Positions 1 to 64,000 of a stretch of 64,000 bases of DNA are shown here, in pieces (within the stretch, counting starts at the first letter, position 1; each line of letters starts with the position of its first letter). The stretch spans positions 80,001 to 144,000 of the forward strand of contig NZ_CP018153.1 in the NCBI RefSeq assembly GCF_001889005.1, written 5' to 3'. Source of the stretch: Christiangramia salexigens (GTDB lineage Bacteria; Bacteroidota; Bacteroidia; Flavobacteriales; Flavobacteriaceae). Below the pieces are notes generated by a model, which saw only the letters and a program-made list of their open reading frames with translations, was not told the DNA's origin and ran no database searches. The translations under genes and the position numbers were made by a program.

Positions 1-24
1 GTACTAATACTCCGTAAAGCTTGA
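1..24 (+). rRNA. 23S ribosomal RNA, 3' end (partial)
   Basis: The first bases, GTACTAATAC followed by an AAGCTT stretch, match the conserved last nucleotides of bacterial 23S rRNA (GGTACTAAT...AGGCTTAA in E. coli). The gene therefore enters from the left edge. The exact 3' end is uncertain by several bases. An 8-bp hairpin at 33-40/53-60 follows and may be part of rRNA processing. Confidence 0.75.
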
Positions 25-162
25 TGCGCAATGGTCCCGGGGCCGCAAAACTCCGGGATCGCCAAATGCTAGTATTTTATGTAAGCTTAATTGTTTATTA
101 TGTGTTTCTTAAGTATGTCAACGATATTAGAAGTAAGATCTACGGATGCTTGCTTAAAAATT

Positions 163-271
<109 letters not shown>

Positions 272-276
272 TCTTG

Positions 277-309
277 AAACCCCTTCAGTCTTACTGAAGG
301 GGTTTTTTT
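277..309 (+). terminator. rRNA operon terminator
   Basis: A perfect 13-bp inverted repeat (277-289 with 293-305, core CCCCTTCAG/CTGAAGGGG) with a 3-nt loop is followed by a run of T. It lies just after 5S and ends the rRNA transcript. The A run on the other side means it could also stop leftward transcription coming from 395. Confidence 0.9.
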
Positions 310-394
310 ATACCCATATCTCAAATCAATACCACTATAATAACTCCCAAACCATTTATACAGGCTGATCTAATCCATTCTCATCACCGCATTC

Positions 395-616
395 CTAATC
401 AAACAGCGCCTTAATGATCGTCATAATGCCTTTGAACATTAGAAAGATCGCGGCAAAGGATACAAGTATTCCAATGATAAGCACTGCGATATAATAAGGA
501 TGATTCTGATTATTAAAAGCACTATAAAGAACCGATGGCCCTATCATTATTAAAGGGATTGCTCCTGCTAAATATTTTACACCAGTTGCCAGTATCTTTT
601 TATTGGTATGCTTCAT
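395..616 (-). CDS. small two-helix inner-membrane protein (DUF6095-like)
   Basis: This is a 73-residue protein with two hydrophobic segments, about residues 12-31 and 42-70, and short polar ends, so it should be a small integral membrane protein. It resembles the short flavobacterial proteins I recall as DUF6095; that name is from memory. It starts one base after the stop codon of the DUF4249 gene, so it is the last gene of the TonB receptor operon. Its function is unknown. Confidence 0.7.
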   Translation of the reverse strand: MKHTNKKILATGVKYLAGAIPLIMIGPSVLYSAFNNQNHPYYIAVLIIGILVSFAAIFLMFKGIMTIIKALFD

Positions 617-617
617 A

Positions 618-1430
618 CTATTCTATTGTATAAGATGTGCTGTCTACTTCAGATAATCTAAAAAATCCAAAAGGATAATTGTCTGGATTTGTAGTATTTA
701 TAATATTGCCTTTTACTGTAGCGGGCATTGTTTCAAACGGACCACCCTGGTTAGTTCCTACCTGGGACCGCAATATAAACAGATATTCAAAATAGCTTTT
801 TGAAATTCCCTGAATTTGTATATCAATTTCGTCACCAGGTTCAAGGTTATCTTCAGAATAATAACCGAAGATCTGATTCCCATTGGTGAATTCATCTTCA
901 TATAATTCCAAAGTCGTTATTCCGTCTTCAAAAAATTTGAAAAGATAAAAGTTCTTTTCATTTTCCGGATCGGTATAATAGGCTTTAACCTCAATATCCT
1001 CTCCTGAGAATCCTCCTGTTTGTGTTTGTTCTATAAAGTCAATTTTTGATACAGGTTTTAAAGTTTCAGATGCAGTGTAAATTTCATTATTATAATTTAC
1101 CTGCAAATAGTATTTTATATTTAAGCTTGGTTTAAACTGGTTGTTTCTGTAGTATCCATTGTTTTGATGAATAAATTCAAAAGTTTCTCCATTTTCTGAT
1201 ATGATCAACACATTCGCATCTTCAACAGCGGATAGGCTTTCTTCATAAAAAGGTGAAGTTTCTGTTAGTCTCATTTTTTGATCAATACCATCTGTACCTT
1301 TTAACCAGGTTATAGATGCTTCTATGACCAATCTTGGTTCGCTTTCGGTAAGTTCAATATCCACTACCTCCTCGCAGGACGTTAACAGGATCACGAAAAG
1401 AAGGATGATATAACTTTTATATTTTTTCAT
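618..1430 (-). CDS. DUF4249 family outer-membrane-associated lipoprotein
   Basis: The 270-residue protein begins with a lipoprotein signal (LLFVILLTSC, lipid-modified Cys at about residue 19). It then has the start typical of DUF4249 (CEEVVDIEL, followed by LVIEASITW), a beta-rich family found almost only next to TonB-dependent receptors in Bacteroidota. Its start codon directly abuts the stop codon of the upstream TonB receptor, so the two are translationally adjacent and very likely act together at the outer membrane. Whether it sits on the surface like a SusD-type lid or on the periplasmic side cannot be read from the sequence. The substrate is unknown. Confidence 0.85.
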   Translation of the reverse strand: MKKYKSYIILLFVILLTSCEEVVDIELTESEPRLVIEASITWLKGTDGIDQKMRLTETSPFYEESLSAVEDANVLIISENGETFEFIHQNNGYYRNNQFKPSLNIKYYLQVNYNNEIYTASETLKPVSKIDFIEQTQTGGFSGEDIEVKAYYTDPENEKNFYLFKFFEDGITTLELYEDEFTNGNQIFGYYSEDNLEPGDEIDIQIQGISKSYFEYLFILRSQVGTNQGGPFETMPATVKGNIINTTNPDNYPFGFFRLSEVDSTSYTIE

Positions 1431-3806
1431 TTAAAACTGGAAATTATAAGTGATAGAAGGGATAATTCCGAATAATGAAAGTCTCACCGCCTCGTTTCGT
1501 CTTGTCTCTTGATTTTCTCTAAATGTTATTGAGTAGGCATTTGATCTATTATAAATATTATAGATACCAAAGTTCCATGAAGATTGCATCTTCATGCCAG
1601 TCTTTTTGGAGGGGGTATAAGTTGCAGAAACATCTAAGCGGTGGTAAGAAGGCAATCTGTCTTCATTTCTTTGGCCATATACTGGAACTGTCAAGCCCTC
1701 GTATCTATATTGAGCCGTTGGAAAGGTCGTTGCTAAACCGGTTTGCAAAATAAAATTAGCATTAAACTGCCATTTTTCATTTAAATCGTAGCTACTTGTA
1801 ATACTAAGATCGTGGGTTTTATCATAATTTGATCTGTACCATTCACCATTATTTATTCCAGGTTCAGACAAGTTGCGTCCCGGAGTGCGTTGTTCGGATC
1901 TGGAAAGGGTATAGGCTAGCCAACCTTTCAATCGTCCCTTATTCTTCCTTAAAAGAAGCTCAAGTCCATAAGCTCTTGATTCTCCATTTAGAACTACTCT
2001 TTCAATCGCATTATTTGCAATGAGGTTTGCACCATTTATATAATCAATGCGATTCTCTATTTTCTTAAAAAAGCTTTCTATTTCTAATGAATAAGTATTG
2101 TTTTTTAGGTTTGAGTAGTAACCCACGGCATACTGATGCAGTATTTGAGGCTTAATAAATGTTCCGCTTGGTGCCCAAACATCCAAAGGTGTAGGAGAGC
2201 TTGTATTAGAAAGTAGATGAAGATATTGAGCCATCCTGTTATAACTTAACTTGAGGGACTGTTTATCAGTCAAAGCATAAGCAATGGCCACTCGTGGTTC
2301 AAAGTTATTATAGGCCTTAAGAATTGTGCTTTTAGAGGCAGTTCCGGTACCTATTGGTTCTGCCTCACTATAAATACCTCTTTCTGCATCATAGTTAACA
2401 GGTTCATCATTTTCATATATATTATATTCCTTTTGGCCTAGTCTGAAGAAACTGCTGAAACGAATACCGTATTCTGCTGAAAGTTTATCGCTAAAACGAT
2501 GTTCCGCAGAAATATATAAGGCATTCTCTAAAGCATATTTATTGATGAGTTTGAAATAATTAATACCAGAGTTTTCATCTATTGGTGCTATTTCACCAGG
2601 GTTGAATTGGTAATAGGTATTTTGCATACCATACTTCAGTTGAAAATCATCGTTGATATAATGATTAAAATCGTACTTCAAGTTCAGATTTCTAATTCCA
2701 CTATCCCACTTAAATCCAACAAAATTCAGATTTAAGCCATAATAATAATCGCTGTATATCGCTGAAAGGTTCGTAAAGATATTGTCTGATAAGATATGAT
2801 TCCACCTAAGGTTAAGAACAGCATTTCCATAAGTGTTCTCGAAGTTCTGACTTATATTAAAGACATCTCTTCCAAAATATCCGGACAGTAAAAGCTTATT
2901 GCTTTCATCTAACTTATAGCTGAGTTTAGTATTCAGGTCGTAGAAATAGGCTGAATTGTTATTATCGGTCAATTTCAGAAATAAATGCGCATATGAACTT
3001 CTGCCTCCAATTAAAAAGGAGCCTTTGTCTTTTACTATTGGACCTTCAGCGAGCAGACGGCTAGAGATCGCTCCAATACCTCCCTTCATCTTAAAATTTT
3101 TACTATTTCCATCCCGCTGATAAATATCGAGCACAGATGAAACCCGTCCTCCGTATTCCGCAGGAATGCCTCCTTTATAAAGTTTAAGGTCTTTAATCGC
3201 ATCAGGGTTAAAAACAGAAAATAATCCGAATAAGTGCGAGGAATTATATATCGTGGCTTCATCCAGGAGAATAAGGTTTTGATCTACGGCACCTCCTCGT
3301 ACATTAAATCCGGAAGATCCTTCTCCCGCATTGGAAACCCCGGGTAGAAGGAGTAATGACTTGACAACATCCACCTCCCCAAATACCACGGGTAAATTTT
3401 GAATAGTATTTATGGAAAGTTTATTCATGCTCATTTCCGGTTTTTTTATATTCAATCCTTCAATATCACTAGTAATGACGATTTCATCAAGATTCTGTGA
3501 AGATTCTGAAAGTTGAAAATCAAGTTTCTTATTTTCATCCAGAATTATTTTTTCCCTAATACTTTGGTAGCCGAGATACGAGACCTGAATATCATATTCA
3601 CCGGCGGGTAGCTTTATGGAATAATATCCGTAATCATTAGTGGTAACCCCTGTTTTCGCAGAGGGAACTATCAGATTCACTCCGATTAAAGTTTCGTTGC
3701 TTGAAGCATCGGTAATTACTCCATTAAGAATGTAGATTTCCTGAGCAGAAAGCGATCCTTGAGAGAACAGGAAAGATAGAATAAAAGCTAAATAGCGGAA
3801 TTTCAA
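1431..3806 (-). CDS. TonB-dependent outer-membrane receptor with CarboxypepD_reg-like domain
   Basis: This 791-residue outer-membrane transporter is driven by TonB. A signal peptide (residues 1-21, ending SLSAQ) is followed by a carboxypeptidase-regulatory-like beta domain (about 27-105, GVITDASSNETLIGVNL and YGYYSIKLPAGEYDIQV). Next is a plug domain (about 120-225, with FNVRGGAVDQNLILLD and YKGGIPAEYGGR) and a long beta-barrel ending in terminal Phe. It heads an operon with a DUF4249 lipoprotein and a small membrane protein. There is no SusD partner and no polysaccharide enzyme nearby, so it is not a standard glycan-uptake system. The substrate cannot be predicted; peptide, siderophore or other small-ligand uptake are all possible. 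Confidence 0.93.
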   Translation of the reverse strand: MKFRYLAFILSFLFSQGSLSAQEIYILNGVITDASSNETLIGVNLIVPSAKTGVTTNDYGYYSIKLPAGEYDIQVSYLGYQSIREKIILDENKKLDFQLSESSQNLDEIVITSDIEGLNIKKPEMSMNKLSINTIQNLPVVFGEVDVVKSLLLLPGVSNAGEGSSGFNVRGGAVDQNLILLDEATIYNSSHLFGLFSVFNPDAIKDLKLYKGGIPAEYGGRVSSVLDIYQRDGNSKNFKMKGGIGAISSRLLAEGPIVKDKGSFLIGGRSSYAHLFLKLTDNNNSAYFYDLNTKLSYKLDESNKLLLSGYFGRDVFNISQNFENTYGNAVLNLRWNHILSDNIFTNLSAIYSDYYYGLNLNFVGFKWDSGIRNLNLKYDFNHYINDDFQLKYGMQNTYYQFNPGEIAPIDENSGINYFKLINKYALENALYISAEHRFSDKLSAEYGIRFSSFFRLGQKEYNIYENDEPVNYDAERGIYSEAEPIGTGTASKSTILKAYNNFEPRVAIAYALTDKQSLKLSYNRMAQYLHLLSNTSSPTPLDVWAPSGTFIKPQILHQYAVGYYSNLKNNTYSLEIESFFKKIENRIDYINGANLIANNAIERVVLNGESRAYGLELLLRKNKGRLKGWLAYTLSRSEQRTPGRNLSEPGINNGEWYRSNYDKTHDLSITSSYDLNEKWQFNANFILQTGLATTFPTAQYRYEGLTVPVYGQRNEDRLPSYHRLDVSATYTPSKKTGMKMQSSWNFGIYNIYNRSNAYSITFRENQETRRNEAVRLSLFGIIPSITYNFQF

Positions 3807-3848
3807 TTTTTTATTTAAAAATAGAGTTAAGTCTTAGAATAAAAAAGT

Positions 3849-5075
3849 TTAAGTTTTACTTAATACAGGACTTTCACTTTCCTTTTTTGAAAAGCGATAA
3901 AGCATCCAAAAACTTACAAAGAAACAGATAAGAAGAATACATCCCAGAGGCACAGCACTGGATGTGTGAAATATACTTACAGCAAAAGATGTAAGTGCTC
4001 CAAAGATCATTTTAAGACTGCCAATAAGTGCCGAGGCTCTACCGGCTTTTTTTTCGAATGGTTCTAACGAGAGAGCCGTAGTATTAGGATTTTGAAATCC
4101 AAGTAGAAATAAGATCAAAAATAGGAGGATCGCAGTAGTGATTAAGCCATAACCCAGAATGGCGTTCATTAAAAATAGCCCTGAAAGGAACACCAAAAGA
4201 ATACTATTGAATAACGTGATCTGAAGTGTAGTATATTTTCTCAAGAACAATCGATTTATTTGGCTGCCAAGGATCAAACCACCAGCATTCAATCCAAACA
4301 AGAGACCGAACTCCTTTTGACTAAGATTAAAATTTCCAATAAATAGTTTTGGAGCATCTGAAATATAAGCGAACATTGCTCCAATAGCGAAACTACCTGA
4401 AATTGCAAAGCTCCAAAACTTATTGTGGGTAAGTATTCCATAATACTTAATGGCTACCTGCTTTGGCTTTAGATCTACCTTCCTGTCTGGAACGATACTT
4501 TCAGGCAAAAACCTGGTGACACTCAAGATCATGATAAGACAAAAGATCGCGAGAAATAAAAATATTGTTTCCCAACCATAAGAATCGATAATAAAACTTC
4601 CTACCGTAGGTGCGATAATTGGGGCTCCTCCCATAATTAACATTAATATTGAAATAGCACCGGCGATTTCGTTAACCGGAAAAATATCCCTGACTATAGC
4701 TTTAGCGGCAACCATTCCCGCTGCAGCACCTATAGCGAGGGAAAATCTCGATATGATAAGCCATTCCAAATTAGGAGAATACATGCAACTTAATGCAGAA
4801 ATAAAATAGATAGCCAAACCTATGAGTAACGGCTTCTTTCTACCATATTTATCCATGATAGGTCCATAGGCCAGCTGTCCAATGGAGATCCCTATAAAAT
4901 AACTTGTAAGTGTTAAGCCGATCTGACTTATCGTTGTCTCAAAATCTTCGGCTATGCTTGCGAATCCGGGGAGATATGCATCGATTGAAAAAGGTCCGAG
5001 AGCAATTAGAGTTCCAAGTACGAGCAGTATGATATACTCCTGCTTTTTATCTCGTTTTTCCTTTCTTTTATGCAT
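3849..5075 (-). CDS. MFS multidrug exporter, Bcr/CflA family
   Basis: The 408-residue protein has about 12 transmembrane helices. It carries the Bcr/CflA N-terminal signature (GPFSIDAYLPGF, residues about 22-33) and the MFS loop motif DKYGRKKPLL between helices 2 and 3. It is likely a proton-driven exporter of drugs or metabolites in the inner membrane. It is transcribed leftward, 42 bp ahead of the TonB receptor. The Lys/Arg/Glu-rich N-terminus before the first helix is normal for the family. The true substrate is unknown. Confidence 0.88.
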   Translation of the reverse strand: MHKRKEKRDKKQEYIILLVLGTLIALGPFSIDAYLPGFASIAEDFETTISQIGLTLTSYFIGISIGQLAYGPIMDKYGRKKPLLIGLAIYFISALSCMYSPNLEWLIISRFSLAIGAAAGMVAAKAIVRDIFPVNEIAGAISILMLIMGGAPIIAPTVGSFIIDSYGWETIFLFLAIFCLIMILSVTRFLPESIVPDRKVDLKPKQVAIKYYGILTHNKFWSFAISGSFAIGAMFAYISDAPKLFIGNFNLSQKEFGLLFGLNAGGLILGSQINRLFLRKYTTLQITLFNSILLVFLSGLFLMNAILGYGLITTAILLFLILFLLGFQNPNTTALSLEPFEKKAGRASALIGSLKMIFGALTSFAVSIFHTSSAVPLGCILLICFFVSFWMLYRFSKKESESPVLSKT

Positions 5076-5171
5076 TTTGCAAATTTCAGTAAACTCGTTA
5101 AAAACTTCTAATCCAGCGATGGATTTAACGTAAGATTAAACTATGTGGATTTAGGATAAGTTTTAAGTAAT

Positions 5172-5201
5172 AAAAAAAGCCGGAATAAAATTCCGGCTTT
5201 T
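5172..5201 (-). terminator. icd terminator
   Basis: A 10-bp stem, AAAGCCGGAA/TTCCGGCTTT (5176-5185 with 5191-5200), is followed on the minus strand by a T run. It lies just past the icd stop codon. Confidence 0.88.
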
Positions 5202-5225
5202 AATCAATTATATAGAATTTCAATC

Positions 5226-7535
<2,310 letters not shown>

Positions 7536-7602
7536 TTAGGCCTTTTATCCTAGGTTTTAGGGGACTGTAACCTGTTAAGATATCATAAATAAGCCAATAA
7601 AA

Positions 7603-7639
7603 AAGCCATTTCATCTTAATTGCTAAAATGAAATGGCTT
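7603..7639 (-). terminator. orphan intrinsic terminator
   Basis: The 12-bp perfect stem AAGCCATTTCAT/ATGAAATGGCTT has a 13-nt loop and a run of six or more T on the minus strand. It is separate from the icd and rplS terminators and probably ends the candidate ncRNA upstream of it. Confidence 0.8.
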
Positions 7640-7810
7640 CTAATGAAACAGTACGTTATCGCCAAAAATTAAAAAGAACTTCTAATTATGGTGTGTACTG
7701 CATCATGTGGTTCAGAAATTTAGATAAAAGGATGAACCACCATGGGCTCTAATTTACAGTTTAAAACAGTGTTTTTTGAAACAAGTCTAAAACTAGATTT
7801 AACAGAGCCA
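7603..7810 (-). ncRNA. candidate structured non-coding RNA
   Basis: The 576 bp between icd and rplS has no convincing gene but holds three successive inverted repeats, read leftward. The first pairs GGCTCT (7804-7809) with AGAGCC (7745-7750) and has an inner AGTTT/AAACT stem. The second is CATGGTGGTTCA...TGAACCACATG (7703-7744), which has a perfect 8-bp core. The third is a 12-bp stem (7603-7614 with 7628-7639) followed by a T run, a canonical terminator. rplS already has its own terminator at 7984-8009, so the one at 7603 needs its own transcript. A weak -7 box (TACATATG, 7809-7816) lies at the right place. The family is unknown; a 6S-type RNA is only one possibility. Nothing is seen from 7817 to 7983. 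Confidence 0.4.
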
Positions 7811-7983
7811 TATGTAAAGAACTTATAATAGAGGAAAAACAGAAATGATTAAAATTCCTTTTGTCAGCTTAATTCTTTCAGATCTTCCAATTATAAAATT
7901 AAAAGAAATGTGTTTTTATTCCAATGATTTTAACAATTTAAATGTCAGGAAGTTGTAAGATTCATTCTTTTAAAATTGGACAT

Positions 7984-8009
7984 AAAAAAAGCCCCGATTC
8001 GGGGCTTTT
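7984..8009 (-). terminator. rplS terminator
   Basis: GCCCCG/CGGGGC stem with a 3-nt loop, extended by A/T pairing, and a T run on the minus strand, 20-45 bp after the rplS stop codon. Confidence 0.9.
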
Positions 8010-8030
8010 AGTATATTATATGGAAGATAA

Positions 8031-8381
8031 TTATCTCTTAGCTTCCTTGATACGAGCTTTCTTACCAGTAAGACCTCTAAAGTAGAATATTCTAGCTCTT
8101 CTTACTTTACCTCGTTTGTTGATTTCAATTTTCTGGATAGCTGGAAGGTTCACTGGGAAAATTCTTTCCACACCTACAGTACCACTCATTTTTCTAATAG
8201 TGAAAGTCTGAGATGCTCCAGTACCTCTTTTTTGAATCACAACTCCTCTAAAGAACTGTGTTCTGGTTTTCTGACCTTCCTTAATTTCGTAATAAACAGT
8301 GATTGTGTCACCTGCTGAAAATTCAGGTAGATCTTTTCTGTCAACGAATTCGTCCTGAACGTATTTTACTAACGATTCCAT
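8031..8381 (-). CDS. rplS: 50S ribosomal protein L19
   Basis: This is the 116-residue large-subunit protein at the 30S/50S interface. Family landmarks are PEFSAGDTITVYYEIKEG, RTQFFRGVVIQKRG, TFTIRKMSGTVGVERIFP and the basic C-terminal region with KRGKVRRARIFYFRGLTGKKA. Its length matches the usual 115-120 aa. It lies downstream of trmD, as in many bacteria, but has its own promoter box and terminator, so it can be expressed independently. Confidence 0.98.
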   Translation of the reverse strand: MESLVKYVQDEFVDRKDLPEFSAGDTITVYYEIKEGQKTRTQFFRGVVIQKRGTGASQTFTIRKMSGTVGVERIFPVNLPAIQKIEINKRGKVRRARIFYFRGLTGKKARIKEAKR

Positions 8382-8451
8382 ATTTATTATTTTAAAATAA
8401 AATCCAAAACAACATTCGCGGTTTTCGCCAGAGGTTATTTTAGAATGAGTG

Positions 8452-8481
8452 CAAAATTAATCAATTTATATTATTGTACAA
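8452..8481 (-). promoter_or_regulatory. rplS promoter (Bacteroidota type)
   Basis: On the minus strand, TTG (8479-8481) and TAATTTTG (8452-8459) are separated by 19 nt, matching the Bacteroidota -33/-7 arrangement. Transcription would start about 60 nt before the rplS ATG. Confidence 0.6.
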
Positions 8482-8498
8482 GCCTGAAATTGAAAAAA

Positions 8499-9179
8499 TT
8501 ATTCTTCATCTAACAGGTCGGGTCTTAGAGTTTTAGTTCGTTCCAAAGCCTGTTTTTCACGCCAGGCTTCGATCTTGGGAAAATTTCCTGAAGTCAATAT
8601 TTCCGGTACCTTCCAGCCCTTATATTCAGCCGGTCTGGTGTAAACTGGCGGAGCGAGTAAATTATCCTGAAAAGAATCGGTTAGGGCAGAGGTCTCGTTG
8701 CCTAATACCCCTGGGATCAATCTTATTATTGAGTCACATAAAACTGCGGCCCCAAGTTCTCCTCCCGATAATACATAATCACCAATAGAGATCTCCTTGG
8801 TTATAAATTGATCGCGAACTCTCTGATCTACTCCCTTATAATGACCACAAAGGATGATTATATTTTCATGCAACGACAGGCGGTTGCACATTTTTTGTTG
8901 TAGTCTTTCCCCATCAGGAGTCATATAGATAACCTCCTGATAATCTCTTTCTTTTTTTAGCCTGGAAATACATTTATCTATAGGCTCTACCATCATTACC
9001 ATCCCGGCACCTCCGCCAAATTGATAATCATCTACCTGTTTATAATTATCTGTGGTATAATCCCTAAGATTATGAAGGTGGATCTCAACCAGGCCTTTTT
9101 TAATTGCTCTTTGTAATATAGAGGCTTCGAACGGACTTTTGAGTATGTCCGGCACTACAGTGATAATATCAATACGCAT
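8499..9179 (-). CDS. trmD: tRNA (guanine-N1-)-methyltransferase
   Basis: It methylates G37 of tRNAs using S-adenosylmethionine, which prevents frameshifting. The 226-residue protein has the SPOUT knot motifs in order: [14 protein letters not shown] near residue 55, then [14 protein letters not shown] and [18 protein letters not shown], where the cofactor-binding trefoil knot forms, and the conserved [16 protein letters not shown] segment. The start codon ([11 protein letters not shown]) is the family's normal start. It sits between rplS and a coiled-coil membrane protein, all leftward. Confidence 0.97.
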
Positions 9180-9205
9180 TATTCAGGTCTGGATTCTGGG
9201 GTTTA

Positions 9206-9793
9206 TTATGAATTTCCACTTGCCTTGTTGCGTTCATCCTGCAACATTCTGCCAAGTTTTTGCTCTTTTTCCAGTGCTTTTGTTCTGTAGGAATCAAATT
9301 CCCTTTCGGTTTCACTCAGTTTTTGTTTCGCATCACGTGTAGCTGAGTGCGAACTTTTAAATTTAAAAAAGAGTATAGCCAGGATAAGTAGAAGCACGGC
9401 CACGATTCCCCACATCATTCCCATATAGCCGCCTTTGCTGAAAGGCATGCCCAGGAACATGATAGCATCTTTTTCTTCGGTAACCTTTTTTAGATCTTCC
9501 TGAGTGGCTTGTAGCTCGCTTTTTAACTCTTCTATTTCCTCATTCTGCTGGTTCATGGTGTTCTTTTGAACCACGATCTCCTCCTTTAATTCAGTTATAT
9601 AATTACGGGTCGTATTTCTCAGGTCGATTAGTTTATCATAATCCACCACTTTGTAGCCCTGATAGTTATTGGATTTTTGAATAAGCTGAGTGAACTCATC
9701 CTGAATTGGAGTATCGGTTTCCAGGCTATCCTGAGCATAGCTTTGTATAACTGAAAAAATTAGTATTGTAAATAAGTAAAGTTTCTTAGTCAT
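9206..9793 (-). CDS. signal-peptide coiled-coil membrane protein, function unknown
   Basis: The 195-residue protein has a signal peptide (residues 1-20, ending QSYAQ) and a periplasmic coiled coil (about 50-108, rich in Glu, Lys, Leu and Gln). One transmembrane helix (about 121-143) follows, then a second charged helical tail. Homologues in this position are, as I recall, often labelled tRNA methyltransferase only because trmD is the next gene; nothing in this sequence supports an enzyme. It ends 26 bp before the trmD start and is probably co-transcribed. Confidence 0.75.
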   Translation of the reverse strand: MTKKLYLFTILIFSVIQSYAQDSLETDTPIQDEFTQLIQKSNNYQGYKVVDYDKLIDLRNTTRNYITELKEEIVVQKNTMNQQNEEIEELKSELQATQEDLKKVTEEKDAIMFLGMPFSKGGYMGMMWGIVAVLLLILAILFFKFKSSHSATRDAKQKLSETEREFDSYRTKALEKEQKLGRMLQDERNKASGNS

Positions 9794-9943
9794 CTCTTGG
9801 AATTCAAATTATTTGATTTAATACACACAACGAGTTAAATAACTACTTAGTATAATTTCTGACATTTCCTGAAATAAATCTATAGAAATGCATTTAAATT
9901 ATTTTAAATCAGTTTATTAAACCATAAAAATGCCCGCAAAAAT

Positions 9944-9974
9944 AAAAAACCTGCCGGAATGGGCAGGTTTTTTT
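9944..9974 (-). terminator. gap terminator
   Basis: AAACCTGCC/GGCAGGTTT stem with a short loop and a long A run, read as T on the minus strand, 17 bp past the gap stop codon. A T run on the other side makes it look bidirectional. Confidence 0.85.
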
Positions 9975-9990
9975 ATCAAAAAATTATTTT

Positions 9991-11439
9991 CTAATAATAA
10001 GTATAGCGTCTAACCTTGGCGATATACTTTGCTAGCCTTATTACCTGATGGCTATACCCATATTCATTATCATACCATATATAAAGGATCACCTTCTTTC
10101 CTTCAGAAGAAACAATGGTTGCATTGCTGTCAAATATAGCAGGGGCAGATGAGCCTATAATATCTGATGATACCAATTCATAATCAGAGGAATATTGGAT
10201 CTGCTCTACAAGTTCTCCTTCTAAAGCATATTTTTTAAGGATCTTGTTTACATCCTCCTGCGTTGTCGCTTTATCCACTTCAAGATTCAAAATCGCTAAA
10301 GATCCATTTGGAACAGGAACTCTAATAGCACTTGAGGTTAGTTTACCTTCAAAAATCGGGAGTGCTTTTGCTACAGCTTTACCCGCACCGGTTTCAGTGA
10401 TTACCATATTTAATGCGGCTGCACGACCACGACGATATTTGCTGTGCATATTATCTACCAGATTTTGATCATTGGTATAAGCGTGAATTGTTTCCAAATG
10501 ACCATGAATCACACCCAATGAATCCTGCATTGCTTTCAAAACCGGTGTGATAGCATTGGTAGTACAAGATGCTGCCGAAAAAATATCGATTTCATCCGGG
10601 TTATGCTCTTTTTGATTTACTCCATGTACAATATTTGGTATACCCTTGCCAGGTGCAGTAAGCAGAACCTTAGAAGCTCCCTTACTTTTTAGATGTCGGC
10701 TTAATGCTTCTTTATCTCTAAAGGCACCAGTATTATCAATTATCAAGGCATTTTTAATACCGAATTTGGTGTAATCTATGTCTTCGGGTTGATTTGCAGA
10801 GATCATATGTACAGTAGTACCGTTTATGATCAAAGCTGAATTTTCAACATCTATATTAACTGTTGCGCTGAATGGGCCATGAACAGAATCGCTTTTTAAC
10901 AGGGAGGCTCTTTTTTCCAGTACATTCTTGTCTACCTTGCCTCGGGTTACCACTGCACGAAGCCTCAACTGATTTCCCTTTCCGGTTCTGGTCATTAGTT
11001 CACGAGCAACCAATCTTCCAATTCTACCAAATCCATATAAAACTACGTCCTTAGGTTTAACTTCCTCAGTCTCTTTTGCATCCTTTAACTTGTTGGATAC
11101 AAAAGCCATGGCGTTTGTATAGGTCTGGTCTTCCAGATGATATTCATAGGTTAGCTTACCTATATCCAGTTTTGCAGGTGGAAGATTTAGATCTTTAATT
11201 GCCTTTGCAATTTCCACTGAATCAAAAATCGAAATAGGTTTTCCCACGAATTCGCCTGCATATTCGTGCAGATCCAGAATATCGCTTACATTCCTATTGA
11301 TTAGTTGATTTCTAAAAAGCACAAGTTCGATAGATTTATCGTACCATAAATCGCTCACAATATTGATAAATTCTACTGAAGATTTGCGGCGATCTGCCTG
11401 GAATGAAAGTTCCTTTTCGTAAACTTTATTAAAATCCAT
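9991..11439 (-). CDS. gap: glyceraldehyde-3-phosphate dehydrogenase, long form
   Basis: It interconverts glyceraldehyde-3-phosphate and 1,3-bisphosphoglycerate with NAD(P). The 482-residue protein has an N-terminal extension of about 130 residues before the Rossmann motif GFGRIGR (136-142). The catalytic Cys292 lies in SAASCTTNAITPVL, and the C-terminus has WYDNEYGYSHQV. Ordinary GAPDH is about 335 aa, so this is the elongated class also found in other Bacteroidota and some Proteobacteria. The start is placed at the ATG at 11439 (MDFNKVYEKEL) because an upstream in-frame start would overlap a -7 promoter box at 11467-11474. Direction (glycolysis or gluconeogenesis) and cofactor are not decided by the sequence. 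Confidence 0.94.
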   Translation of the reverse strand: MDFNKVYEKELSFQADRRKSSVEFINIVSDLWYDKSIELVLFRNQLINRNVSDILDLHEYAGEFVGKPISIFDSVEIAKAIKDLNLPPAKLDIGKLTYEYHLEDQTYTNAMAFVSNKLKDAKETEEVKPKDVVLYGFGRIGRLVARELMTRTGKGNQLRLRAVVTRGKVDKNVLEKRASLLKSDSVHGPFSATVNIDVENSALIINGTTVHMISANQPEDIDYTKFGIKNALIIDNTGAFRDKEALSRHLKSKGASKVLLTAPGKGIPNIVHGVNQKEHNPDEIDIFSAASCTTNAITPVLKAMQDSLGVIHGHLETIHAYTNDQNLVDNMHSKYRRGRAAALNMVITETGAGKAVAKALPIFEGKLTSSAIRVPVPNGSLAILNLEVDKATTQEDVNKILKKYALEGELVEQIQYSSDYELVSSDIIGSSAPAIFDSNATIVSSEGKKVILYIWYDNEYGYSHQVIRLAKYIAKVRRYTYY

Positions 11440-11466
11440 TTTTTGCTGTGTTGTTATAATTTTCGG

Positions 11467-11474
11467 CAAAAGTA
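11467..11474 (-). promoter_or_regulatory. gap promoter -7 box
   Basis: The minus strand reads TACTTTTG, an exact TAnnTTTG box, 28 nt before the chosen gap ATG. No good -33 element was seen at the expected distance. Confidence 0.5.
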
Positions 11475-11510
11475 TATATTTCAAACGTTTTCGTAAACCT
11501 TTTTCTATAA

Positions 11511-11540
11511 AAAAAAGCTCTTCAAACAGGAAGAGCTTTT
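11511..11540 (-). terminator. htrA terminator
   Basis: AAAAGCTCTT/AAGAGCTTTT 10-bp stem (11513-11522 with 11531-11540) with a T run on the minus strand, 20 bp past the protease stop codon. Confidence 0.88.
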
Positions 11541-11559
11541 AGAATCTAAAGTTTTTTAT

Positions 11560-12957
11560 CTAACGCCAGATCATACGTTGCTTTTCTCCTTTCGTGTCCA
11601 GATAAGTGATAACGATTGGATCTGAGGATCTTCGACTTAAGATCACTTCTTCAACATCCTGGATATTATAGATCTTTTTATTATTGATCTCTGTGATAAT
11701 AGCTCCAACCAATTCTGCTTCGGGTAAATTTTCTGAAAGAATTTGGTTGATCTTTACGCCATTATTAGCATTTAATAATTTTAATTCCTCAGAAGTTGCA
11801 TTAGAGACCTCCACCCCAATAGCCGGGATTCTATAGGATTCGAGCTTGGTAAGCATTACCTTCAATTCTTTCTCATTTCCGTCTCTTAAGATCTTGACCA
11901 AAACTTCATCACCCGGACGTTTGGATCCAATATAACCTGAGAGATCAGAAAATTTCTTGATCTTTATATTGTCTATCTGTCTAATAATATCTCCCTGTTC
12001 TAAACCGGCTTTTTCAGCTCCACTGCCGGGTCTAACCATGCCAATATATACTCCCTGTGAAGTGCTTAGACCGTATTCCTTAACAGCTTCGGGCGTAATA
12101 CTTCCACCGCGAATTCCCAAAATACCTTTCTGAACATCTCCATATTCCATGATGTCCTCTACGATCTTACGGGCAATATTAGAAGGAACAGCAAAGGCAT
12201 AGCCTATATAGCTCCCGCTTGGAGAACTAATTGCCGTATTTATGCCAATAAGCTCACCATTAATATTCACAAGAGCACCTCCACTATTTCCGGGGTTGAT
12301 AGCTGCATCGGTTTGAATAAAAGATTGTGGTGAATTGTCCCTTGCGTTCAAATCTCTTGCTTTTGCACTGATAATTCCAGCTGTAACAGTAGATTTTAAG
12401 TTGAAAGGGTTTCCAACTGCTAGCACCCATTCACCCAGCTGAGCATTGTCTGAATCTCCGAAAGGAATATAATCCAGGTCTTCGGCATCAACTTTTATAA
12501 GCGCGATATCGGTTTGCGGGTCACTACCAATGACTTCGGCCTTGTAAGTTTTATTATTATTCAGGGTAACTTCAATTTCGCTGGCGCCTTCAATAACATG
12601 GTTATTGGTAACTATATAGCCATCTGGGGTGATTATAACTCCAGATCCGGCTCCTTGGAGCGCCCTGCCGCCATTATTTCCATACTGATAGTATTCCCAG
12701 ATGTTTCTTGGCCCTTTAAAAACGGCGACGTTTTTTACGTGAACTACCGCGTGTACCGTTTTTTCGGCTGCTTCGGTAAAGTCGGCGTTGGTGCCGTATA
12801 CGCTGTTAGAATTGTTCACGGGTATGAAAGATTGCTGCTGTGCTTTTCCATTTTGGGCAGCCTGAATTGCCGTTTCCTCAAAGAATAGTTTATAACTACC
12901 CAGGGTAAGTGCACCTCCGAGGATCGAAACAAAAAGTAACGTTGCTATTTTTTTCAT
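11560..12957 (-). CDS. periplasmic serine protease/chaperone, HtrA (DegP/DegQ) family
   Basis: This is a 465-residue envelope quality-control protease. It has an N-terminal signal or anchor helix (residues about 4-24) and a trypsin-like domain with catalytic triad His120 (VTNNHVIEG), Asp150 (DPQTDIALIKV) and Ser225 (NPGNSGGAL). Two PDZ domains follow (about 285-365 and 375-460; the first contains GAEKAGLEQGDIIRQIDN). It should degrade or refold misfolded periplasmic proteins. It is leftward, 76 bp after the gap promoter region, with its own terminator, and divergent from dapF. The length fits DegQ/DegP-like Do proteases; the exact subtype is not assigned. Confidence 0.94.
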   Translation of the reverse strand: MKKIATLLFVSILGGALTLGSYKLFFEETAIQAAQNGKAQQQSFIPVNNSNSVYGTNADFTEAAEKTVHAVVHVKNVAVFKGPRNIWEYYQYGNNGGRALQGAGSGVIITPDGYIVTNNHVIEGASEIEVTLNNNKTYKAEVIGSDPQTDIALIKVDAEDLDYIPFGDSDNAQLGEWVLAVGNPFNLKSTVTAGIISAKARDLNARDNSPQSFIQTDAAINPGNSGGALVNINGELIGINTAISSPSGSYIGYAFAVPSNIARKIVEDIMEYGDVQKGILGIRGGSITPEAVKEYGLSTSQGVYIGMVRPGSGAEKAGLEQGDIIRQIDNIKIKKFSDLSGYIGSKRPGDEVLVKILRDGNEKELKVMLTKLESYRIPAIGVEVSNATSEELKLLNANNGVKINQILSENLPEAELVGAIITEINNKKIYNIQDVEEVILSRRSSDPIVITYLDTKGEKQRMIWR

Positions 12958-13062
12958 TTTCGGAATTTGTATTTAAGGTTTAACCTGTTTTTACTCAATT
13001 TTATTATGATCTAGAGCCTTTTTAACGGCTATTTAACAGCGATGAAAATCGACTGTAAATCG

Positions 13063-13070
13063 TATATTTG
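13063..13070 (+). promoter_or_regulatory. dapF promoter -7 box
   Basis: TATATTTG matches TAnnTTTG exactly and ends 20 nt before the dapF ATG. The -33 element is not clear. Confidence 0.55.
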
Positions 13071-13090
13071 TGCCTCCTTAGATTAGATTT

Positions 13091-13876
13091 ATGAAACTTG
13101 AATTCTATAAATATCAAGGTACCGGCAATGATTTTGTAATGCTGGATAACCGCGATAGTATATTACCCAAAAACAGTACCAAATTAATCAGAGATCTGTG
13201 CGATAGAAAATTTGGCATAGGTGCCGATGGTTTGATCTGTCTTGAAAACCCTGAAAATAATACCGATGATTTTAAAATGGTTTATTTTAATGCCGATGGG
13301 AATGAAAGCAGTATGTGTGGAAATGGTGGCAGATGTTTAGTTGCGTTTGCGAAGTTTTTGGGGATTATAGAAAACTCAGCAAGGTTCACAGCAATAGATG
13401 GTCCTCATGAGGCGATCGTTAAAGATGGCATCGTGAGCTTAAAAATGCAGGATGTTGAGGAATTCAAAGAAGGTGATGAATTTATTTTTTTAAATACAGG
13501 ATCTCCTCATCACGTTTCATTCATCGATGGAGTCTCTCATTTAGATGTGAAAAAAGAAGGGGCTGCGATAAGATATTCAAAGCTTTATAGAGACGGAGGT
13601 ACTAATGTGAATTTTGTTCAGGAGATCTCGAAGGATACTTTTTCGGTTCGCACTTATGAAAGAGGCGTGGAAGATGAAACCCTGTCTTGTGGAACCGGGG
13701 TTACTGCTGTAGCACTCGCAGCCTCATTTACTTCGAAAACAGATTCAGAAAAGGTAAAACTTATTACCCCCGGAGGTGAACTCTCTGTGAGTTTTAAAAA
13801 ACAGGATAAAAAGTTTACCGATGTCTGGTTGTCCGGACCGGCTCAACAGGTCTTTAAAGGAGATATACTATGTTAA
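13091..13876 (+). CDS. dapF: diaminopimelate epimerase
   Basis: It converts LL- to meso-diaminopimelate for lysine and peptidoglycan synthesis. The 261-residue protein has the two-base catalytic pair Cys76 (ESSMCGNGGRC) and Cys200 (ETLSCGTGVTA), plus the N-terminal YQGTGNDFVMLDN substrate motif. It is the first gene of a rightward operon; its end overlaps the next gene by 7 bp. Together with mltG two genes on and dapA at 30.5 kb, it points to cell-wall metabolism. Confidence 0.97.
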   Translation: MKLEFYKYQGTGNDFVMLDNRDSILPKNSTKLIRDLCDRKFGIGADGLICLENPENNTDDFKMVYFNADGNESSMCGNGGRCLVAFAKFLGIIENSARFTAIDGPHEAIVKDGIVSLKMQDVEEFKEGDEFIFLNTGSPHHVSFIDGVSHLDVKKEGAAIRYSKLYRDGGTNVNFVQEISKDTFSVRTYERGVEDETLSCGTGVTAVALAASFTSKTDSEKVKLITPGGELSVSFKKQDKKFTDVWLSGPAQQVFKGDILC

Positions 13877-14400
13877 CCTTAACCGGAGATAAAGTATATC
13901 TAAGAGCATTAGAACCGGAAGATCTTGATTTTGTGCATAAGATTGAGAACGATGAGGACTTCTGGGAAATAAGCTCTACTCAGTCTCCTTATTCTAAATT
14001 TTTAATAAGGCAATATCTCGAAAATGCTCATCGTGATATCTACGATATTAAGCAATTGAGGCTTGTAGTTTGTACGAAAAAGCACAGACCTGTTGGTCTA
14101 ATTGATGTGTTTGATCTTGAGCCCGCGAATAGAAGAGCCGCTGTAGGTATTTTGATCGCTAATAAAAAGGATCGAAAAAAAGGCTTCGGGTCAGAGAGTT
14201 TGGCCTTGCTTAGCAAATATTGTTTTACACATCTGGGTTTACATCAGATTTACGCAAATGTAACGGCCGATAATCTTGAGAGTATGCAGGTTTTTGAAAA
14301 TAATGGTTTTAGAAAAGTAGGACTTAAAAAAGACTGGACGCTTTTCAACGGCAAATTTAAGGATGAATGGTTATATCAACTTTTGAATAATGTACATTAA
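13870..14400 (+). CDS. GNAT acetyltransferase, RimJ/RimL-like
   Basis: This 176-residue protein belongs to the acetyl-CoA-dependent N-acetyltransferase fold. LTGDKVYLRALEPEDLDFV at the start, GLIDVFDLEPANRRAAVGILI in the middle and the cofactor-binding segment DRKKGFGSESLALL are typical of the RimJ/RimL/SpeG branch. The C-terminal VFENNGFRKVG is the standard last beta-alpha unit. The substrate, whether a protein N-terminus or a small amine, is unknown. It overlaps dapF by 7 bp and mltG by 11 bp, so the three are translationally coupled. Confidence 0.85.
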   Translation: MLTLTGDKVYLRALEPEDLDFVHKIENDEDFWEISSTQSPYSKFLIRQYLENAHRDIYDIKQLRLVVCTKKHRPVGLIDVFDLEPANRRAAVGILIANKKDRKKGFGSESLALLSKYCFTHLGLHQIYANVTADNLESMQVFENNGFRKVGLKKDWTLFNGKFKDEWLYQLLNNVH

Positions 14401-15433
14401 AAAAATAATTGTTGCAATAGCGGTCCTTGGTTTGATCGCGCTTGGATTTTTTAGTTATTACGTCTACGAAAATATTTTTTCTTCGAATACACAGTTCGAA
14501 AAGAACCAGGAAGTAGTTTATATTCCAACAGGAGCAGATTTTAAGCAGGTATCAGATTCTTTGAGCCCGCTGCTAAAAGATATGTGGTCTTTTAAGATCG
14601 TAGCAGAAAAGAAAGGTTATGTGAATAATGTAAGACCCGGTAGATATCTGTTGAAAAAAGGTATGAATAATAATGAGCTCGTAAATGCGCTCAGGGTTGG
14701 AAATAAACCGGTAAAAGTGATTTTCAATAATCAGGAAAGATTAGAAAACCTTGCAGGGAGGATCGCTGAGCAGATCGAAGCCGATAGTTTAGCACTATTA
14801 AAATCTTTTAAAGATCCAGCTTTTTTAAGCGAGCATAAATTTGAGGAGAGAAATGCATTAGGCATGTATATTCCAAATCAATACGAATTCTACTGGAATA
14901 CTTCAGCCGAAGAGTTCAGAAGGCGTATGCTTAAGGAATACAACAGGTTTTGGAATGAAGACAGGCTGAAGAAAGCCGATAAAATAGGTCTGAAGCCTTC
15001 AGAGGTCATGAGTATAGCGGCTATCGTACAGAAGGAAACAGCAAAGGTTGACGAAAGGCCTAAGGTGGCAGGTGTATATATGAACAGGCTTAAGAACGGA
15101 TGGAAACTTGAAGCTGATCCTACGGTAATCTATGCGATTAAAGAAAAGACCGGTAATTTTGATACTATTATAAAGCGTGTTCTTTATAAAGATTTGGAAT
15201 TGGATTCCCCTTATAATACGTATAAATATAAACAGATACCTCCCGGACCGATTTCAATGCCGGATATTTCTTCTATAGACGCGGTTCTTAATTACGAGGA
15301 TCACAATTATTTTTATTTTGTGGCCGATGTTGAAAATTTTGGATATCATAAATTCGCTAAAAGCCTTGCTCAGCATAACAGGAACAAACGGGAATATGTA
15401 CGTTGGATAAATCGGCAGGGAATAAAACGCTAA
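14390..15433 (+). CDS. mltG: endolytic murein transglycosylase
   Basis: The 347-residue inner-membrane enzyme cuts nascent glycan strands and so sets peptidoglycan chain length. One transmembrane helix (about residues 5-26) is followed by a LysM-like region and the YceG domain. The catalytic Glu216 lies in AIVQKETAKVDERP, followed by VAGVYMNRLKNGWKLEADPT and the conserved SPYNTYKYKQIPPGPI. The length is as expected. It is coupled to the acetyltransferase and dapF upstream. Confidence 0.95.
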   Translation: MYIKKIIVAIAVLGLIALGFFSYYVYENIFSSNTQFEKNQEVVYIPTGADFKQVSDSLSPLLKDMWSFKIVAEKKGYVNNVRPGRYLLKKGMNNNELVNALRVGNKPVKVIFNNQERLENLAGRIAEQIEADSLALLKSFKDPAFLSEHKFEERNALGMYIPNQYEFYWNTSAEEFRRRMLKEYNRFWNEDRLKKADKIGLKPSEVMSIAAIVQKETAKVDERPKVAGVYMNRLKNGWKLEADPTVIYAIKEKTGNFDTIIKRVLYKDLELDSPYNTYKYKQIPPGPISMPDISSIDAVLNYEDHNYFYFVADVENFGYHKFAKSLAQHNRNKREYVRWINRQGIKR

Positions 15434-15553
15434 CAGGCTGCATTTTTAGGAAAATTTAAACAATTGAGCATTAATAAGTTATTGTTCCGTTAAATCTACA
15501 GAAGCTTTAAAAAACGTTTAACATCTTGTAAATCAAATTATTAAAATTTGTCA

Positions 15554-15598
15554 TACATTTGCGTCGCGAATATGAAAGAGGTGTAGGTTATTAATAAC
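15554..15598 (+). promoter_or_regulatory. promoter -7 box and palindrome ahead of the lysozyme-like gene
   Basis: TACATTTG (15554-15561) is an exact -7 box. It is followed at 15587-15598 by the perfect 12-bp palindrome GTTATTAATAAC in what would be the 5' leader. The palindrome could be an operator or a small hairpin; neither is shown. Confidence 0.45.
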
Positions 15599-15629
15599 TC
15601 AAACCATTAATCTTTCGAAATCAAAAGCA

Positions 15630-16292
15630 ATGAGAAAGAAAATTGCAAAATTTTCAATCTTGCCTCTAGCAGCAGGCTCTATATTTTTTAGTTTTTCAAC
15701 TAAAGACGCTGCTAAACTGAATCTGGAAGACTATTCCACTTACGATCTGGATCTCGATTATACTGTAGATGATCTAAGAGGGGAGTTGAAACCAGAATTT
15801 AAATTTTCACACACTTCTCCTGTTCTGGGGAAATCCTATGTAGGTTTTAAAGAAGCTTTGGCTTTTAAAGAATCTGGTGGGGACTACAAGAGCATAAATG
15901 AGTATGGTTACCTCGGGAAATATCAATTCGGAGTAGGAACTTTGAATTTAGTAGGGATCTATGATACTATTAATTTCCTGAATTCTCCGGCTCTGCAGGA
16001 GGCAGCCTTTTATGCTAACGCTTCAAGAAATAAGTGGATCCTTCAGCGTGATATTAAGCGTTTTGAAGGAAAGACAATCAATGGAGTAAAGGTTACTGAA
16101 TCCGGAATTCTGGCTGCGGCTCATCTTGCTGGTCCTGGTAGTGTGAAAAAGTATCTTCGTAGTTGGGGAGCTCAGGCATTTAGTGATGCCTTTGGAACCA
16201 CTATAAAGAATTACATGAAGCGCTTTGGCGGTTATGATGTTTCCTTTATTGAAACAAAGAAGAATGCCAGAGTTGACTTTGAGTCTCTCTAA
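15630..16292 (+). CDS. secreted lysozyme-like (transglycosylase-fold) protein
   Basis: The 220-residue protein has an N-terminal signal (about residues 1-24). A spacer of about 45 residues rich in Asp and Leu leads to a region resembling the lysozyme/transglycosylase fold: KEALAFKESGGDYKSIN with candidate catalytic Glu81, then YLGKYQFG, and AAHLAGPGSVKKYL near the end. It likely acts on peptidoglycan in the periplasm or at the surface, consistent with mltG just upstream, but it has its own promoter box. Catalytic activity is inferred, not certain. Its end overlaps the convergent methylase gene by 4 bp. Confidence 0.7.
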   Translation: MRKKIAKFSILPLAAGSIFFSFSTKDAAKLNLEDYSTYDLDLDYTVDDLRGELKPEFKFSHTSPVLGKSYVGFKEALAFKESGGDYKSINEYGYLGKYQFGVGTLNLVGIYDTINFLNSPALQEAAFYANASRNKWILQRDIKRFEGKTINGVKVTESGILAAAHLAGPGSVKKYLRSWGAQAFSDAFGTTIKNYMKRFGGYDVSFIETKKNARVDFESL

Positions 16293-17017
16293 AGATCTTT
16301 TTGGATAATAAATATAGCCGGTCTTTTATGAAGATCGGCTTTTATATTTTTCCATTCTGAAGCCGTGGCTGTCTTGATGAATTCAGATTCAAGGCTAAGG
16401 TCACAGGCTACACAGATTCTTGTAGTTGGATGCAGGTTTTGAATTAGATCCTCAAGAAATTTCATATTTCGGTAAGGAGTCTCAATGAAAATCTGAGCCT
16501 GATTTTTCTCTGAAGAAATTCTTTCAAGCTGTTTTAATTCATGTTTTCTTTCCTTTTTATCTATTGGCAAATAACCATGAAAAGTAAAGCTTTGACCATT
16601 CATCCCGCTTGCCATCATGGCTAGCAATATTGAAGATGGGCCAATAAGAGGTACTACCTGAATATTGTAACTATGTGCAAGCTTTACGATTTCGGCTCCG
16701 GGATCTGCAACTCCGGGACATCCGGCTTCACTGAGCAAACCAATATCATGACCATCTTTTGCGGCGTCAAGAAAACTAGGAATATCCGATACTTCCGTGA
16801 ATTTGTTCAGGCTGTTTAATCTAAGACTTTGCTGCGATTTATTGGGAAGGACCTGCTTTATGAACCTTCTTGCCGTTTTTTCATTCTCTACAATAAAATT
16901 ATCGATCTTTTCTATGATCGATATATTCTGCGGAGGAAAGACTCGCTCCGGGTTGGAATCTCCCAATCCAACGGGAATCAAATAGAGTTTACCGTAATTT
17001 CTGGCATCAGAACTCAT
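16289..17017 (-). CDS. SAM-dependent tetrapyrrole-methylase-fold enzyme, RsmI-like
   Basis: The 242-residue protein is of the RsmI family, whose best-known member methylates the ribose of C1402 in 16S rRNA. Visible motifs are KLYLIPVGLGDSNPERVFP at the start, IGLLSEAGCPGVADPGAEIV (the cofactor loop), VVPLIGPSSILLAMMASGMNG and QIFIETPYRN. The N-terminal LIPVGLGD in place of LYLVATPIGN marks the shorter Bacteroidota branch, which often exists beside a classical RsmI. The substrate may therefore differ, and I give no gene symbol. It overlaps the start of the phosphatase gene upstream by 4 bp. Confidence 0.82.
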   Translation of the reverse strand: MSSDARNYGKLYLIPVGLGDSNPERVFPPQNISIIEKIDNFIVENEKTARRFIKQVLPNKSQQSLRLNSLNKFTEVSDIPSFLDAAKDGHDIGLLSEAGCPGVADPGAEIVKLAHSYNIQVVPLIGPSSILLAMMASGMNGQSFTFHGYLPIDKKERKHELKQLERISSEKNQAQIFIETPYRNMKFLEDLIQNLHPTTRICVACDLSLESEFIKTATASEWKNIKADLHKRPAIFIIQKDL

Positions 17018-17481
17018 AGGGTTCCGTTGTTGAGTTTTTTTGCAATTTCTTCACAGGCCTCATTGAGCATTAAATACACATTTTCAAAACCCTGTTCACC
17101 TCCATGATATGGATCTGGTACATCTACATTTTCTGAAGGGAATACTTCCTCGAGAATTAAATGCACTTTTTGCCTGTCCTCATCAGTTCTGGCAAGAGAA
17201 ATTACATCTTTAAAATTAGAATTGTCCATTACAAAAATATGGTGAAAGTCGTCATAATCTTCAACTGAAAATTGTCTTCCACGCTGTTCGGTAATATCCA
17301 GATCGTAACGTTTCGCGATTGCGATAGATCGGCGATCCGGCCTTTCCCCGATATGATAATTTCCGGTTCCGGCCGAATCCACAAATACTTTAGATGGATC
17401 TACTTTTGATTTTAAAATTCCTTCAGCCAGGGGTGAACGGCAAATATTGCCGAGACACACCATTAATACCCTGGTTTTCAT
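17014..17481 (-). CDS. low-molecular-weight protein-tyrosine phosphatase
   Basis: The 155-residue phosphatase has the P-loop CLGNICRS (catalytic Cys9, Arg15) directly after the first strand and the general-acid Asp in VPDPYHGG near residue 116. It hydrolyses phosphotyrosine (or phosphoarginine) on proteins; the target is unknown. The start is taken at MKTRVLMVCLG (17481), the usual family start; an in-frame start 15 residues upstream lies inside the end of dnaA and adds non-conserved residues. It follows dnaA after 10 bp. Confidence 0.92.
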   Translation of the reverse strand: MKTRVLMVCLGNICRSPLAEGILKSKVDPSKVFVDSAGTGNYHIGERPDRRSIAIAKRYDLDITEQRGRQFSVEDYDDFHHIFVMDNSNFKDVISLARTDEDRQKVHLILEEVFPSENVDVPDPYHGGEQGFENVYLMLNEACEEIAKKLNNGTL

Positions 17482-17491
17482 AAACTTTAAT

Positions 17492-18919
17492 TTATAGAGT
17501 GAGTTTCTTGTTGAGGTCTTCAACAAATTTTTTGAATTGCTTATCTGTAGATGCTAAATTATCAACAGTTTTACAGGCGTGCAACACGGTGGCATGATCG
17601 CGACTTCCAATTTGAGAGCCTATACTTGCAAGTGATGCTTTGGTAAACTTTTTCGCAAAGAACATAGCCAGTTGTCTTGCCTGAACAATATGACGTTTTC
17701 TGGTTTTGGACTGCAAGGTGTCTACATCCATCTGGAAGTAATCGCTTACTACTTTTTGAATATAATCTATAGAAACTTCGCGTTTTGTGTTCTTTACATA
17801 GTTATCAACGATCTTCTTCGCAAGTTCAAGAGTAATATCCTTTTTATTAAAAGATGAGTGGGCGATAAGTGAAATGATAGCACCTTCGAGCTCTCTGATA
17901 TTTGTCTTGATGTTATTAGCAAGGAACTCTACAATATCTTCCGGCATCTCAACACCATCGCGATAAAGTTTGTTTTTGATTATTGAAACCCGTGTTTCAA
18001 AATCCGGATGCTGAAGTTCAGCTGAAAGTCCCCATTTAAATCTTGAAAGTAACCTCTGCTCAATATCCTGCATATCCACGGGAGCCTTGTCACTTGTTAA
18101 TATGACCTGCTTTCCGTTTTGATGTAGGTGGTTGAATATATGGAAGAATACATCCTGTGTTCCGGCCTTACCCGAAAGTAACTGAATATCATCCACTACC
18201 AACACATCTATGATCTGATAAAAATGAATGAAATCATTTCGGTTATTTTTCTTTACAGATTCTATGTATTGCTGAGTAAATTTTTCAGCAGATATGTATA
18301 GAACCGTTTTTTCAGGATATTTATCTTTTATTTCAACACCTATGGCGTGTGCCAGATGTGTTTTCCCTAATCCAACTCCTCCAAATATCAATAAAGGATT
18401 AAAAGAGGTTCCTCCCGGCTTGTTGGCTACAGCTAAACCAGCCGATCTTGCCAGTCTGTTTGAATCGCCTTCCAGAAAATTCTCAAAATTATAATTTGGA
18501 TTAAGCTGAGATTCAATTTTTACATTCCTTATTCCGGGAATTATAAAAGGGTTCTTTAATTCGGGGCTTTTATTCTTGATCGGTACATCTACTTCCTGTG
18601 AAGCCATGTTGGATCTTTGAGTGCTTGGAATCTTTTCGGTAAAAGGTAACTTATTACCGTAAGTGTTTTCCATCTTGATAACGTATACCAATTTGGCTTT
18701 TTCCCCTAGCTCCCTGGTGAGGGAAACCTTTAGGAGTTTTACGTAATGCTCTTCCAGCCATTCGTAGAAAAACTTTGACGGGACTTGTATGCTCAGGGCA
18801 CAATCCGTTAGTTTCACTGCTTGGATAGGTTCAAACCATGTTTTATAAGCTTGAGGGGTAATGTTATCCTGAATAAAAGACAGACAGTTATTCCAAACCG
18901 ATTGCGCAGTTTTCGACAT
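17492..18919 (-). CDS. dnaA: chromosomal replication initiator DnaA
   Basis: The 475-residue AAA+ ATPase binds DnaA boxes and opens the replication origin. Domain I covers about residues 1-85 and a variable linker runs to about 135. The AAA+ core has Walker A GGVGLGKTH (180-188) and Walker B VLVVDDI (239-245). The C-terminal helix-turn-helix has the family signature (IGSRDHATVLHACKTV). It is followed by the phosphatase and methylase genes. The upstream 205 bp show no cluster of TTATCCACA-type boxes, so I do not call an origin here. Confidence 0.98.
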   Translation of the reverse strand: MSKTAQSVWNNCLSFIQDNITPQAYKTWFEPIQAVKLTDCALSIQVPSKFFYEWLEEHYVKLLKVSLTRELGEKAKLVYVIKMENTYGNKLPFTEKIPSTQRSNMASQEVDVPIKNKSPELKNPFIIPGIRNVKIESQLNPNYNFENFLEGDSNRLARSAGLAVANKPGGTSFNPLLIFGGVGLGKTHLAHAIGVEIKDKYPEKTVLYISAEKFTQQYIESVKKNNRNDFIHFYQIIDVLVVDDIQLLSGKAGTQDVFFHIFNHLHQNGKQVILTSDKAPVDMQDIEQRLLSRFKWGLSAELQHPDFETRVSIIKNKLYRDGVEMPEDIVEFLANNIKTNIRELEGAIISLIAHSSFNKKDITLELAKKIVDNYVKNTKREVSIDYIQKVVSDYFQMDVDTLQSKTRKRHIVQARQLAMFFAKKFTKASLASIGSQIGSRDHATVLHACKTVDNLASTDKQFKKFVEDLNKKLTL

Positions 18920-19123
18920 TATTTGTTAAACGTTATTTTAGGTTAGTAGAAACTTAATGTGGAAGTCGGGGGGTTATGTTCCCCTAACTTGTGTGAAGCA
19001 AATATGTGAACAAAAAATGTAAAAAAAAAACCATATCAGGGTTGAATTTTAAGAAAAATTTATGCATACTTACTTCGTGGCCTGAATATAAAAAACCTTT
19101 TCCTAAAAGCCTTTCTTTTTTAC

Positions 19124-19522
19124 ATGAAATCACATTTTACTTATGTTAAAGTTCGTTATGCTGAAACCGACCAAATGGGTGTGGTTCATCATGGAAACTA
19201 TCCGCAATACCTTGAGATTGCACGAATTGACTGGCTTGACACCCTGGGTGTTTCCTACAAAAGCATGGAGCAGGAAGGAATAATGTTACCGGTTTTCGAA
19301 TTAAGTTTAAAATATCATAAACCGGTTACTTTTCATGACAACTTAAAGATCGAAACGCGACTTAGGGAGGAGCCAAATGTTAAAATTATATTCGACTATT
19401 CTATATACAATGAAGAGGATGAATTGGTTACTACGGCTTCGTCTGTATTAGTATTCATGGATGCGAAAACGAGACGTCCCATAAGGTGTCCAAAATACAT
19501 TCATGATAAGCTGAGAGATTAG
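19124..19522 (+). CDS. acyl-CoA thioesterase, YbgC/4-hydroxybenzoyl-CoA thioesterase type
   Basis: The 132-residue hot-dog-fold protein contains RYAETDQMGVVHHGNYPQYL, the YbgC active-site signature with catalytic Asp16 and the HGNY turn. It hydrolyses acyl-CoA or acyl-ACP thioesters in the cytoplasm. In many bacteria the homologue belongs to the tol-pal operon, but it is alone here, facing away from dnaA. Its last 4 bp overlap the convergent YigZ-like gene. Confidence 0.9.
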   Translation: MKSHFTYVKVRYAETDQMGVVHHGNYPQYLEIARIDWLDTLGVSYKSMEQEGIMLPVFELSLKYHKPVTFHDNLKIETRLREEPNVKIIFDYSIYNEEDELVTTASSVLVFMDAKTRRPIRCPKYIHDKLRD

Positions 19523-20127
19523 TCCTTCAATTTCAAAATTTCAACTTTGTAAGTATTGTCGAATTTAGAATAAATTTCATCGGCATCTTTTTTTCTTACG
19601 GCTATAAATATTCTGCAGTCCAATTCTAATTTTTGATCTATCACATTCAGGTTATTCTGTTTTATGACCTGCATAACCTTGTTCATTTCGGGATAGTCAA
19701 ACTTTACTACAAAGACTTCATCTATAGTTCGTTCAAGAATATCAGAGGCTTCCAGAGCCATTTGAGCAGCGGTTTTGTAGGCATTGATAAGTCCGCCTAC
19801 ACCTAGCTTTACCCCGCCAAAATAACGTACTACAACGATTAATATATTAGTCACTTCAAAGGATTGGATCTGCCCGTATATTGGCATTCCTGCTGAGTTT
19901 GAGGGTTCTCCATCATCATTTGCACGATACCGGAAATCCTGCTTACCTAATTGCCAGGCGTAGCACCAGTGTCTTGCTTTATGATGTCTTGCTTTGAGAT
20001 CTTCCAAATGTAAATTCACTTCTTCTTCGGTTTTAACCGGGAAGGCATACCCGAAAAATTTTGAATTCCGATCCTTAAAAAGTACTTCGGGTGAGGCTTT
20101 AGTTATACTTTTATAAGTGTCTTTCAT
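19519..20127 (-). CDS. YigZ/IMPACT family protein
   Basis: The 202-residue protein has an N-terminal UPF0029/Impact domain with the hallmark segments ARHWCYAWQLG, NDDGEPSNSAGMPIYGQI and VVRYFGGVKLGVGGLINAYK. A smaller ferredoxin-like C-terminal domain (about 130-200) follows. Bacterial YigZ is linked to translation-related regulation but has no proven biochemical role. Its stop and start codons overlap neighbours by 4 bp on both sides, and it is the last of four coupled leftward genes from ribD. Confidence 0.9.
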   Translation of the reverse strand: MKDTYKSITKASPEVLFKDRNSKFFGYAFPVKTEEEVNLHLEDLKARHHKARHWCYAWQLGKQDFRYRANDDGEPSNSAGMPIYGQIQSFEVTNILIVVVRYFGGVKLGVGGLINAYKTAAQMALEASDILERTIDEVFVVKFDYPEMNKVMQVIKQNNLNVIDQKLELDCRIFIAVRKKDADEIYSKFDNTYKVEILKLKD

Positions 20128-20996
20128 ATTGCAGAATTTGCTACCAGTATAATACTAATTACCGCTAAGGCAAGCCCTATCCAGTTTTTTGGAATAAGTT
20201 TCTCCTTAAATATCAAAATTCCGGTTAAAGTGGAAACAGTAACGATTGCTACATGATTAATGGTGAATATTGTTGAGCTTTCCATACCATTACTCCTAAG
20301 CGCCATTACAAGAAAATATATGGAATAGTAATTCGGTATTCCAAGGGCGATTCCGCCCAGGATATTTTTGTAGGTGATCTTCAAACTGCCTTTTAGTGCC
20401 TGAAAAGCGAGAACCATTATTCCAATACTACCTGCAGTAGCGAAAATGGTGGAGGAGAAGAGGCCTACATCGGTTGAGGAAACATATGAGGTTTCAAGAT
20501 ATTTTAAACTCGTATCTATAATTCCGCTGCCAATAAATACTAAAAGTGGGAATATCAGGTTCTTAGCTTTTATACTAATACCGTCTTTGGTTTTAATTGA
20601 TGTAAGGTAAACGGCCACAAGAGCCAGTAAAATCCCTATGATCTTTAATATCCCCGTGCTTTCATTATAAAGAAAGATGCCGCAAAATACTGGAATGGCC
20701 ACCGACATTTTGGTGGCTACTGCCACAACAGACAATCCGCTTTTTTGAGTGGTGATCGCCGCCAGGTTAAATACAGTTATAAAAAGAGCTCCAAGCATTA
20801 AAGCTCCCGGGAACCAATTTTCGGAAGGAACGTGGCTAAAATCCGATCCATCTATGTATCCAAAAAAACCAACGGTGCAGGCTACAAAATAATTTACAAT
20901 GATCGCTTGCAGTGTGTTGACACCGAATTTTTTATAAAGTCTGAATACCACAAATATGATAGTGGAAGAAAGAATGCTTAATAATAAATAGATCAA
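20124..20996 (-). CDS. EamA/DMT family transporter
   Basis: The 290-residue protein has about ten transmembrane helices arranged as two EamA repeats (about 1-135 and 150-290). The second repeat contains TGILIFKEKLIPKNWIGLAL, the typical penultimate-helix signature. It is probably a metabolite exporter or importer of the inner membrane, with unknown substrate. It overlaps the HAD gene upstream by 4 bp and the YigZ gene downstream by 4 bp. Riboflavin transport is conceivable because ribD heads the cluster, but nothing specific shows it. Confidence 0.85.
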   Translation of the reverse strand: MIYLLLSILSSTIIFVVFRLYKKFGVNTLQAIIVNYFVACTVGFFGYIDGSDFSHVPSENWFPGALMLGALFITVFNLAAITTQKSGLSVVAVATKMSVAIPVFCGIFLYNESTGILKIIGILLALVAVYLTSIKTKDGISIKAKNLIFPLLVFIGSGIIDTSLKYLETSYVSSTDVGLFSSTIFATAGSIGIMVLAFQALKGSLKITYKNILGGIALGIPNYYSIYFLVMALRSNGMESSTIFTINHVAIVTVSTLTGILIFKEKLIPKNWIGLALAVISIILVANSAI

Positions 20997-21601
20997 AACA
21001 ATTCTTTTTTAATGGTGAAAAGGTCTATCACATCCTCGTGTGAAGGAGAGATATTCCAGGTATGAAAGCCCAATTTATCTGCAGACTCCGTATTTTCCTG
21101 GGTGTCATCTATAAAAAGACAATTTTCAGGTTTAAGATCGTGCTGACCTATTACGTATTTGTAAATCTCGGGTTCCGGTTTACGCATTCCGATCTCATGA
21201 GAAAGGTAGAAAGCATCAAAACAATCTTTAAAATCATTAAAGAATGGTACGTTCTCCTTAATATATTCAATATGGTTCTCGTTAGTATTGCTTAGTAGAA
21301 TGAGCTTGAAATCTTTTTCTTCTGCGAGTTTTTCAATAAACCTCAATCTATATTCAGGAAAATCCAGAAGTATAGAATTCCAGGAATCCAGGAAAATGTC
21401 ATGTTTGAGTTTTGGGAACTGAGACTGGTAGTGTTCTGAAATTTCGTTTGAAGAAATAAAGCCCTGTTCGTATTCTTTATTTTTTTCGATGAGCACTTCA
21501 GGTAGATCCAGAATGTCCATCTTCTTTAGGTTATTTTGGGTGGCTTGTTTGTCGAGATTTATAAAAACATCTCCAAAATCAAATATTATCGCCTCGATCA
21601 T
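20993..21601 (-). CDS. HAD-superfamily hydrolase, YihX-like
   Basis: The 202-residue protein begins with IIFDFGDVFINLD. Asp8 is the nucleophile, and the FDFGDV form is that of YihX-like sugar-phosphate phosphatases, where the second Asp of the usual DxD lies one residue later. LLSNTNENHIEYI is motif II, and GMRKPEPEIYKYV followed by CLFIDDTQEN are motifs III and IV. It should dephosphorylate a small metabolite. It overlaps ribD by 23 bp; a role as the missing phosphatase of riboflavin synthesis is an attractive but untested inference. Confidence 0.85.
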   Translation of the reverse strand: MIEAIIFDFGDVFINLDKQATQNNLKKMDILDLPEVLIEKNKEYEQGFISSNEISEHYQSQFPKLKHDIFLDSWNSILLDFPEYRLRFIEKLAEEKDFKLILLSNTNENHIEYIKENVPFFNDFKDCFDAFYLSHEIGMRKPEPEIYKYVIGQHDLKPENCLFIDDTQENTESADKLGFHTWNISPSHEDVIDLFTIKKELF

Positions 21602-22637
21602 TCTTGTATATTTTCAGATTGTTGTCTTGAATATTTTCCTCTTTTATTAATATGCCTTTTAATTCTGGTGCCTTAACGCCATCGCGAATTTGAATATTTC
21701 CGGTAAATACTCTTGCTTCGTCCCATAAACCCGAGTCTATAAATTGCTGAAGTGTTTTTCTCCCGCCTTCTATTATCACCGACTGTATTTCGTGTTTATA
21801 TAGAATACCGCAAATTTGTATGCAAATTTCTTTTGAAAAATCGATCTCTTCGTAGATCAGGTTTTCTTTGTCTTCCTTTTCTATTTCGCATAGGACAATG
21901 GTTTTTTGAGATCTGTCTTTTAAAGCGTTCTCATTCGGGATTTTATGGTTTTTATCTATTACCAGTCTGGTTGGAGCTTCACCATGCCATTTTCTAAGAT
22001 TCAATTTTGGATCATCTACCAGAGCGGTAGTTGTTCCAACTAAGATAGATGCTTCTTCGCTTCTCCATTTATGAACCAGCTGCCCTGCATATTTATTCGT
22101 GATCCAAACGGGTCTGTTTTTGGTTTTATGAACAGGGGCAATAAACCTGTCATTAGATTGAGCCCATTTTAATATAATATATGGACGTTTATTTTTGTGA
22201 AAACAGAAGAAGCGTTTATTTAAATTCTGACATTCTTTATCCAGAACACCAACATTCACCTCGCACCCGGCATCCATCAGTTTTTTTATTCCGCGTCCTG
22301 CAACTTTTGCAAAAGGATCGATAGTTCCTATAACGACCTTTTTAATACCTTTATCTATGATTAGGTCACTGCATGGAGGGGTTTTTCCATAATGGCTGCA
22401 GGGCTCCAGGCTTACATAGATAGTAGAAGAACTAAGTAGTTTTTCATCTTCCGCAGCAACCGAATTTATTGCATTTACCTCTGCATGTGGTTCACCGGCT
22501 TTTCTGTGCCAGCCTTCTCCAATAATTCGGTCATTATGCACGATAAGGCTTCCTACCATTGGATTTGGATAGGTTCTTCCAAGTCCATTTCCAGCCAGTT
22601 CTATGCAGCGTTTTATGTATATTTCGTGTATATTCAC
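21579..22637 (-). CDS. ribD: bifunctional riboflavin-specific deaminase/reductase
   Basis: The 352-residue enzyme catalyses two successive steps of riboflavin synthesis. The N-terminal deaminase (about 1-145) has the zinc ligands in GEPHAEVNAI and PCSHYGKTPPCSDLI. The C-terminal NADPH-dependent reductase (about 150-350) has ILKWAQSNDRFIAP and VIIEGGRKTLQQFIDSGLWD. It heads a leftward cluster with the HAD phosphatase, EamA transporter and YigZ. A -7 box only 5 bp upstream (22642-22649) suggests a very short or absent leader. Confidence 0.95.
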   Translation of the reverse strand: MNIHEIYIKRCIELAGNGLGRTYPNPMVGSLIVHNDRIIGEGWHRKAGEPHAEVNAINSVAAEDEKLLSSSTIYVSLEPCSHYGKTPPCSDLIIDKGIKKVVIGTIDPFAKVAGRGIKKLMDAGCEVNVGVLDKECQNLNKRFFCFHKNKRPYIILKWAQSNDRFIAPVHKTKNRPVWITNKYAGQLVHKWRSEEASILVGTTTALVDDPKLNLRKWHGEAPTRLVIDKNHKIPNENALKDRSQKTIVLCEIEKEDKENLIYEEIDFSKEICIQICGILYKHEIQSVIIEGGRKTLQQFIDSGLWDEARVFTGNIQIRDGVKAPELKGILIKEENIQDNNLKIYKNDRGDNI

Positions 22638-22641
22638 AGCA

Positions 22642-22649
22642 CAAAAATA
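22642..22649 (-). promoter_or_regulatory. ribD promoter -7 box
   Basis: The minus strand reads TATTTTTG, an exact TAnnTTTG box, ending 4 nt before the ribD ATG. Transcription would start at or next to the start codon, so the mRNA may be leaderless. Confidence 0.45.
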
Positions 22650-22665
22650 GAATTAATTAGGCAGA

Positions 22666-23151
22666 ATGAGTACATGGCAAATTCGGGAAATTAAAGCCGA
22701 AGACAATCAGCAGGTTAAAGATTTAATAAGAAGTGTGTTGGTAGAATTAGGAGTTCCAAAAGTAGGTACTGCCTATGAAGATAAAGCTTTGGATGATATG
22801 ACTAACACATATCGGGGAGAACGAGAAGCGTATTTTGTGGTTGAAGAAGATTCAAAAATCATTGGGGGAGCCGGCATTGCACCGCTTAAAGGGCTTGAAG
22901 ACAGTGTGGCGGAACTTCAAAAAATGTATTTTCTCCCTGAAGCAAGGGGTAGGGGTGTGGGATTGGAAATGATGAATAAATGCCTCGATTTTGCAAAGCA
23001 AAATGCTTTCAAGAAATGCTATATCGAAACCTTACCTTATATGAAGAGCGCGAGAAAACTCTATGATAAAAGTGGTTTTGCGCCAATAGAAAAACCAATT
23101 GGAAATACAGGTCATTACAATTGTACGGTCTTCTTAACTAAAGATCTGTAA
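22666..23151 (+). CDS. GNAT family N-acetyltransferase
   Basis: The 161-residue protein has IREIKAEDNQQVKDLIRSVL at the start, GGAGIAPLKG in the central sheet, and the acetyl-CoA motif PEARGRGVGLEMM near residue 93. ARKLYDKSGFAPI closes the fold. The substrate is unknown. It is divergent from ribD, with only 28 bp between the two start codons, so the promoters overlap. It is followed by prmC in the same direction. Confidence 0.85.
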   Translation: MSTWQIREIKAEDNQQVKDLIRSVLVELGVPKVGTAYEDKALDDMTNTYRGEREAYFVVEEDSKIIGGAGIAPLKGLEDSVAELQKMYFLPEARGRGVGLEMMNKCLDFAKQNAFKKCYIETLPYMKSARKLYDKSGFAPIEKPIGNTGHYNCTVFLTKDL

Positions 23152-23189
23152 TTAATTAGAGTGACTCGAATCATTTCAAATCTCAATAA

Positions 23190-24041
23190 ATGCGGCTTTC
23201 CCAACTAAAAAACCAATTTAATGAACACCTTAAGGAGGAGTATCCCGAAACTGAAATAGACTCTTTTTTTTATCTTCTGACTGAAGATTTCCTGGGTATG
23301 AAGAGAATTGATCTTGCTCTTAATCCCGATTACGAAATTGAAGCAGAACAGGAGAGAAAATTCATGTCGGCATTACAGCAACTTAAAGAGCATGTGCCTG
23401 TTCAATATATTATAGGACAAACGGAATTTTTCGGACTAAAATTTAAGGTTGATAAAAATGTTCTTATTCCAAGACCAGAAACAGAAGAATTGATAGATTG
23501 GATAATCAGTGATCTTAAGGAAGATAACGAAACAATTAAAATTCTTGATATCGGAACCGGTAGTGGTTGTATAGCAATTAGTCTTGCATCTCAAATTGAG
23601 GGAGCAGAGATTTTTGCTCTTGATGTCTCTAATGAGGCTCTTAGAATTGCGAAAGAAAATGCCGATATGAACGGAGTGCAGATAAATTTTGAAAAGAAAG
23701 ATATTCTTGCAACTGAAGATTTGGATGGGAAATTTAATATTATCGTATCCAATCCTCCTTATGTAAGGAATCTTGAAAAGGAGGCAATGCACCGGAATGT
23801 TTTGGAATATGAACCTGATGCTGCTTTATATGTTGCAGATTCAGATCCTTTGATCTTTTATAATAAAATTTCCCGCTTAGCGAAAGCAGCCCTTAATCCC
23901 GGTGGATGTTTGTATTTTGAGATCAATCAGTACCTACCCGAAGAAACACGGACAATTGTGGAAGATCAGGGTTTTGAAGTGGTTCTTAAAAAGGATCTTT
24001 TTGAGAATTTCAGAATGATCAAGGCGGTATTAAAAAAATAG
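23190..24041 (+). CDS. prmC: peptide chain release factor N5-glutamine methyltransferase
   Basis: It methylates the GGQ glutamine of release factors RF1 and RF2. The 283-residue protein has an N-terminal helical domain (about 1-80), then VLIPRPETEELIDWII and the SAM-binding ILDIGTGSGCIAISLA. The substrate-binding NPPY motif lies in IIVSNPPYVRNLE, followed by EPDAALYVADSDPLIFY. All hallmarks of HemK/PrmC are present. The LOG gene starts 2 bp after its stop. Confidence 0.95.
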   Translation: MRLSQLKNQFNEHLKEEYPETEIDSFFYLLTEDFLGMKRIDLALNPDYEIEAEQERKFMSALQQLKEHVPVQYIIGQTEFFGLKFKVDKNVLIPRPETEELIDWIISDLKEDNETIKILDIGTGSGCIAISLASQIEGAEIFALDVSNEALRIAKENADMNGVQINFEKKDILATEDLDGKFNIIVSNPPYVRNLEKEAMHRNVLEYEPDAALYVADSDPLIFYNKISRLAKAALNPGGCLYFEINQYLPEETRTIVEDQGFEVVLKKDLFENFRMIKAVLKK

Positions 24042-24043
24042 AA

Positions 24044-24646
24044 ATGGATAATTCCAAAAATAAAATAAAAAAGCTGGCTGTTTTTTGCGCCAGTAGTGAT
24101 GGTAATGATCCTGTCATTTTTGAATATGCCTATAGAATAGGGCAAAAGATGGCCGAAAGGAATATAGGTTTGGTCTACGGTGGGAGTAAACTGGGCCTCA
24201 TGGGACAGGTGGCTAAGGGAGTTATGGATCATGGTGGTAAGGCCACTGGGGTGATCCCCGATTTTTTAAAGACAAAAGAAGTGGTTCATCCAAATCTTGA
24301 TGAATTGATCACTACTCAGGATATGCACCAGCGAAAGCTTTCTATGAATGAGCTTAGTGATGCATTTATCGCTTTGCCGGGAGGTTTTGGAACCTTCGAG
24401 GAACTTTTTGAAATTGTGACCTGGGCGCAATTAGGACTTCATCAAAAACCTATCGGTCTTTTGAATATCGGTGGCTTCTATGATGATCTTCTGGAGATGC
24501 TTAATAAGATGACCGAAAAAGGACTTTTGAAGAAAGATAATCTCGAAATCTTATTAGTATCTGATAACTTTGAAGATCTATATGATAAAATGTTGAGCTA
24601 TGAGCCGCTTCCGGTTCCCAAGTGGATGAATAAAAATCAAACCTGA
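24044..24646 (+). CDS. LOG family protein (nucleotide 5'-monophosphate phosphoribohydrolase type)
   Basis: The 200-residue protein has the Rossmann-like LOG fold: VFCASSDGNDP at the start, LVYGGSKLGLMG, and the catalytic motif LPGGFGTFEELFE near residue 109. Characterised members release the base from cytokinin nucleotides; many bacterial ones act on AMP-like nucleotides. It starts 2 bp after prmC and is followed 2 bp later by a glyoxalase-like gene, so the three should share one mRNA that may extend into ligA. Confidence 0.9.
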   Translation: MDNSKNKIKKLAVFCASSDGNDPVIFEYAYRIGQKMAERNIGLVYGGSKLGLMGQVAKGVMDHGGKATGVIPDFLKTKEVVHPNLDELITTQDMHQRKLSMNELSDAFIALPGGFGTFEELFEIVTWAQLGLHQKPIGLLNIGGFYDDLLEMLNKMTEKGLLKKDNLEILLVSDNFEDLYDKMLSYEPLPVPKWMNKNQT

Positions 24647-24648
24647 TC

Positions 24649-25320
24649 ATGAAAATCAAAAAGCTTACAATCTATACCAGTAAGGTAAAGCGGCAACTGC
24701 AGTTTTACAGGGATGAGTTGAATTTTCAGGTTAGGGATTATGATGAGACCAGCTTTGAACTTTTAACCGGCTATTCTATCTTGAGGTTTGAATACCGGGA
24801 AAATGCAAAACCATATCATATTGCCTTTCATATTCCAGATAATCAGGAAGAGGAAGCTCTTCGTTGGATAGAGAATGAGCGATCTGCACTTCCAAATAAT
24901 AATCAAAAGATCATAGATTTTTCAAATTGGGGTGCAAAGTCGGTTTATTTTTATGATGAGGATAAGAATATTATGGAATTGATCTCGCGTCGTGATTTTA
25001 GTAAACCTAAGTCTGCTATTTTCAGTGCTGATAGTATAGTTGGAGTGGCTGAAATTGGTCTGGCAACTGTAAATATTCAGGAGAAATTCAAAAAGATGCA
25101 AACAGAGTGTGGTCTCGTGAAATTTGATGGAGATCTTGAAAGATTCTGTGCAGTAGGTGAGGCATCAGGATTGATCATTACGATCAATAAAAATGAAAAA
25201 GTATGGTTCCCTACCGGAGATAAGGCTTTTTCAGCAGATTTTATACTTGAATTTGAATATGATCAAACCGGGTATAGTATGAGCTTCAAGGAGGACCAAC
25301 TTGAAATTTCTAAAAAATAA
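24649..25320 (+). CDS. glyoxalase/VOC-superfamily protein
   Basis: The 223-residue protein has a first VOC unit (residues about 3-115) with LTIYTSKVKRQLQFYRDELN, then YHIAFHIPDN and VYFYDEDKNIMELISRRDF, which supply His and Glu residues placed like metal ligands. The second half (about 125-223) resembles a degenerate second unit. VOC proteins include glyoxalases, dioxygenases and resistance proteins, so the reaction is unknown. It lies in the prmC-LOG-ligA gene run. Confidence 0.8.
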   Translation: MKIKKLTIYTSKVKRQLQFYRDELNFQVRDYDETSFELLTGYSILRFEYRENAKPYHIAFHIPDNQEEEALRWIENERSALPNNNQKIIDFSNWGAKSVYFYDEDKNIMELISRRDFSKPKSAIFSADSIVGVAEIGLATVNIQEKFKKMQTECGLVKFDGDLERFCAVGEASGLIITINKNEKVWFPTGDKAFSADFILEFEYDQTGYSMSFKEDQLEISKK

Positions 25321-27339
<2,019 letters not shown>

Positions 27340-27350
27340 TTAGTGACAAT

Positions 27351-28259
27351 CTAAACTTCAAGACTTAAGCCTGCAGAATTCATTTGGTTCTCTGAATCAA
27401 AATAAAAATCAATTCTGCCAAGATATAAACCATAACAGCCAACCTGATTAATGATAACGGTCTTTTCTGATTTGTTTTTTAATCTGGTTGGTTTTTCTAA
27501 AAATGTATGGGTGTGTCCTCCAATGATGAGGTCTATATCTTTAGTTTCCTTTGCCAGTTTTACATCAGAGATCGCATTGTGGTTATACTTATAGCCTAAA
27601 TGAGATAAACAAATCACAAGATCACAGTTTTCCTCTTCTTTTAATTTTTTAGTGATATCTGTAGCGATCTCTACAGGGTCGAGATATTTGGTTTCCTTAT
27701 AATTTTTTTCGCTAACCAGTCCATCTAATTTAATTCCCAGTCCAAATACCCCAATTTTGAGCCCATCTTTATTGAAGACTCTGTAATCCTTAACCTTTCC
27801 ATCCATTATGGTGTTGCTAAAGTCATAGTTGGAAGATATAAAATCGAATTGGGCATGAGGTAGCTGAGAGTACAGGCCCTCAAGACCATTATCAAAGTCA
27901 TGATTACCAATCGTGGCAGCATCATATTTAAGTTTGCTCATTAACTTAAACTCAAGCTCCCCGCCGTAAAAATTAAAATATGGAGTTCCTTGAAAAATAT
28001 CTCCGGCATCAAGGAGTAAAGTATTAGGGTTTTCCCTTCGGATCTTCTCTATTAAAGTTGCTCTTCTTGCTACACCCCCCATATTTGCATTTCTGCCCGC
28101 ATTAGGACCAAATGGCTCAATATGGCTATGAACATCGTTGGTATGCAGAATAGTAATCTGTTTGGAATACTTTTCTTTAAAGGATAAGGCCGATAGACCA
28201 CCAAGGCCAATAAAAGCTGTTGTCGCTGCAGTATTTTTTATAAAATCTTTTCTTTTCAT
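27351..28259 (-). CDS. metallophosphatase, 5'-nucleotidase N-terminal half
   Basis: This is a 302-residue exported phosphoesterase. After an N-terminal export signal (KRKDFIKNTAATTAFIGLGG, Tat-like but with KR in place of RR), it carries all metal motifs of the UshA/5'-nucleotidase catalytic domain: ILHTNDVHSHIEPFG, LLDAGDIFQG, IGNHDFDNG, CLSHLGY and IGGHTHTF. It ends after the catalytic domain and lacks the substrate-binding C-terminal domain. That domain is encoded separately by the gene just upstream (4 bp gap). The two products probably form one nucleotide- or sugar-phosphate-hydrolysing complex. Confidence 0.92.
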   Translation of the reverse strand: MKRKDFIKNTAATTAFIGLGGLSALSFKEKYSKQITILHTNDVHSHIEPFGPNAGRNANMGGVARRATLIEKIRRENPNTLLLDAGDIFQGTPYFNFYGGELEFKLMSKLKYDAATIGNHDFDNGLEGLYSQLPHAQFDFISSNYDFSNTIMDGKVKDYRVFNKDGLKIGVFGLGIKLDGLVSEKNYKETKYLDPVEIATDITKKLKEEENCDLVICLSHLGYKYNHNAISDVKLAKETKDIDLIIGGHTHTFLEKPTRLKNKSEKTVIINQVGCYGLYLGRIDFYFDSENQMNSAGLSLEV

Positions 28260-28263
28260 AATA

Positions 28264-29019
28264 TTAGCTTCTTATGTAGCGCTCGTCTTTTTTATTCTTA
28301 ATGGTGTCGGTCTTTTTAAAATAATCTATGATAGCATTCCTTAATTTGTAGTCTACACTATAAAGGTTTACCGGGTCCTTGAAAAATCTCATATTATCAC
28401 CTCCTTGTTGTAAATAGTCTGAAGTCGCTACAAAATAGGTTTCATCATCTTGGATAGGCTGCCCGTTTATCGTAGCATTAATAATTTTGAAATTTTTATT
28501 TGCGAGGATTCTTATGCCACTAACCGGATGAGCGGTTTTCGCTTTACTCAGATATTTTAGCATCTCCTTTACTTTTTTACCTGACAGCTCGGCAATAACT
28601 ATTTCGTTTTCAAAAGGCATAAGAGCATAGGCATGTCTGGAACTTATATTGCCTTTAGGAAGTTGAGCCCTTATACCACCATGGTTTAACAATACAAAAT
28701 CCAGATTCTTTCCTGTTCTGGACTTAAAAACAGGACCCGCTTGTTCAAATACTGCATCTGCCATTAAATTTCCAAGTGCAGTATTCAAATCGCCATCAGA
28801 TTTGGAAAGTAAACGCGGATTGTAGGCGAGAACTGAATCTAAAGTAGCATTTAAGTGCTCTTTATAGGGTTCAATAAAGTCTTCAAATTCGTTATTGGCT
28901 TTGATCTTGTTGTCGATGCTTAGCCTTGTGCCGGTTGTTTCTGTAACGGAATGAGTTTCATTTTTACAGGAGAAAAATATCATCCCTATTGAGAGGACTA
29001 ATAGCTTGTAAAATTTCAT
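28264..29019 (-). CDS. 5'-nucleotidase C-terminal domain lipoprotein
   Basis: The 251-residue lipoprotein (signal ending IGMIFFSC, lipidated Cys at about residue 18) consists of the 5'-nucleotidase C-terminal domain. LNHGGIRAQLPKGNIS, ALMPFENEIVIAELSGKKV and YFVATSDYLQQGGDNMRFF are the substrate-pocket motifs of UshA-like enzymes. It has no metal-binding catalytic part, which is supplied by the next gene 4 bp downstream. The order is reversed relative to the fused UshA protein, so this is not a simple stop-codon split. Confidence 0.9.
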   Translation of the reverse strand: MKFYKLLVLSIGMIFFSCKNETHSVTETTGTRLSIDNKIKANNEFEDFIEPYKEHLNATLDSVLAYNPRLLSKSDGDLNTALGNLMADAVFEQAGPVFKSRTGKNLDFVLLNHGGIRAQLPKGNISSRHAYALMPFENEIVIAELSGKKVKEMLKYLSKAKTAHPVSGIRILANKNFKIINATINGQPIQDDETYFVATSDYLQQGGDNMRFFKDPVNLYSVDYKLRNAIIDYFKKTDTIKNKKDERYIRS

Positions 29020-29150
29020 GGTGTCAAAATAGATGGTAAATATAATAACTTCATTTTATCGATTTTGAAAAAGTTTTTTAAGCCTGCGGTACTTGTTTTT
29101 TACAGTCTCCAACGGTGTATTTAACAAAAATTAAATAATTGTTCAGTCTT

Positions 29151-29182
29151 TTTGTTAAAATTTGTGAAAAATCATATATTTA
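29151..29182 (+). promoter_or_regulatory. promoter of the 29205 membrane protein gene
   Basis: TTTG (29151-29154) and TATATTTA (29175-29182) are separated by 20 nt, close to the ideal Bacteroidota promoter with one mismatch in the -7 box. It ends 22 nt before the ATG. Confidence 0.6.
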
Positions 29183-29204
29183 CCACCCCATATGCTATTA
29201 AATT

Positions 29205-29903
29205 ATGAGCATCAACCGCGTGGCTTTACTGGTTTTAATACCCTTGTTGTTTATTAATATTTACAGCATTCTCGATGGTGTTAACTGGCTTAGGGATATA
29301 AGCCTTGGCTTGGTTTATTTGGCATTGATTATAGGTTATTTTAAACAAATAGATTATTCAAATTTTAATCTTTTGGCCTTTTTTGGTCTTAGTCTTTTAG
29401 CGATAATTTTCAATTTTTTCAAGCAGCAATTTGATCTCTATTGGCTTATTATGTTTTTTCAAATGGTCTCCTATTTCTTCCTGAGCCGGGAAGCATTTAA
29501 ACATACTAAGCGTGAAGCTGCCAATAGGATCATGGTGTTTTTCTTTGTTGTACTTATTTCGTCTAATATCTATTTCTTATACACGCATTTACGTGAAATG
29601 GAAAGTCATATTCAGGGATTAGTGGAATTCAGCTACTTTACCTTGTATTACATAAATTTAATTGTACTTGGGATCGTAGGTTTGATGTACTACCTGAATT
29701 CCTATTCCCGTAAATCGGTCTTTTTTATTATTCTGGTCATGGCTATAATCTTTAGCGATGTATTCCGGGATATGGCAAGTTTCTATATGTCTGTAAAAGG
29801 CGTATTGGTGTGCGAAAGTATTCTGAGGTTTTTTGGGGTTATTCTGGCCTTCAGATTCTTTATGCTTCCGGAAAAGAAACTTCGACTTATCAATTTAGTG
29901 TGA
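29205..29903 (+). CDS. multi-pass membrane protein, function unknown
   Basis: The 232-residue, very hydrophobic protein has about seven or eight transmembrane helices separated by very short loops. Charged residues cluster in one loop (REAFKHTKREAANR, about residues 98-111) and at the C-terminus (PEKKLRLINLV). The arrangement is reminiscent of YhhN-like membrane proteins, but I recognise no diagnostic motif. It is monocistronic with a clear promoter and faces away from the nucleotidase pair. Confidence 0.75.
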   Translation: MSINRVALLVLIPLLFINIYSILDGVNWLRDISLGLVYLALIIGYFKQIDYSNFNLLAFFGLSLLAIIFNFFKQQFDLYWLIMFFQMVSYFFLSREAFKHTKREAANRIMVFFFVVLISSNIYFLYTHLREMESHIQGLVEFSYFTLYYINLIVLGIVGLMYYLNSYSRKSVFFIILVMAIIFSDVFRDMASFYMSVKGVLVCESILRFFGVILAFRFFMLPEKKLRLINLV

Positions 29904-29999
29904 TCTTTCACATTTTCACAAAAAAAACAAAGCTGTTAAATAAGAGGGTAAGCTGACCATAGCAATGGGCGGGAAGCTTTCTTGTTGAGTTAAATTATT

Positions 30000-30007
30000 T
30001 ACATTTG
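30000..30007 (+). promoter_or_regulatory. promoter -7 box for the 30026 gene and dapA
   Basis: TACATTTG is an exact -7 box 18 nt before the ATG at 30026. It overlaps an in-frame TTG at 30005, so that TTG cannot be the start codon. The -33 element is weak. Confidence 0.55.
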
Positions 30008-30025
30008 CGGCACCTAATTTTAAAA

Positions 30026-30541
30026 ATGATTTCTGGTAATTTTAAACGATTGCTTGCAGAACACAGAATTAAAGGATTTGCAAATCGCCGAAAATCGTCC
30101 GGGATAAATAGTTCCACAGGTTTAGTTGGAATGATTCTGGATACAGAGAATCTTGAGGAAAAATTCAGTCTGATGGATTTTCATAGATCATTGGATGTTT
30201 CCCGGTATAATTTTAAACTGGTGATTTGTGGTGAGCAAGTTGAATTACCCGAGGGGGTTGAAGCGGAGTTTTTAAATAGATCCGATATAAGTTTTATTGG
30301 GAAGTTTAAAACTGAATCTATTGAGAATTTCGCGAATGAGACATTTGATTGTCTTATCTGTAATTATAACGAAAGCTCATGGACAGCTTCACTTTTGGCG
30401 GCTGTAACAACTGCCAGGATCAAAATTGGGGTTAAGCCTGATGTTTACAATATTTTTGATGTTGAGATCAACACCGGGGATATTCAAATCTTTAGGCAGG
30501 AAGCATTGAAATATTTGAAAATTTTAAAAAGTAATAGTTGA
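30026..30541 (+). CDS. DUF6913-like protein, function unknown
   Basis: The 171-residue cytoplasmic protein has a basic N-terminus ([18 protein letters not shown]) followed by alternating strands and helices ([41 protein letters not shown]). It resembles short flavobacterial proteins that I recall as DUF6913; the family name is unverified. Its stop overlaps the dapA start (TGATG), so the two are translationally coupled, a hint of a link to lysine or cell-wall metabolism. Confidence 0.75.
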
Positions 30542-31416
30542 TGGAAGCCTTTGTTGGAACCGGAGTGGCTTTGATTACTCCTTTTAGAGAAGATTTAAGT
30601 GTAGATACTGAAGCTCTTTCTAAACTAGTTCAGGATCAAGTAGAAAAAGGGATAGATTATATGGTTGTTTTAGGAACAACTGCAGAAAGTGCTACCCTTA
30701 CACAGGATGAAAAAGAGCTGGTAAAGACCGAAGTAAAAAAAGCAAATGCAGGAAAATTACCTTTAGTACTAGGTATCGGTGGGAACAGTACTGCGGGCGT
30801 AGTAGAGGAATTAAAATCGGCAGACCTTGAAGGTTTTGATGCGATCCTTTCAGTTTCACCGTATTATAATAAACCAAGTCAGGAAGGGATATACAGGCAT
30901 TTTAAGGCAGTATCAGAAGCTTCCCCATTACCCGTAATCCTTTATAATGTACCGGGAAGAACATCTTCAAACGTATTACCGGAAACCATAGACAGAATCG
31001 CAAGAAATTGTGATAATATCATAGGAGTAAAAGAGGCTGCAGGGGATATAGTTCAGGCCATGAAACTGATCAGTTTGGTGCCCGAAGATTTTCTGGTAAT
31101 TTCAGGTGATGATATGATCACTCTTCCAATGACTCTGGCTGGAGGGAAAGGCGTAATTTCGGTAATTGGTCAGGCTTATCCTGCTGAATTTTCCAAGATG
31201 GTAAGAGAAGGTTTAAAAGGGAATTCTAAGGAGGCTTATAAAATCCATTATAAGATCGCTCCTGCAATCGACCTTATTTTTTCAGAAGGGAATCCTTCAG
31301 GAATAAAAGCGCTGCTTTCTAAGCAGGGAATGATCACTAATAAGTTACGATTGCCATTAATTGAGGCTACAGAAAGTTTACAGAATAAAATAAATACCTT
31401 CGCTGATAAGTTTTAA
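30541..31416 (+). CDS. dapA: 4-hydroxy-tetrahydrodipicolinate synthase
   Basis: It condenses pyruvate with aspartate semialdehyde, the first committed step to diaminopimelate and lysine. In the 291-residue TIM barrel, Thr46-Thr47 lie in VLGTTAES, Tyr135 in [10 protein letters not shown], and the Schiff-base Lys164 in [10 protein letters not shown]. The start is ATG 30541, which overlaps the previous stop. With dapF at 13.1 kb it supplies meso-diaminopimelate for peptidoglycan. Confidence 0.97.
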
Positions 31417-31526
31417 ATTTCAGCTGTTTAGGGTTTAATAAAATAAATTTTCCTGCTACCATAAATGTGCTTTAACGCGGTTTATTCGGTAGTTCAGGAA
31501 AGTTTTTTTTATAGTTACAAAAAATG

Positions 31527-31534
31527 TATTTTTG
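31527..31534 (+). promoter_or_regulatory. bamD promoter -7 box
   Basis: TATTTTTG matches TAnnTTTG and ends 19 nt before the ATG at 31554. In-frame starts at 31524 and 31539 overlap the box or the expected transcription start, which argues for 31554. Confidence 0.5.
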
Positions 31535-31553
31535 CAAGATGTTTTTACGTAAT

Positions 31554-32363
31554 ATGAAAAAAGCTATTCTGGTTATAGGAGTTTTGATGCTTACGATCTC
31601 CTGCAGTGAATATCAAAAAGTTGTTAAAAGCGATGAGACTGCGGTAAAATATACTACTGCAGAGCGTCTTTATAATGAGGCTCTGGAAGAAGACAGCAAT
31701 AAAAAGTTTAGAAAGGCTTTGAGATTGTTGGAGCAGATCGAGCCGGAATTTCGTGGGAAGCCTCAGGGACAGAGACTTTCTTTCCTTTTAGCAAATACGT
31801 ATTACGAATTAGGTGATTATTATCTTTCATCTTTTCAGTTTGAAAGATTCGCACAGTTGTACCCTAAGAGTGATAAGCTAGAAGAGGCCGCATTTAAAGA
31901 AGCTGCAAGTTATTACTATCGTTCTCCGAAATTCAATTTAGACCAGAAGGATACTCATAAAGCTATTGAAGAATTACAGGTATACCTTAATACTTATCCG
32001 GAAGGAGAATTTTCTGAGAGAGCTAATGATATGGCGACAGAATTACGTATTAAGCTGGAAAAGAAGGCTTATGAGATCGCTAAACAATATCACTTAACGC
32101 AATATTATAAAGCTGCAATAGCTTCCTTTAATAATTTTATTTCAGACTATCCTGGTTCTCCATTTAGAGAAGCTGCATATTACTACAGGTTTGATTCAGC
32201 TTACCAGTTAGCTATAAACAGTTACAGGGTATTGATGGAAGAAAGACTTAAGGAAGCGAAAGAATTTTATAAATCGTATAAAAAATATTATCCTGAGGGA
32301 GAGTATATTCCACAATTGGAAAGCTCTTTAACAGATATAGAGACAAGGTTACAGAATTTTTAA
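31554..32363 (+). CDS. bamD: outer membrane assembly lipoprotein BamD
   Basis: The 269-residue lipoprotein (signal MKKAILVIGVLMLTISC, lipidated Cys17) belongs to the beta-barrel assembly machine that folds outer-membrane proteins. It is built from tetratricopeptide repeats: ERLYNEALEEDSNKKFRKAL, ANTYYELGDYYLSSFQFERF and EAAYYYRFDSAYQLAINSY are successive TPR units. The start is chosen by the signal peptide and by the promoter box upstream. It heads the block with rpoZ, coaBC, a DUF4835 gene and recN that is conserved in Flavobacteriaceae. Confidence 0.93.
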   Translation: MKKAILVIGVLMLTISCSEYQKVVKSDETAVKYTTAERLYNEALEEDSNKKFRKALRLLEQIEPEFRGKPQGQRLSFLLANTYYELGDYYLSSFQFERFAQLYPKSDKLEEAAFKEAASYYYRSPKFNLDQKDTHKAIEELQVYLNTYPEGEFSERANDMATELRIKLEKKAYEIAKQYHLTQYYKAAIASFNNFISDYPGSPFREAAYYYRFDSAYQLAINSYRVLMEERLKEAKEFYKSYKKYYPEGEYIPQLESSLTDIETRLQNF

Positions 32364-32370
32364 TTTAGGT

Positions 32371-32700
32371 ATGATGGATTTTAAAAAAATTGATGCACCG
32401 GTGAACACAACAACTATCGATAAAAATTTGGTAGATGCTCCCACTGGTAATATTTACGAGGCTATTTCAGTAGTTGCCAAAAGAGCAACTCAGATCAATT
32501 CTGAAATTAAAAAGGAATTGTTGGAAAAGCTTGATGAATTTGCCACTTATAACGATTCTCTTGATGAGATCTTTGAAAATAAGGAGCAGATCGAAGTATC
32601 TAAATTCTACGAAAGACTGCCAAAGCCACATGCGCTTGCAATTCAGGAATGGTTAGATGATAAGATCTACTTCCGTAATACAAAAGATACAGAAGAATAG
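32371..32700 (+). CDS. rpoZ: DNA-directed RNA polymerase omega subunit
   Basis: The 109-residue protein (108 if the second Met is used) is the Bacteroidota form of omega. GNIYEAISVVAKRATQINSE is the conserved helix that clamps the beta-prime C-terminus, and YERLPKPHALAIQEWLDDKI ends the protein. It lies between bamD and coaBC, as in related genomes. Omega assists RNA polymerase assembly. Confidence 0.9.
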   Translation: MMDFKKIDAPVNTTTIDKNLVDAPTGNIYEAISVVAKRATQINSEIKKELLEKLDEFATYNDSLDEIFENKEQIEVSKFYERLPKPHALAIQEWLDDKIYFRNTKDTEE

Positions 32701-32714
32701 AATCTGGACTGGAT

Positions 32715-33923
32715 ATGACTGTACTTAACGGCAAAAAAGTATTATTAGGCGTTACCGGAGGTATTGCTGCTTTTAAAACTGCTGCTTTAGTACGATTATT
32801 CATCAAAGCCGGAGCTAATGTGAAAGTTGTCATGACTCCGGCAGCTAAAGATTTTATTACTCCGCTTACATTATCCACACTGTCTAAAAATGAGGTTTTT
32901 TCCTCTTTTACAGACGAGGAGGATGAAAATGCAAAATGGAACAATCACGTGGAACTCGGCCTTTGGGCCGATTTCATGCTTATAGCCCCTGCTACAGCCA
33001 ATACTCTTTCCAAAATGGCGTCGGGGAACAGCGATAATTTTTTACTCGCTACTTATCTTTCTGCTAAATGCCCTGTCTTTTTTGCTCCGGCAATGGATCT
33101 GGATATGTATAAACATCCGTCCACAAGTAAAAGTCTGGAGTCATTAAATGAATATGGGAATATCATGATCCCTGCTGAAGAAGGCGAGCTTGCCAGCGGA
33201 CTTCACGGTGAGGGAAGAATGGCAGAGCCGGAAAAGATCATAGACTTCATTGAAAATCATTTTTCTGAAGACCTTCCGCTAAAAGGAAAGAAAATATTAA
33301 TTACAGCGGGGCCAACATACGAAGCTATAGATCCCGTACGTTTTATAGGAAATCATTCCAGTGGAAAAATGGGATATGCGATAGCAAGAACTGCTGCAGA
33401 ATTGGGAGCAGAGGTTATCCTGATATCCGGCCCTACTAATCTGGGACTTGATCATAAATCGGTTGAATTAATAAGAGTAACCAGTACTCATGAAATGTTT
33501 GTGGCTGCTAATTCCTATTTTGAGGATACCGATGTGTTTATTGGAGCAGCTGCCGTGGCAGATTACAGACCAAAATTTGTGGCCGATAAAAAGATCAAGA
33601 AATCTGGTGACAGCCTTAGTCTGGAATTAACCAAAACTGAGGATATACTTGCCAGCCTGGGTGAAATGAAGCGAAACCAAAAGTTGATAGGCTTTGCGCT
33701 GGAAACCAATAATGAAGAGGAAAATGCAAGAAAAAAGCTAAAAAGGAAAAATCTTGATTTTATTGTTTTAAATTCCCTTCAAGATAAAGGAGCAGGTTTT
33801 AAGAGTGAGACTAATAAAATTAGTATCATCTATCCCGATAAAAAGAAGGATTTTGACCTGAAGCCCAAAAAAGAGGTGGCCCTTGATATTTTAAATGAAA
33901 TTATCGAATTGTTGAATGCGTAA
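32715..33923 (+). CDS. coaBC: bifunctional phosphopantothenoylcysteine decarboxylase/phosphopantothenate-cysteine ligase
   Basis: The 402-residue enzyme performs two steps of coenzyme A synthesis. The N-terminal flavin-dependent CoaC half (about 1-185) has LLGVTGGIAAFKTA, the catalytic His in NNHVELGLWAD, the ATANTLSKMASG loop and PAMDLDM (a variant of the usual PAMN). The C-terminal CoaB half (about 190-402) has ILITAGPTYEAIDPVRFIGN followed by HSSGKMG. Its end overlaps the next gene by 8 bp. coaE, the last CoA gene, is at 39.5 kb. Confidence 0.96.
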   Translation: MTVLNGKKVLLGVTGGIAAFKTAALVRLFIKAGANVKVVMTPAAKDFITPLTLSTLSKNEVFSSFTDEEDENAKWNNHVELGLWADFMLIAPATANTLSKMASGNSDNFLLATYLSAKCPVFFAPAMDLDMYKHPSTSKSLESLNEYGNIMIPAEEGELASGLHGEGRMAEPEKIIDFIENHFSEDLPLKGKKILITAGPTYEAIDPVRFIGNHSSGKMGYAIARTAAELGAEVILISGPTNLGLDHKSVELIRVTSTHEMFVAANSYFEDTDVFIGAAAVADYRPKFVADKKIKKSGDSLSLELTKTEDILASLGEMKRNQKLIGFALETNNEEENARKKLKRKNLDFIVLNSLQDKGAGFKSETNKISIIYPDKKKDFDLKPKKEVALDILNEIIELLNA

Positions 33924-34803
33924 TATTTTATTTTTCATTCTTTGTTTTTTAAGCCTGCAGCTGGCTTCGGCACAGCAGCTTAATTGTGAAGTGATCATCA
34001 ATGCAGAGCAGACCGGGCAAACCAATCTTTCTGTTTTTAAGACACTGGAACGTGCTTTAAACGAATTTGTAAACCGCACCAATTGGACCAATAAAAAATT
34101 CGAGAATCACGAGCGTATTAATTGCAGTATGTTCATCACCATTACGAGTTTTGAAGGGGAGAGTTTTAACGGATCTATACAGATCCAATCTTCCAGGCCG
34201 GTATATGGGACTTCTATGATCACACCGGTATTTAATTTTAAAGATGATCAGCTAAGCTTTAATTACCGGGAATATCAACCGCTGAATTATAGCAAGAATA
34301 CCTTTAATTCCAATTTGATCTCTGTTATTTCATTTTACGTTTATGCGATCCTTGGTCTGGATGCAGATACTTTTGAGCTGCAGGGCGGGACTTCTTATTT
34401 TGAGGAGGCGAACCGTATTGTTACCACTGCTCAACAAGGGAACTCTCAAGGCTGGAGAGGCTCCGATGGACAAAGTTCTCGATTCAGGCTGAACTCTGAT
34501 CTTCTTGCGAATACCTACGCCGAATACAGAACTGTTTTATATGATTATCACCGGCTTGGCTTGGATATGATGCATGAGGATCTGTTAGTAGGAAAAACAA
34601 ATATCGCAGAGGCTATGAAAAAGCTGGAAGTGATGAACCGCCGGCGTAATAATTCACTCCTGCTCAGAACTTTTTTTGATGCCAAGGCAGACGAGCTTGC
34701 TCAGATCTATTCCGGAGGCCCTCAGATTGACAGTGCAGAGCTTACTAAAACCCTTACTAATATTGCGCCGAGGTACTCCAAAAACTGGCGAAGTATTCAA
34801 TAG
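33916..34803 (+). CDS. DUF4835 family secreted protein
   Basis: The 295-residue protein has a signal peptide (residues 1-19, ending LQLASAQQ) and then the DUF4835 landmarks: LNCEVIINAEQTGQTNLSVF, ALNEFVNRTNWTN, GSIQIQSSRPVYGTS, and the long middle segment after FNSNLISVISFYVYAILG. It is presumably periplasmic. Its fixed place between coaBC and recN across Flavobacteriaceae suggests a conserved envelope function, but none is known. It overlaps coaBC by 8 bp. Confidence 0.88.
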   Translation: MRNILFFILCFLSLQLASAQQLNCEVIINAEQTGQTNLSVFKTLERALNEFVNRTNWTNKKFENHERINCSMFITITSFEGESFNGSIQIQSSRPVYGTSMITPVFNFKDDQLSFNYREYQPLNYSKNTFNSNLISVISFYVYAILGLDADTFELQGGTSYFEEANRIVTTAQQGNSQGWRGSDGQSSRFRLNSDLLANTYAEYRTVLYDYHRLGLDMMHEDLLVGKTNIAEAMKKLEVMNRRRNNSLLLRTFFDAKADELAQIYSGGPQIDSAELTKTLTNIAPRYSKNWRSIQ

Positions 34804-34861
34804 CCATTTTGGTTGATTTCAATTTTTTTCTCCCTTATATTTAACACAAATTTTAACCGGT

Positions 34862-36514
34862 TTGCTGACATCTCTTTCTATTAAAAATTATGCCCTCATT
34901 GAGGATATAAATATAAGCCTGGAACCAGGGTTTACCATAATTACAGGTGAAACAGGAGCAGGAAAATCAATCATGCTGGGAGCTCTTGGCCTCTTGCTGG
35001 GAGATCGTGCCGATTTTGGTTCTATTAGAGATTCTGAAAAGAAGTGTGTTATTGAAGGAGGCTTCAGTATCTCAAACTATAAACTTGAGAATTTCTTTAA
35101 GAAGGAAGATCTGGATTATGAGGTGAATAGTATTATTAGAAGAGAGATCCTGCCTTCAGGTAAATCCCGAGCCTTTATAAATGATACACCTGTAAAGATC
35201 TCTTCGCTTCAAAAACTTGGAGGTTACCTGATCGATATCCATAGTCAGCATGAAACTTTTAGTCTTGGGAATGCTGGTTATCAATTCAGGGTGATAGATA
35301 CAATCGCCAAAAATGAATCGGTAATTCTTCAGTATAAAAACGAGCTAAAAGAGTATAAGCTTCTTAAGAACAGACTTTCAGAATTGAAGGAACAGCAGTC
35401 ACAGGCAGCTAAGGAATATGATTATAACATATTTCTGCTTAATGAGCTGGAAGAGGCGAATCTTAAGGAAGGGATGCAGGAGGAGCTTGAAGAGAGATAT
35501 GAGGAACTGAATAATGTTGAGGAACTTTCAGAAAATCTTAGTGCGGCGATAGGTTATTTGCAACAGGAAGAAATTGGTAGCCTGGACAGTTTGAAATCTG
35601 TGAGGTCACATTTAGCTAAGATCGCTCAATTTTCTGCGGCTTATGAAGGTTTCCATGAGCGCATTCAGAGCGTGATCATAGAACTTGATGATATTGAAGC
35701 AGAATTGACAAACTCCCTGGAGCGGGTAGAGGCTAATCCGGAAGAGCTGGAAGTGATCAACCAAAAACTTCAGTTGATCTATAACCTTCAGAAGAAACAC
35801 AATGCCGAGAATGTGGCAGAATTACTTTCAATAAGCAGCGAGCTTAGAGAAAAGGTTTCTGTGACTGAAAATGCCGAAGCTGCTTTAACCGGAGTAGAGG
35901 CGGCAATTGAAGATCAAAAAGAAAAGCTATCCCAAATAGCCGACATGCTTCATGATAACCGTGAAAAGATCATTCCTGCTTTTATAGAACAGACCGAAAG
36001 CATACTCAAGGATCTTGGGATGCCCAATGCCAGGCTTAATATTGAGCTGAGAAAAGAAGAAGAATTTCTGGCTAATGGAAGGGATCAACTTGAATGGTAT
36101 CTAGCGGCGAACAAAGGCGGTAGTTTTAAAGAAATTAAAAAGGCAGCATCGGGTGGAGAACTCTCCAGAATTATGCTTGCCGTGAAAAGTATCCTGGCGG
36201 CGCAAAGCAACTTGCCTACTATTATCTTTGATGAGATAGATACCGGAGTTTCCGGGGAGATCGCTCAGAAAATGGGAGAGATCCTTCAAAGAATGGGAAT
36301 TAATATGCAAGTGATAGCGATCACTCATTTACCACAGATCGCAGGGAAAGGTGCCAGTCATTTTAAGATCTTTAAAGAAGATAATGAGGTGGCAACACAA
36401 ACCAAGATTATCAAGCTGGAAGTGGATCAGCGAATTGAAGAGCTTGCTTTGATGCTGGGAGGGAATATTAAAAGCGAATCGGCTTTGGCACATGCAAAAG
36501 CCCTATTAAATTGA
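34862..36514 (+). CDS. recN: DNA repair protein RecN
   Basis: The 550-residue SMC-like ATPase acts in double-strand-break repair. The N-terminal half has IKNYALIEDI and Walker A TGETGAGKSIMLGALG. Long coiled-coil arms (about 150-350) follow, then the signature AASGGELSRIMLAVKSIL, Walker B LPTIIFDEIDTGVSG and the C-terminal VIAITHLPQIAGKG. The start is a TTG at 34862, since the family begins MLTSLSIKNYAL and no ATG precedes that motif in frame. It ends the bamD-recN block. Confidence 0.95.
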   Translation: MLTSLSIKNYALIEDINISLEPGFTIITGETGAGKSIMLGALGLLLGDRADFGSIRDSEKKCVIEGGFSISNYKLENFFKKEDLDYEVNSIIRREILPSGKSRAFINDTPVKISSLQKLGGYLIDIHSQHETFSLGNAGYQFRVIDTIAKNESVILQYKNELKEYKLLKNRLSELKEQQSQAAKEYDYNIFLLNELEEANLKEGMQEELEERYEELNNVEELSENLSAAIGYLQQEEIGSLDSLKSVRSHLAKIAQFSAAYEGFHERIQSVIIELDDIEAELTNSLERVEANPEELEVINQKLQLIYNLQKKHNAENVAELLSISSELREKVSVTENAEAALTGVEAAIEDQKEKLSQIADMLHDNREKIIPAFIEQTESILKDLGMPNARLNIELRKEEEFLANGRDQLEWYLAANKGGSFKEIKKAASGGELSRIMLAVKSILAAQSNLPTIIFDEIDTGVSGEIAQKMGEILQRMGINMQVIAITHLPQIAGKGASHFKIFKEDNEVATQTKIIKLEVDQRIEELALMLGGNIKSESALAHAKALLN

Positions 36515-36629
36515 TAATTAAAAATTAATAATGCTGGTTTTAGGTTCGTAAGGATGGAATTCTTAATAAAACGCAATTCCAACAACTTTGCTATCTTTAC
36601 GGGCTTAACAACCATAAAATACATATCAC

Positions 36630-37451
36630 ATGTCATATAACCTGTTGAAAGGGAAACGAGGAATTATTTTTGGAGCATTGGATGAGAATTCAATTGCATG
36701 GAAAACTGCAGAGAAAGTACACGAAGAAGGAGGTACTTTTGTTCTTACAAATGCACCTATCGCTATGCGAATGGGAAGTATTAAAAACCTTGCCGAGAAG
36801 ACCGGATCAGAAATTATTCCTGCCGACGCTACGAAGGTTGAAGATCTTGAGAATCTTGTAGAAAAAGCAATGGAAATCCTTGGTGGAAAGATCGATTTTG
36901 TACTTCACTCTATAGGGATGTCTGTAAACGTTAGAAAAGGGAATCATTATACCGATATGAACTATGATTTCACTACTAAAGGTTGGGACGTTTCTGCTGT
37001 TTCTTTTCATAAGACCATGCAGGTACTTTATAAAAAAGACGCAATGAACGAGTGGGGGAGTATTGTAGCTCTTAGCTATATGGCTGCTCAGCGTGTATTC
37101 CCGGATTATAATGATATGGCAGATAATAAAGCTTATTTAGAGTCTATTGCCAGAAGTTTTGGATACTTCTTTGGAAAAGATAAAAAAGTAAGAGTGAACA
37201 CTATCTCTCAATCACCTACACCAACTACTGCAGGACAGGGTGTAAAAGGCTTTGACGGATTTATTGCTTTTGCTGAAAAAATGTCTCCTCTTGGAAATGC
37301 TACTGCTCAGGAATGTGCAGAATATACCTTAACCTTATTCTCTGACCTTACCAAAAAGGTAACTCTTCAGAATCTTTACCATGATGGTGGATTCTCAAAT
37401 ACAGGAGTTAGTCAGGAAGTAATGGAAGCCTTTACTAAAGACGAGGAATAA
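36630..37451 (+). CDS. fabI: enoyl-[acyl-carrier-protein] reductase (NADH)
   Basis: It carries out the last reduction of each fatty-acid elongation cycle. The 273-residue short-chain dehydrogenase has GKRGIIFGALDENSIAWKTA (the divergent FabI cofactor motif), VLHSIGMS, and the catalytic Tyr-x6-Lys in PDYNDMADNKAYLE, preceded by ALSYMAAQRVF. It is monocistronic with a -7-like box (TATCTTTA at 36592) and a strong terminator. Confidence 0.96.
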   Translation: MSYNLLKGKRGIIFGALDENSIAWKTAEKVHEEGGTFVLTNAPIAMRMGSIKNLAEKTGSEIIPADATKVEDLENLVEKAMEILGGKIDFVLHSIGMSVNVRKGNHYTDMNYDFTTKGWDVSAVSFHKTMQVLYKKDAMNEWGSIVALSYMAAQRVFPDYNDMADNKAYLESIARSFGYFFGKDKKVRVNTISQSPTPTTAGQGVKGFDGFIAFAEKMSPLGNATAQECAEYTLTLFSDLTKKVTLQNLYHDGGFSNTGVSQEVMEAFTKDEE

Positions 37452-37463
37452 AAATTTAAACAT

Positions 37464-37510
37464 ATGCTGAAGTCCTGTATGAAATATACAGGCTTCAGCA
37501 TTTTCTTTTT
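37464..37510 (+). terminator. fabI terminator
   Basis: A 16-bp stem with one bulge (37464-37480 with 37486-37501, ATGCTGAAG...CTTCAGCAT) and a short loop is followed by a T-rich run, 12 bp after the fabI stop. Confidence 0.88.
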
Positions 37511-37524
37511 TAAGCTGTTTTTGC

Positions 37525-38541
37525 ATGCATCCCGAATACTCTTTCATTATTCCGGTTTACAATCGTCCCGATGAGATCCGGGAACTTCTGGAAAGTATGC
37601 TAAAACTCGAATTTCAGAATGACTTTGAAATTGTGATCGTCGAGGACGGCTCCAATGAAAGTTCTGAAGACGTTATAAGTCACTTCAAAGATCAACTCAA
37701 TATCAGTTACTACTTCAAACCTAATTCCGGCCCCGGGGACTCCCGTAACTTTGGAATGAAGAAGGCTATAGCAGATTACTTCATAATTTTAGATTCAGAC
37801 GTGATCCTTCCGGTTAATTATCTCGAGGAGGTAGACAGATTTTTAAAGGAAAATAATTGCGATTGTTTTGGTGGACCAGATGCTTCGCATCCCAGCTTCA
37901 GCAATGTCCAAAAAGCTATAGATTACAGTATGACCTCTTTTTTTACTACTGGAGGCATAAGAGGTGGAAAAAAAGCAGTTGATGAATTCCAGCCAAGAAG
38001 TTTCAATATGGGACTAAGCAGAGTAGCTTTTGAGGCGAGTAAAGGATTTGGTAATATTCACCCTGGTGAAGATCCCGATCTTAGTTTAAGATTAAGAAAA
38101 GCAGGATTTATAACCTGCCTTATTCCGGAAGCCAAAGTATTTCATAAAAGACGTATAGACTGGGAAAAGTTTTTTATTCAGGTGAAAAAATTCGGACTCG
38201 TTCGGCCAATTTTAAATAGCTGGCATCCCGGATCTGGAAAGATCACCTATTGGTTTCCAACACTATTCATGGTCGCGTTGCTCTTCTCTGTAGGAATTGC
38301 AATTACCGGTCGGTATTTTTATATAGGTGTGTTCTTAATTTATTTTCTAATTATTGGATTAGATGCCGCTATAAAAAATAAAAGTATTTATATTGGGGTA
38401 TTAGCAATAAGAGCCACTCTGGTACAGTTTACAGGTTACGGCTATGGGTTTTTGACTTCCTGGGTCAAGATCAGTGTGCTAAAAAGACAGCCTCAAGAGG
38501 AATTTCCTAAATTATTTTTTAAAAAAGATGTCAGTGCTTAG
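37525..38541 (+). CDS. family 2 glycosyltransferase with C-terminal membrane helices
   Basis: The 338-residue enzyme has a GT-A domain: FSIIPVYNRPDEIRELLES at the start, IVEDGSNESSEDV, the metal-binding DSDVILP, and GPGDSRNFGMKKA. HPGEDPDLSLRLRKAGF supplies the catalytic ED. About three transmembrane helices (about 250-320) follow the domain, placing it at the inner membrane. Sugar donor and acceptor are unknown. Its last codons overlap the YbbR-like gene by 14 bp. Confidence 0.88.
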   Translation: MHPEYSFIIPVYNRPDEIRELLESMLKLEFQNDFEIVIVEDGSNESSEDVISHFKDQLNISYYFKPNSGPGDSRNFGMKKAIADYFIILDSDVILPVNYLEEVDRFLKENNCDCFGGPDASHPSFSNVQKAIDYSMTSFFTTGGIRGGKKAVDEFQPRSFNMGLSRVAFEASKGFGNIHPGEDPDLSLRLRKAGFITCLIPEAKVFHKRRIDWEKFFIQVKKFGLVRPILNSWHPGSGKITYWFPTLFMVALLFSVGIAITGRYFYIGVFLIYFLIIGLDAAIKNKSIYIGVLAIRATLVQFTGYGYGFLTSWVKISVLKRQPQEEFPKLFFKKDVSA

Positions 38542-39475
38542 AAGAAGAACCTTTAAAAGATCCAGTATTAAGACCTTCAGTTTTTTTTTGGTTTTTTCTG
38601 CTGTGGTTTGGGTGCTGGTGCAATTTTCAAAAACCTATACTCAGCTTATAGAAATTCCGGTGGTATATTTAAATGCTCCGCTAGATAAAAGTTTATCTGA
38701 TGATAAGCCTGAGGGTGTAGATCTGCAAATTCAGGATAACGGCTTTAGTATTTTTTACTACAAGTTATTTAATCCTGAACTTACGATAGATCTTTCTGAA
38801 GCTAAACAGAGAGACAGTACACTGGTTTATCAGTTGCAAGATCATTTATCGCAAATAGAAAGTCAGTTGAAGGTTGATTTTGAAAATTCCCGAATTATTC
38901 AGGAAGAGATCGTTATTCCTTTTCAGTTTAGAAAGGAAAAGGTGATAAAGATTAATTCAAAAATTGAAGTTGGCTATGCCGTTGGCTTTTCTGCAGATGA
39001 ACCGGTAGAACTTTCTCCAGATTCTGTACGCGTTAGCGGGCCCGAGAAGATAATAGATACAATACAGTCAGTACCCACACTTTCACTTAGATTGAAAAAA
39101 GTGAATCAGGATATAAAGGGTAAGGTGAGTTTGGATACAAGCAAGTTAGGGATGCTTAACTTTTATGCTGATGAAGTGAGTTATTTTCAGAAGGTTGAAA
39201 AATTCACAGAAGGCAGTGTAGAAATTCCAGTTGAAGTTATCAATGTTCCTGAAAATCTGAATCTTGCTTATTTTCCAAAAGATGTGATCGTCTATTACCA
39301 GGTGAATTTGAAACGTTTTGAAAGTATCAGTGGTTCCGATTTCCGGGTGGTATGTGATTATGCTCAGGTTAACGAGGAGGATGGTTTTATGATCGCTCAG
39401 ATCGTAGAAAAACCGAATTATATTCATAACCTCCGTTTGAATGAAAAACGAATACAATTCGTAATAAAACGATGA
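38528..39475 (+). CDS. YbbR-domain membrane protein (CdaR-like)
   Basis: The 315-residue protein has one N-terminal transmembrane helix (about 17-35, FSFFLVFSAVVWVLVQFS) and an extracytoplasmic part made of YbbR-type beta repeats. These show as IEIPVVYLNAP near 45, VGYAVGFSADEPVELSPDSV near 155, and VEIPVEVINVPENL near 235. In Firmicutes, YbbR proteins regulate the c-di-AMP cyclase; no cyclase gene is seen here. It overlaps the glycosyltransferase by 14 bp and coaE by 4 bp. Confidence 0.82.
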   Translation: MSVLRRRTFKRSSIKTFSFFLVFSAVVWVLVQFSKTYTQLIEIPVVYLNAPLDKSLSDDKPEGVDLQIQDNGFSIFYYKLFNPELTIDLSEAKQRDSTLVYQLQDHLSQIESQLKVDFENSRIIQEEIVIPFQFRKEKVIKINSKIEVGYAVGFSADEPVELSPDSVRVSGPEKIIDTIQSVPTLSLRLKKVNQDIKGKVSLDTSKLGMLNFYADEVSYFQKVEKFTEGSVEIPVEVINVPENLNLAYFPKDVIVYYQVNLKRFESISGSDFRVVCDYAQVNEEDGFMIAQIVEKPNYIHNLRLNEKRIQFVIKR

Positions 39476-40065
39476 AAATAATAGGTTTAACCGGCGGAAT
39501 TGGCAGTGGAAAAACAACAGTAGCCAATTTTTTTAAGGAGCTGGGAATTCCGGTCTATATCGCCGATGATGCCGGTAAGCGTCTCATGAATTCTGATGAG
39601 CAGATCAAACAGGAGATCAAGAAACTTATTGGTGAAAAGGCTTATTCCGGTGAGGTCCCCGATAGAAAATATATAGCTTCAAAAGTCTTTAAGGATAAAG
39701 CTTTATTAAACGAATTGAATGGTATTATACATCCCGCTGTAGCTAAAGATTTCGATATCTGGCTTAAAGATCAGCATTCTCCTTATGTTATTTACGAAGC
39801 CGCTATTTTATTTGAAATCGGCAGGTATGATCAATGTGATCACAGTGTGCTTGTGGTTACGCCCAAAGATCTAAGAATTCAAAGAATTCAGGAACGGGAT
39901 AAGAGTACAAGGGAAGAAATTTTAGACCGAATGGATAATCAGTGGAGTGATGAAAAGAAATCAGAACTCGCCGATTTTATTATAAAAAATACCGATCTAG
40001 CCCACACAAAATCTCAGGTTGCACATATTCATGCTCAAATCTTAAAAGCAGGCAAAAATTCTTAG
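39472..40065 (+). CDS. coaE: dephospho-CoA kinase
   Basis: It phosphorylates dephospho-CoA in the last step of coenzyme A synthesis. The 197-residue P-loop kinase starts IGLTGGIGSGKTTVANFF (Walker A), followed by DDAGKRLMNSD, HPAVAKDFDIWL and the lid segment RIQERDKSTREEILDRMDNQ. Length is typical. It overlaps the YbbR-like gene by 4 bp. Confidence 0.95.
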   Translation: MKIIGLTGGIGSGKTTVANFFKELGIPVYIADDAGKRLMNSDEQIKQEIKKLIGEKAYSGEVPDRKYIASKVFKDKALLNELNGIIHPAVAKDFDIWLKDQHSPYVIYEAAILFEIGRYDQCDHSVLVVTPKDLRIQRIQERDKSTREEILDRMDNQWSDEKKSELADFIIKNTDLAHTKSQVAHIHAQILKAGKNS

Positions 40066-40092
40066 AAGTTCTGTTAACATTTGGTTAAACAC

Positions 40093-40124
40093 TTTAATGT
40101 CTAAATGTTAAAATATTACTTTTG
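40093..40124 (+). promoter_or_regulatory. histidine kinase promoter
   Basis: TTTA (40093-40096) and TACTTTTG (40117-40124, an exact -7 box) are separated by 20 nt. The box ends 5 nt before the ATG, so the leader would be extremely short. Confidence 0.5.
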
Positions 40125-40129
40125 ACCGC

Positions 40130-41707
40130 ATGAATAAGAAGCTTTTCGTCCTTCTCGTAATCCTAATGAGCCTCTCCCTAATCGGCATTATTTTCGTTCA
40201 GGGATATTGGATTAAGAGTACGATAGATGACAGGGAAGAACAGTTTTCTTATAATGCCAAGCAGGTTTTAATAAGTGTTTCAGAAGAAATTCAGAACAGG
40301 GAATTTGAGAAATATTATTTCCAGTTCAAAAATCCGGATAGCACTAATAGTAAGCTAAACGATATTACTATTACCGAATACTTTTATGCTAACCGGAACG
40401 ATTTAAGGAACGAATTATCCTTCAATTCTGAGACCATCCTGGAAGAGGACTATAAGGTGTCTTCAGGTTTTTTACAGTTTGCAGAAGACAGTATTCAGTT
40501 CACCAAAATGATCAATAAAAGGGTGACAGATATTGTAAAGAGCAATCAGATAGATGGGGATAATCTTAGTGCCAGGCAACGAATAGAGCATATTGAGCGA
40601 ATCTCCAGAATGGAAGAAGTGGAAAAGGATATTTTAAGATCTGCTATTTCAGAACTTTTGGTAAGATTACCCGTACATAAAAGAGTTTCGGAAGATGCCA
40701 TTAGAGATCTGCTTTCAGAAGAAATGAAAGACAGGGACTTGAAGGTCGATTTTGAGTTCGGAGTTTATAATAATTCCATCGCCACAAATCTCCATTCAGA
40801 TAATTTTAGTCTGGATCATCCTGCAACCTATGCTGTGCCATTGTTTATGGATAGAGTAGGGAAGTCGGGTTACCAGTTATTGGTGAATTTTACGAATAAG
40901 AAGGAGGAGGTCTTGTCTTCAGTGATCTTTATGGCATGTCTCTCCATTATATTTACTTTGATCATCGTGATCGCTTATTCAAGTGCTTTATCGCAATTGA
41001 TTAAACAAAGGCAGATCTCACAGATCAAAACCGATTTTATCAATAATATGACGCATGAGTTTAAAACGCCAATAGCGACTATCAATCTTGCGTTGGATGC
41101 GATAAAGAATCCTAAGATCATAGAAGACAGGAGTAAGGTCTCCAGATATCTTCAAATGATTAGGGATGAAAATAAAAGGATGCATGCTCAGGTGGAAAAC
41201 GTATTAAGGATTTCCAAGCTGGAGAAAAATGAACTGGATCTCAAAAAAGAGAGACATCAGTTACACGATATTATAGAAGATGCCGTTTCTCATGTAGAGT
41301 TGATCGTAGAAGACAGGCAAGGATATATACAAACGCATTTTGGAGCTCTTAGGTCTTCCATTCTCGCAAATCAGGATCATTTTACTAATGTAATAGTGAA
41401 CATTCTGGATAATGCGATAAAATACTCTGAGGATTCTCCTAAGATAGATATATATACCACGAACGTAAAGAATTATATCTGTTGTGAGATTCGCGATCAG
41501 GGAACGGGGATGACCAAACAGGTTCAAAAGAAAATATTTGAAAAATTTTATCGGGAACATACCGGTGACATCCATAATGTAAAAGGCCACGGTCTTGGAT
41601 TGGCATATGCCAGACAAATTGTGGAGGATCACCACGGACAGATTTCCGTATCGAGTGAAAAGGGAAAAGGAAGTACCTTTATTATTAAACTACCACTAAT
41701 ATCTTAA
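40130..41707 (+). CDS. two-component sensor histidine kinase
   Basis: The 525-residue membrane kinase has two transmembrane helices (about 5-27 and 264-284) enclosing a periplasmic sensor region of about 235 residues with no recognised domain. HisKA follows, with the phospho-acceptor His309 in NNMTHEFKTPIA, and then HATPase with NILDNAIKYSE (N box) and GHGLGLAYARQIV (G2 box). The signal is unknown. The response-regulator gene starts 4 bp after its stop. Confidence 0.94.
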   Translation: MNKKLFVLLVILMSLSLIGIIFVQGYWIKSTIDDREEQFSYNAKQVLISVSEEIQNREFEKYYFQFKNPDSTNSKLNDITITEYFYANRNDLRNELSFNSETILEEDYKVSSGFLQFAEDSIQFTKMINKRVTDIVKSNQIDGDNLSARQRIEHIERISRMEEVEKDILRSAISELLVRLPVHKRVSEDAIRDLLSEEMKDRDLKVDFEFGVYNNSIATNLHSDNFSLDHPATYAVPLFMDRVGKSGYQLLVNFTNKKEEVLSSVIFMACLSIIFTLIIVIAYSSALSQLIKQRQISQIKTDFINNMTHEFKTPIATINLALDAIKNPKIIEDRSKVSRYLQMIRDENKRMHAQVENVLRISKLEKNELDLKKERHQLHDIIEDAVSHVELIVEDRQGYIQTHFGALRSSILANQDHFTNVIVNILDNAIKYSEDSPKIDIYTTNVKNYICCEIRDQGTGMTKQVQKKIFEKFYREHTGDIHNVKGHGLGLAYARQIVEDHHGQISVSSEKGKGSTFIIKLPLIS

Positions 41708-41711
41708 ATAA

Positions 41712-42434
41712 ATGGAAACTGAAAACAAGAAAATTTTATTAGTAGAGGACGATCCAAATTTTGGAACGGTTCTTAAAGATTACCTCGCAATGAACGATTA
41801 TGAGGTAACTCACGCCAAGAATGGAATGGAAGGATACGAAAAATTCAAAAAAGATGATTTCGATCTTTGTATTCTGGATGTAATGATGCCTTATAAAGAC
41901 GGGTTCACTCTTGCAAAAGAGATCCGTGATAAAAACGAGGAAATTCCAATCATCTTTCTAACCGCTAAAGCGATGAAAGAAGATGTATTGAAAGGTTATA
42001 AAGTAGGTGCAGATGATTACCTGAATAAACCTTTTGATAGTGAAGTCCTTTTGATGAAGATCAAGGCTATCATGCAGCGTAAGGCTACAGACAGTATAGC
42101 AGACAGTAAGCAATTTGAATTTGAAATTGGAGATTTCCATTTGAATTCAAAACTGCGATTCCTTACTTACAGAGATGAGGAGCCTCAAAAGCTTTCTCCA
42201 AAAGAGAATGAGCTATTGAGATTACTGGCACTTCATGAAAACGATCTTATGCCAAGAGAACTGGCATTGACTAAGATTTGGAGAGATGATAACTACTTTA
42301 CTTCCAGAAGTATGGATGTTTATATCGCCAAACTTAGAAAATATCTGAAAAAAGACGAGAACGTGGAGATCCTGAATATCCACGGTGAAGGCTTTAGACT
42401 TGTTGTAAAAAACAAGGAAGAAACAGAAGCTTAA
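41712..42434 (+). CDS. OmpR-family response regulator
   Basis: The 240-residue regulator has a receiver domain with the acidic pair in LLVEDDPNF, phospho-acceptor Asp56 in CILDVMMPYKDGF, and the conserved Lys in DYLNKPFD. A winged-helix DNA-binding domain follows (about 135-235, with LSPKENELLRLLALHEN and MDVYIAKLRKYLKKDENVEI). It pairs with the kinase upstream. The secreted giant protein gene 210 bp downstream is a possible target, by position only. Confidence 0.95.
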   Translation: METENKKILLVEDDPNFGTVLKDYLAMNDYEVTHAKNGMEGYEKFKKDDFDLCILDVMMPYKDGFTLAKEIRDKNEEIPIIFLTAKAMKEDVLKGYKVGADDYLNKPFDSEVLLMKIKAIMQRKATDSIADSKQFEFEIGDFHLNSKLRFLTYRDEEPQKLSPKENELLRLLALHENDLMPRELALTKIWRDDNYFTSRSMDVYIAKLRKYLKKDENVEILNIHGEGFRLVVKNKEETEA

Positions 42435-42460
42435 AGATATTATTCAGTTTCCGGGATGTG

Positions 42461-42489
42461 TTGCATCATGGTAAAAAGCCATGATGCAG
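42461..42489. repeat. inverted repeat after the response regulator gene
   Basis: TGCATCATGG/CCATGATGCA (42462-42471 with 42479-42488) forms a perfect 10-bp stem with a 7-nt loop. No T run follows, so it is not a standard terminator. It could be a non-canonical terminator, mRNA-stabilising hairpin or operator. Confidence 0.5.
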
Positions 42490-42611
42490 CATTATATCTC
42501 GTTATGGAACGCATATAGAATACGTGTGAAACCTTTTTACACCTGTTCATAATGACCGATTCTAATACAGCAATCTTTGCATTAATTTAAACGCTGTTTT
42601 CCCACAATACT

Positions 42612-42619
42612 TATCTTTA
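42612..42619 (+). promoter_or_regulatory. possible -7 box of the giant secreted protein gene
   Basis: TATCTTTA differs from TAnnTTTG only in its last base and lies 25 nt before the TTG start codon at 42645. No good -33 element was found. Confidence 0.35.
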
Positions 42620-42644
42620 CAGCATTCACTTTAAATGCCCGGTC

Positions 42645-45600
42645 TTGATAAGTGCCACCCATGTATGTCTTTATAAAGGCTCTTCCAAACTGAAGGCGTG
42701 GTATTTTACAGTCATTTTTTTCCTATGTGCTTTATCTAGTTTTGGTCAGGATCCTGAGGATGTTGTACCCTCTTATGTCTTTTCAGATTTTGAAGACCTG
42801 CCTACGGTAAGTGTTTCAGCTTTAAACACAGATGATCTCACAATTGCCATAGCTACAGGCCCCCAAAATTTTGTTTATACCCTCTCCTTTGGAAAGGGTG
42901 TGGATAAACGAAATAGTGATGGTTCAATTGTAGACGGTAATTTTATCGATGGTCTTAAAAATCCTTTAGATATAGCTGTAGATAAGAATGGTTTAGTTTA
43001 TATAGCAGACTTTGAGGCTTCAGGTGAAACCTATGAGGATAATGGTCAGATCAAAATATACGATCAGAACGGAAATTATTTAAGGTCTATTCTAACTTCA
43101 TATTTCCGGCCATTGGGTATAGATGTGGATGATGAGAATGTTTATATAGCTGAATATAATGATGGGAATCAGGGGCCGGAACGAACTCCTTCGAGTAGGA
43201 TCAGGATAGTTAATAAAACTACCGGGACTGCGGTAAAGGTGAATAATAATGTGGTGATTCCTTACAGAATAGCCGTAGATTCTAAAAAGAACATCTATGT
43301 AAGTCAAGCCGGGAATAATGATCCAGCAGTGCTTATTTTCAATCAAAATTTATCGAATACTGGCAGGCTAGGTGGCATACAATCGCCCGGAAGTATCGTG
43401 GTGGATAAGTTTGATTTTATTCATGTGATAGAATACTCAGGACGAATCGATTTTAGTCGCTTCATTAACTTCAATTCTCTGGGCCTCGGGGATATTCTTG
43501 ATATTTCTCATAAGATATATCATGGGATTAGAGACGAAGCATTTTATGTGAAGGTATTTGACGCTCAAGGAGCTAATCCCTATGATTTTAAAACAGAGAT
43601 CGACTTTCCTTTAGATATAGCCTTCGATAACTGTGATAAAATGTATGTTGATAATTCCTCAATTTTCGGAACACATATTGATACTTTTTTCGTTCATGAA
43701 TATCTTCCCTCTCGCTTAGAATTCGACCTTGAAATTTATACCAGAACCCCCGCCTTTGATATTACTCCGCCGGAGATCACTTGTACTGCAGATATAAATG
43801 TAGATGCAGAGGATGGGAATAATTATGCCATTGTAAATTATACCGATCCAGTTGTTAAGGAGGTATGTGGTTATACCCTAACACGAGATGGTTTAGCCTC
43901 CGGAAGTCAATTCCCAGTGGGAGAGTCTATAGTTAAATTTACGGCTACCGATTCTTTTGGAAATGTTTCAAATTGCGAATTTAAGGTCACCGTTAATGCA
44001 GGTGATCAACCACCGTCTTTTACGAATTGCTCCGGTGATATAAGTCAGAATGTTGATTCCGGAAAATGTCACTCAATCGTGAATTTCCCAACTCCTACTG
44101 CAACAGATGAAAATGGAGCCGTGAATGTAGTGCAGACAGCAGGTTTGACCTCTGGTGCAGAATTTCCTGTAGGAGTGACAAATATTGTATTCGAAGCTAC
44201 AGACGATCAGGGTAACAAATCCAGTTGTAGCTTTAATGTTACTGTCATGGATTCTGAAGCTCCCAAGATCCAATGCCCTGCTAATATTGTTGAAAGCGTG
44301 GCCTATGGTGAAAGCGGTAAGGTTGTTAATTATGATGCGCCGGTATTTTCTGATAACTGTGAAATTAATTCAATAAACCGAACTAGCGGTTTGGCTTCGG
44401 GTAGTGAATTTCCTGTGGGCGTTACTACAGTCACTTTTATAGTGGAAGATGCAGCTGGGAACAAATCCAATTGTAGTTTTACTGTGGAGATCAAGGAGAC
44501 AAACGATACCGAAGCTCCGGTTACAAGTTGTCCTTCTCCAATCACAAAGAATTCTGATGCGGGCGAATGTGGAGCACTGGTCTCATTTCCTCCTGCTACT
44601 GCCACCGATAATGCAGGTGACGAGAATGTGATCATAACCAGAACCGATAATGGACCGGCTTCGGGAGAGTTTTTCCCTGTTGGTGAAACTATAGTTTCCT
44701 TTAAAGCTACAGATCAGTCAGGGAATTCATCCAGTTGTAGTTTCAGTATAAATGTACTGGATAATGAATTGCCTCAGGCCAATTGTGTGACTTCGTATTC
44801 TATCATGATAGATCAGGATGAAACCCGCACGATATCTGCCTCCGATCTAGACGAGAATTCTACCGATAATTGCGGGGTGGAAAGTATAAATCTAAGTAAG
44901 ACTACGTTCTCTTCAGCCGATGAAGGCTTTGTAGAGGTAGATCTCATTGTAAAGGACATTAACGGGAATACTGCTATATGTAAAGTTGATGTTGAGGTTA
45001 TAGTGCGCGAGCCGGAAAAGCCCTTTAGCTGTAAAAATTCCGTTACGGCTCAATTGGATCAAAATGGAAATGTTCAGGTGCAACCGGAGCAATTTTATAC
45101 AGCCAATGGGGATACTTCAGGAACAAGTTTTAGCATAGATAAAGAGATCTTCGAATGTAGCGACCTTGGAAATAATACGGTGACTCTCACGTATTCAGGC
45201 GATTTTAATGGTTCCTGTGAAGTAACAGTGATGGTCTTAGACACAAGCTCTCCGGTGATTCAATGTCCCGAAGATATAATAGAGTTTGTAGCTCCGGGGG
45301 AAACTTCGGCGCAGGTAGTTTTTGACCCTGCGGTTGCAACAGATAATTGTTCGTATACACTGGAACAAACTGCAGGTCTTGATTCCGGTAGTCAATTTCC
45401 TCTCGGGGAAAGTATCATAGAATTTACAGCAACAGATGCTGCCGGGAATAAGGAAGTGTGTTCCTTTAAGGTCCTTGTCCAGGAGGAATCAGATACAGCT
45501 CCCGTAGCTCAGGCAGAGGAATATTCGATTACAGAGGGAACAACTCTGGAAGTTTCACAGCAGGATGGTGTGCTGGCCAACGATTCAGATCCTAACGGTG

Positions 45601-47108
45601 ATCCCTTAACCGCAGTTTTAATAAGTGATGTTTCAAATGGTGTTTTAAACCTTAATCCTGATGGCTCCTTTAGCTATACACCCAATGATGGATTTCTGGC
45701 TACAGATAGCTTTACCTATGTAGCTAGTGATGGTAGTGAAAATTCTATTGAAATAACTGTATCCATCAGTGTTCTTAGTGCTGGCAACGAACCTCCAGTG
45801 GCAGAAGACGATACTTATACGATTCCACAGAATACCATACTTGTAGTAGATGTTCCCGGGGTACTTGAAAATGATTACGATCCCGAAGGAGAGGCATTAA
45901 CGACCTATCTGATCACCTCACCGGAAAATGGTACTCTCGTATTCAATGGCGACGGTTCGTTTACCTATACGCCCAATGATGGCTTTACAGGAGTTGATAG
46001 TTTTGTTTATTATGCCACAGATATGGTAGGAGAGGATGAAGCTACGGTAAGTATTACTGTAACAGGTTCAGAAAACACGGCGCCGGTTGGAGTGGATGAA
46101 GAATATAGTACTTCGGTTAATACCGCATTGAATATTTCCGCTGAAAATGGGGTGCTTGCAAACGATACAGATGCTGAAGGTAATGCGCTTACAGCGATTT
46201 TAGATACCGATGTTTCTTTTGGTAGTCTTCAGCTGAATGAGGACGGATCTTTTATTTATACTCCCGATCCGGATTTTATAGGGGAGGACTTCTTTACTTA
46301 TTATGCCAATGATGGGAATTCAGACTCCAATATTGTATTTGTTTCCATTAATGTAAATTCGGCTACGAATGAATTTAACTGTGTAACTCAGCTAGTCTTA
46401 TCTCTCAATGCTGATGGGGAAGCTCAATTGGAAATAAATGATCTTTTTGTGGGCGATGCCGACGGATTGGAATTCAGTGTAAGTCAGTCTGTTTTCACCT
46501 GCGAAGATCTGGGCGAAAATAATATTAGTCTGTCTTATTCAGGTTTAATAGAGGGAAGCTGTGAAATCGTAATAGTGATTCTGGACGAAACACCTCCCGT
46601 TTTAAATTTAAGAGATATCGATATCGATCTGGACCTGAGTGCAAATGCCAGCATTTCGTTTGAGGATATAGACAATGGCTCATACGATTCCTGTTCATCC
46701 AATGTGACTTACACGCTAAGTAAATCTGATTTTAGATGTAAAGAATTAGGTACGAATGTGATCCAGGTAACGGCAGAGGATGAGATTGGAAATATTTCAA
46801 CGGCTACCGTCACGGTAAGAGTTTTTGCTGAAAGGGGTATTTGTTCAGATCCGGTTCCCGGTTCTCAATATGTTTTTATTTACCCCAATCCTAATTCCGG
46901 AAGCTTCAAAATAGCTACTCCACAGGATGTTATTATTACAAGGATCGAGGTTTTTGATCACCGCGGTCGTTTTATTAAGGCTAGGGATTATAATGCAGAT
47001 GATCTGCAATACTCAATGCACCTTGGACCTTTACAAGAGGCCGTTTATGTGATCAAAATTACAACCAATAAAGAAGAATTGATAAGACGGATGATCTTTA
47101 GGAATTAA
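42645..47108 (+). CDS. giant secreted modular protein with NHL-like, HYR and cadherin-like repeats and a T9SS sorting domain
   Basis: The 1487-residue surface or secreted protein begins with a signal peptide (about 16-34, ending CALSSFGQ). Next come NHL/beta-propeller-like repeats (about 50-365, LKNPLDIAVDKNGLVYIADF) and at least four HYR domains (about 375-710, each with a PVGVTTVTF- or FPVGETIVSF-like turn), with another near 870-950. Three cadherin-like modules span about 955-1240 (VLANDSDPNGDPL, GSFSYTPNDGF). The type IX secretion C-terminal domain (about 1410-1487) has YPNPNSGSF. No in-frame ATG precedes the signal peptide, so a TTG start is proposed. It probably mediates adhesion or binds a surface polymer; no catalytic domain is seen. 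Its 3' end overlaps convergent miaA by 11 bp. Confidence 0.88.
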   Translation: MISATHVCLYKGSSKLKAWYFTVIFFLCALSSFGQDPEDVVPSYVFSDFEDLPTVSVSALNTDDLTIAIATGPQNFVYTLSFGKGVDKRNSDGSIVDGNFIDGLKNPLDIAVDKNGLVYIADFEASGETYEDNGQIKIYDQNGNYLRSILTSYFRPLGIDVDDENVYIAEYNDGNQGPERTPSSRIRIVNKTTGTAVKVNNNVVIPYRIAVDSKKNIYVSQAGNNDPAVLIFNQNLSNTGRLGGIQSPGSIVVDKFDFIHVIEYSGRIDFSRFINFNSLGLGDILDISHKIYHGIRDEAFYVKVFDAQGANPYDFKTEIDFPLDIAFDNCDKMYVDNSSIFGTHIDTFFVHEYLPSRLEFDLEIYTRTPAFDITPPEITCTADINVDAEDGNNYAIVNYTDPVVKEVCGYTLTRDGLASGSQFPVGESIVKFTATDSFGNVSNCEFKVTVNAGDQPPSFTNCSGDISQNVDSGKCHSIVNFPTPTATDENGAVNVVQTAGLTSGAEFPVGVTNIVFEATDDQGNKSSCSFNVTVMDSEAPKIQCPANIVESVAYGESGKVVNYDAPVFSDNCEINSINRTSGLASGSEFPVGVTTVTFIVEDAAGNKSNCSFTVEIKETNDTEAPVTSCPSPITKNSDAGECGALVSFPPATATDNAGDENVIITRTDNGPASGEFFPVGETIVSFKATDQSGNSSSCSFSINVLDNELPQANCVTSYSIMIDQDETRTISASDLDENSTDNCGVESINLSKTTFSSADEGFVEVDLIVKDINGNTAICKVDVEVIVREPEKPFSCKNSVTAQLDQNGNVQVQPEQFYTANGDTSGTSFSIDKEIFECSDLGNNTVTLTYSGDFNGSCEVTVMVLDTSSPVIQCPEDIIEFVAPGETSAQVVFDPAVATDNCSYTLEQTAGLDSGSQFPLGESIIEFTATDAAGNKEVCSFKVLVQEESDTAPVAQAEEYSITEGTTLEVSQQDGVLANDSDPNGDPLTAVLISDVSNGVLNLNPDGSFSYTPNDGFLATDSFTYVASDGSENSIEITVSISVLSAGNEPPVAEDDTYTIPQNTILVVDVPGVLENDYDPEGEALTTYLITSPENGTLVFNGDGSFTYTPNDGFTGVDSFVYYATDMVGEDEATVSITVTGSENTAPVGVDEEYSTSVNTALNISAENGVLANDTDAEGNALTAILDTDVSFGSLQLNEDGSFIYTPDPDFIGEDFFTYYANDGNSDSNIVFVSINVNSATNEFNCVTQLVLSLNADGEAQLEINDLFVGDADGLEFSVSQSVFTCEDLGENNISLSYSGLIEGSCEIVIVILDETPPVLNLRDIDIDLDLSANASISFEDIDNGSYDSCSSNVTYTLSKSDFRCKELGTNVIQVTAEDEIGNISTATVTVRVFAERGICSDPVPGSQYVFIYPNPNSGSFKIATPQDVIITRIEVFDHRGRFIKARDYNADDLQYSMHLGPLQEAVYVIKITTNKEELIRRMIFRN

Positions 47109-48006
47109 GCCGGGTTTCGATATAATCGAAGATCTTCTCAGGCTTTTCGTCATATTCGAACCATTTTGTCTGCGTATCCTTTCTAAACCAGGTAAGTTGC
47201 CTTTTCGCAAATCTGCGAGTATTCTTTTTGATCTCGGCTATGGCGTTTTCCAGACTTAAATTCCCATCCAGGTATTCAAATAATTCCTTATAGCCCACTG
47301 TATTTAGAGCATTTAGATCACGATGTGGATAAAGCGCTTGTGCTTCCTCAAGCAGGCCGTTATCCATCATAATATCCACTCTCTTATTAATACGATCGTA
47401 AATGATCTCACGGTCTGCAGTTAGGCCAATGCTGATACTTTTAAAATTACGTTCCGGTTTTTTCTGATCAAGAAAAGAGGAGAAAGGTCTATTCGTGCTA
47501 ATGCAAATCTCTAAAGCCCTTATAAGACGATGAGGATTCTGAACATCGGCCACCTTGTAATATTCTGGGTCCAGAATAAAAAGCTGCTTTTGCAGCCAGT
47601 CTATCCCATCTTCCTGCAAATGTTTGTTGAGGTTTTCTCTGATTTTAGGATCAACTTCGGGAAATTCGTCAAGACCTTCTGTGATCGCTTTTACATATAG
47701 GCCGCTCCCACCAACCATTACAGCCATACTATGTTCATCGTACAGTTCCTCCAGTAATTGTATGGCTTCTCTTTCAAAATCGCCAACGCTGTAGTTTTCA
47801 TGGATAGAAATATGCTGTATAAAATGATGAGGTGCCGCCTCGAGCTCATCTATTTCGGGTACCGCTGTACCAATTTTCATCTCTTTGAAGAACTGCCGGG
47901 AATCGGCAGAAATTATTTCGGTCTTAAATCGTTTGGCAACCTCTATCGCAAGGGCGGTTTTCCCAATTGCCGTGGGGCCAATAATGTTGATTAGGTAATT
48001 AGTCAT
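47098..48006 (-). CDS. miaA: tRNA dimethylallyltransferase
   Basis: It transfers a dimethylallyl group to A37 of tRNAs that read codons starting with U. The 302-residue enzyme has Walker A IIGPTAIGKTALAIE, then EIISADSRQFFKEMKIGTA, GGSGLYVKAITEGLDEFP, NPHRLIRALEICISTNRPFS and the C-terminal TRRFAKRQLTWFRKD. The start is ATG 48006; longer in-frame versions add residues lying inside the channel gene. It overlaps the channel's end by 8 bp. Confidence 0.96.
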   Translation of the reverse strand: MTNYLINIIGPTAIGKTALAIEVAKRFKTEIISADSRQFFKEMKIGTAVPEIDELEAAPHHFIQHISIHENYSVGDFEREAIQLLEELYDEHSMAVMVGGSGLYVKAITEGLDEFPEVDPKIRENLNKHLQEDGIDWLQKQLFILDPEYYKVADVQNPHRLIRALEICISTNRPFSSFLDQKKPERNFKSISIGLTADREIIYDRINKRVDIMMDNGLLEEAQALYPHRDLNALNTVGYKELFEYLDGNLSLENAIAEIKKNTRRFAKRQLTWFRKDTQTKWFEYDEKPEKIFDYIETRLNS

Positions 48007-48829
48007 TGAGTTTATGTCCGCATCTGTGGCAGTGCTGAGCATCATTCATGTGTTTTGTTTCGTTGCAGTTATGGCAAACCTGAGTATTGGAAGGGATCGC
48101 ATCTGCAGTACGCTTACTATATTCAGCACTTACGATTCCAGTTGGTACCGCGATGATCCCATAACCCGTGATCATGATTATAGAAGCAATTAATCGTCCT
48201 AAGGGAGTTATCGGAGCAATATCCCCAAAACCAACAGTGGTAAGGGTTACTATACACCAGTATATACTTAATGGGATATTGTCAAAACCACCGCCTTTGC
48301 CTTCAACAAGGTGCATAAGGGTTCCCGCGATAACGCAAATTATGACTACTGCGAACAGGAAAACCAGAATTTTTGCCTTACTGTTTCTAAGGGCTGAAAT
48401 TAGTTTTTGAGACTCCCCAATATAGCGGGTCACCTTCAGGATCCTGAAAATTCGTAATAACCTGAGCGCCCTTATTGCAAAAAGCAGATTCTGACCTCCA
48501 AAGAAAAACCCGATATAACTTGGGATGGTAGACAAAAGATCTACAATTCCATAAAAGCTAAAAATGTATTTTTTGGGTTGTTTTATAGTGAGTACTCTTA
48601 GGATATACTCCACGGTGAAAATGGCTGTGATCGCCCATTCTGCGATATAGAATTCCCAGAAATACTTAACATTTAAAACCGTGATACTTTCCAGCATTAC
48701 CAGTACCACACTAATAAAGATCACGACCAATAGCGCAATGTCAAAAAATTTCCCCGACGGGGTGTCTGCCTCATAAATAATTTCATGAAGCTTATATCGC
48801 CAGCCCTGCATTTTTTTATTTTCCTTCAA
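47999..48829 (-). CDS. voltage-gated-type potassium channel with C-terminal zinc ribbon
   Basis: The 276-residue membrane protein has six transmembrane helices. S4 carries the arginine ladder ALRLLRIFRILKVTRYI, and the pore loop has the K+ selectivity filter TLTTVGFGDIAP. After S6 it ends in a small domain with four metal-ligand Cys (CHNCNETKHMNDAQHCHRCG), a rubredoxin-like zinc ribbon. It probably conducts K+ across the inner membrane. It is upstream of miaA and overlaps it; the function of the zinc ribbon is unknown. Confidence 0.9.
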   Translation of the reverse strand: MKENKKMQGWRYKLHEIIYEADTPSGKFFDIALLVVIFISVVLVMLESITVLNVKYFWEFYIAEWAITAIFTVEYILRVLTIKQPKKYIFSFYGIVDLLSTIPSYIGFFFGGQNLLFAIRALRLLRIFRILKVTRYIGESQKLISALRNSKAKILVFLFAVVIICVIAGTLMHLVEGKGGGFDNIPLSIYWCIVTLTTVGFGDIAPITPLGRLIASIIMITGYGIIAVPTGIVSAEYSKRTADAIPSNTQVCHNCNETKHMNDAQHCHRCGHKLND

Positions 48830-48853
48830 AAGTCGTAGTAGTTATATTCAAAT

Positions 48854-50827
48854 TTAGGTATTTTCCTTCAGTACAATAAGGGATTGGCTCTGAACGAGAA
48901 TAATTTCTTCAAAAAATCTTTTTAGGGCATCATAATAAACAGAGGAGTAAACGGTCTTTGGAAAGGTTAATCTACACTGAATATTAATCACATTATCAGA
49001 TGTTTTTATCGCATCAAAGAATAGTGAGCCCCCACCTTCTGCCATTCTGAGTGCCTTCTTTTCGGGTAATTCTACCAGATTGTAACCTTCAGGTAATTCT
49101 ATGATACCCAGATAGAAATAAACGTCCTTATATCCAAAATCAATAGGGTAGTAGCGTTCCTTTAGTTTGAATGGATTTTCTTTGAAAAATTTAAAACTAA
49201 AAGGATTAAAATATATCGTGTTGCCAATTTTCTGACTTTGGTTCTCAAGGTCAAACCTGATTTTAAGAGGTTCGCCGATCTCATCCACATTCTCAAAACT
49301 TAGATCACTTGCCGCAGTATGAGAATTTGGTTTAGCCACCTTATGAAATATCTCATCTTTAGAATAATCTTTCATATAGTCTCTAAATCTTAAGGCATTG
49401 TAACCTGTTAAAAGCTGTTCGGAATAACCTGTAGAAGTCCCATCAGGTTTTATTTTAAGAGAGTCACGAAAGGTAGTGTTAGAGAAATCCTTTGGAGTGA
49501 TATCAATCCATGAGCTTCCGTTATTAAAATCGATCTTACGTGCATAATGATTCAGCGACCTTAAAGGCAGTCTTCCAAAATCCAGGTTCTTCTCTGTGGC
49601 GTCCAAGAAATACTCATCTTCATCTAAATTTAGTTGAACGAAAAAGTAATTGAAGTCACTTAATACCGGATGTAATTTGGAGATAAGTCCGTGGTTTCTG
49701 GTAGACGCCATAACCGGATAGACTTCAAAACCTTCGGAATCATAGAGATTATGCAGGAGTGTATTTATAGCTAATACATTGCCTGTTTTATCATTCAATA
49801 GATCCCTGAGATTCATCTCGCGATGTATCTGATATTTTTCATTCCAGTTATAATTGTCCTGAACAAAACGATATATCTCTTTTGCTTTATCTATAGTATT
49901 GGGTAACTCACGGATTTCTGAAGGAAGCAGGTCATCGACCAGGCCGTCTCTCTTCCATTGTTTCCCTAAACCTTTACTCGTTTTAAGCTCTTTTTCAACA
50001 TCTTCCCAGGTCTTGGTGTATTTTTGAACAAAACCATCCACTCTGGTAATTTGCTTTAATTCGTAACTGATCCTGCTTTTAAAATTCTTTTCAGAGATCA
50101 TATAATCTTCCTCTTTAAAAGCGGGAATATTTTTCATCGCATATTTACTTTCAGCACAACCGGCATAAGTGGAAGATCCGAATGTCATACATTTTTTGAT
50201 CAGCTTGGTTTCATCAGTGCTAAGCTTTAGTTCTCCAACCAGCGTCGTATAATATTCATAGTTCCCGGGAATCTTTGCCGTGAACTCGCTGTAAAGTTTT
50301 GGAATATCCTCCTGAAAATACCAGGTCGTAAAATCAAATAGAAATGGTGAGATCAATTCATAAGAGTAAACGATCACATCACCTTGTTCCACATCGGGTA
50401 ACGTAAACTTCATTAGATCGTAGGTCTCGTAATCATCGATATAGATGTTGTGAAGACTCAGACTTTTTTTTACGATCCTTCCATTTATCAGTTTATAGGT
50501 ATGAGCTTTTAGATTCTCTATGGATTCTTTTGAGGAAGTTTTACTGGATTTTCTCAGCGGAATCGTGATATTGGCTTCTTCAATTCCTTCCTTATCGAGG
50601 ATCTTTATTTTGGCCTCGTAGCTGTGAACGAGATCATAGTCTCGTTTTTTATCTATTTCAGTGAAGCCTTTTTCAAAGATATAAAAGGCGTGTGCGGTAG
50701 AATCGGCAGGGTATCCAGTAGATTCAAGGTCGGCTATTGAAGGTGTTAGGGTTTGCTGATTGTAATTCTGTGAGTGAGCACCTTGTGTGATGAGCATTAG
50801 GGCAATGAAAAGGCTTAGTTTATTCAT
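48854..50827 (-). CDS. DUF3857/transglutaminase-like secreted protein
   Basis: The 657-residue protein has a signal peptide (MNKLSLFIALMLITQGAHS). A DUF3857 beta-sandwich domain (about 40-215) contains YEAKIKILDKEGIEEANI and VEQGDVIVYSYEL. A transglutaminase-like region (about 275-400, IYRFVQDNYNWNEKYQIH) follows, but the usual catalytic Cys near the helix start is replaced (LLNDKTGNVLAINTLL), and a DUF3858-like C-terminal part closes the protein. It is probably non-catalytic and located in the periplasm or outer membrane. The start is placed at the signal peptide Met (50827), 8 bp inside the end of the exonuclease gene. Confidence 0.82.
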   Translation of the reverse strand: MNKLSLFIALMLITQGAHSQNYNQQTLTPSIADLESTGYPADSTAHAFYIFEKGFTEIDKKRDYDLVHSYEAKIKILDKEGIEEANITIPLRKSSKTSSKESIENLKAHTYKLINGRIVKKSLSLHNIYIDDYETYDLMKFTLPDVEQGDVIVYSYELISPFLFDFTTWYFQEDIPKLYSEFTAKIPGNYEYYTTLVGELKLSTDETKLIKKCMTFGSSTYAGCAESKYAMKNIPAFKEEDYMISEKNFKSRISYELKQITRVDGFVQKYTKTWEDVEKELKTSKGLGKQWKRDGLVDDLLPSEIRELPNTIDKAKEIYRFVQDNYNWNEKYQIHREMNLRDLLNDKTGNVLAINTLLHNLYDSEGFEVYPVMASTRNHGLISKLHPVLSDFNYFFVQLNLDEDEYFLDATEKNLDFGRLPLRSLNHYARKIDFNNGSSWIDITPKDFSNTTFRDSLKIKPDGTSTGYSEQLLTGYNALRFRDYMKDYSKDEIFHKVAKPNSHTAASDLSFENVDEIGEPLKIRFDLENQSQKIGNTIYFNPFSFKFFKENPFKLKERYYPIDFGYKDVYFYLGIIELPEGYNLVELPEKKALRMAEGGGSLFFDAIKTSDNVINIQCRLTFPKTVYSSVYYDALKRFFEEIILVQSQSLIVLKENT

Positions 50828-52193
50828 GAACAGAAAGCTGGATGATCTTAAAATTATGTTTTTTGCGTAAATAACTCTGAATGATGTGTTGGGCATCGCG
50901 ATTATTCTCCATAGGAGTAATAATAGACCTGATGATATCTATATTATTGATCTGGTGGTTAAGGTTAAAATAGCCCACGCCCTTAAAATCTCCATCCTCT
51001 ATCAATAATGCGCTTTTTTCGTCAACCTGCCTTCCCTGACCTATTAGGATCATATTCTGATTCTGATAGGAGTGCTTGTTGATCAATTCCTTTACCCGTT
51101 CATTATATTCTTCTGCAGGTTCTTCCTCGAGACAGGCTCCGTAACAGCTTTTTATGGTATAGCTGAAGCAGTTTCCTGTTCCGTTATGTAAACCACTTAG
51201 ACGTTCACATAATTGATGGTTTTCTACCATGTTCATTAGCGAATTCTTTGCAGCACGGAGACTGCTGAAAGTGGTAATGCTATTCTTTTTGGAATTGGCC
51301 CTCGCGATCTTTAGATTGATATAACCGCTCTCATCTGTAAAATGGTAAAGGGCATGACTGAATATATCTCTTTTTAAGGCCCTGTTATATCTGGGCTTTA
51401 TTTGTTTTATCTCCTGATTTTCTTTTAGAAGAGCGATCAGCTCGTTTCCGGTTATTTCATAGGAGACTGAAGCTACCTTTTTTTGCATTTCCCTGGACTT
51501 TGGATTGTCATTGGTGAAATGCTGATTAACCCTTTTTCTGATATTTCTGGATTTACCCACATAGATGATCTCGCTATTTTCATCATGAAAGTAGTACACA
51601 CCAGTTTGTGACGGTAATTCCTCCAGGATATAGACCAGTTTGGTGTCCAGATTGCGTTTTGGTTCCTTGCGCACATGCTCTTTTAATATGTTTTTTTCAA
51701 CATCCTTAGCAAGCAGCATTTTAAAAAGTTTAATGGTCGCCTGCGCGTCGCCCGAAGCACGGTGCCTGTCACTTAACGGAATTCCCAGTGCACGAACCAG
51801 TTTTCCAAGGCTGTAGGATTGCATGCCCGGAATCAGTTTTTTTGATAGCTCCACCGTGCAGAGGCTTTGTCTTTCAAAATCGAAACCAAGTCTGCGGAAT
51901 TCGGTTCTTAGGATACGATAATCAAACTTAGCATTATGAGCTACGAGGATACAGCCTGAAGTAATTTCAACAATACGCTTGGCAACCTCATAGAATCTTG
52001 GTGCATTGCGAAGCATGTCATTATTGATGCCCGTAAGGTTAACCACGAAAGGCTGAATAGGCTGTTCGGGATTTACCAGACTAATAAACTGATCGGTTAC
52101 CTGATGACCGTCAAATTTATAAACTGCGATCTCAGTGATGCCTTCTTCATTATACTTTCCGCCGGTAGTCTCTATGTCTAGTATTGCGTACAA
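50820..52193 (-). CDS. DnaQ-like 3'-5' exonuclease fused to a GIY-YIG (UvrC/Cho-like) nuclease domain
   Basis: This is a 457-residue fusion. The N-terminal DEDDh exonuclease (about 1-170) has YAILDIETTGG, LVAHNAKFDYRILR and HRASGDAQATIKLF, as in the DNA polymerase III proofreading subunit. A GIY-YIG domain (about 190-275) follows, with GVYYFHDENSEIIYVGKSRN and IRKRVNQHF. The C-terminal part has Cys residues (ERLSGLHNGTGNCFSYTIKS, CYGACLEEEPAEEYNERV) resembling the UvrC/Cho insert. It likely acts in DNA repair or processing. It is leftward, between YggS and the DUF3857 gene. Confidence 0.9.
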   Translation of the reverse strand: MYAILDIETTGGKYNEEGITEIAVYKFDGHQVTDQFISLVNPEQPIQPFVVNLTGINNDMLRNAPRFYEVAKRIVEITSGCILVAHNAKFDYRILRTEFRRLGFDFERQSLCTVELSKKLIPGMQSYSLGKLVRALGIPLSDRHRASGDAQATIKLFKMLLAKDVEKNILKEHVRKEPKRNLDTKLVYILEELPSQTGVYYFHDENSEIIYVGKSRNIRKRVNQHFTNDNPKSREMQKKVASVSYEITGNELIALLKENQEIKQIKPRYNRALKRDIFSHALYHFTDESGYINLKIARANSKKNSITTFSSLRAAKNSLMNMVENHQLCERLSGLHNGTGNCFSYTIKSCYGACLEEEPAEEYNERVKELINKHSYQNQNMILIGQGRQVDEKSALLIEDGDFKGVGYFNLNHQINNIDIIRSIITPMENNRDAQHIIQSYLRKKHNFKIIQLSVHE

Positions 52194-52208
52194 AAATTCT
52201 CTTCTTCT

Positions 52209-52868
52209 TTAATTATAATTTCGGGCGCCAAAAATACTGCTTCCAATCCTCACCATCGTAGAGCCGCATTCTACAGCTATTTTGTAGTCTCCGCTCATTC
52301 CCATGGAAAGCTCGGTTAGTTCAGGATAGGTTTCGCTAAGTTCATCAAAGACCTTCTTTAGAAATTTGAATTCAGATCTTATTTGATCTTCATCTTCTGT
52401 AAAAGTGGCCATTCCCATTAGCCCCACAATTTTCACATGGTCCATTTTAGAATACTCTTCAGAATCCAGAATATTCACTGCATCCTCTTTAGAAATGCCA
52501 AATTTTGAATCTTCTTCAGCGATCTTTATCTGTAGCAGGCAATTGATAGTTCTCTCATTTTGCTTTGCCCTTTTATTGATCTCCTTCAACAGCTTTAAGC
52601 TATCTACGGCGTGGATAAGGGATACAAAAGGCGCCATGTATTTCACCTTATTGCGTTGTACATGGCCAACCATATGCCATTCAATATCTGCAGGAAGTTC
52701 TTCCTGCTTATCGGTCATTTCCTGAATTTTATTCTCACCAAAGACCCTTTGTCCGGCGCGATAGGCCTCCAGCAGATCTTCGTTAGGTTTTGTTTTAGAA
52801 ATAGCGACCAGCTTGACATTCTCTGGTAGTTCGCTTTTATATTTCTTGATATTTTCTGAAATCTCCAT
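52209..52868 (-). CDS. YggS/PROSC family pyridoxal-phosphate-binding protein
   Basis: The 219-residue TIM-barrel protein binds PLP and maintains its homeostasis without a known reaction. LVAISKTKPNEDLLEAY holds the PLP-binding Lys, followed by VFGENKIQEM, EWHMVGHVQRNKVKYM, GLMGMATFTED and the C-terminal phosphate-binding LSMGMSGDYKIAVECGSTMV and RIGSSIFG. It is 15 bp upstream of the exonuclease fusion gene. Confidence 0.95.
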   Translation of the reverse strand: MEISENIKKYKSELPENVKLVAISKTKPNEDLLEAYRAGQRVFGENKIQEMTDKQEELPADIEWHMVGHVQRNKVKYMAPFVSLIHAVDSLKLLKEINKRAKQNERTINCLLQIKIAEEDSKFGISKEDAVNILDSEEYSKMDHVKIVGLMGMATFTEDEDQIRSEFKFLKKVFDELSETYPELTELSMGMSGDYKIAVECGSTMVRIGSSIFGARNYN

Positions 52869-52939
52869 CCTTTATTTTTTGTTTTAAACTAAGGATTCAC
52901 CCATTTGTAGGGAAATATTGGTGGTTGGTTTGCAAGTAC

Positions 52940-54175
52940 TTAAAATTCATAGATCGTTAAGCCACTTCGCAATTTAGGCTCAATATAAGTACTTTTTGGG
53001 GGCATGGTCAAATTTTCGTCTGCAATTTGCTTAATTTCTTCAATTTCTGCAGGTAACATTCCAAAGCCTACAGCAAATTCCCCGCTATCCACACGTGTTT
53101 TTAATTCTATAAGATCATTGCGACCGTGTATATACTCTATGCGGTTATCATATCTAAGATCCTCAATGCCAAGAATGGGTCTAAGGATCTTTTCAAAGAG
53201 AATATAGGAGTCCAGTTTGCTAAGTGAATTTGTGAATTCGTAATTAGTATTCCTCAGAAAAAGCGAATAGAACTCACCATCCAGATACATATTAAAATGA
53301 TGCTTCTGGCCCGGTTTGTAAAGATCTATACCCCGGTTTTCTATCCTAAACCATTCGTCCAGCCTAATAAGGAACTCCTCTTTAGAGTAGCCATTAAGAT
53401 CTTTTATAAGTCGGCTAAATTCATAGATCCTCAGCTTGCTTTCAGAGATCAGGTAACTCATAAAATAATTATAGGGCTCTTCGCCTGTATGATCGGGATT
53501 TTGTTCCTTGCTTTCCTTGGCAAGTAACCATGAAGAAGCGCTGCGGTGATGCCCGTCTGCGATATATAATTTCTCCATAGCGCCAAATTCAGACTTTATC
53601 TGTTCTATATTGGCCTCGTCTTCGATCTTCCATAAGGTATGTCTTTCCTTATTGTAAGTCGCAAATTCATATTCTGGCCTTGTAGCCATAATGCTTTCCA
53701 GCAACTCATCTATCACAGGGTTATCCGGATAGGTAAGTAGAACCGGTTCAGTATTGAAACCAACTACCTTGAGATAATCCTTAAAAAGCTCTTCGCGTTG
53801 TGCAATAGTATCCTCATGCCGGCGAATCACATTCTTTTCATAATCCTCGGCACTGGCAGCGGCGATTATTCCGCAGCAACTGGCTTCTCTGCTACAGATC
53901 TTATAGATATAATAGCACGGCTTTTTATCTTGAATAAGGGTCCCTTCCTCCTTGAACTCCAGGTAACGGTTCTTCACCATTCCAAAGCGCTTTTCACCGC
54001 CTATTTCATGCTGAAATTTATAACCCGGATTAATTATATGAAGAAAGGAATAGGGATTGTATTCCAGTTGAGCCCTAAGTTCCTCATCCTTATAATCTTC
54101 ATAGGGACGAGAAGCAACCAGACCCGCGTATGCGCGGGCCGGTCTTACAGCTTTAAATGGGAGGATTTTTGACAA
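52940..54175 (-). CDS. DUF1015 family protein
   Basis: The 411-residue cytoplasmic protein is a DUF1015 member, recognisable by ILPFKAVRPARAYAGLVASR, YDVVN-type sequence replaced by RPYEDYKDEELRAQL, LYIADGHHRSASSWLLAKES, and GFGMLPAEIEEIKQIADENL followed by TMPPKSTYIEPK near the end. The family often sits near D-3-phosphoglycerate dehydrogenase and serine genes in Bacteroidota; those genes are not in this window. Its biochemical role is unknown. It is the first gene of the leftward YggS-exonuclease-DUF3857-channel-miaA group. Confidence 0.88.
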   Translation of the reverse strand: MSKILPFKAVRPARAYAGLVASRPYEDYKDEELRAQLEYNPYSFLHIINPGYKFQHEIGGEKRFGMVKNRYLEFKEEGTLIQDKKPCYYIYKICSREASCCGIIAAASAEDYEKNVIRRHEDTIAQREELFKDYLKVVGFNTEPVLLTYPDNPVIDELLESIMATRPEYEFATYNKERHTLWKIEDEANIEQIKSEFGAMEKLYIADGHHRSASSWLLAKESKEQNPDHTGEEPYNYFMSYLISESKLRIYEFSRLIKDLNGYSKEEFLIRLDEWFRIENRGIDLYKPGQKHHFNMYLDGEFYSLFLRNTNYEFTNSLSKLDSYILFEKILRPILGIEDLRYDNRIEYIHGRNDLIELKTRVDSGEFAVGFGMLPAEIEEIKQIADENLTMPPKSTYIEPKLRSGLTIYEF

Positions 54176-54214
54176 CTTATTTTATATTTCTGAATTTCGA
54201 GATTATTGCAAATT

Positions 54215-54276
54215 AAGATCTATCCCTTCAATCGAGATGACTTTTTTTGGTCATTTCGAGTTCAGCCTGAGATCTT
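54215..54276. repeat. nested palindromic (REP-like) element
   Basis: An outer inverted repeat AAGATCT/AGATCTT (54215-54221 with 54270-54276) encloses an inner stem CGAGATGAC/GTCATTTCG (54233-54241 with 54250-54258) whose loop is a T run. The inner motif GTCATTTCGAG is of the kind scattered between genes in Flavobacteriaceae. It may also act as the terminator of the dehydrogenase group on one strand. Confidence 0.55.
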
Positions 54277-54308
54277 ATTGCTCTCTACTCAGTACTAATT
54301 TTTCAATA

Positions 54309-55199
54309 TTAACTACTAAACTGTGAGGAAACTTTTTCGGCTTTTCTGCTTTCAGAATAATCATAGAAACCTTCACCAGATTTCACACCGATCTTTCCTG
54401 CTCTAACCATATTTGTCAATAATGGACAAGGCGCATATTTTGGGTTTTTGAATCCGTCATACATCACCTCAAGGATAGAATGACATACGTCAAGTCCTAT
54501 AAAGTCTGCTAATTGCAGTGGTCCCATTGGATGAGCCATACCGAGTTTCATCACCGTATCGATCTCATATACTCCGGCAACACCATTGTAAAGCGTTTCA
54601 ATAGCTTCATTTATCATTGGCATCAGGATACGGTTTGCAACGAAACCAGGGTAATCGTTCACTTCAACTGGAACCTTGTTCAGTTTTTTAGACAGGTCCA
54701 TAATGGTATTGGTCACCTCGTCACTGGTGTTATATCCACGAATGATCTCCACAAGTTTCATCACCGGTACTGGGTTCATAAAGTGCATCCCGATCACACG
54801 CTCCGGATTAGATACTGCTGAAGCGATCTGAGTGATAGAAATTGATGAGGTGTTGGTAGCAAGAATCGTATCTTCTGAAGTGGCCTCGTCAAGGTTTTTG
54901 AAGATCTTCAGCTTTAATTCGGTATTCTCTGTTGCGGCTTCAACCACAAGACTGGCATTTTTCACCCCTTCTGAAACTTCAGTAAAAGTGGTGATGTTTT
55001 CCAGGGTTTCATTTTTTTGCGCTTCGGTGATCTTTTCCTTAGCCACCATTCTGTCCAGGTTCTTGGAAATAGTATCCATACCTTTCTTCAGGCTGTCTTC
55101 AGAAATATCTATTAATTGAACTTTGTAACCGCTCTGAGCAAAGGTGTGAGCAATACCGTTCCCCATGGTTCCGGCTCCTATAACTGCAATATTTTTCAT
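54309..55199 (-). CDS. 3-hydroxyacyl-CoA (3-hydroxybutyryl-CoA) dehydrogenase
   Basis: The 296-residue NAD(P)-dependent enzyme oxidises 3-hydroxyacyl-CoA in fatty-acid or butanoate metabolism. It has the Rossmann motif IAVIGAGTMGNGIAHTFA at the start and SLVVEAATENTELKLKIF. The catalytic His is in ERVIGMHFMNPVPVMKLVEI, and the C-terminal helical domain has DYPGFVANRILMPMINEA and DFIGLDVCHSIL. It is a stand-alone protein without hydratase fusion. It is followed downstream on its strand by the palindromic element. Confidence 0.94.
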   Translation of the reverse strand: MKNIAVIGAGTMGNGIAHTFAQSGYKVQLIDISEDSLKKGMDTISKNLDRMVAKEKITEAQKNETLENITTFTEVSEGVKNASLVVEAATENTELKLKIFKNLDEATSEDTILATNTSSISITQIASAVSNPERVIGMHFMNPVPVMKLVEIIRGYNTSDEVTNTIMDLSKKLNKVPVEVNDYPGFVANRILMPMINEAIETLYNGVAGVYEIDTVMKLGMAHPMGPLQLADFIGLDVCHSILEVMYDGFKNPKYAPCPLLTNMVRAGKIGVKSGEGFYDYSESRKAEKVSSQFSS

Positions 55200-55328
55200 G
55201 GTTCTGTAAATTTTAAACTGGCTGTCTGGATTTTAATACGATCTCATCTTTATCTGATTCCGAAGCTTTAAAATATAAAGTATCGATTAGGATTTAGACT
55301 GAGGATCACAGACGGCACATGGTTATTA

Positions 55329-56294
55329 TTAAACATTAAAATTAGCAATGACCTGATTCGCAACTTTAAGGGCTTTCGCTCCCTGTTCCAAAGTGACTAC
55401 AGGTTCTGTATCGTTATTTATCGCATTGGCAAAACTCTCCAGTTCTTCCAGGATCGCATTGTTAGGTGAAACTGAAGGATTGTCAAAATAGATCTGTTTC
55501 TTGATGCCTTCAGCATTTTGAAGGATCATCGCATAATCGTCCGGCTTTTCCGGAGCATCTTTCATTTTTACCACCTCGCATACCTTGTCTAGAAAATCGA
55601 CTGATATATAGGCGTCACGCTGAAAGAATCTCGATTTCCTCATATTCTTCATGGAGATCCTGCTCGCGGTAAGATTGGCCACACAGCCATTTTCAAATTC
55701 TATACGGGCATTGGCGATATCTGGAGTGTCACTTATCACAGAGACACCACTGGCATTGATCTTTTTCACATCAGATTTTACAACACTTAAAACCGCGTCT
55801 ATATCGTGGATCATAAGGTCTAGCACAACAGGAACATCGGTTCCACGCGGATTGAATTCCGCCAGTCTGTGAGCCTCGATGAACATTGGATTCTCAATAC
55901 GATCTGCCACCGCCTGAAATGCCGGGTTAAAGCGTTCTACATGTCCAACCTGTCCTTTTACATTATGTTTTTTAGCCAGTTTGATCAATTCCTCTGCCTC
56001 TTCATAAGTTGAGGTGATCGGCTTTTCTATGAACAGATGTTTTCCGGCTGTGATCACTTTTTTGGCGACTTCAAAATGAGATAGAGTGGGAGTGACCACG
56101 TCTATCATATCTACTGCAGCGATAAGTTCATCCAGATCATCAAAGTGCTTATAACCGAATTCGCTGGCTACTTTTTCAGCATTTTCCTTATTGGCATCAT
56201 AAAACCCAACCAGCTCATATTCTTCGGATTGTTGTAAAAGTTTCAGATGAATTTTTCCCAGGTGACCCGCACCCAGAACTCCGGCTTTTAGCAT
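55329..56294 (-). CDS. Gfo/Idh/MocA family oxidoreductase
   Basis: The 321-residue dehydrogenase has an N-terminal Rossmann domain (AGVLGAGHLGKIHLKLLQQS, FYDANKENAEKVASEFGY) and the EKPI motif (GKHLFIEKPITSTYEEAEEL). The C-terminal domain has GQVGHVERFNPAFQAVADRI and VVLDLMIHDIDAVLSVVKSD. It probably oxidises or reduces a sugar or sugar-like substrate with NAD(P). The start is ATG 56294; an in-frame GTG at 56312 overlaps a promoter box. It is divergent from pcm. Confidence 0.9.
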   Translation of the reverse strand: MLKAGVLGAGHLGKIHLKLLQQSEEYELVGFYDANKENAEKVASEFGYKHFDDLDELIAAVDMIDVVTPTLSHFEVAKKVITAGKHLFIEKPITSTYEEAEELIKLAKKHNVKGQVGHVERFNPAFQAVADRIENPMFIEAHRLAEFNPRGTDVPVVLDLMIHDIDAVLSVVKSDVKKINASGVSVISDTPDIANARIEFENGCVANLTASRISMKNMRKSRFFQRDAYISVDFLDKVCEVVKMKDAPEKPDDYAMILQNAEGIKKQIYFDNPSVSPNNAILEELESFANAINNDTEPVVTLEQGAKALKVANQVIANFNV

Positions 56295-56311
56295 GTTTTT
56301 TGCATTTTTCA

Positions 56312-56319
56312 CAAAAATA
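56312..56319 (-). promoter_or_regulatory. oxidoreductase promoter -7 box
   Basis: The minus strand reads TATTTTTG, an exact TAnnTTTG box, 18 nt before the ATG at 56294. No clear -33 element. Confidence 0.45.
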
Positions 56320-56374
56320 GCATTTTGATATTAAATACTTTATAAAATATGCCAGAATCCCGGGGCCGAATTGC

Positions 56375-56406
56375 TTGGGATAAATGCTCTCCTTTACCTA
56401 CTTTTA
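56375..56406 (+). promoter_or_regulatory. pcm promoter
   Basis: TTGG (56375-56378) and TACTTTTA (56399-56406) are separated by 20 nt. The box lies downstream of the in-frame ATG at 56384, so pcm must start farther on. Confidence 0.5.
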
Positions 56407-56431
56407 TAGCCTGAATAAAGCATTATTTAAG

Positions 56432-57073
56432 TTGAAAGACACCTACAGACATCAGGGAAAAAGGCAGCAATTGGTAAGAGTCGTTAAGAAGAAAGGTATT
56501 ACCGATGAAAGAGTCCTTGCGGCCATAGGGAAAATTCCCAGACATCTATTTATGGACAGTAGTTTTGAGGACCATGCTTATCAGGATAAAGCTTTCCCCA
56601 TTGCGGCAGACCAAACCATTTCTCAGCCCTATACCGTTGCTTTTCAATCGGAATTACTGGAGGTTAAGAAAGGTGAAAAAGTCCTGGAGATAGGGACGGG
56701 TAGTGGCTATCAAACCGCAGTGCTTTGCGAACTTGGCGCCAAGGTATATAGCATAGAACGCCAGCGTGAATTGTATAAAAAGACCAAGACCTTTTTAGCC
56801 AGAATAGTTTACAGACCCAAACATCTTAGTTTTGGGGACGGTTATAAAGGACTACCTGAATATGCACCCTACGATAAGATTATCGTGACTGCCGGTGCAC
56901 CCGATGTTCCCAGAGATCTGTTGAGCCAGTTAAAGGTTGGCGGGCGCATGGTGATTCCCGTAGGAACAGAAGTACAAACCATGACGCTCTTTGTGCGTAA
57001 GTCTGTAAAGGAATTCGATAAGAAGGAATTTGGAGCCTTTAGGTTTGTTCCACTTTTAGAGGATAAGAATTAA
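56432..57073 (+). CDS. pcm: protein-L-isoaspartate O-methyltransferase
   Basis: It repairs damaged proteins by methylating L-isoaspartyl residues with SAM. The enzyme has IPRHLFMDSSFEDHAYQDKA, the substrate-site PIAADQTISQPYTVAFQSEL, SAM motif I VLEIGTGSGYQTAVL, and IIVTAGAPDVPRDLLSQLKV near the end. Counted from a TTG at 56432 (LKDTYRHQGKRQQL, where relatives start MKDTYKHQG) it has 213 residues. An in-frame ATG at 56384 would give 229 residues but overlaps the likely promoter. The start is therefore an inference. The repeat array begins 13 bp after its stop. Confidence 0.9.
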   Translation: MKDTYRHQGKRQQLVRVVKKKGITDERVLAAIGKIPRHLFMDSSFEDHAYQDKAFPIAADQTISQPYTVAFQSELLEVKKGEKVLEIGTGSGYQTAVLCELGAKVYSIERQRELYKKTKTFLARIVYRPKHLSFGDGYKGLPEYAPYDKIIVTAGAPDVPRDLLSQLKVGGRMVIPVGTEVQTMTLFVRKSVKEFDKKEFGAFRFVPLLEDKN

Positions 57074-57085
57074 TAATAACTGAAA

Positions 57086-57515
57086 TTCTGAGCAGGCGGA
57101 GCCTGCGAAGAATCTCTTGGCGCTAAGTCCCGATGAGTCTCTTCGCGTTGCTCAGAGAGACATTGGTGTTTTTAATTTCTTCATTTCGCTAAGACTTATA
57201 CTCAATAGAATGATATTCTGAGCAGGCGTAGCCTGCGAAGAATCTCTATTGGCGCTAAGTCACGATGAGTCTCTTCGCGCTGCTCAGAGAGACATTAGTA
57301 TTTTTTTTTCTTCATTTCGCTAAGACTTATACTCAATAGAATGTATATTCTGAGCAGGCGTAGCCTGCGAAGAATCTCTTTGGCGCTAAGTCACGATGAG
57401 TCTCTTCGCGTTGCTCAGAGAGACATTAGTATTTTTAATTTCTTCATTTCGCTAAGACTTATACTCAATAGAATGTATATTCTGAGCAGGCGTAGCCTGC
57501 GAAGAATCTCTTAGG
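57086..57515. repeat. tandem array of a 130-132 bp palindrome-bearing repeat
   Basis: Three full copies begin at 57086, 57216 and 57348 (periods 130 and 132 bp), and a fourth at 57480 is cut short after about 36 bp. Copies differ by only a few bases. Each starts TTCTGAGCAGGCGTAGCCTG, which contains the hairpin GCAGGC-GTA-GCCTGC. About 55 bp later it has GAGTCTCTTCGCGTTGCTCA, roughly the inverted complement of the start, so each unit can fold into one long imperfect hairpin. The array fills the gap between pcm and the GIY-YIG gene and contains no coding sequence. Confidence 0.9.
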
Positions 57516-57522
57516 ACCCAGA
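57473..57522 (+). repeat. left flanking direct repeat of the GIY-YIG gene
   Basis: About 50 bp (ATGTATATTCTGAGCAGGCG through CTTAGGACCCAGA) recur in the same orientation at 57868-57918, with three mismatches and one inserted base. The copies are 395-396 bp apart and enclose the GIY-YIG gene exactly. Confidence 0.85.
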
Positions 57523-57542
57523 CAAAATTCTTAACTTTCTGT

Positions 57543-57848
57543 ATGTTTTACCAAGGCTGGCATACATACTACACTTACATCTTAACCAATAAGAAGAAGA
57601 CAGTCCTTTACACAGGCGTGACGAATAACCTGAAACGGCGTTTAGACGAACATTGGTCAGGTAGAAATGCTATAGCTTTTACTAAAAGATATAGGTGTCA
57701 CTATTTAATACATTATGAAAAGTATACCTGGATACAGGAAGCGATAGTTAGAGAAAATGAATTAAAAGGATGGCTGAGGTCTAAAAAAGAACAATTGATC
57801 AATGAACATAACCCTGATCGGAACTTTTTGAATGATCATTTTAGTTGA
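57543..57848 (+). CDS. small GIY-YIG nuclease family protein
   Basis: The 101-residue protein is a single GIY-YIG domain. YTYILTNKKKTVLYTGVTNN carries the two Tyr motifs (the usual YVYIL...YIG form), LKRRLDEHWSG the conserved Arg and His, and AIVRENELKGWLRSKKEQLI the metal-binding Glu. NEHNPDRNFLND closes the family pattern. Proteins of this compact type are common in Bacteroidota with unknown role. It is enclosed by direct copies of a palindromic repeat whose tandem array lies just upstream, which suggests that enzyme and repeat work together. Confidence 0.88.
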   Translation: MFYQGWHTYYTYILTNKKKTVLYTGVTNNLKRRLDEHWSGRNAIAFTKRYRCHYLIHYEKYTWIQEAIVRENELKGWLRSKKEQLINEHNPDRNFLNDHFS

Positions 57849-57867
57849 GACGCTACACTGCTTTAGT

Positions 57868-57949
57868 ATGTATATTCTGAGCAGGCGGAGCCTACGAAGA
57901 ATCTCTTAGGATCCAGATCTTGTAGAGACTCTTCACTGCGTTCAGAATA
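57868..57949. repeat. right flanking copy of the palindromic repeat
   Basis: The copy of the left repeat runs to about 57918. The whole element 57874-57949 is bounded by the inverted ends ATTCTGA and TCAGAAT, and GAAGAAATCTC faces AGAGACTCTTC, so the unit folds on itself like the array units. Its inner part differs from theirs (GGATCCAGATC). Confidence 0.8.
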
Positions 57950-57960
57950 CCAAACAATAA

Positions 57961-57985
57961 AAAAGCCCCGAAAACGGGGCTTTTA
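57961..57985 (-). terminator. M28 peptidase terminator
   Basis: AAAAGCCCCG/CGGGGCTTTT perfect 10-bp stem with an AAAA loop; T runs on both strands make it bidirectional. It lies 18 bp after the peptidase stop and also bounds the GIY-YIG unit. Confidence 0.9.
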
Positions 57986-58003
57986 ATTATAATATTATCA
58001 TCA

Positions 58004-59023
58004 TTACTTTCCGGAATCCCCCGCCTTATCTACCACTAATCTTTCTTCACGATTAGCGATCTCCCAGGCGGTTAAGAATACCAACTGAGCTCTTTTTGCT
58101 AAAGCCTCATAATTGATCTTATCCGGTGTGTCGGTGATCTTATGATAATCGGCATGAACCCCGTTAAAATAAAAGATGATCGGGATATTGTTCTTAGCAA
58201 AGTTATAGTGGTCACTTCTAAAATAGAATCTGTTCGGATCGTTCTCGTCGTTATAGGTATAATCTAGATCCAGTTTTAATGTTCTTGCATTAACCGTTTC
58301 ACTTAATTCATGAAGCTCGGTGCTCAACTTATCGCTTCCAATAAGATAAACATAGTTGTTGTTACCTTCATGATTTGGATCTATACGACCTATCATATCT
58401 ATATTCAGGTTCGCAACTGTGTTAGCAAGAGGGAAGATCGGTTCGTCTGTATAGAACTTAGAGCCTACCAGGCCTTTTTCCTCACCGGTAACATTCAGAA
58501 ATAGTATAGATCGCTTTGGAGTATATCCGTCTTTTTTCGCCTGCATAAAGGCTTCGGCGATCTCAAGGATTCCCACGGTTCCGGATCCGTCATCATCGGC
58601 GCCATTAAAAACATTGCCTTCGTCATCCATACCCACGTGGTCATAGTGAGAAGAGATCACCAGGATCTCATCCGGTTTTTCGGAACCTTTGATATAGGCT
58701 ACCACATTTTCGGTTGGCTTTATATTCCCTCTTTTAAAATAACTTGTAGGAACTTCTTGATAATAATCATCACCACCAATAGGGGAAGGGATATTAAGGG
58801 ATTTATATTCGGCTTTTAGATATTCGGCAGCTTTTTTCTGACCCGGTTCTCCGGTTTCTCTACCCTCAAATTCATCGCTGGCGAAGATGTAGAGATGTTC
58901 TTTTAATTCTTCGGGAGTGATGCTGCTTGCATACTTAAGTGGGTCTGCATTTTCAATTTGCTTGTTCTGAGCACCGCAGGCAGTAAGCAGTGCCGGAATG
59001 GCCAATAGCAATATTTTTTTCAT
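58004..59023 (-). CDS. M28 family zinc aminopeptidase lipoprotein
   Basis: The 339-residue exported metallopeptidase has a lipoprotein signal (MKKILLLAIPALLTACG). The di-zinc site of family M28 shows as ISSHYDHVG (His), FNGADDDGSGTVGILEIAEA (bridging Asp), NVTGEEKGLVGSKF (catalytic Glu pair), NIDMIGRID and the final RSDHYNFAKNNIPIIFYFNG. It should release amino acids from peptides in the cell envelope. The start is ATG 59023; longer in-frame versions add residues with no signal character. Confidence 0.93.
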   Translation of the reverse strand: MKKILLLAIPALLTACGAQNKQIENADPLKYASSITPEELKEHLYIFASDEFEGRETGEPGQKKAAEYLKAEYKSLNIPSPIGGDDYYQEVPTSYFKRGNIKPTENVVAYIKGSEKPDEILVISSHYDHVGMDDEGNVFNGADDDGSGTVGILEIAEAFMQAKKDGYTPKRSILFLNVTGEEKGLVGSKFYTDEPIFPLANTVANLNIDMIGRIDPNHEGNNNYVYLIGSDKLSTELHELSETVNARTLKLDLDYTYNDENDPNRFYFRSDHYNFAKNNIPIIFYFNGVHADYHKITDTPDKINYEALAKRAQLVFLTAWEIANREERLVVDKAGDSGK

Positions 59024-59208
59024 TCTAAATTCTGGTTTTTCAATTTCCCGACAAGATAGCCGATTTGTGATTAATAAATAAGACTTCATAAACTTAGATT
59101 GCCAGAAGGGGGAAAGGTTTAAAAGCATTTGAGAAAGAATTTTTTTGCAATTGAAACCTTCTGATTTTGAAAGCACTAAAAATTAGTTCAAAAAAGTTGC
59201 GAAATTAG

Positions 59209-59240
59209 TTGTTGAAAATTAAAAAAGCTTGTTATATTTG
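59209..59240 (+). promoter_or_regulatory. tRNA-Ser promoter
   Basis: TTGTTG (59209-59214) and TATATTTG (59233-59240, exact -7 box) are 18-21 nt apart. The box ends 35 nt before the mature tRNA. Confidence 0.7.
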
Positions 59241-59275
59241 CACCCGCATTCAGCGAATAGCTGATGAGGCACTCA

Positions 59276-59360
59276 GGAGAAATGGCAGAGTGGTCGAATG
59301 CGGCAGTCTTGAAAACTGTTGAGGGTCACACCTCCGGGGGTTCGAATCCCTCTTTCTCCG
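59276..59360 (+). tRNA. tRNA-Ser (anticodon UGA)
   Basis: The 85-nt class II tRNA has a 7-bp acceptor stem GGAGAAA/TTTCTCC with discriminator G. The D arm is GCAGAGTGGTCGAATGCGGC, and the anticodon loop CTTGAAA has TGA at 59310-59312. A long variable arm and the T arm GGGGGTTCGAATCCCTC follow. CCA is not encoded. Its 3' end is a classical integration target and lies at the border of the accessory region. Confidence 0.96.
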
Positions 59361-59367
59361 CTACGAA

Positions 59368-59400
59368 GCTCGTAAACGCACTGTTTACGGGCTTTTTTGT
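59368..59400 (+). terminator. tRNA-Ser terminator
   Basis: GCTCGTAAAC/GTTTACGGGC stem with a 5-nt loop and a run of T, 8 nt after the tRNA. Confidence 0.85.
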
Positions 59401-59402
59401 TT

Positions 59403-59425
59403 TTAGGGGCATAATTAGGGGCATA
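59403..59425. repeat. short tandem direct repeat beside the tRNA
   Basis: The 11-bp sequence TTAGGGGCATA occurs twice with a 12-bp period (59403-59413 and 59415-59425), directly after the tRNA terminator. Such repeats near a tRNA end may be integrase arm-binding sites; that role is inferred. Confidence 0.5.
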
Positions 59426-59473
59426 CTATTTATTGAGTTTTATTTCCATTGATTGTTTAAATTTATAATAAAA

Positions 59474-60133
59474 ATGGGCAAAATCTCAACAAAACAGGCA
59501 CTTTTAGATTTAATACATGTAGATGTGCACTTACCTAAAATAGCTTCCGACTATCCAGAATTTAAACCGATAACTGATTTTATCATTGAGGGTGACTTTT
59601 TAAACGAGGAAGAAGATAAACCTTATCCTACTGTTAAGGATGTTGCTGAGCATACTGATATCCGATATGATAAGGTAAGGAAACAAGTTCTTAAACTGTA
59701 TGATTTGATGTTTCCATTTTTGGAGAACAGGTACCTTAAGTTTACAGAAGTAAAATATCAACTTCACTTTTCTTATTTTGGTAGAGATCACTATATGGTG
59801 ATAGATTCATTTCCTGTGCCGTTGCGAGTTGGTGAGAATGTTTCCGTTCCATTTTTGAAAGCGAAATTTCAGATTTATCAATTCTACGTTTCATCAATTA
59901 ATCATCGGTTTGAGCAAAATGTTCAATATATTGAAGTAGAACTTAAAAGCGGAGATTATAATATGTATTGGCACCTCCGTAAGGATGAAGGACTAGCTAC
60001 TGGAGAAATTCCTAGGGGAGCTCTTTATGCAAAGGATGATTATTCTCTAAGAGAGGAAATAATAAAAGGGAAGGATATGACTGTCTATAATTCAAGAGTG
60101 AATGAATATAAAAAAAGGAGGTGGGGCTTTTAG
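59474..60133 (+). CDS. hypothetical protein with possible N-terminal helix-turn-helix
   Basis: I do not recognise this 219-residue protein. The N-terminal part (about 1-75) is helical; YPTVKDVAEHTDIRYDKVRK could be a winged-helix or helix-turn-helix unit. The rest is beta-rich (YQLHFSYFGRDHYMVIDSF, YIEVELKSGDYNMYWHLRK). There is no signal peptide or membrane segment. The start is set at MGKISTKQALLDL; an in-frame start seven residues earlier is less likely. It is the only rightward gene of the island and converges on the defence-like cassette, 66 bp away. It may be regulatory or cargo. Confidence 0.7.
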   Translation: MGKISTKQALLDLIHVDVHLPKIASDYPEFKPITDFIIEGDFLNEEEDKPYPTVKDVAEHTDIRYDKVRKQVLKLYDLMFPFLENRYLKFTEVKYQLHFSYFGRDHYMVIDSFPVPLRVGENVSVPFLKAKFQIYQFYVSSINHRFEQNVQYIEVELKSGDYNMYWHLRKDEGLATGEIPRGALYAKDDYSLREEIIKGKDMTVYNSRVNEYKKRRWGF

Positions 60134-60199
60134 ATTATAGAATCCAACAAAGATTCCATTAAAACATTATGGAAAAGAAAAAAAAGATTAATTGTAATT

Positions 60200-61054
60200 C
60201 TATTTATCATATTCATTGCGCAATATCTCGGCAATCATTTTTGTCTCATGTATATTCTTACCAGTAGTTTGGACCACTATTCCATACCCTGCATCCTCCC
60301 AATGTAGGACAATTTCAATTATTCCTGAGTGTGATTGATTAAATATAAAACGAGAAGTATTTGGATTGAATGGTAAAGAGTTTACAATGCTATCGACATA
60401 AGGATTTTTTCTTATTTTTTTAGAAAAAGCTAATAATATATCTTTTCCATGATCATCACGGAGACTTATGGTTTTTTCATTAGAGTCTTTATTTGATGTT
60501 TCTAGAATTATATTCATTCTATCAATTGAATAGTCATGAAAAGACTTATTGCCTTCTAAGTTGCTATCGCAGATATTTATAACACTTACTTCTGTTTCTT
60601 CTGTCATTTCTTCATTAGTTTCAGTAAATGATATTTTCTCTTGTGTCCAAATTTCATGGGTAGTAAGACTAATAGCTGGAATGTCTAAAAGTATAGCTGT
60701 ACTTAAACCTTTGCAATAGTCTAGATGAATCTTAGGATCTTCACATTCAAAAGAATATTTCATGGTTTCATTCATATTCTCTTCAAGAGCTTCGTCAGAA
60801 AAAGGTCTTCTAAATAAGATAGGTTGAATTCTGTTTTTTTCCGGAGTACTTAATTCACCAAACCATTGTATAAAAGTTTTGCCTTCAGAATTCACTAATT
60901 GACTGGAAAGTTCCGATGGAGTAATTATATGATCATAGCCAAACTCACTTTTTAATTGAATAAAGGTGCTAATTAGGTGTTCAAATTTTTGAAATAAAAC
61001 ATGGTCATTACCCAAGTATGGTTTCAAGGATAATTCATTGAAGGATAAGTTCAT
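60200..61054 (-). CDS. hypothetical protein, last gene of the DUF262/DUF3696 cassette
   Basis: The 284-residue soluble protein is not recognised. The N-terminal region is helical (FQKFEHLISTFIQLKSEFGY), with a conserved-looking IQPILFRRPFSDEAL. The middle is acidic (about 150-200, many Glu, Asp and Asn). The C-terminal 75 residues form a compact alpha/beta unit (NPYVDSIVNSLPFNP, GIIEIVLHWEDAGYGIVVQT, ETKMIAEILRNEYDK). No nuclease motif is evident. Its ATG overlaps the ATPase stop (TAATG), so the two are translated together; it is likely the ATPase's partner, perhaps sensor or effector. Confidence 0.75.
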   Translation of the reverse strand: MNLSFNELSLKPYLGNDHVLFQKFEHLISTFIQLKSEFGYDHIITPSELSSQLVNSEGKTFIQWFGELSTPEKNRIQPILFRRPFSDEALEENMNETMKYSFECEDPKIHLDYCKGLSTAILLDIPAISLTTHEIWTQEKISFTETNEEMTEETEVSVINICDSNLEGNKSFHDYSIDRMNIILETSNKDSNEKTISLRDDHGKDILLAFSKKIRKNPYVDSIVNSLPFNPNTSRFIFNQSHSGIIEIVLHWEDAGYGIVVQTTGKNIHETKMIAEILRNEYDK

Positions 61055-62193
61055 TAAAACAACTTCATTAATTGATTATTCCATTCGTCCATCAGTCCTT
61101 TTGGATATTCACTTAATTCGCCATTAGAATCCAATTCAATATTAATAATCGAGCTATATTGTTCTAATTCTTCTTCAATTTTTTTGAAGTAAAAAAGAAT
61201 AACTTTTTCTTTATCTAGCAACTTTTCATTGACACTGATTCTTATCCCATTAACAATATGGTCGCTATGAGTTTCGATAATTATTTGAACGTCATTTTGA
61301 GCAACTAAACCGATTAATCTGCCTAATTCAGCTTGCCCTCTAGGGTGTATATGACTTTCTGGATTTTCTATGATAACCAATCCTCCTGGCTCAGCTGATA
61401 ATAATGCTGTTATAACGTGTAATGAATATGAAATTCCAAATCCAACATTTTCAGGCCTAAAACTATTTGTTCTTCCTAGATTTTTCTGTTGGAAATTGTA
61501 CTCGAGTTGAATTACTTCAGATGCTAATTGATTTGTAGCTACTGAAACTCCAGGAGAGATCTCTCTTAACCAGGCGTTAATTTGAGTAATTAGCTGTCTA
61601 TTGATTATCTCCTTTTTTCCTATTGGATCATATGTTCTTGTGCTAGGATGTATCAAATTGTCAAAAGATATATTTTCTGAACCTCTTAACTCTAAATAAT
61701 GAGCGGTAAACTCTCCATTTTTTCCAATGCTATTAGATTCCATTACGTCAGCGTAGGATGCTTTATTAATGGATTGTGGCTCTGTCCTTTGAGCGTTCAA
61801 ATACTGAAAATTTTCATTGAAGAGAGCTTCAGATACATTTTCATTGAGAAAAGGAAATATATTTTCGTTACTGCTTGAAATTACATTACTATCAAGCTTA
61901 TAATCGAACTCTAAATTAAATAGTTCCTTTTTAGAAAACTGAATTGAAAAGCCAATCTTATCCACTTCACTATATTGATATAATACATCTTTTGAGGTAC
62001 CTAAATTGGTTAAGCTCCCATTTAAGTTTAATTTTCCTAACCCTAGCTTTTGAGATTGTCTAAGTAGTAAAAGGCTCTGAATTAAGGATGACTTACCCTG
62101 GCCATTCATTCCAACTAAAACATTTAAATTTTTTAAAGGAAAAAACTTCGATTTTATTGATTTGAAATTTTTAATTTCTAATTTTTCAATCAT
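61054..62193 (-). CDS. AAA family ATPase, DUF3696 type
   Basis: The 379-residue ABC/SMC-like ATPase starts IEKLEIKNFKSIKSKFFPLK. It has Walker A VGMNGQGKSSLIQSLLLLRQ (about 28-40), a signature-like FGISYSLHVITALLSAEPG, the Walker B variant LVIIENPESHIHPRGQAELG and the switch IIIETHSDHIVNGIRI. The C-terminal YPKGLMDEWNNQLMKLF is the mark of DUF3696. It probably uses ATP to sense DNA or a phage product and control its partners. The start is ATG 62193, overlapping the DUF262 stop by 4 bp (ATGA); a TTG two codons upstream is less likely. Confidence 0.9.
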   Translation of the reverse strand: MIEKLEIKNFKSIKSKFFPLKNLNVLVGMNGQGKSSLIQSLLLLRQSQKLGLGKLNLNGSLTNLGTSKDVLYQYSEVDKIGFSIQFSKKELFNLEFDYKLDSNVISSSNENIFPFLNENVSEALFNENFQYLNAQRTEPQSINKASYADVMESNSIGKNGEFTAHYLELRGSENISFDNLIHPSTRTYDPIGKKEIINRQLITQINAWLREISPGVSVATNQLASEVIQLEYNFQQKNLGRTNSFRPENVGFGISYSLHVITALLSAEPGGLVIIENPESHIHPRGQAELGRLIGLVAQNDVQIIIETHSDHIVNGIRISVNEKLLDKEKVILFYFKKIEEELEQYSSIINIELDSNGELSEYPKGLMDEWNNQLMKLF

Positions 62194-63347
62194 ATACAAT
62201 CATTAATTAAATGATTAATAGTCTCGTGCCTATATTGAACTCTTTTTTTATCACCCGTGGCACTAGTTACAGAAGTAAAAAAATCGGGGTTATCCGAAAG
62301 CTCTTGTGCTAATTTAGATTTAAATTTATTTGAGTTTTTTAATAATCGATCAGCTTCCTGAGAATTAAGTAAGCCTAGTTGCGTAGATAATCCATCAAAT
62401 AGGGCTTTGTTAATCGGGGGGAGTCTTTCATAAACCCCTCTCACTTTTCTAAAGGCCTCCCTATCGAAAATTTTATGAGCTAAAACCATGGAGGATTCAA
62501 ATGCTTGTTTAACTGACTCCAGTTCTTCATCAGTTCTATCATTGATTTCAGCCATAGCTCTACTCATAAATGAGTCTAAGTCTTGACCGTATTCTTTTGA
62601 ACCATAATTTTTGAGACCTAATAGGTAGAAACTAACAAATCTATTTGCGAAGTCACGATCTAACATTCTCTCTGTCTTAATCTTATAATTCGTAGCTTTC
62701 TTAAATGATTCTAGTTGAGCGAGTTCATGAATGAATTTAGATGGTTTTCCTTGAAAAAGTGCGTGCCTGATTTCTTGGGATTCAAGAATAAGTCCACCTG
62801 TATTAATCCTTTTGAAAATATTAAATTTTACATCAGTAGGAGTTCCAGGCATAATTTTGTAAATAACAACCTGCGATTCTTCTATAACCCTATGTAAGTC
62901 TTCCGAAAGATCGTCCCACTTTTTACCATTTAGATGAGTTAAAAATTCGAGATTAACTAATGATAAAGTCTTATCAACAACAAAATTCCGAATACTACTT
63001 AGTCTTTGTAAGCCATCAACTACCAACCATTTATCATCATCACTTGCATCAAAGAAAAATGCAGGAAGAGGAAATCGTATTAAAATCGATTCAATCAATC
63101 GACTTTGCTTTGTTTTATCCCAAAGATCATCTTTACGTTGAAAATAATCTTCAGTATTCATCTGAATGCTCGATCTTTTTACCCTTTTAATTAAGGTGTC
63201 CAACGATGGAGTTTTTGTCTCAATTTTAATTAGGGTAGGATCAAAGGGCCTTTCCATTAATAGCGATTCATCATCCATTGATTCAATTTCGATATCCTCT
63301 GCATTATCCCATACTAAGGAATTTGAATTATGATGTGGATTGTCCAT
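62190..63347 (-). CDS. DUF262 (ParB/Srx-fold) protein
   Basis: The 385-residue protein has an acidic N-terminus (about 1-45). The DUF262 core (about 60-260) shows SRLIESILIRFPLPAFFFD, the hallmark VDGLQRLSSIR (usually DGQQR, residues 111-118), and NIFKRINTGGLILESQEIRH. A helical C-terminal region (about 260-385) follows. DUF262 is the NTPase half of GmrS-type type IV restriction enzymes, but the HNH DUF1524 half is absent. It is the gene before the ATPase (4-bp overlap) and starts 49 bp after the helicase/nuclease stop. Confidence 0.92.
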   Translation of the reverse strand: MDNPHHNSNSLVWDNAEDIEIESMDDESLLMERPFDPTLIKIETKTPSLDTLIKRVKRSSIQMNTEDYFQRKDDLWDKTKQSRLIESILIRFPLPAFFFDASDDDKWLVVDGLQRLSSIRNFVVDKTLSLVNLEFLTHLNGKKWDDLSEDLHRVIEESQVVIYKIMPGTPTDVKFNIFKRINTGGLILESQEIRHALFQGKPSKFIHELAQLESFKKATNYKIKTERMLDRDFANRFVSFYLLGLKNYGSKEYGQDLDSFMSRAMAEINDRTDEELESVKQAFESSMVLAHKIFDREAFRKVRGVYERLPPINKALFDGLSTQLGLLNSQEADRLLKNSNKFKSKLAQELSDNPDFFTSVTSATGDKKRVQYRHETINHLINDCI

Positions 63348-63396
63348 AGGATTTACTGTAATTTAAATACAATATAGTAATATCAATTAAAATAGG

Positions 63397-64000
63397 TTAA
63401 TTAGAATCTTGAAGTGTTTTCTTTAAAATTTCTCTTATATAGGTGTTAGTATCTTCCGTCTGGAAATACACGTTCTCCTTATGAAAATCTTCTCTGTCCA
63501 ACTCATCCTTCCAATGAACTTCCATTAAACGAGTATTACTCACCACGAACGAATTAAGACTGATTTCCTCCGAAGCAACCTGCGGCTGGATCTTATTTTT
63601 AAGGTATTTGTAAAACTGAATTTTAGGATCATTGATCGATTTGGAATTCCTTATGCCTTTAGGATCTACAAAAGCAATATGCTGTTTACCATTTTTAATG
63701 ATCCATAGGATAAAATCAGGATAGAAATTGTTGGTATCTATAAAGAATCCAATCCCCTTTTTACTCTGATTTCTTAGTAGAAATACTTCCTGATCTTCAA
63801 ATTGATCATAATTTGCTCTGTAGTATTTTACAAGGTCATCTGCGAACATTTTCTCAGATTCATCCAGGGCGATAGGACTAACCTTTAATTTTTGATTATA
63901 GGATTTTACATCTAGATAAAGTAGGGGCTTGTAAAGATGGTGATCATTGTCAAAAGCTATAAAATTACTACCTAACTGCTTTTCACCTTCAAATTCCTGG
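63397..64000 (-). CDS. C-terminal part of a helicase/nuclease (type III restriction-like), partial at window edge
   Basis: The reading frame is open from the right edge to the stop at 63397, about 200 codons, so the internal Met at 63849 is not the start. Residues upstream of it read KLKVSPIALDESEK and YKPLLYLDVKSYNQ. The segment NNFYPDFILWIIKNGKQHI followed by AFVDPKGIRNS has the PD...DPK pattern of a PD-(D/E)XK nuclease. It resembles the C-terminal end of DEAD/DEAH-box restriction helicases, but the helicase motifs would lie outside the window. It is probably the upstream gene of the DUF262/ATPase cassette. Confidence 0.72.
   Translation of the reverse strand, partial: QEFEGEKQLGSNFIAFDNDHHLYKPLLYLDVKSYNQKLKVSPIALDESEKMFADDLVKYYRANYDQFEDQEVFLLRNQSKKGIGFFIDTNNFYPDFILWIIKNGKQHIAFVDPKGIRNSKSINDPKIQFYKYLKNKIQPQVASEEISLNSFVVSNTRLMEVHWKDELDREDFHKENVYFQTEDTNTYIREILKKTLQDSN

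What the first reader, a model, noticed from the sequence alone, without database searches (positions are those of the whole stretch)
60200..64000. Candidate defence cassette: nuclease/helicase end, DUF262, DUF3696 ATPase and an unknown protein in one coupled run
Seen: four leftward genes with gaps of 49 bp, -4 bp and -1 bp, more AT-rich by eye than the core genes, beyond a tRNA-Ser. Known: DUF262 occurs in GmrSD-type restriction, SMC/ABC-like ATPases with DUF3696 are common in defence islands, and PD-(D/E)XK nucleases with helicases form restriction systems. Inference: the three coupled genes form one anti-phage module, perhaps with the helicase/nuclease as DNA cutter. It could match an already described ATPase-centred system such as Menshen; I cannot recall that domain list well enough to decide.
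Basis: partly seen in the sequence, partly recalled or inferred. Interest (0 to 1): 0.72.

Follow-up and report, generated by a model that had tools for sequence, protein, structure and literature searches.

The report
Menshen anti-phage operon in tRNA-linked island
Three overlapping genes next to a serine tRNA form a Menshen anti-phage operon, a known kind of bacterial immunity whose third protein looks like a built-in toxin with an interchangeable business end; this copy is a good example rather than a new system.

Summary
Window 60200-63347 holds three coupled leftward genes; a fourth (63397 onward) runs off the window. The 'nuclease/helicase end' is the Res subunit of a separate type III R-M system with its own Mod gene. 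All lie in an AT-rich, about 24 kb integrase-bearing island inserted at tRNA-Ser, with 17-bp att repeats; six of 23 relative loci show an empty-looking site.

NsnC is probably the effector. Its first ~180 residues are shared across several Menshen subtypes, while the C-terminus takes one of nine types (my labels) among 52 trios. In three trios it is a YoeB mRNA-interferase domain. NsnA and NsnB trees reject a single YoeB clade, so NsnC genes appear to have moved between NsnA-NsnB backgrounds. The window's own C-terminal domain has a confident alpha-beta4-alpha model but no fold match; its activity is inferred.

[quoted passage not shown] Interest 0.25.

The parts
59276..59361 (+). tRNA-Ser (tga), insertion site of the island
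   Evidence: ARAGORN; conserved with some upstream DNA in 23 of 24 genus genomes, the own one included
59345..59361 (+). attL: 17-bp direct repeat at the 3' end of tRNA-Ser; partner attR at L003:4209-4225, about 24 kb to the right
   Evidence: exact repeat; in six of 23 relative loci the tRNA is followed directly by a terminator-like sequence resembling the one that follows attR here
59405..59425 (+). 21-bp repeat shared with the DNA beside the integrase gene (L003:4073-4093), possible integrase arm site
   Evidence: exact repeat; role inferred
59453..60133 (+). hypothetical protein inside the island, no family match; not part of the trio
60200..61054 (-). nsnC: predicted effector of Menshen (284 aa)
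   Evidence: PADLOC PDLC03895 4.5e-107 over 1-281 of 281
60500..61054 (-). NsnC residues 1-185: N-terminal domain shared by several Menshen subtypes
   Evidence: hhalign (first 180 residues) to the YoeB-type N-terminus 99.9% (9e-33) and to one RIHF-type set 99.7% (2.4e-25)
60203..60499 (-). NsnC residues 186-284: C-terminal domain, inferred toxin/effector; fold alpha-beta-beta-beta-beta-alpha
   Evidence: AlphaFold2 pLDDT 93.6, pTM 0.84; no confident PDB match; also matched by the end of a PADLOC CARF7 model, 2.6e-13
61054..62193 (-). nsnB: SMC/OLD-like ATPase with C-terminal DUF3696 (ATG start; TTG at 62199 possible)
   Evidence: PADLOC PDLC03878 2.2e-110; PF13175, PF13304, PF12476
62190..63347 (-). 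nsnA: DUF262/GmrSD_N protein with DGLQR motif
   Evidence: PADLOC PDLC03877 6.8e-125; PF03235 3e-20
63397..64000 (-). 3' end of a type III restriction Res subunit (1063 aa in full); separate neighbouring system
   Evidence: PDLC03654 9.4e-216; Mod gene PDLC03646 4.5e-228 adjoining

Best explanation
The three genes are a Menshen (NsnABC) anti-phage operon carried by a tRNA-Ser genomic island. Shown: the identity of the three proteins, the recurrence of the trio, the two-part structure of NsnC in several subtypes, and that three related NsnC proteins end in a YoeB domain. Inferred: NsnA (DUF262 nucleotide-binding fold) and NsnB (SMC/OLD-like ATPase without a Pfam-detected Toprim nuclease domain) form the sensor and switch that detects phage DNA or its processing; NsnC docks on them through its N-terminal domain and is held inactive; on infection, nucleotide turnover frees the C-terminal toxin domain. 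In YoeB-type systems this would cut mRNA on the ribosome and stop translation, an abortive response. In this window the slot is filled by another small domain, most likely also a nucleic-acid-cutting toxin, whose chemistry is not shown.
For: Full-length PADLOC matches for all three genes in the order A-B-C; each of the 52 third genes kept has A and B beside it. NsnC N-termini of the window, YoeB and one RIHF set are homologous (98.2-99.9%), while 36 of 36 C-terminal type pairs stay at 5.3% or less (C-versus-N controls 0.8% or less, 18 of 18). YoeB domain PF06769 near residues 203-282 in three NsnC proteins, 5.4e-16, 2.7e-14, 2e-12, above the Pfam cut-off; residues aligned to E46, R65, H83, Y84 of E. 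coli YoeB are identical in L040 (active-site role recalled). NsnB and NsnA trees place the three YoeB systems apart inside the window-type group; one clade rejected, p-AU 5.7e-6 and 8.5e-8. DGxQR present in 52 of 52 NsnA frames. Plasmid and island locations.
Against: No phage-resistance, toxicity or binding data. The window's own C-terminal domain has no fold or sequence match that makes it an enzyme. RelE-like appearance of other C-termini was judged by eye; Pfam and PDB searches did not support it. The ELRIF-type N-terminus shows no detectable kinship to the rest, and three types were not compared, so one common docking domain is not shown for all. A C-terminal domain could in principle be a second sensor instead of a toxin. 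NsnB motifs by regular expression are missing in some rows (Walker A 43, ENPE-like 45, ETHS 46 of 52; the window has all three). On the NsnC N-terminal tree the YoeB rows group with only moderate support (86/76).
Confidence: 0.78

Rival explanations
1. Menshen is a DNA-targeting restriction-like system: NsnA/NsnB (GmrSD-like plus OLD-like) cut phage DNA and NsnC is a specificity or sensor subunit whose variable C-terminus reads different phage signals.
For: DUF262 is part of type IV GmrSD enzymes, and a review calls the Menshen partner a predicted OLD nuclease and links a Toprim family to one Menshen component (passages of PMC10952713). PF03235 in NsnA; short match to an OLD-family endonuclease chain, residues 268-324 of NsnB, 1.8e-8.
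Against: No DUF1524/HNH family listed for NsnA and no Toprim family for NsnB at E up to 1; the OLD match covers only part of the ATPase core. A YoeB toxin in the variable slot fits an effector, not a sensor.
Confidence: 0.15
2. The four genes of the finding are one composite cassette in which the type III Res helicase-nuclease is the Menshen cutter.
For: Same strand, 49-bp gap, same island.
Against: Res has its own Mod partner; no listed feature of 13 annotated plasmid Menshen stretches is named type III Res or Mod (gene tables incomplete).
Confidence: 0.03
3. The trio is a decaying or inactive relic in the island.
For: Menshen is rare among relatives: the NsnC model matches 2 of 39 genomes in the nearest set, the window included and the other a weak match with stops; two fetched relatives (L038, L047) have NsnC reading frames that end before the similarity does, and the NsnA frames found in L049 and L050 are short (222 and 196 aa; cause not examined).
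Against: All three frames here are open and full length; NsnA DGLQR and the three NsnB motifs tested are present.
Confidence: 0.04

Closest known systems
Menshen (NsnABC; described in Millman et al. 2022 according to PMC10952713, passages read)
   Same: Gene order A-B-C, DUF262, ATPase, third gene; all three PADLOC models matched at full length.
   Different: Nothing found that sets it apart from the PADLOC class; a review mentions an OLD/Toprim nuclease component, and no Toprim family was listed for this NsnB.
Menshen domain polymorphism (Li et al. 2025, Nucleic Acids Res. gkaf357; only the citation seen; paper not held)
   Same: Title states domain polymorphism of Menshen, the same theme as the variable NsnC C-termini found here.
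   Different: Cannot be told: whether the YoeB form, the window-type domain and the tree evidence are in that paper was not seen.
YoeB mRNA interferase (PF06769)
   Same: C-terminal domain of three related NsnC proteins.
   Different: Fused to the NsnC N-terminus; the window's own NsnC has no PF06769 match.
GmrSD type IV restriction enzymes
   Same: DUF262 N-terminal domain with DGxQR.
   Different: No DUF1524/HNH nuclease domain listed.
PADLOC model CARF7--CARF_DUF2103 (PDLC01930)
   Same: Its positions 255-352 of 353 match the window NsnC C-terminus, 2.6e-13.
   Different: No CARF protein with this domain was seen. Six hits in six genomes: the window's NsnC by place, two opened and read as NsnC (L084, L085), three (L081-L083) taken as NsnC from their genome and frame length, not opened.

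Membership tests
Menshen (NsnABC) | NsnA, NsnB, NsnC in one operon in that order | tested here: met
Menshen (NsnABC) | DUF262 in NsnA, ATPase with DUF3696 in NsnB | tested here: met
   PF03235 3e-20; PF13175 1.5e-21, PF12476 5.7e-13
Menshen (NsnABC) | NsnC model over its full length | tested here: met
   PDLC03895 1-281 of 281
Menshen (NsnABC) | protects against phage, needing the genes | not testable with these tools
   needs plating assays
GmrSD / type IV restriction | DUF1524 HNH domain in the same protein or a partner | tested here: not met
   not listed at E up to 1 for any of the three
OLD / Gabija GajA-like nuclease | C-terminal Toprim nuclease domain | tested here: not met
   no Toprim family among Pfam hits of NsnB at E up to 1; DUF3696 reaches residue 380 of 381
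RelE/YoeB (BECR-fold) toxins, for the window's NsnC C-terminus | sequence or fold match to the family | tested here: inconclusive
   no Pfam match; hhalign to the YoeB type 0.1%; no confident fold match
RelE/YoeB toxins, for NsnC of L009/L054, L040, L046 | YoeB profile above cut-off; active-site residues aligned | tested here: met
   (three of three above 27 bits); residues checked in L040 only
Type III restriction-modification, for the gene at 63397 | Res and Mod adjoining | tested here: met
   PDLC03654 9.4e-216, PDLC03646 4.5e-228

The most novel reading that the evidence does not exclude
NsnC is a plug-in cassette: a docking domain plus exchangeable toxin that moves as a gene between NsnA-NsnB backgrounds, and the window's version carries a small toxin domain of a fold not matched in the PDB, shared with a CARF-linked family in the PADLOC library, so that one toxin would be wired to two different immune sensors.
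Probability: 0.35. Interest if true: 0.5.

Novelty: new member of a known kind. Interest (0 to 1): 0.25.

Why it matters
It settles an open guess (Menshen or not) and gives a testable mechanism for a system that a 2026 review still lists as of unknown mechanism (passage of PMC12926258): NsnC as an effector with interchangeable toxin ends, one of which (YoeB) has known chemistry. The YoeB-type operons make the mechanism directly testable with standard ribosome and RNA assays. The general idea of Menshen domain polymorphism is already in print by title, which lowers the novelty.

Tried and rejected

Searches that found nothing: NsnC in plasmids and phages, single-sequence NsnC scan of genome contigs, NsnA and NsnC scans of viral contigs, the window-type C-terminal domain in plasmids, phages and viral contigs. 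No CARF protein bearing this C-terminus was seen in the six genomes searched for PDLC01930; other orders could not be searched. The K+-channel gene right of the island was not found in the other 23 genus genomes at E 1e-100, so the empty site was tested from the tRNA side.

Selection and dropped rows. The 52 trios: the window; 14 plasmid loci found through NsnA (14 fetched of 40 listed of 137 records, from the better-scoring rows); 22 found through NsnC (26 loci, less L038, L045, L047, L048 with truncated or early-ending NsnC); 15 found through NsnB. In one search there were 25 NsnB loci in 22 of 395 genomes; three (L055, L056, L074) repeat loci already held, and seven with longer ATPases (L067-L073) were set aside by eye as another family, so trios are counted in 15 of 395 genomes. 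For the 13 annotated plasmids and the window the A, B and C genes were taken by their coordinates; the other 38 by phmmer. Not all frames are complete: NsnC of L033 runs off its contig, that of L025 is short as annotated (239 aa), NsnA frames in L029, L049 and L050 are 298, 222 and 196 aa. Near-copies are included (for example L013/L014, L049/L050, L052/L053, L061/L062, L075/L076). The nine C-terminal types were assigned by eye with regular expressions as an aid. N-termini of the HDRY, ELRSY and HGKDKR types were not compared by hhalign.

Literature: Menshen was sought, related themes; where passages were read (PMC10952713, PMC12839542, PMC12704722, PMC12926258; PMC11980606 and PMC10865869 have no mention) Menshen appears in passing or in a reference list. 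Li et al. 2025 was seen only as a citation.
Full report
What is there. The window end holds four leftward genes exactly as described: 60200-61054, 61054-62199 (ATG at 62193), 62190-63347 and a gene from 63397 running out of the window. GC is 0.382 before the tRNA-Ser and 0.321 after it. PADLOC identifies the three complete genes, at full length and in order, as NsnC (4.5e-107), NsnB (2.2e-110) and NsnA (6.8e-125), the Menshen system. The window is G000:C1:80001-144000 of a 2.98-Mb genome.

The fourth gene is not part of it. Read in full (L002:4397-7588), it is a 1063-aa type III Res subunit; after a 3-bp gap comes a 989-aa type III Mod gene and then a 958-aa SNF2 helicase closest to DrmD models. 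No feature listed in the 13 annotated plasmid Menshen stretches is named type III Res or Mod, although that gene table is incomplete and other defence genes do lie near some trios (a DEAD/DEAH helicase and DUF1837 gene in L019; brxL in L013).

The island. The 17 bases AATCCCTCTTTCTCCGC at the 3' end of the tRNA-Ser (59345-59361) recur at L003:4209-4225, about 24 kb to the right and just past a tyrosine recombinase gene (L003:2829-4064; PF00589); a 21-bp repeat lies inside each end. The tRNA with some upstream DNA is found in 23 of 24 genus genomes, the own one included. Of 23 relative loci (from 22 genomes), six (L088, L095, L096, L098, L105, L106) have the exact 17-mer followed directly by a terminator-like sequence that resembles the one right of attR here, so the island sits between the tRNA and its terminator; L102 and L103 show similar DNA there without the exact 17-mer; in L090, L097, L107 and L108 an integrase-like open frame of 406-430 aa follows instead; the others continue differently or, in L091, end there (integrases read by eye). 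The tRNA is therefore a shared integration site, and Menshen came with a mobile element. The NsnC model matches only 2 of 39 nearest genomes (one of them a weak match broken by stops), 2 of 395 in the order and 6 of 395 in the phylum (the own genome counts in each).

Conservation of the trio. I kept 52 third genes: the window, 14 plasmid loci, 22 named genome loci and 15 further phylum loci. Each has NsnA, NsnB and the third gene together. They were found through NsnA, NsnC or NsnB and the plasmid rows are among the better-scoring ones, so this is recurrence, not an unbiased rate; the dropped rows are listed under Tried and rejected. A hydrophobic-hydrophobic-DGxQR motif is present in 52 of 52 NsnA frames.

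NsnC is two-part. All-against-all blastp shows pairs that match only at the N-terminus, for example L054 with L028 over residues 1-163 (3e-24) and L051 with L030 over 1-186 (2e-20). Profile comparison gives 99.9% for the window-type and YoeB-type N-termini, 99.7% for window and one RIHF set, 98.2% for YoeB and that set; 86-94% between these and a second RIHF set; the KFRVS N-terminus reaches 96.6% with the second RIHF set and 55-90% with the three sets before it, EIRLD 77.5% and 45.6% with two sets and under 1% with the rest; ELRIF matched none (1.0% or less). All 36 pairs of the nine C-terminal types are at 5.3% or less; the 18 C-versus-N controls are at 0.8% or less. The types number 21 RIHF, 18 window-type (TTGR), 3 YoeB, 2 ELRIF, 2 ELRSY, 2 KFRVS, 2 HDRY, 1 EIRLD, 1 HGKDKR; these are my labels, assigned by eye.

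The YoeB form. In L009 (same place as L054), L040 and L046 the C-terminus is a YoeB toxin: PF06769, 5.4e-16, 2.7e-14, 2e-12, cut-off 27 bits passed by all three. Against E. coli YoeB (2a6q), the residues at E46, R65, H83 and Y84 are identical in L040 (that these are active-site residues is recalled). YoeB is a known mRNA interferase (passages of PMC11980606; that paper has no mention of Menshen).

Exchange. On the NsnB tree of 52 rows the three YoeB systems fall in three places within the window-type group, one of them (L046) in the window's own 11-row clade (100/100); supported branches force three changes. Holding them as one clade is rejected for NsnB (p-AU 5.7e-6) and for NsnA (30 rows, p-AU 8.5e-8). 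On the NsnC N-terminal tree (30 rows) they group together, with only moderate support (86/76). The simplest reading is that the nsnC gene, with its toxin, was exchanged between nsnAB backgrounds. One genome, G690 (86% complete, 2% contamination), has three NsnB loci with three different third-gene types (L058, L074, L076), and Desulfobacterales HSG2 has two NsnC types on different contigs (L049, L084).

The window's C-terminal domain. Residues 186-284 are modelled with pLDDT 93.6 as alpha-beta-beta-beta-beta-alpha; whole NsnC 91.4. Invariant in 18 sequences within this domain: His202, Gly203, Gly244, Thr264, Gly265, Thr271, Ile274. No confident fold or sequence match was found, so its activity is inferred only from the slot it occupies. 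A PADLOC CARF7 model ends in the same domain, but no CARF protein was seen. In 395 phylum genomes the domain was found at E 1e-5 in three genomes, the own one included, each time in NsnC.

Known or new. Menshen is a described system; a review says that mutation or deletion of its DUF262 gene abolished resistance and links it to a predicted OLD nuclease (passages of PMC10952713), and another lists its mechanism as unknown (passage of PMC12926258). The reference lists of PMC12839542 and PMC12704722 cite Li et al. [quoted passage not shown] The locus is therefore a new member of a known kind, and the variable NsnC end is at least in theme already published. What remains useful is a clear, testable effector model and the open identity of the window-type domain.

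Noticed in passing
L002:4397-13444 (right of the window): Type III Res and Mod with a DrmD-like SNF2 helicase as third gene in one run; DrmD NCBIfam match below its curated cut-off (684.9 of 950).
   Followed up: partly
L002:14646-19006: Pair of overlapping genes: 526-aa protein with a weak ZacA match (2.9e-4) and 927-aa PLD-domain protein with a ZacB match (8e-15), possibly an Azaca-like system (name of the system recalled).
   Followed up: no
L002:13563-14621: 352-aa protein with a just-above-cut-off Pfam BIR match (1.2e-4, 23 against 22.9 bits), odd for a bacterium; possibly a zinc-ribbon-like chance match.
   Followed up: no
L090, L097, L107, L108 (genus relatives): The same tRNA-Ser is followed by integrase-like open frames of other elements (read by eye): an integration hotspot in the genus.
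   Followed up: partly
G690: L058, L074, L076; Desulfobacterales HSG2: L049, L084: Single genomes with two or three Menshen loci, each with a different NsnC C-terminal type.
   Followed up: partly
L067-L073: Longer ATPases (445-542 aa open frames) hit by the NsnB model, with other third genes nearby; look by eye like a sister family.
   Followed up: no
L018:7035-7757 and L066:771-1487: Short NsnC (about 240 aa) ending in an HDRY...SG motif resembling PLD-like proteins by eye.
   Followed up: no
L020, L024 (plasmids): Menshen trio flanked by recombinase genes (L020) or by IS5 elements (L024), suggesting transposon-like carriage.
   Followed up: no
L019:843-4434 (plasmid): A DUF1837 gene and a DEAD/DEAH helicase directly before the Menshen trio, perhaps a Hachiman-like pair (name recalled).
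   Followed up: no
L065 (G147, same family as the window): Menshen-like trio with a 307-aa third protein that matches no other collected third gene by blastp; C-terminus has an HGK...YHGYHL pattern.
   Followed up: no
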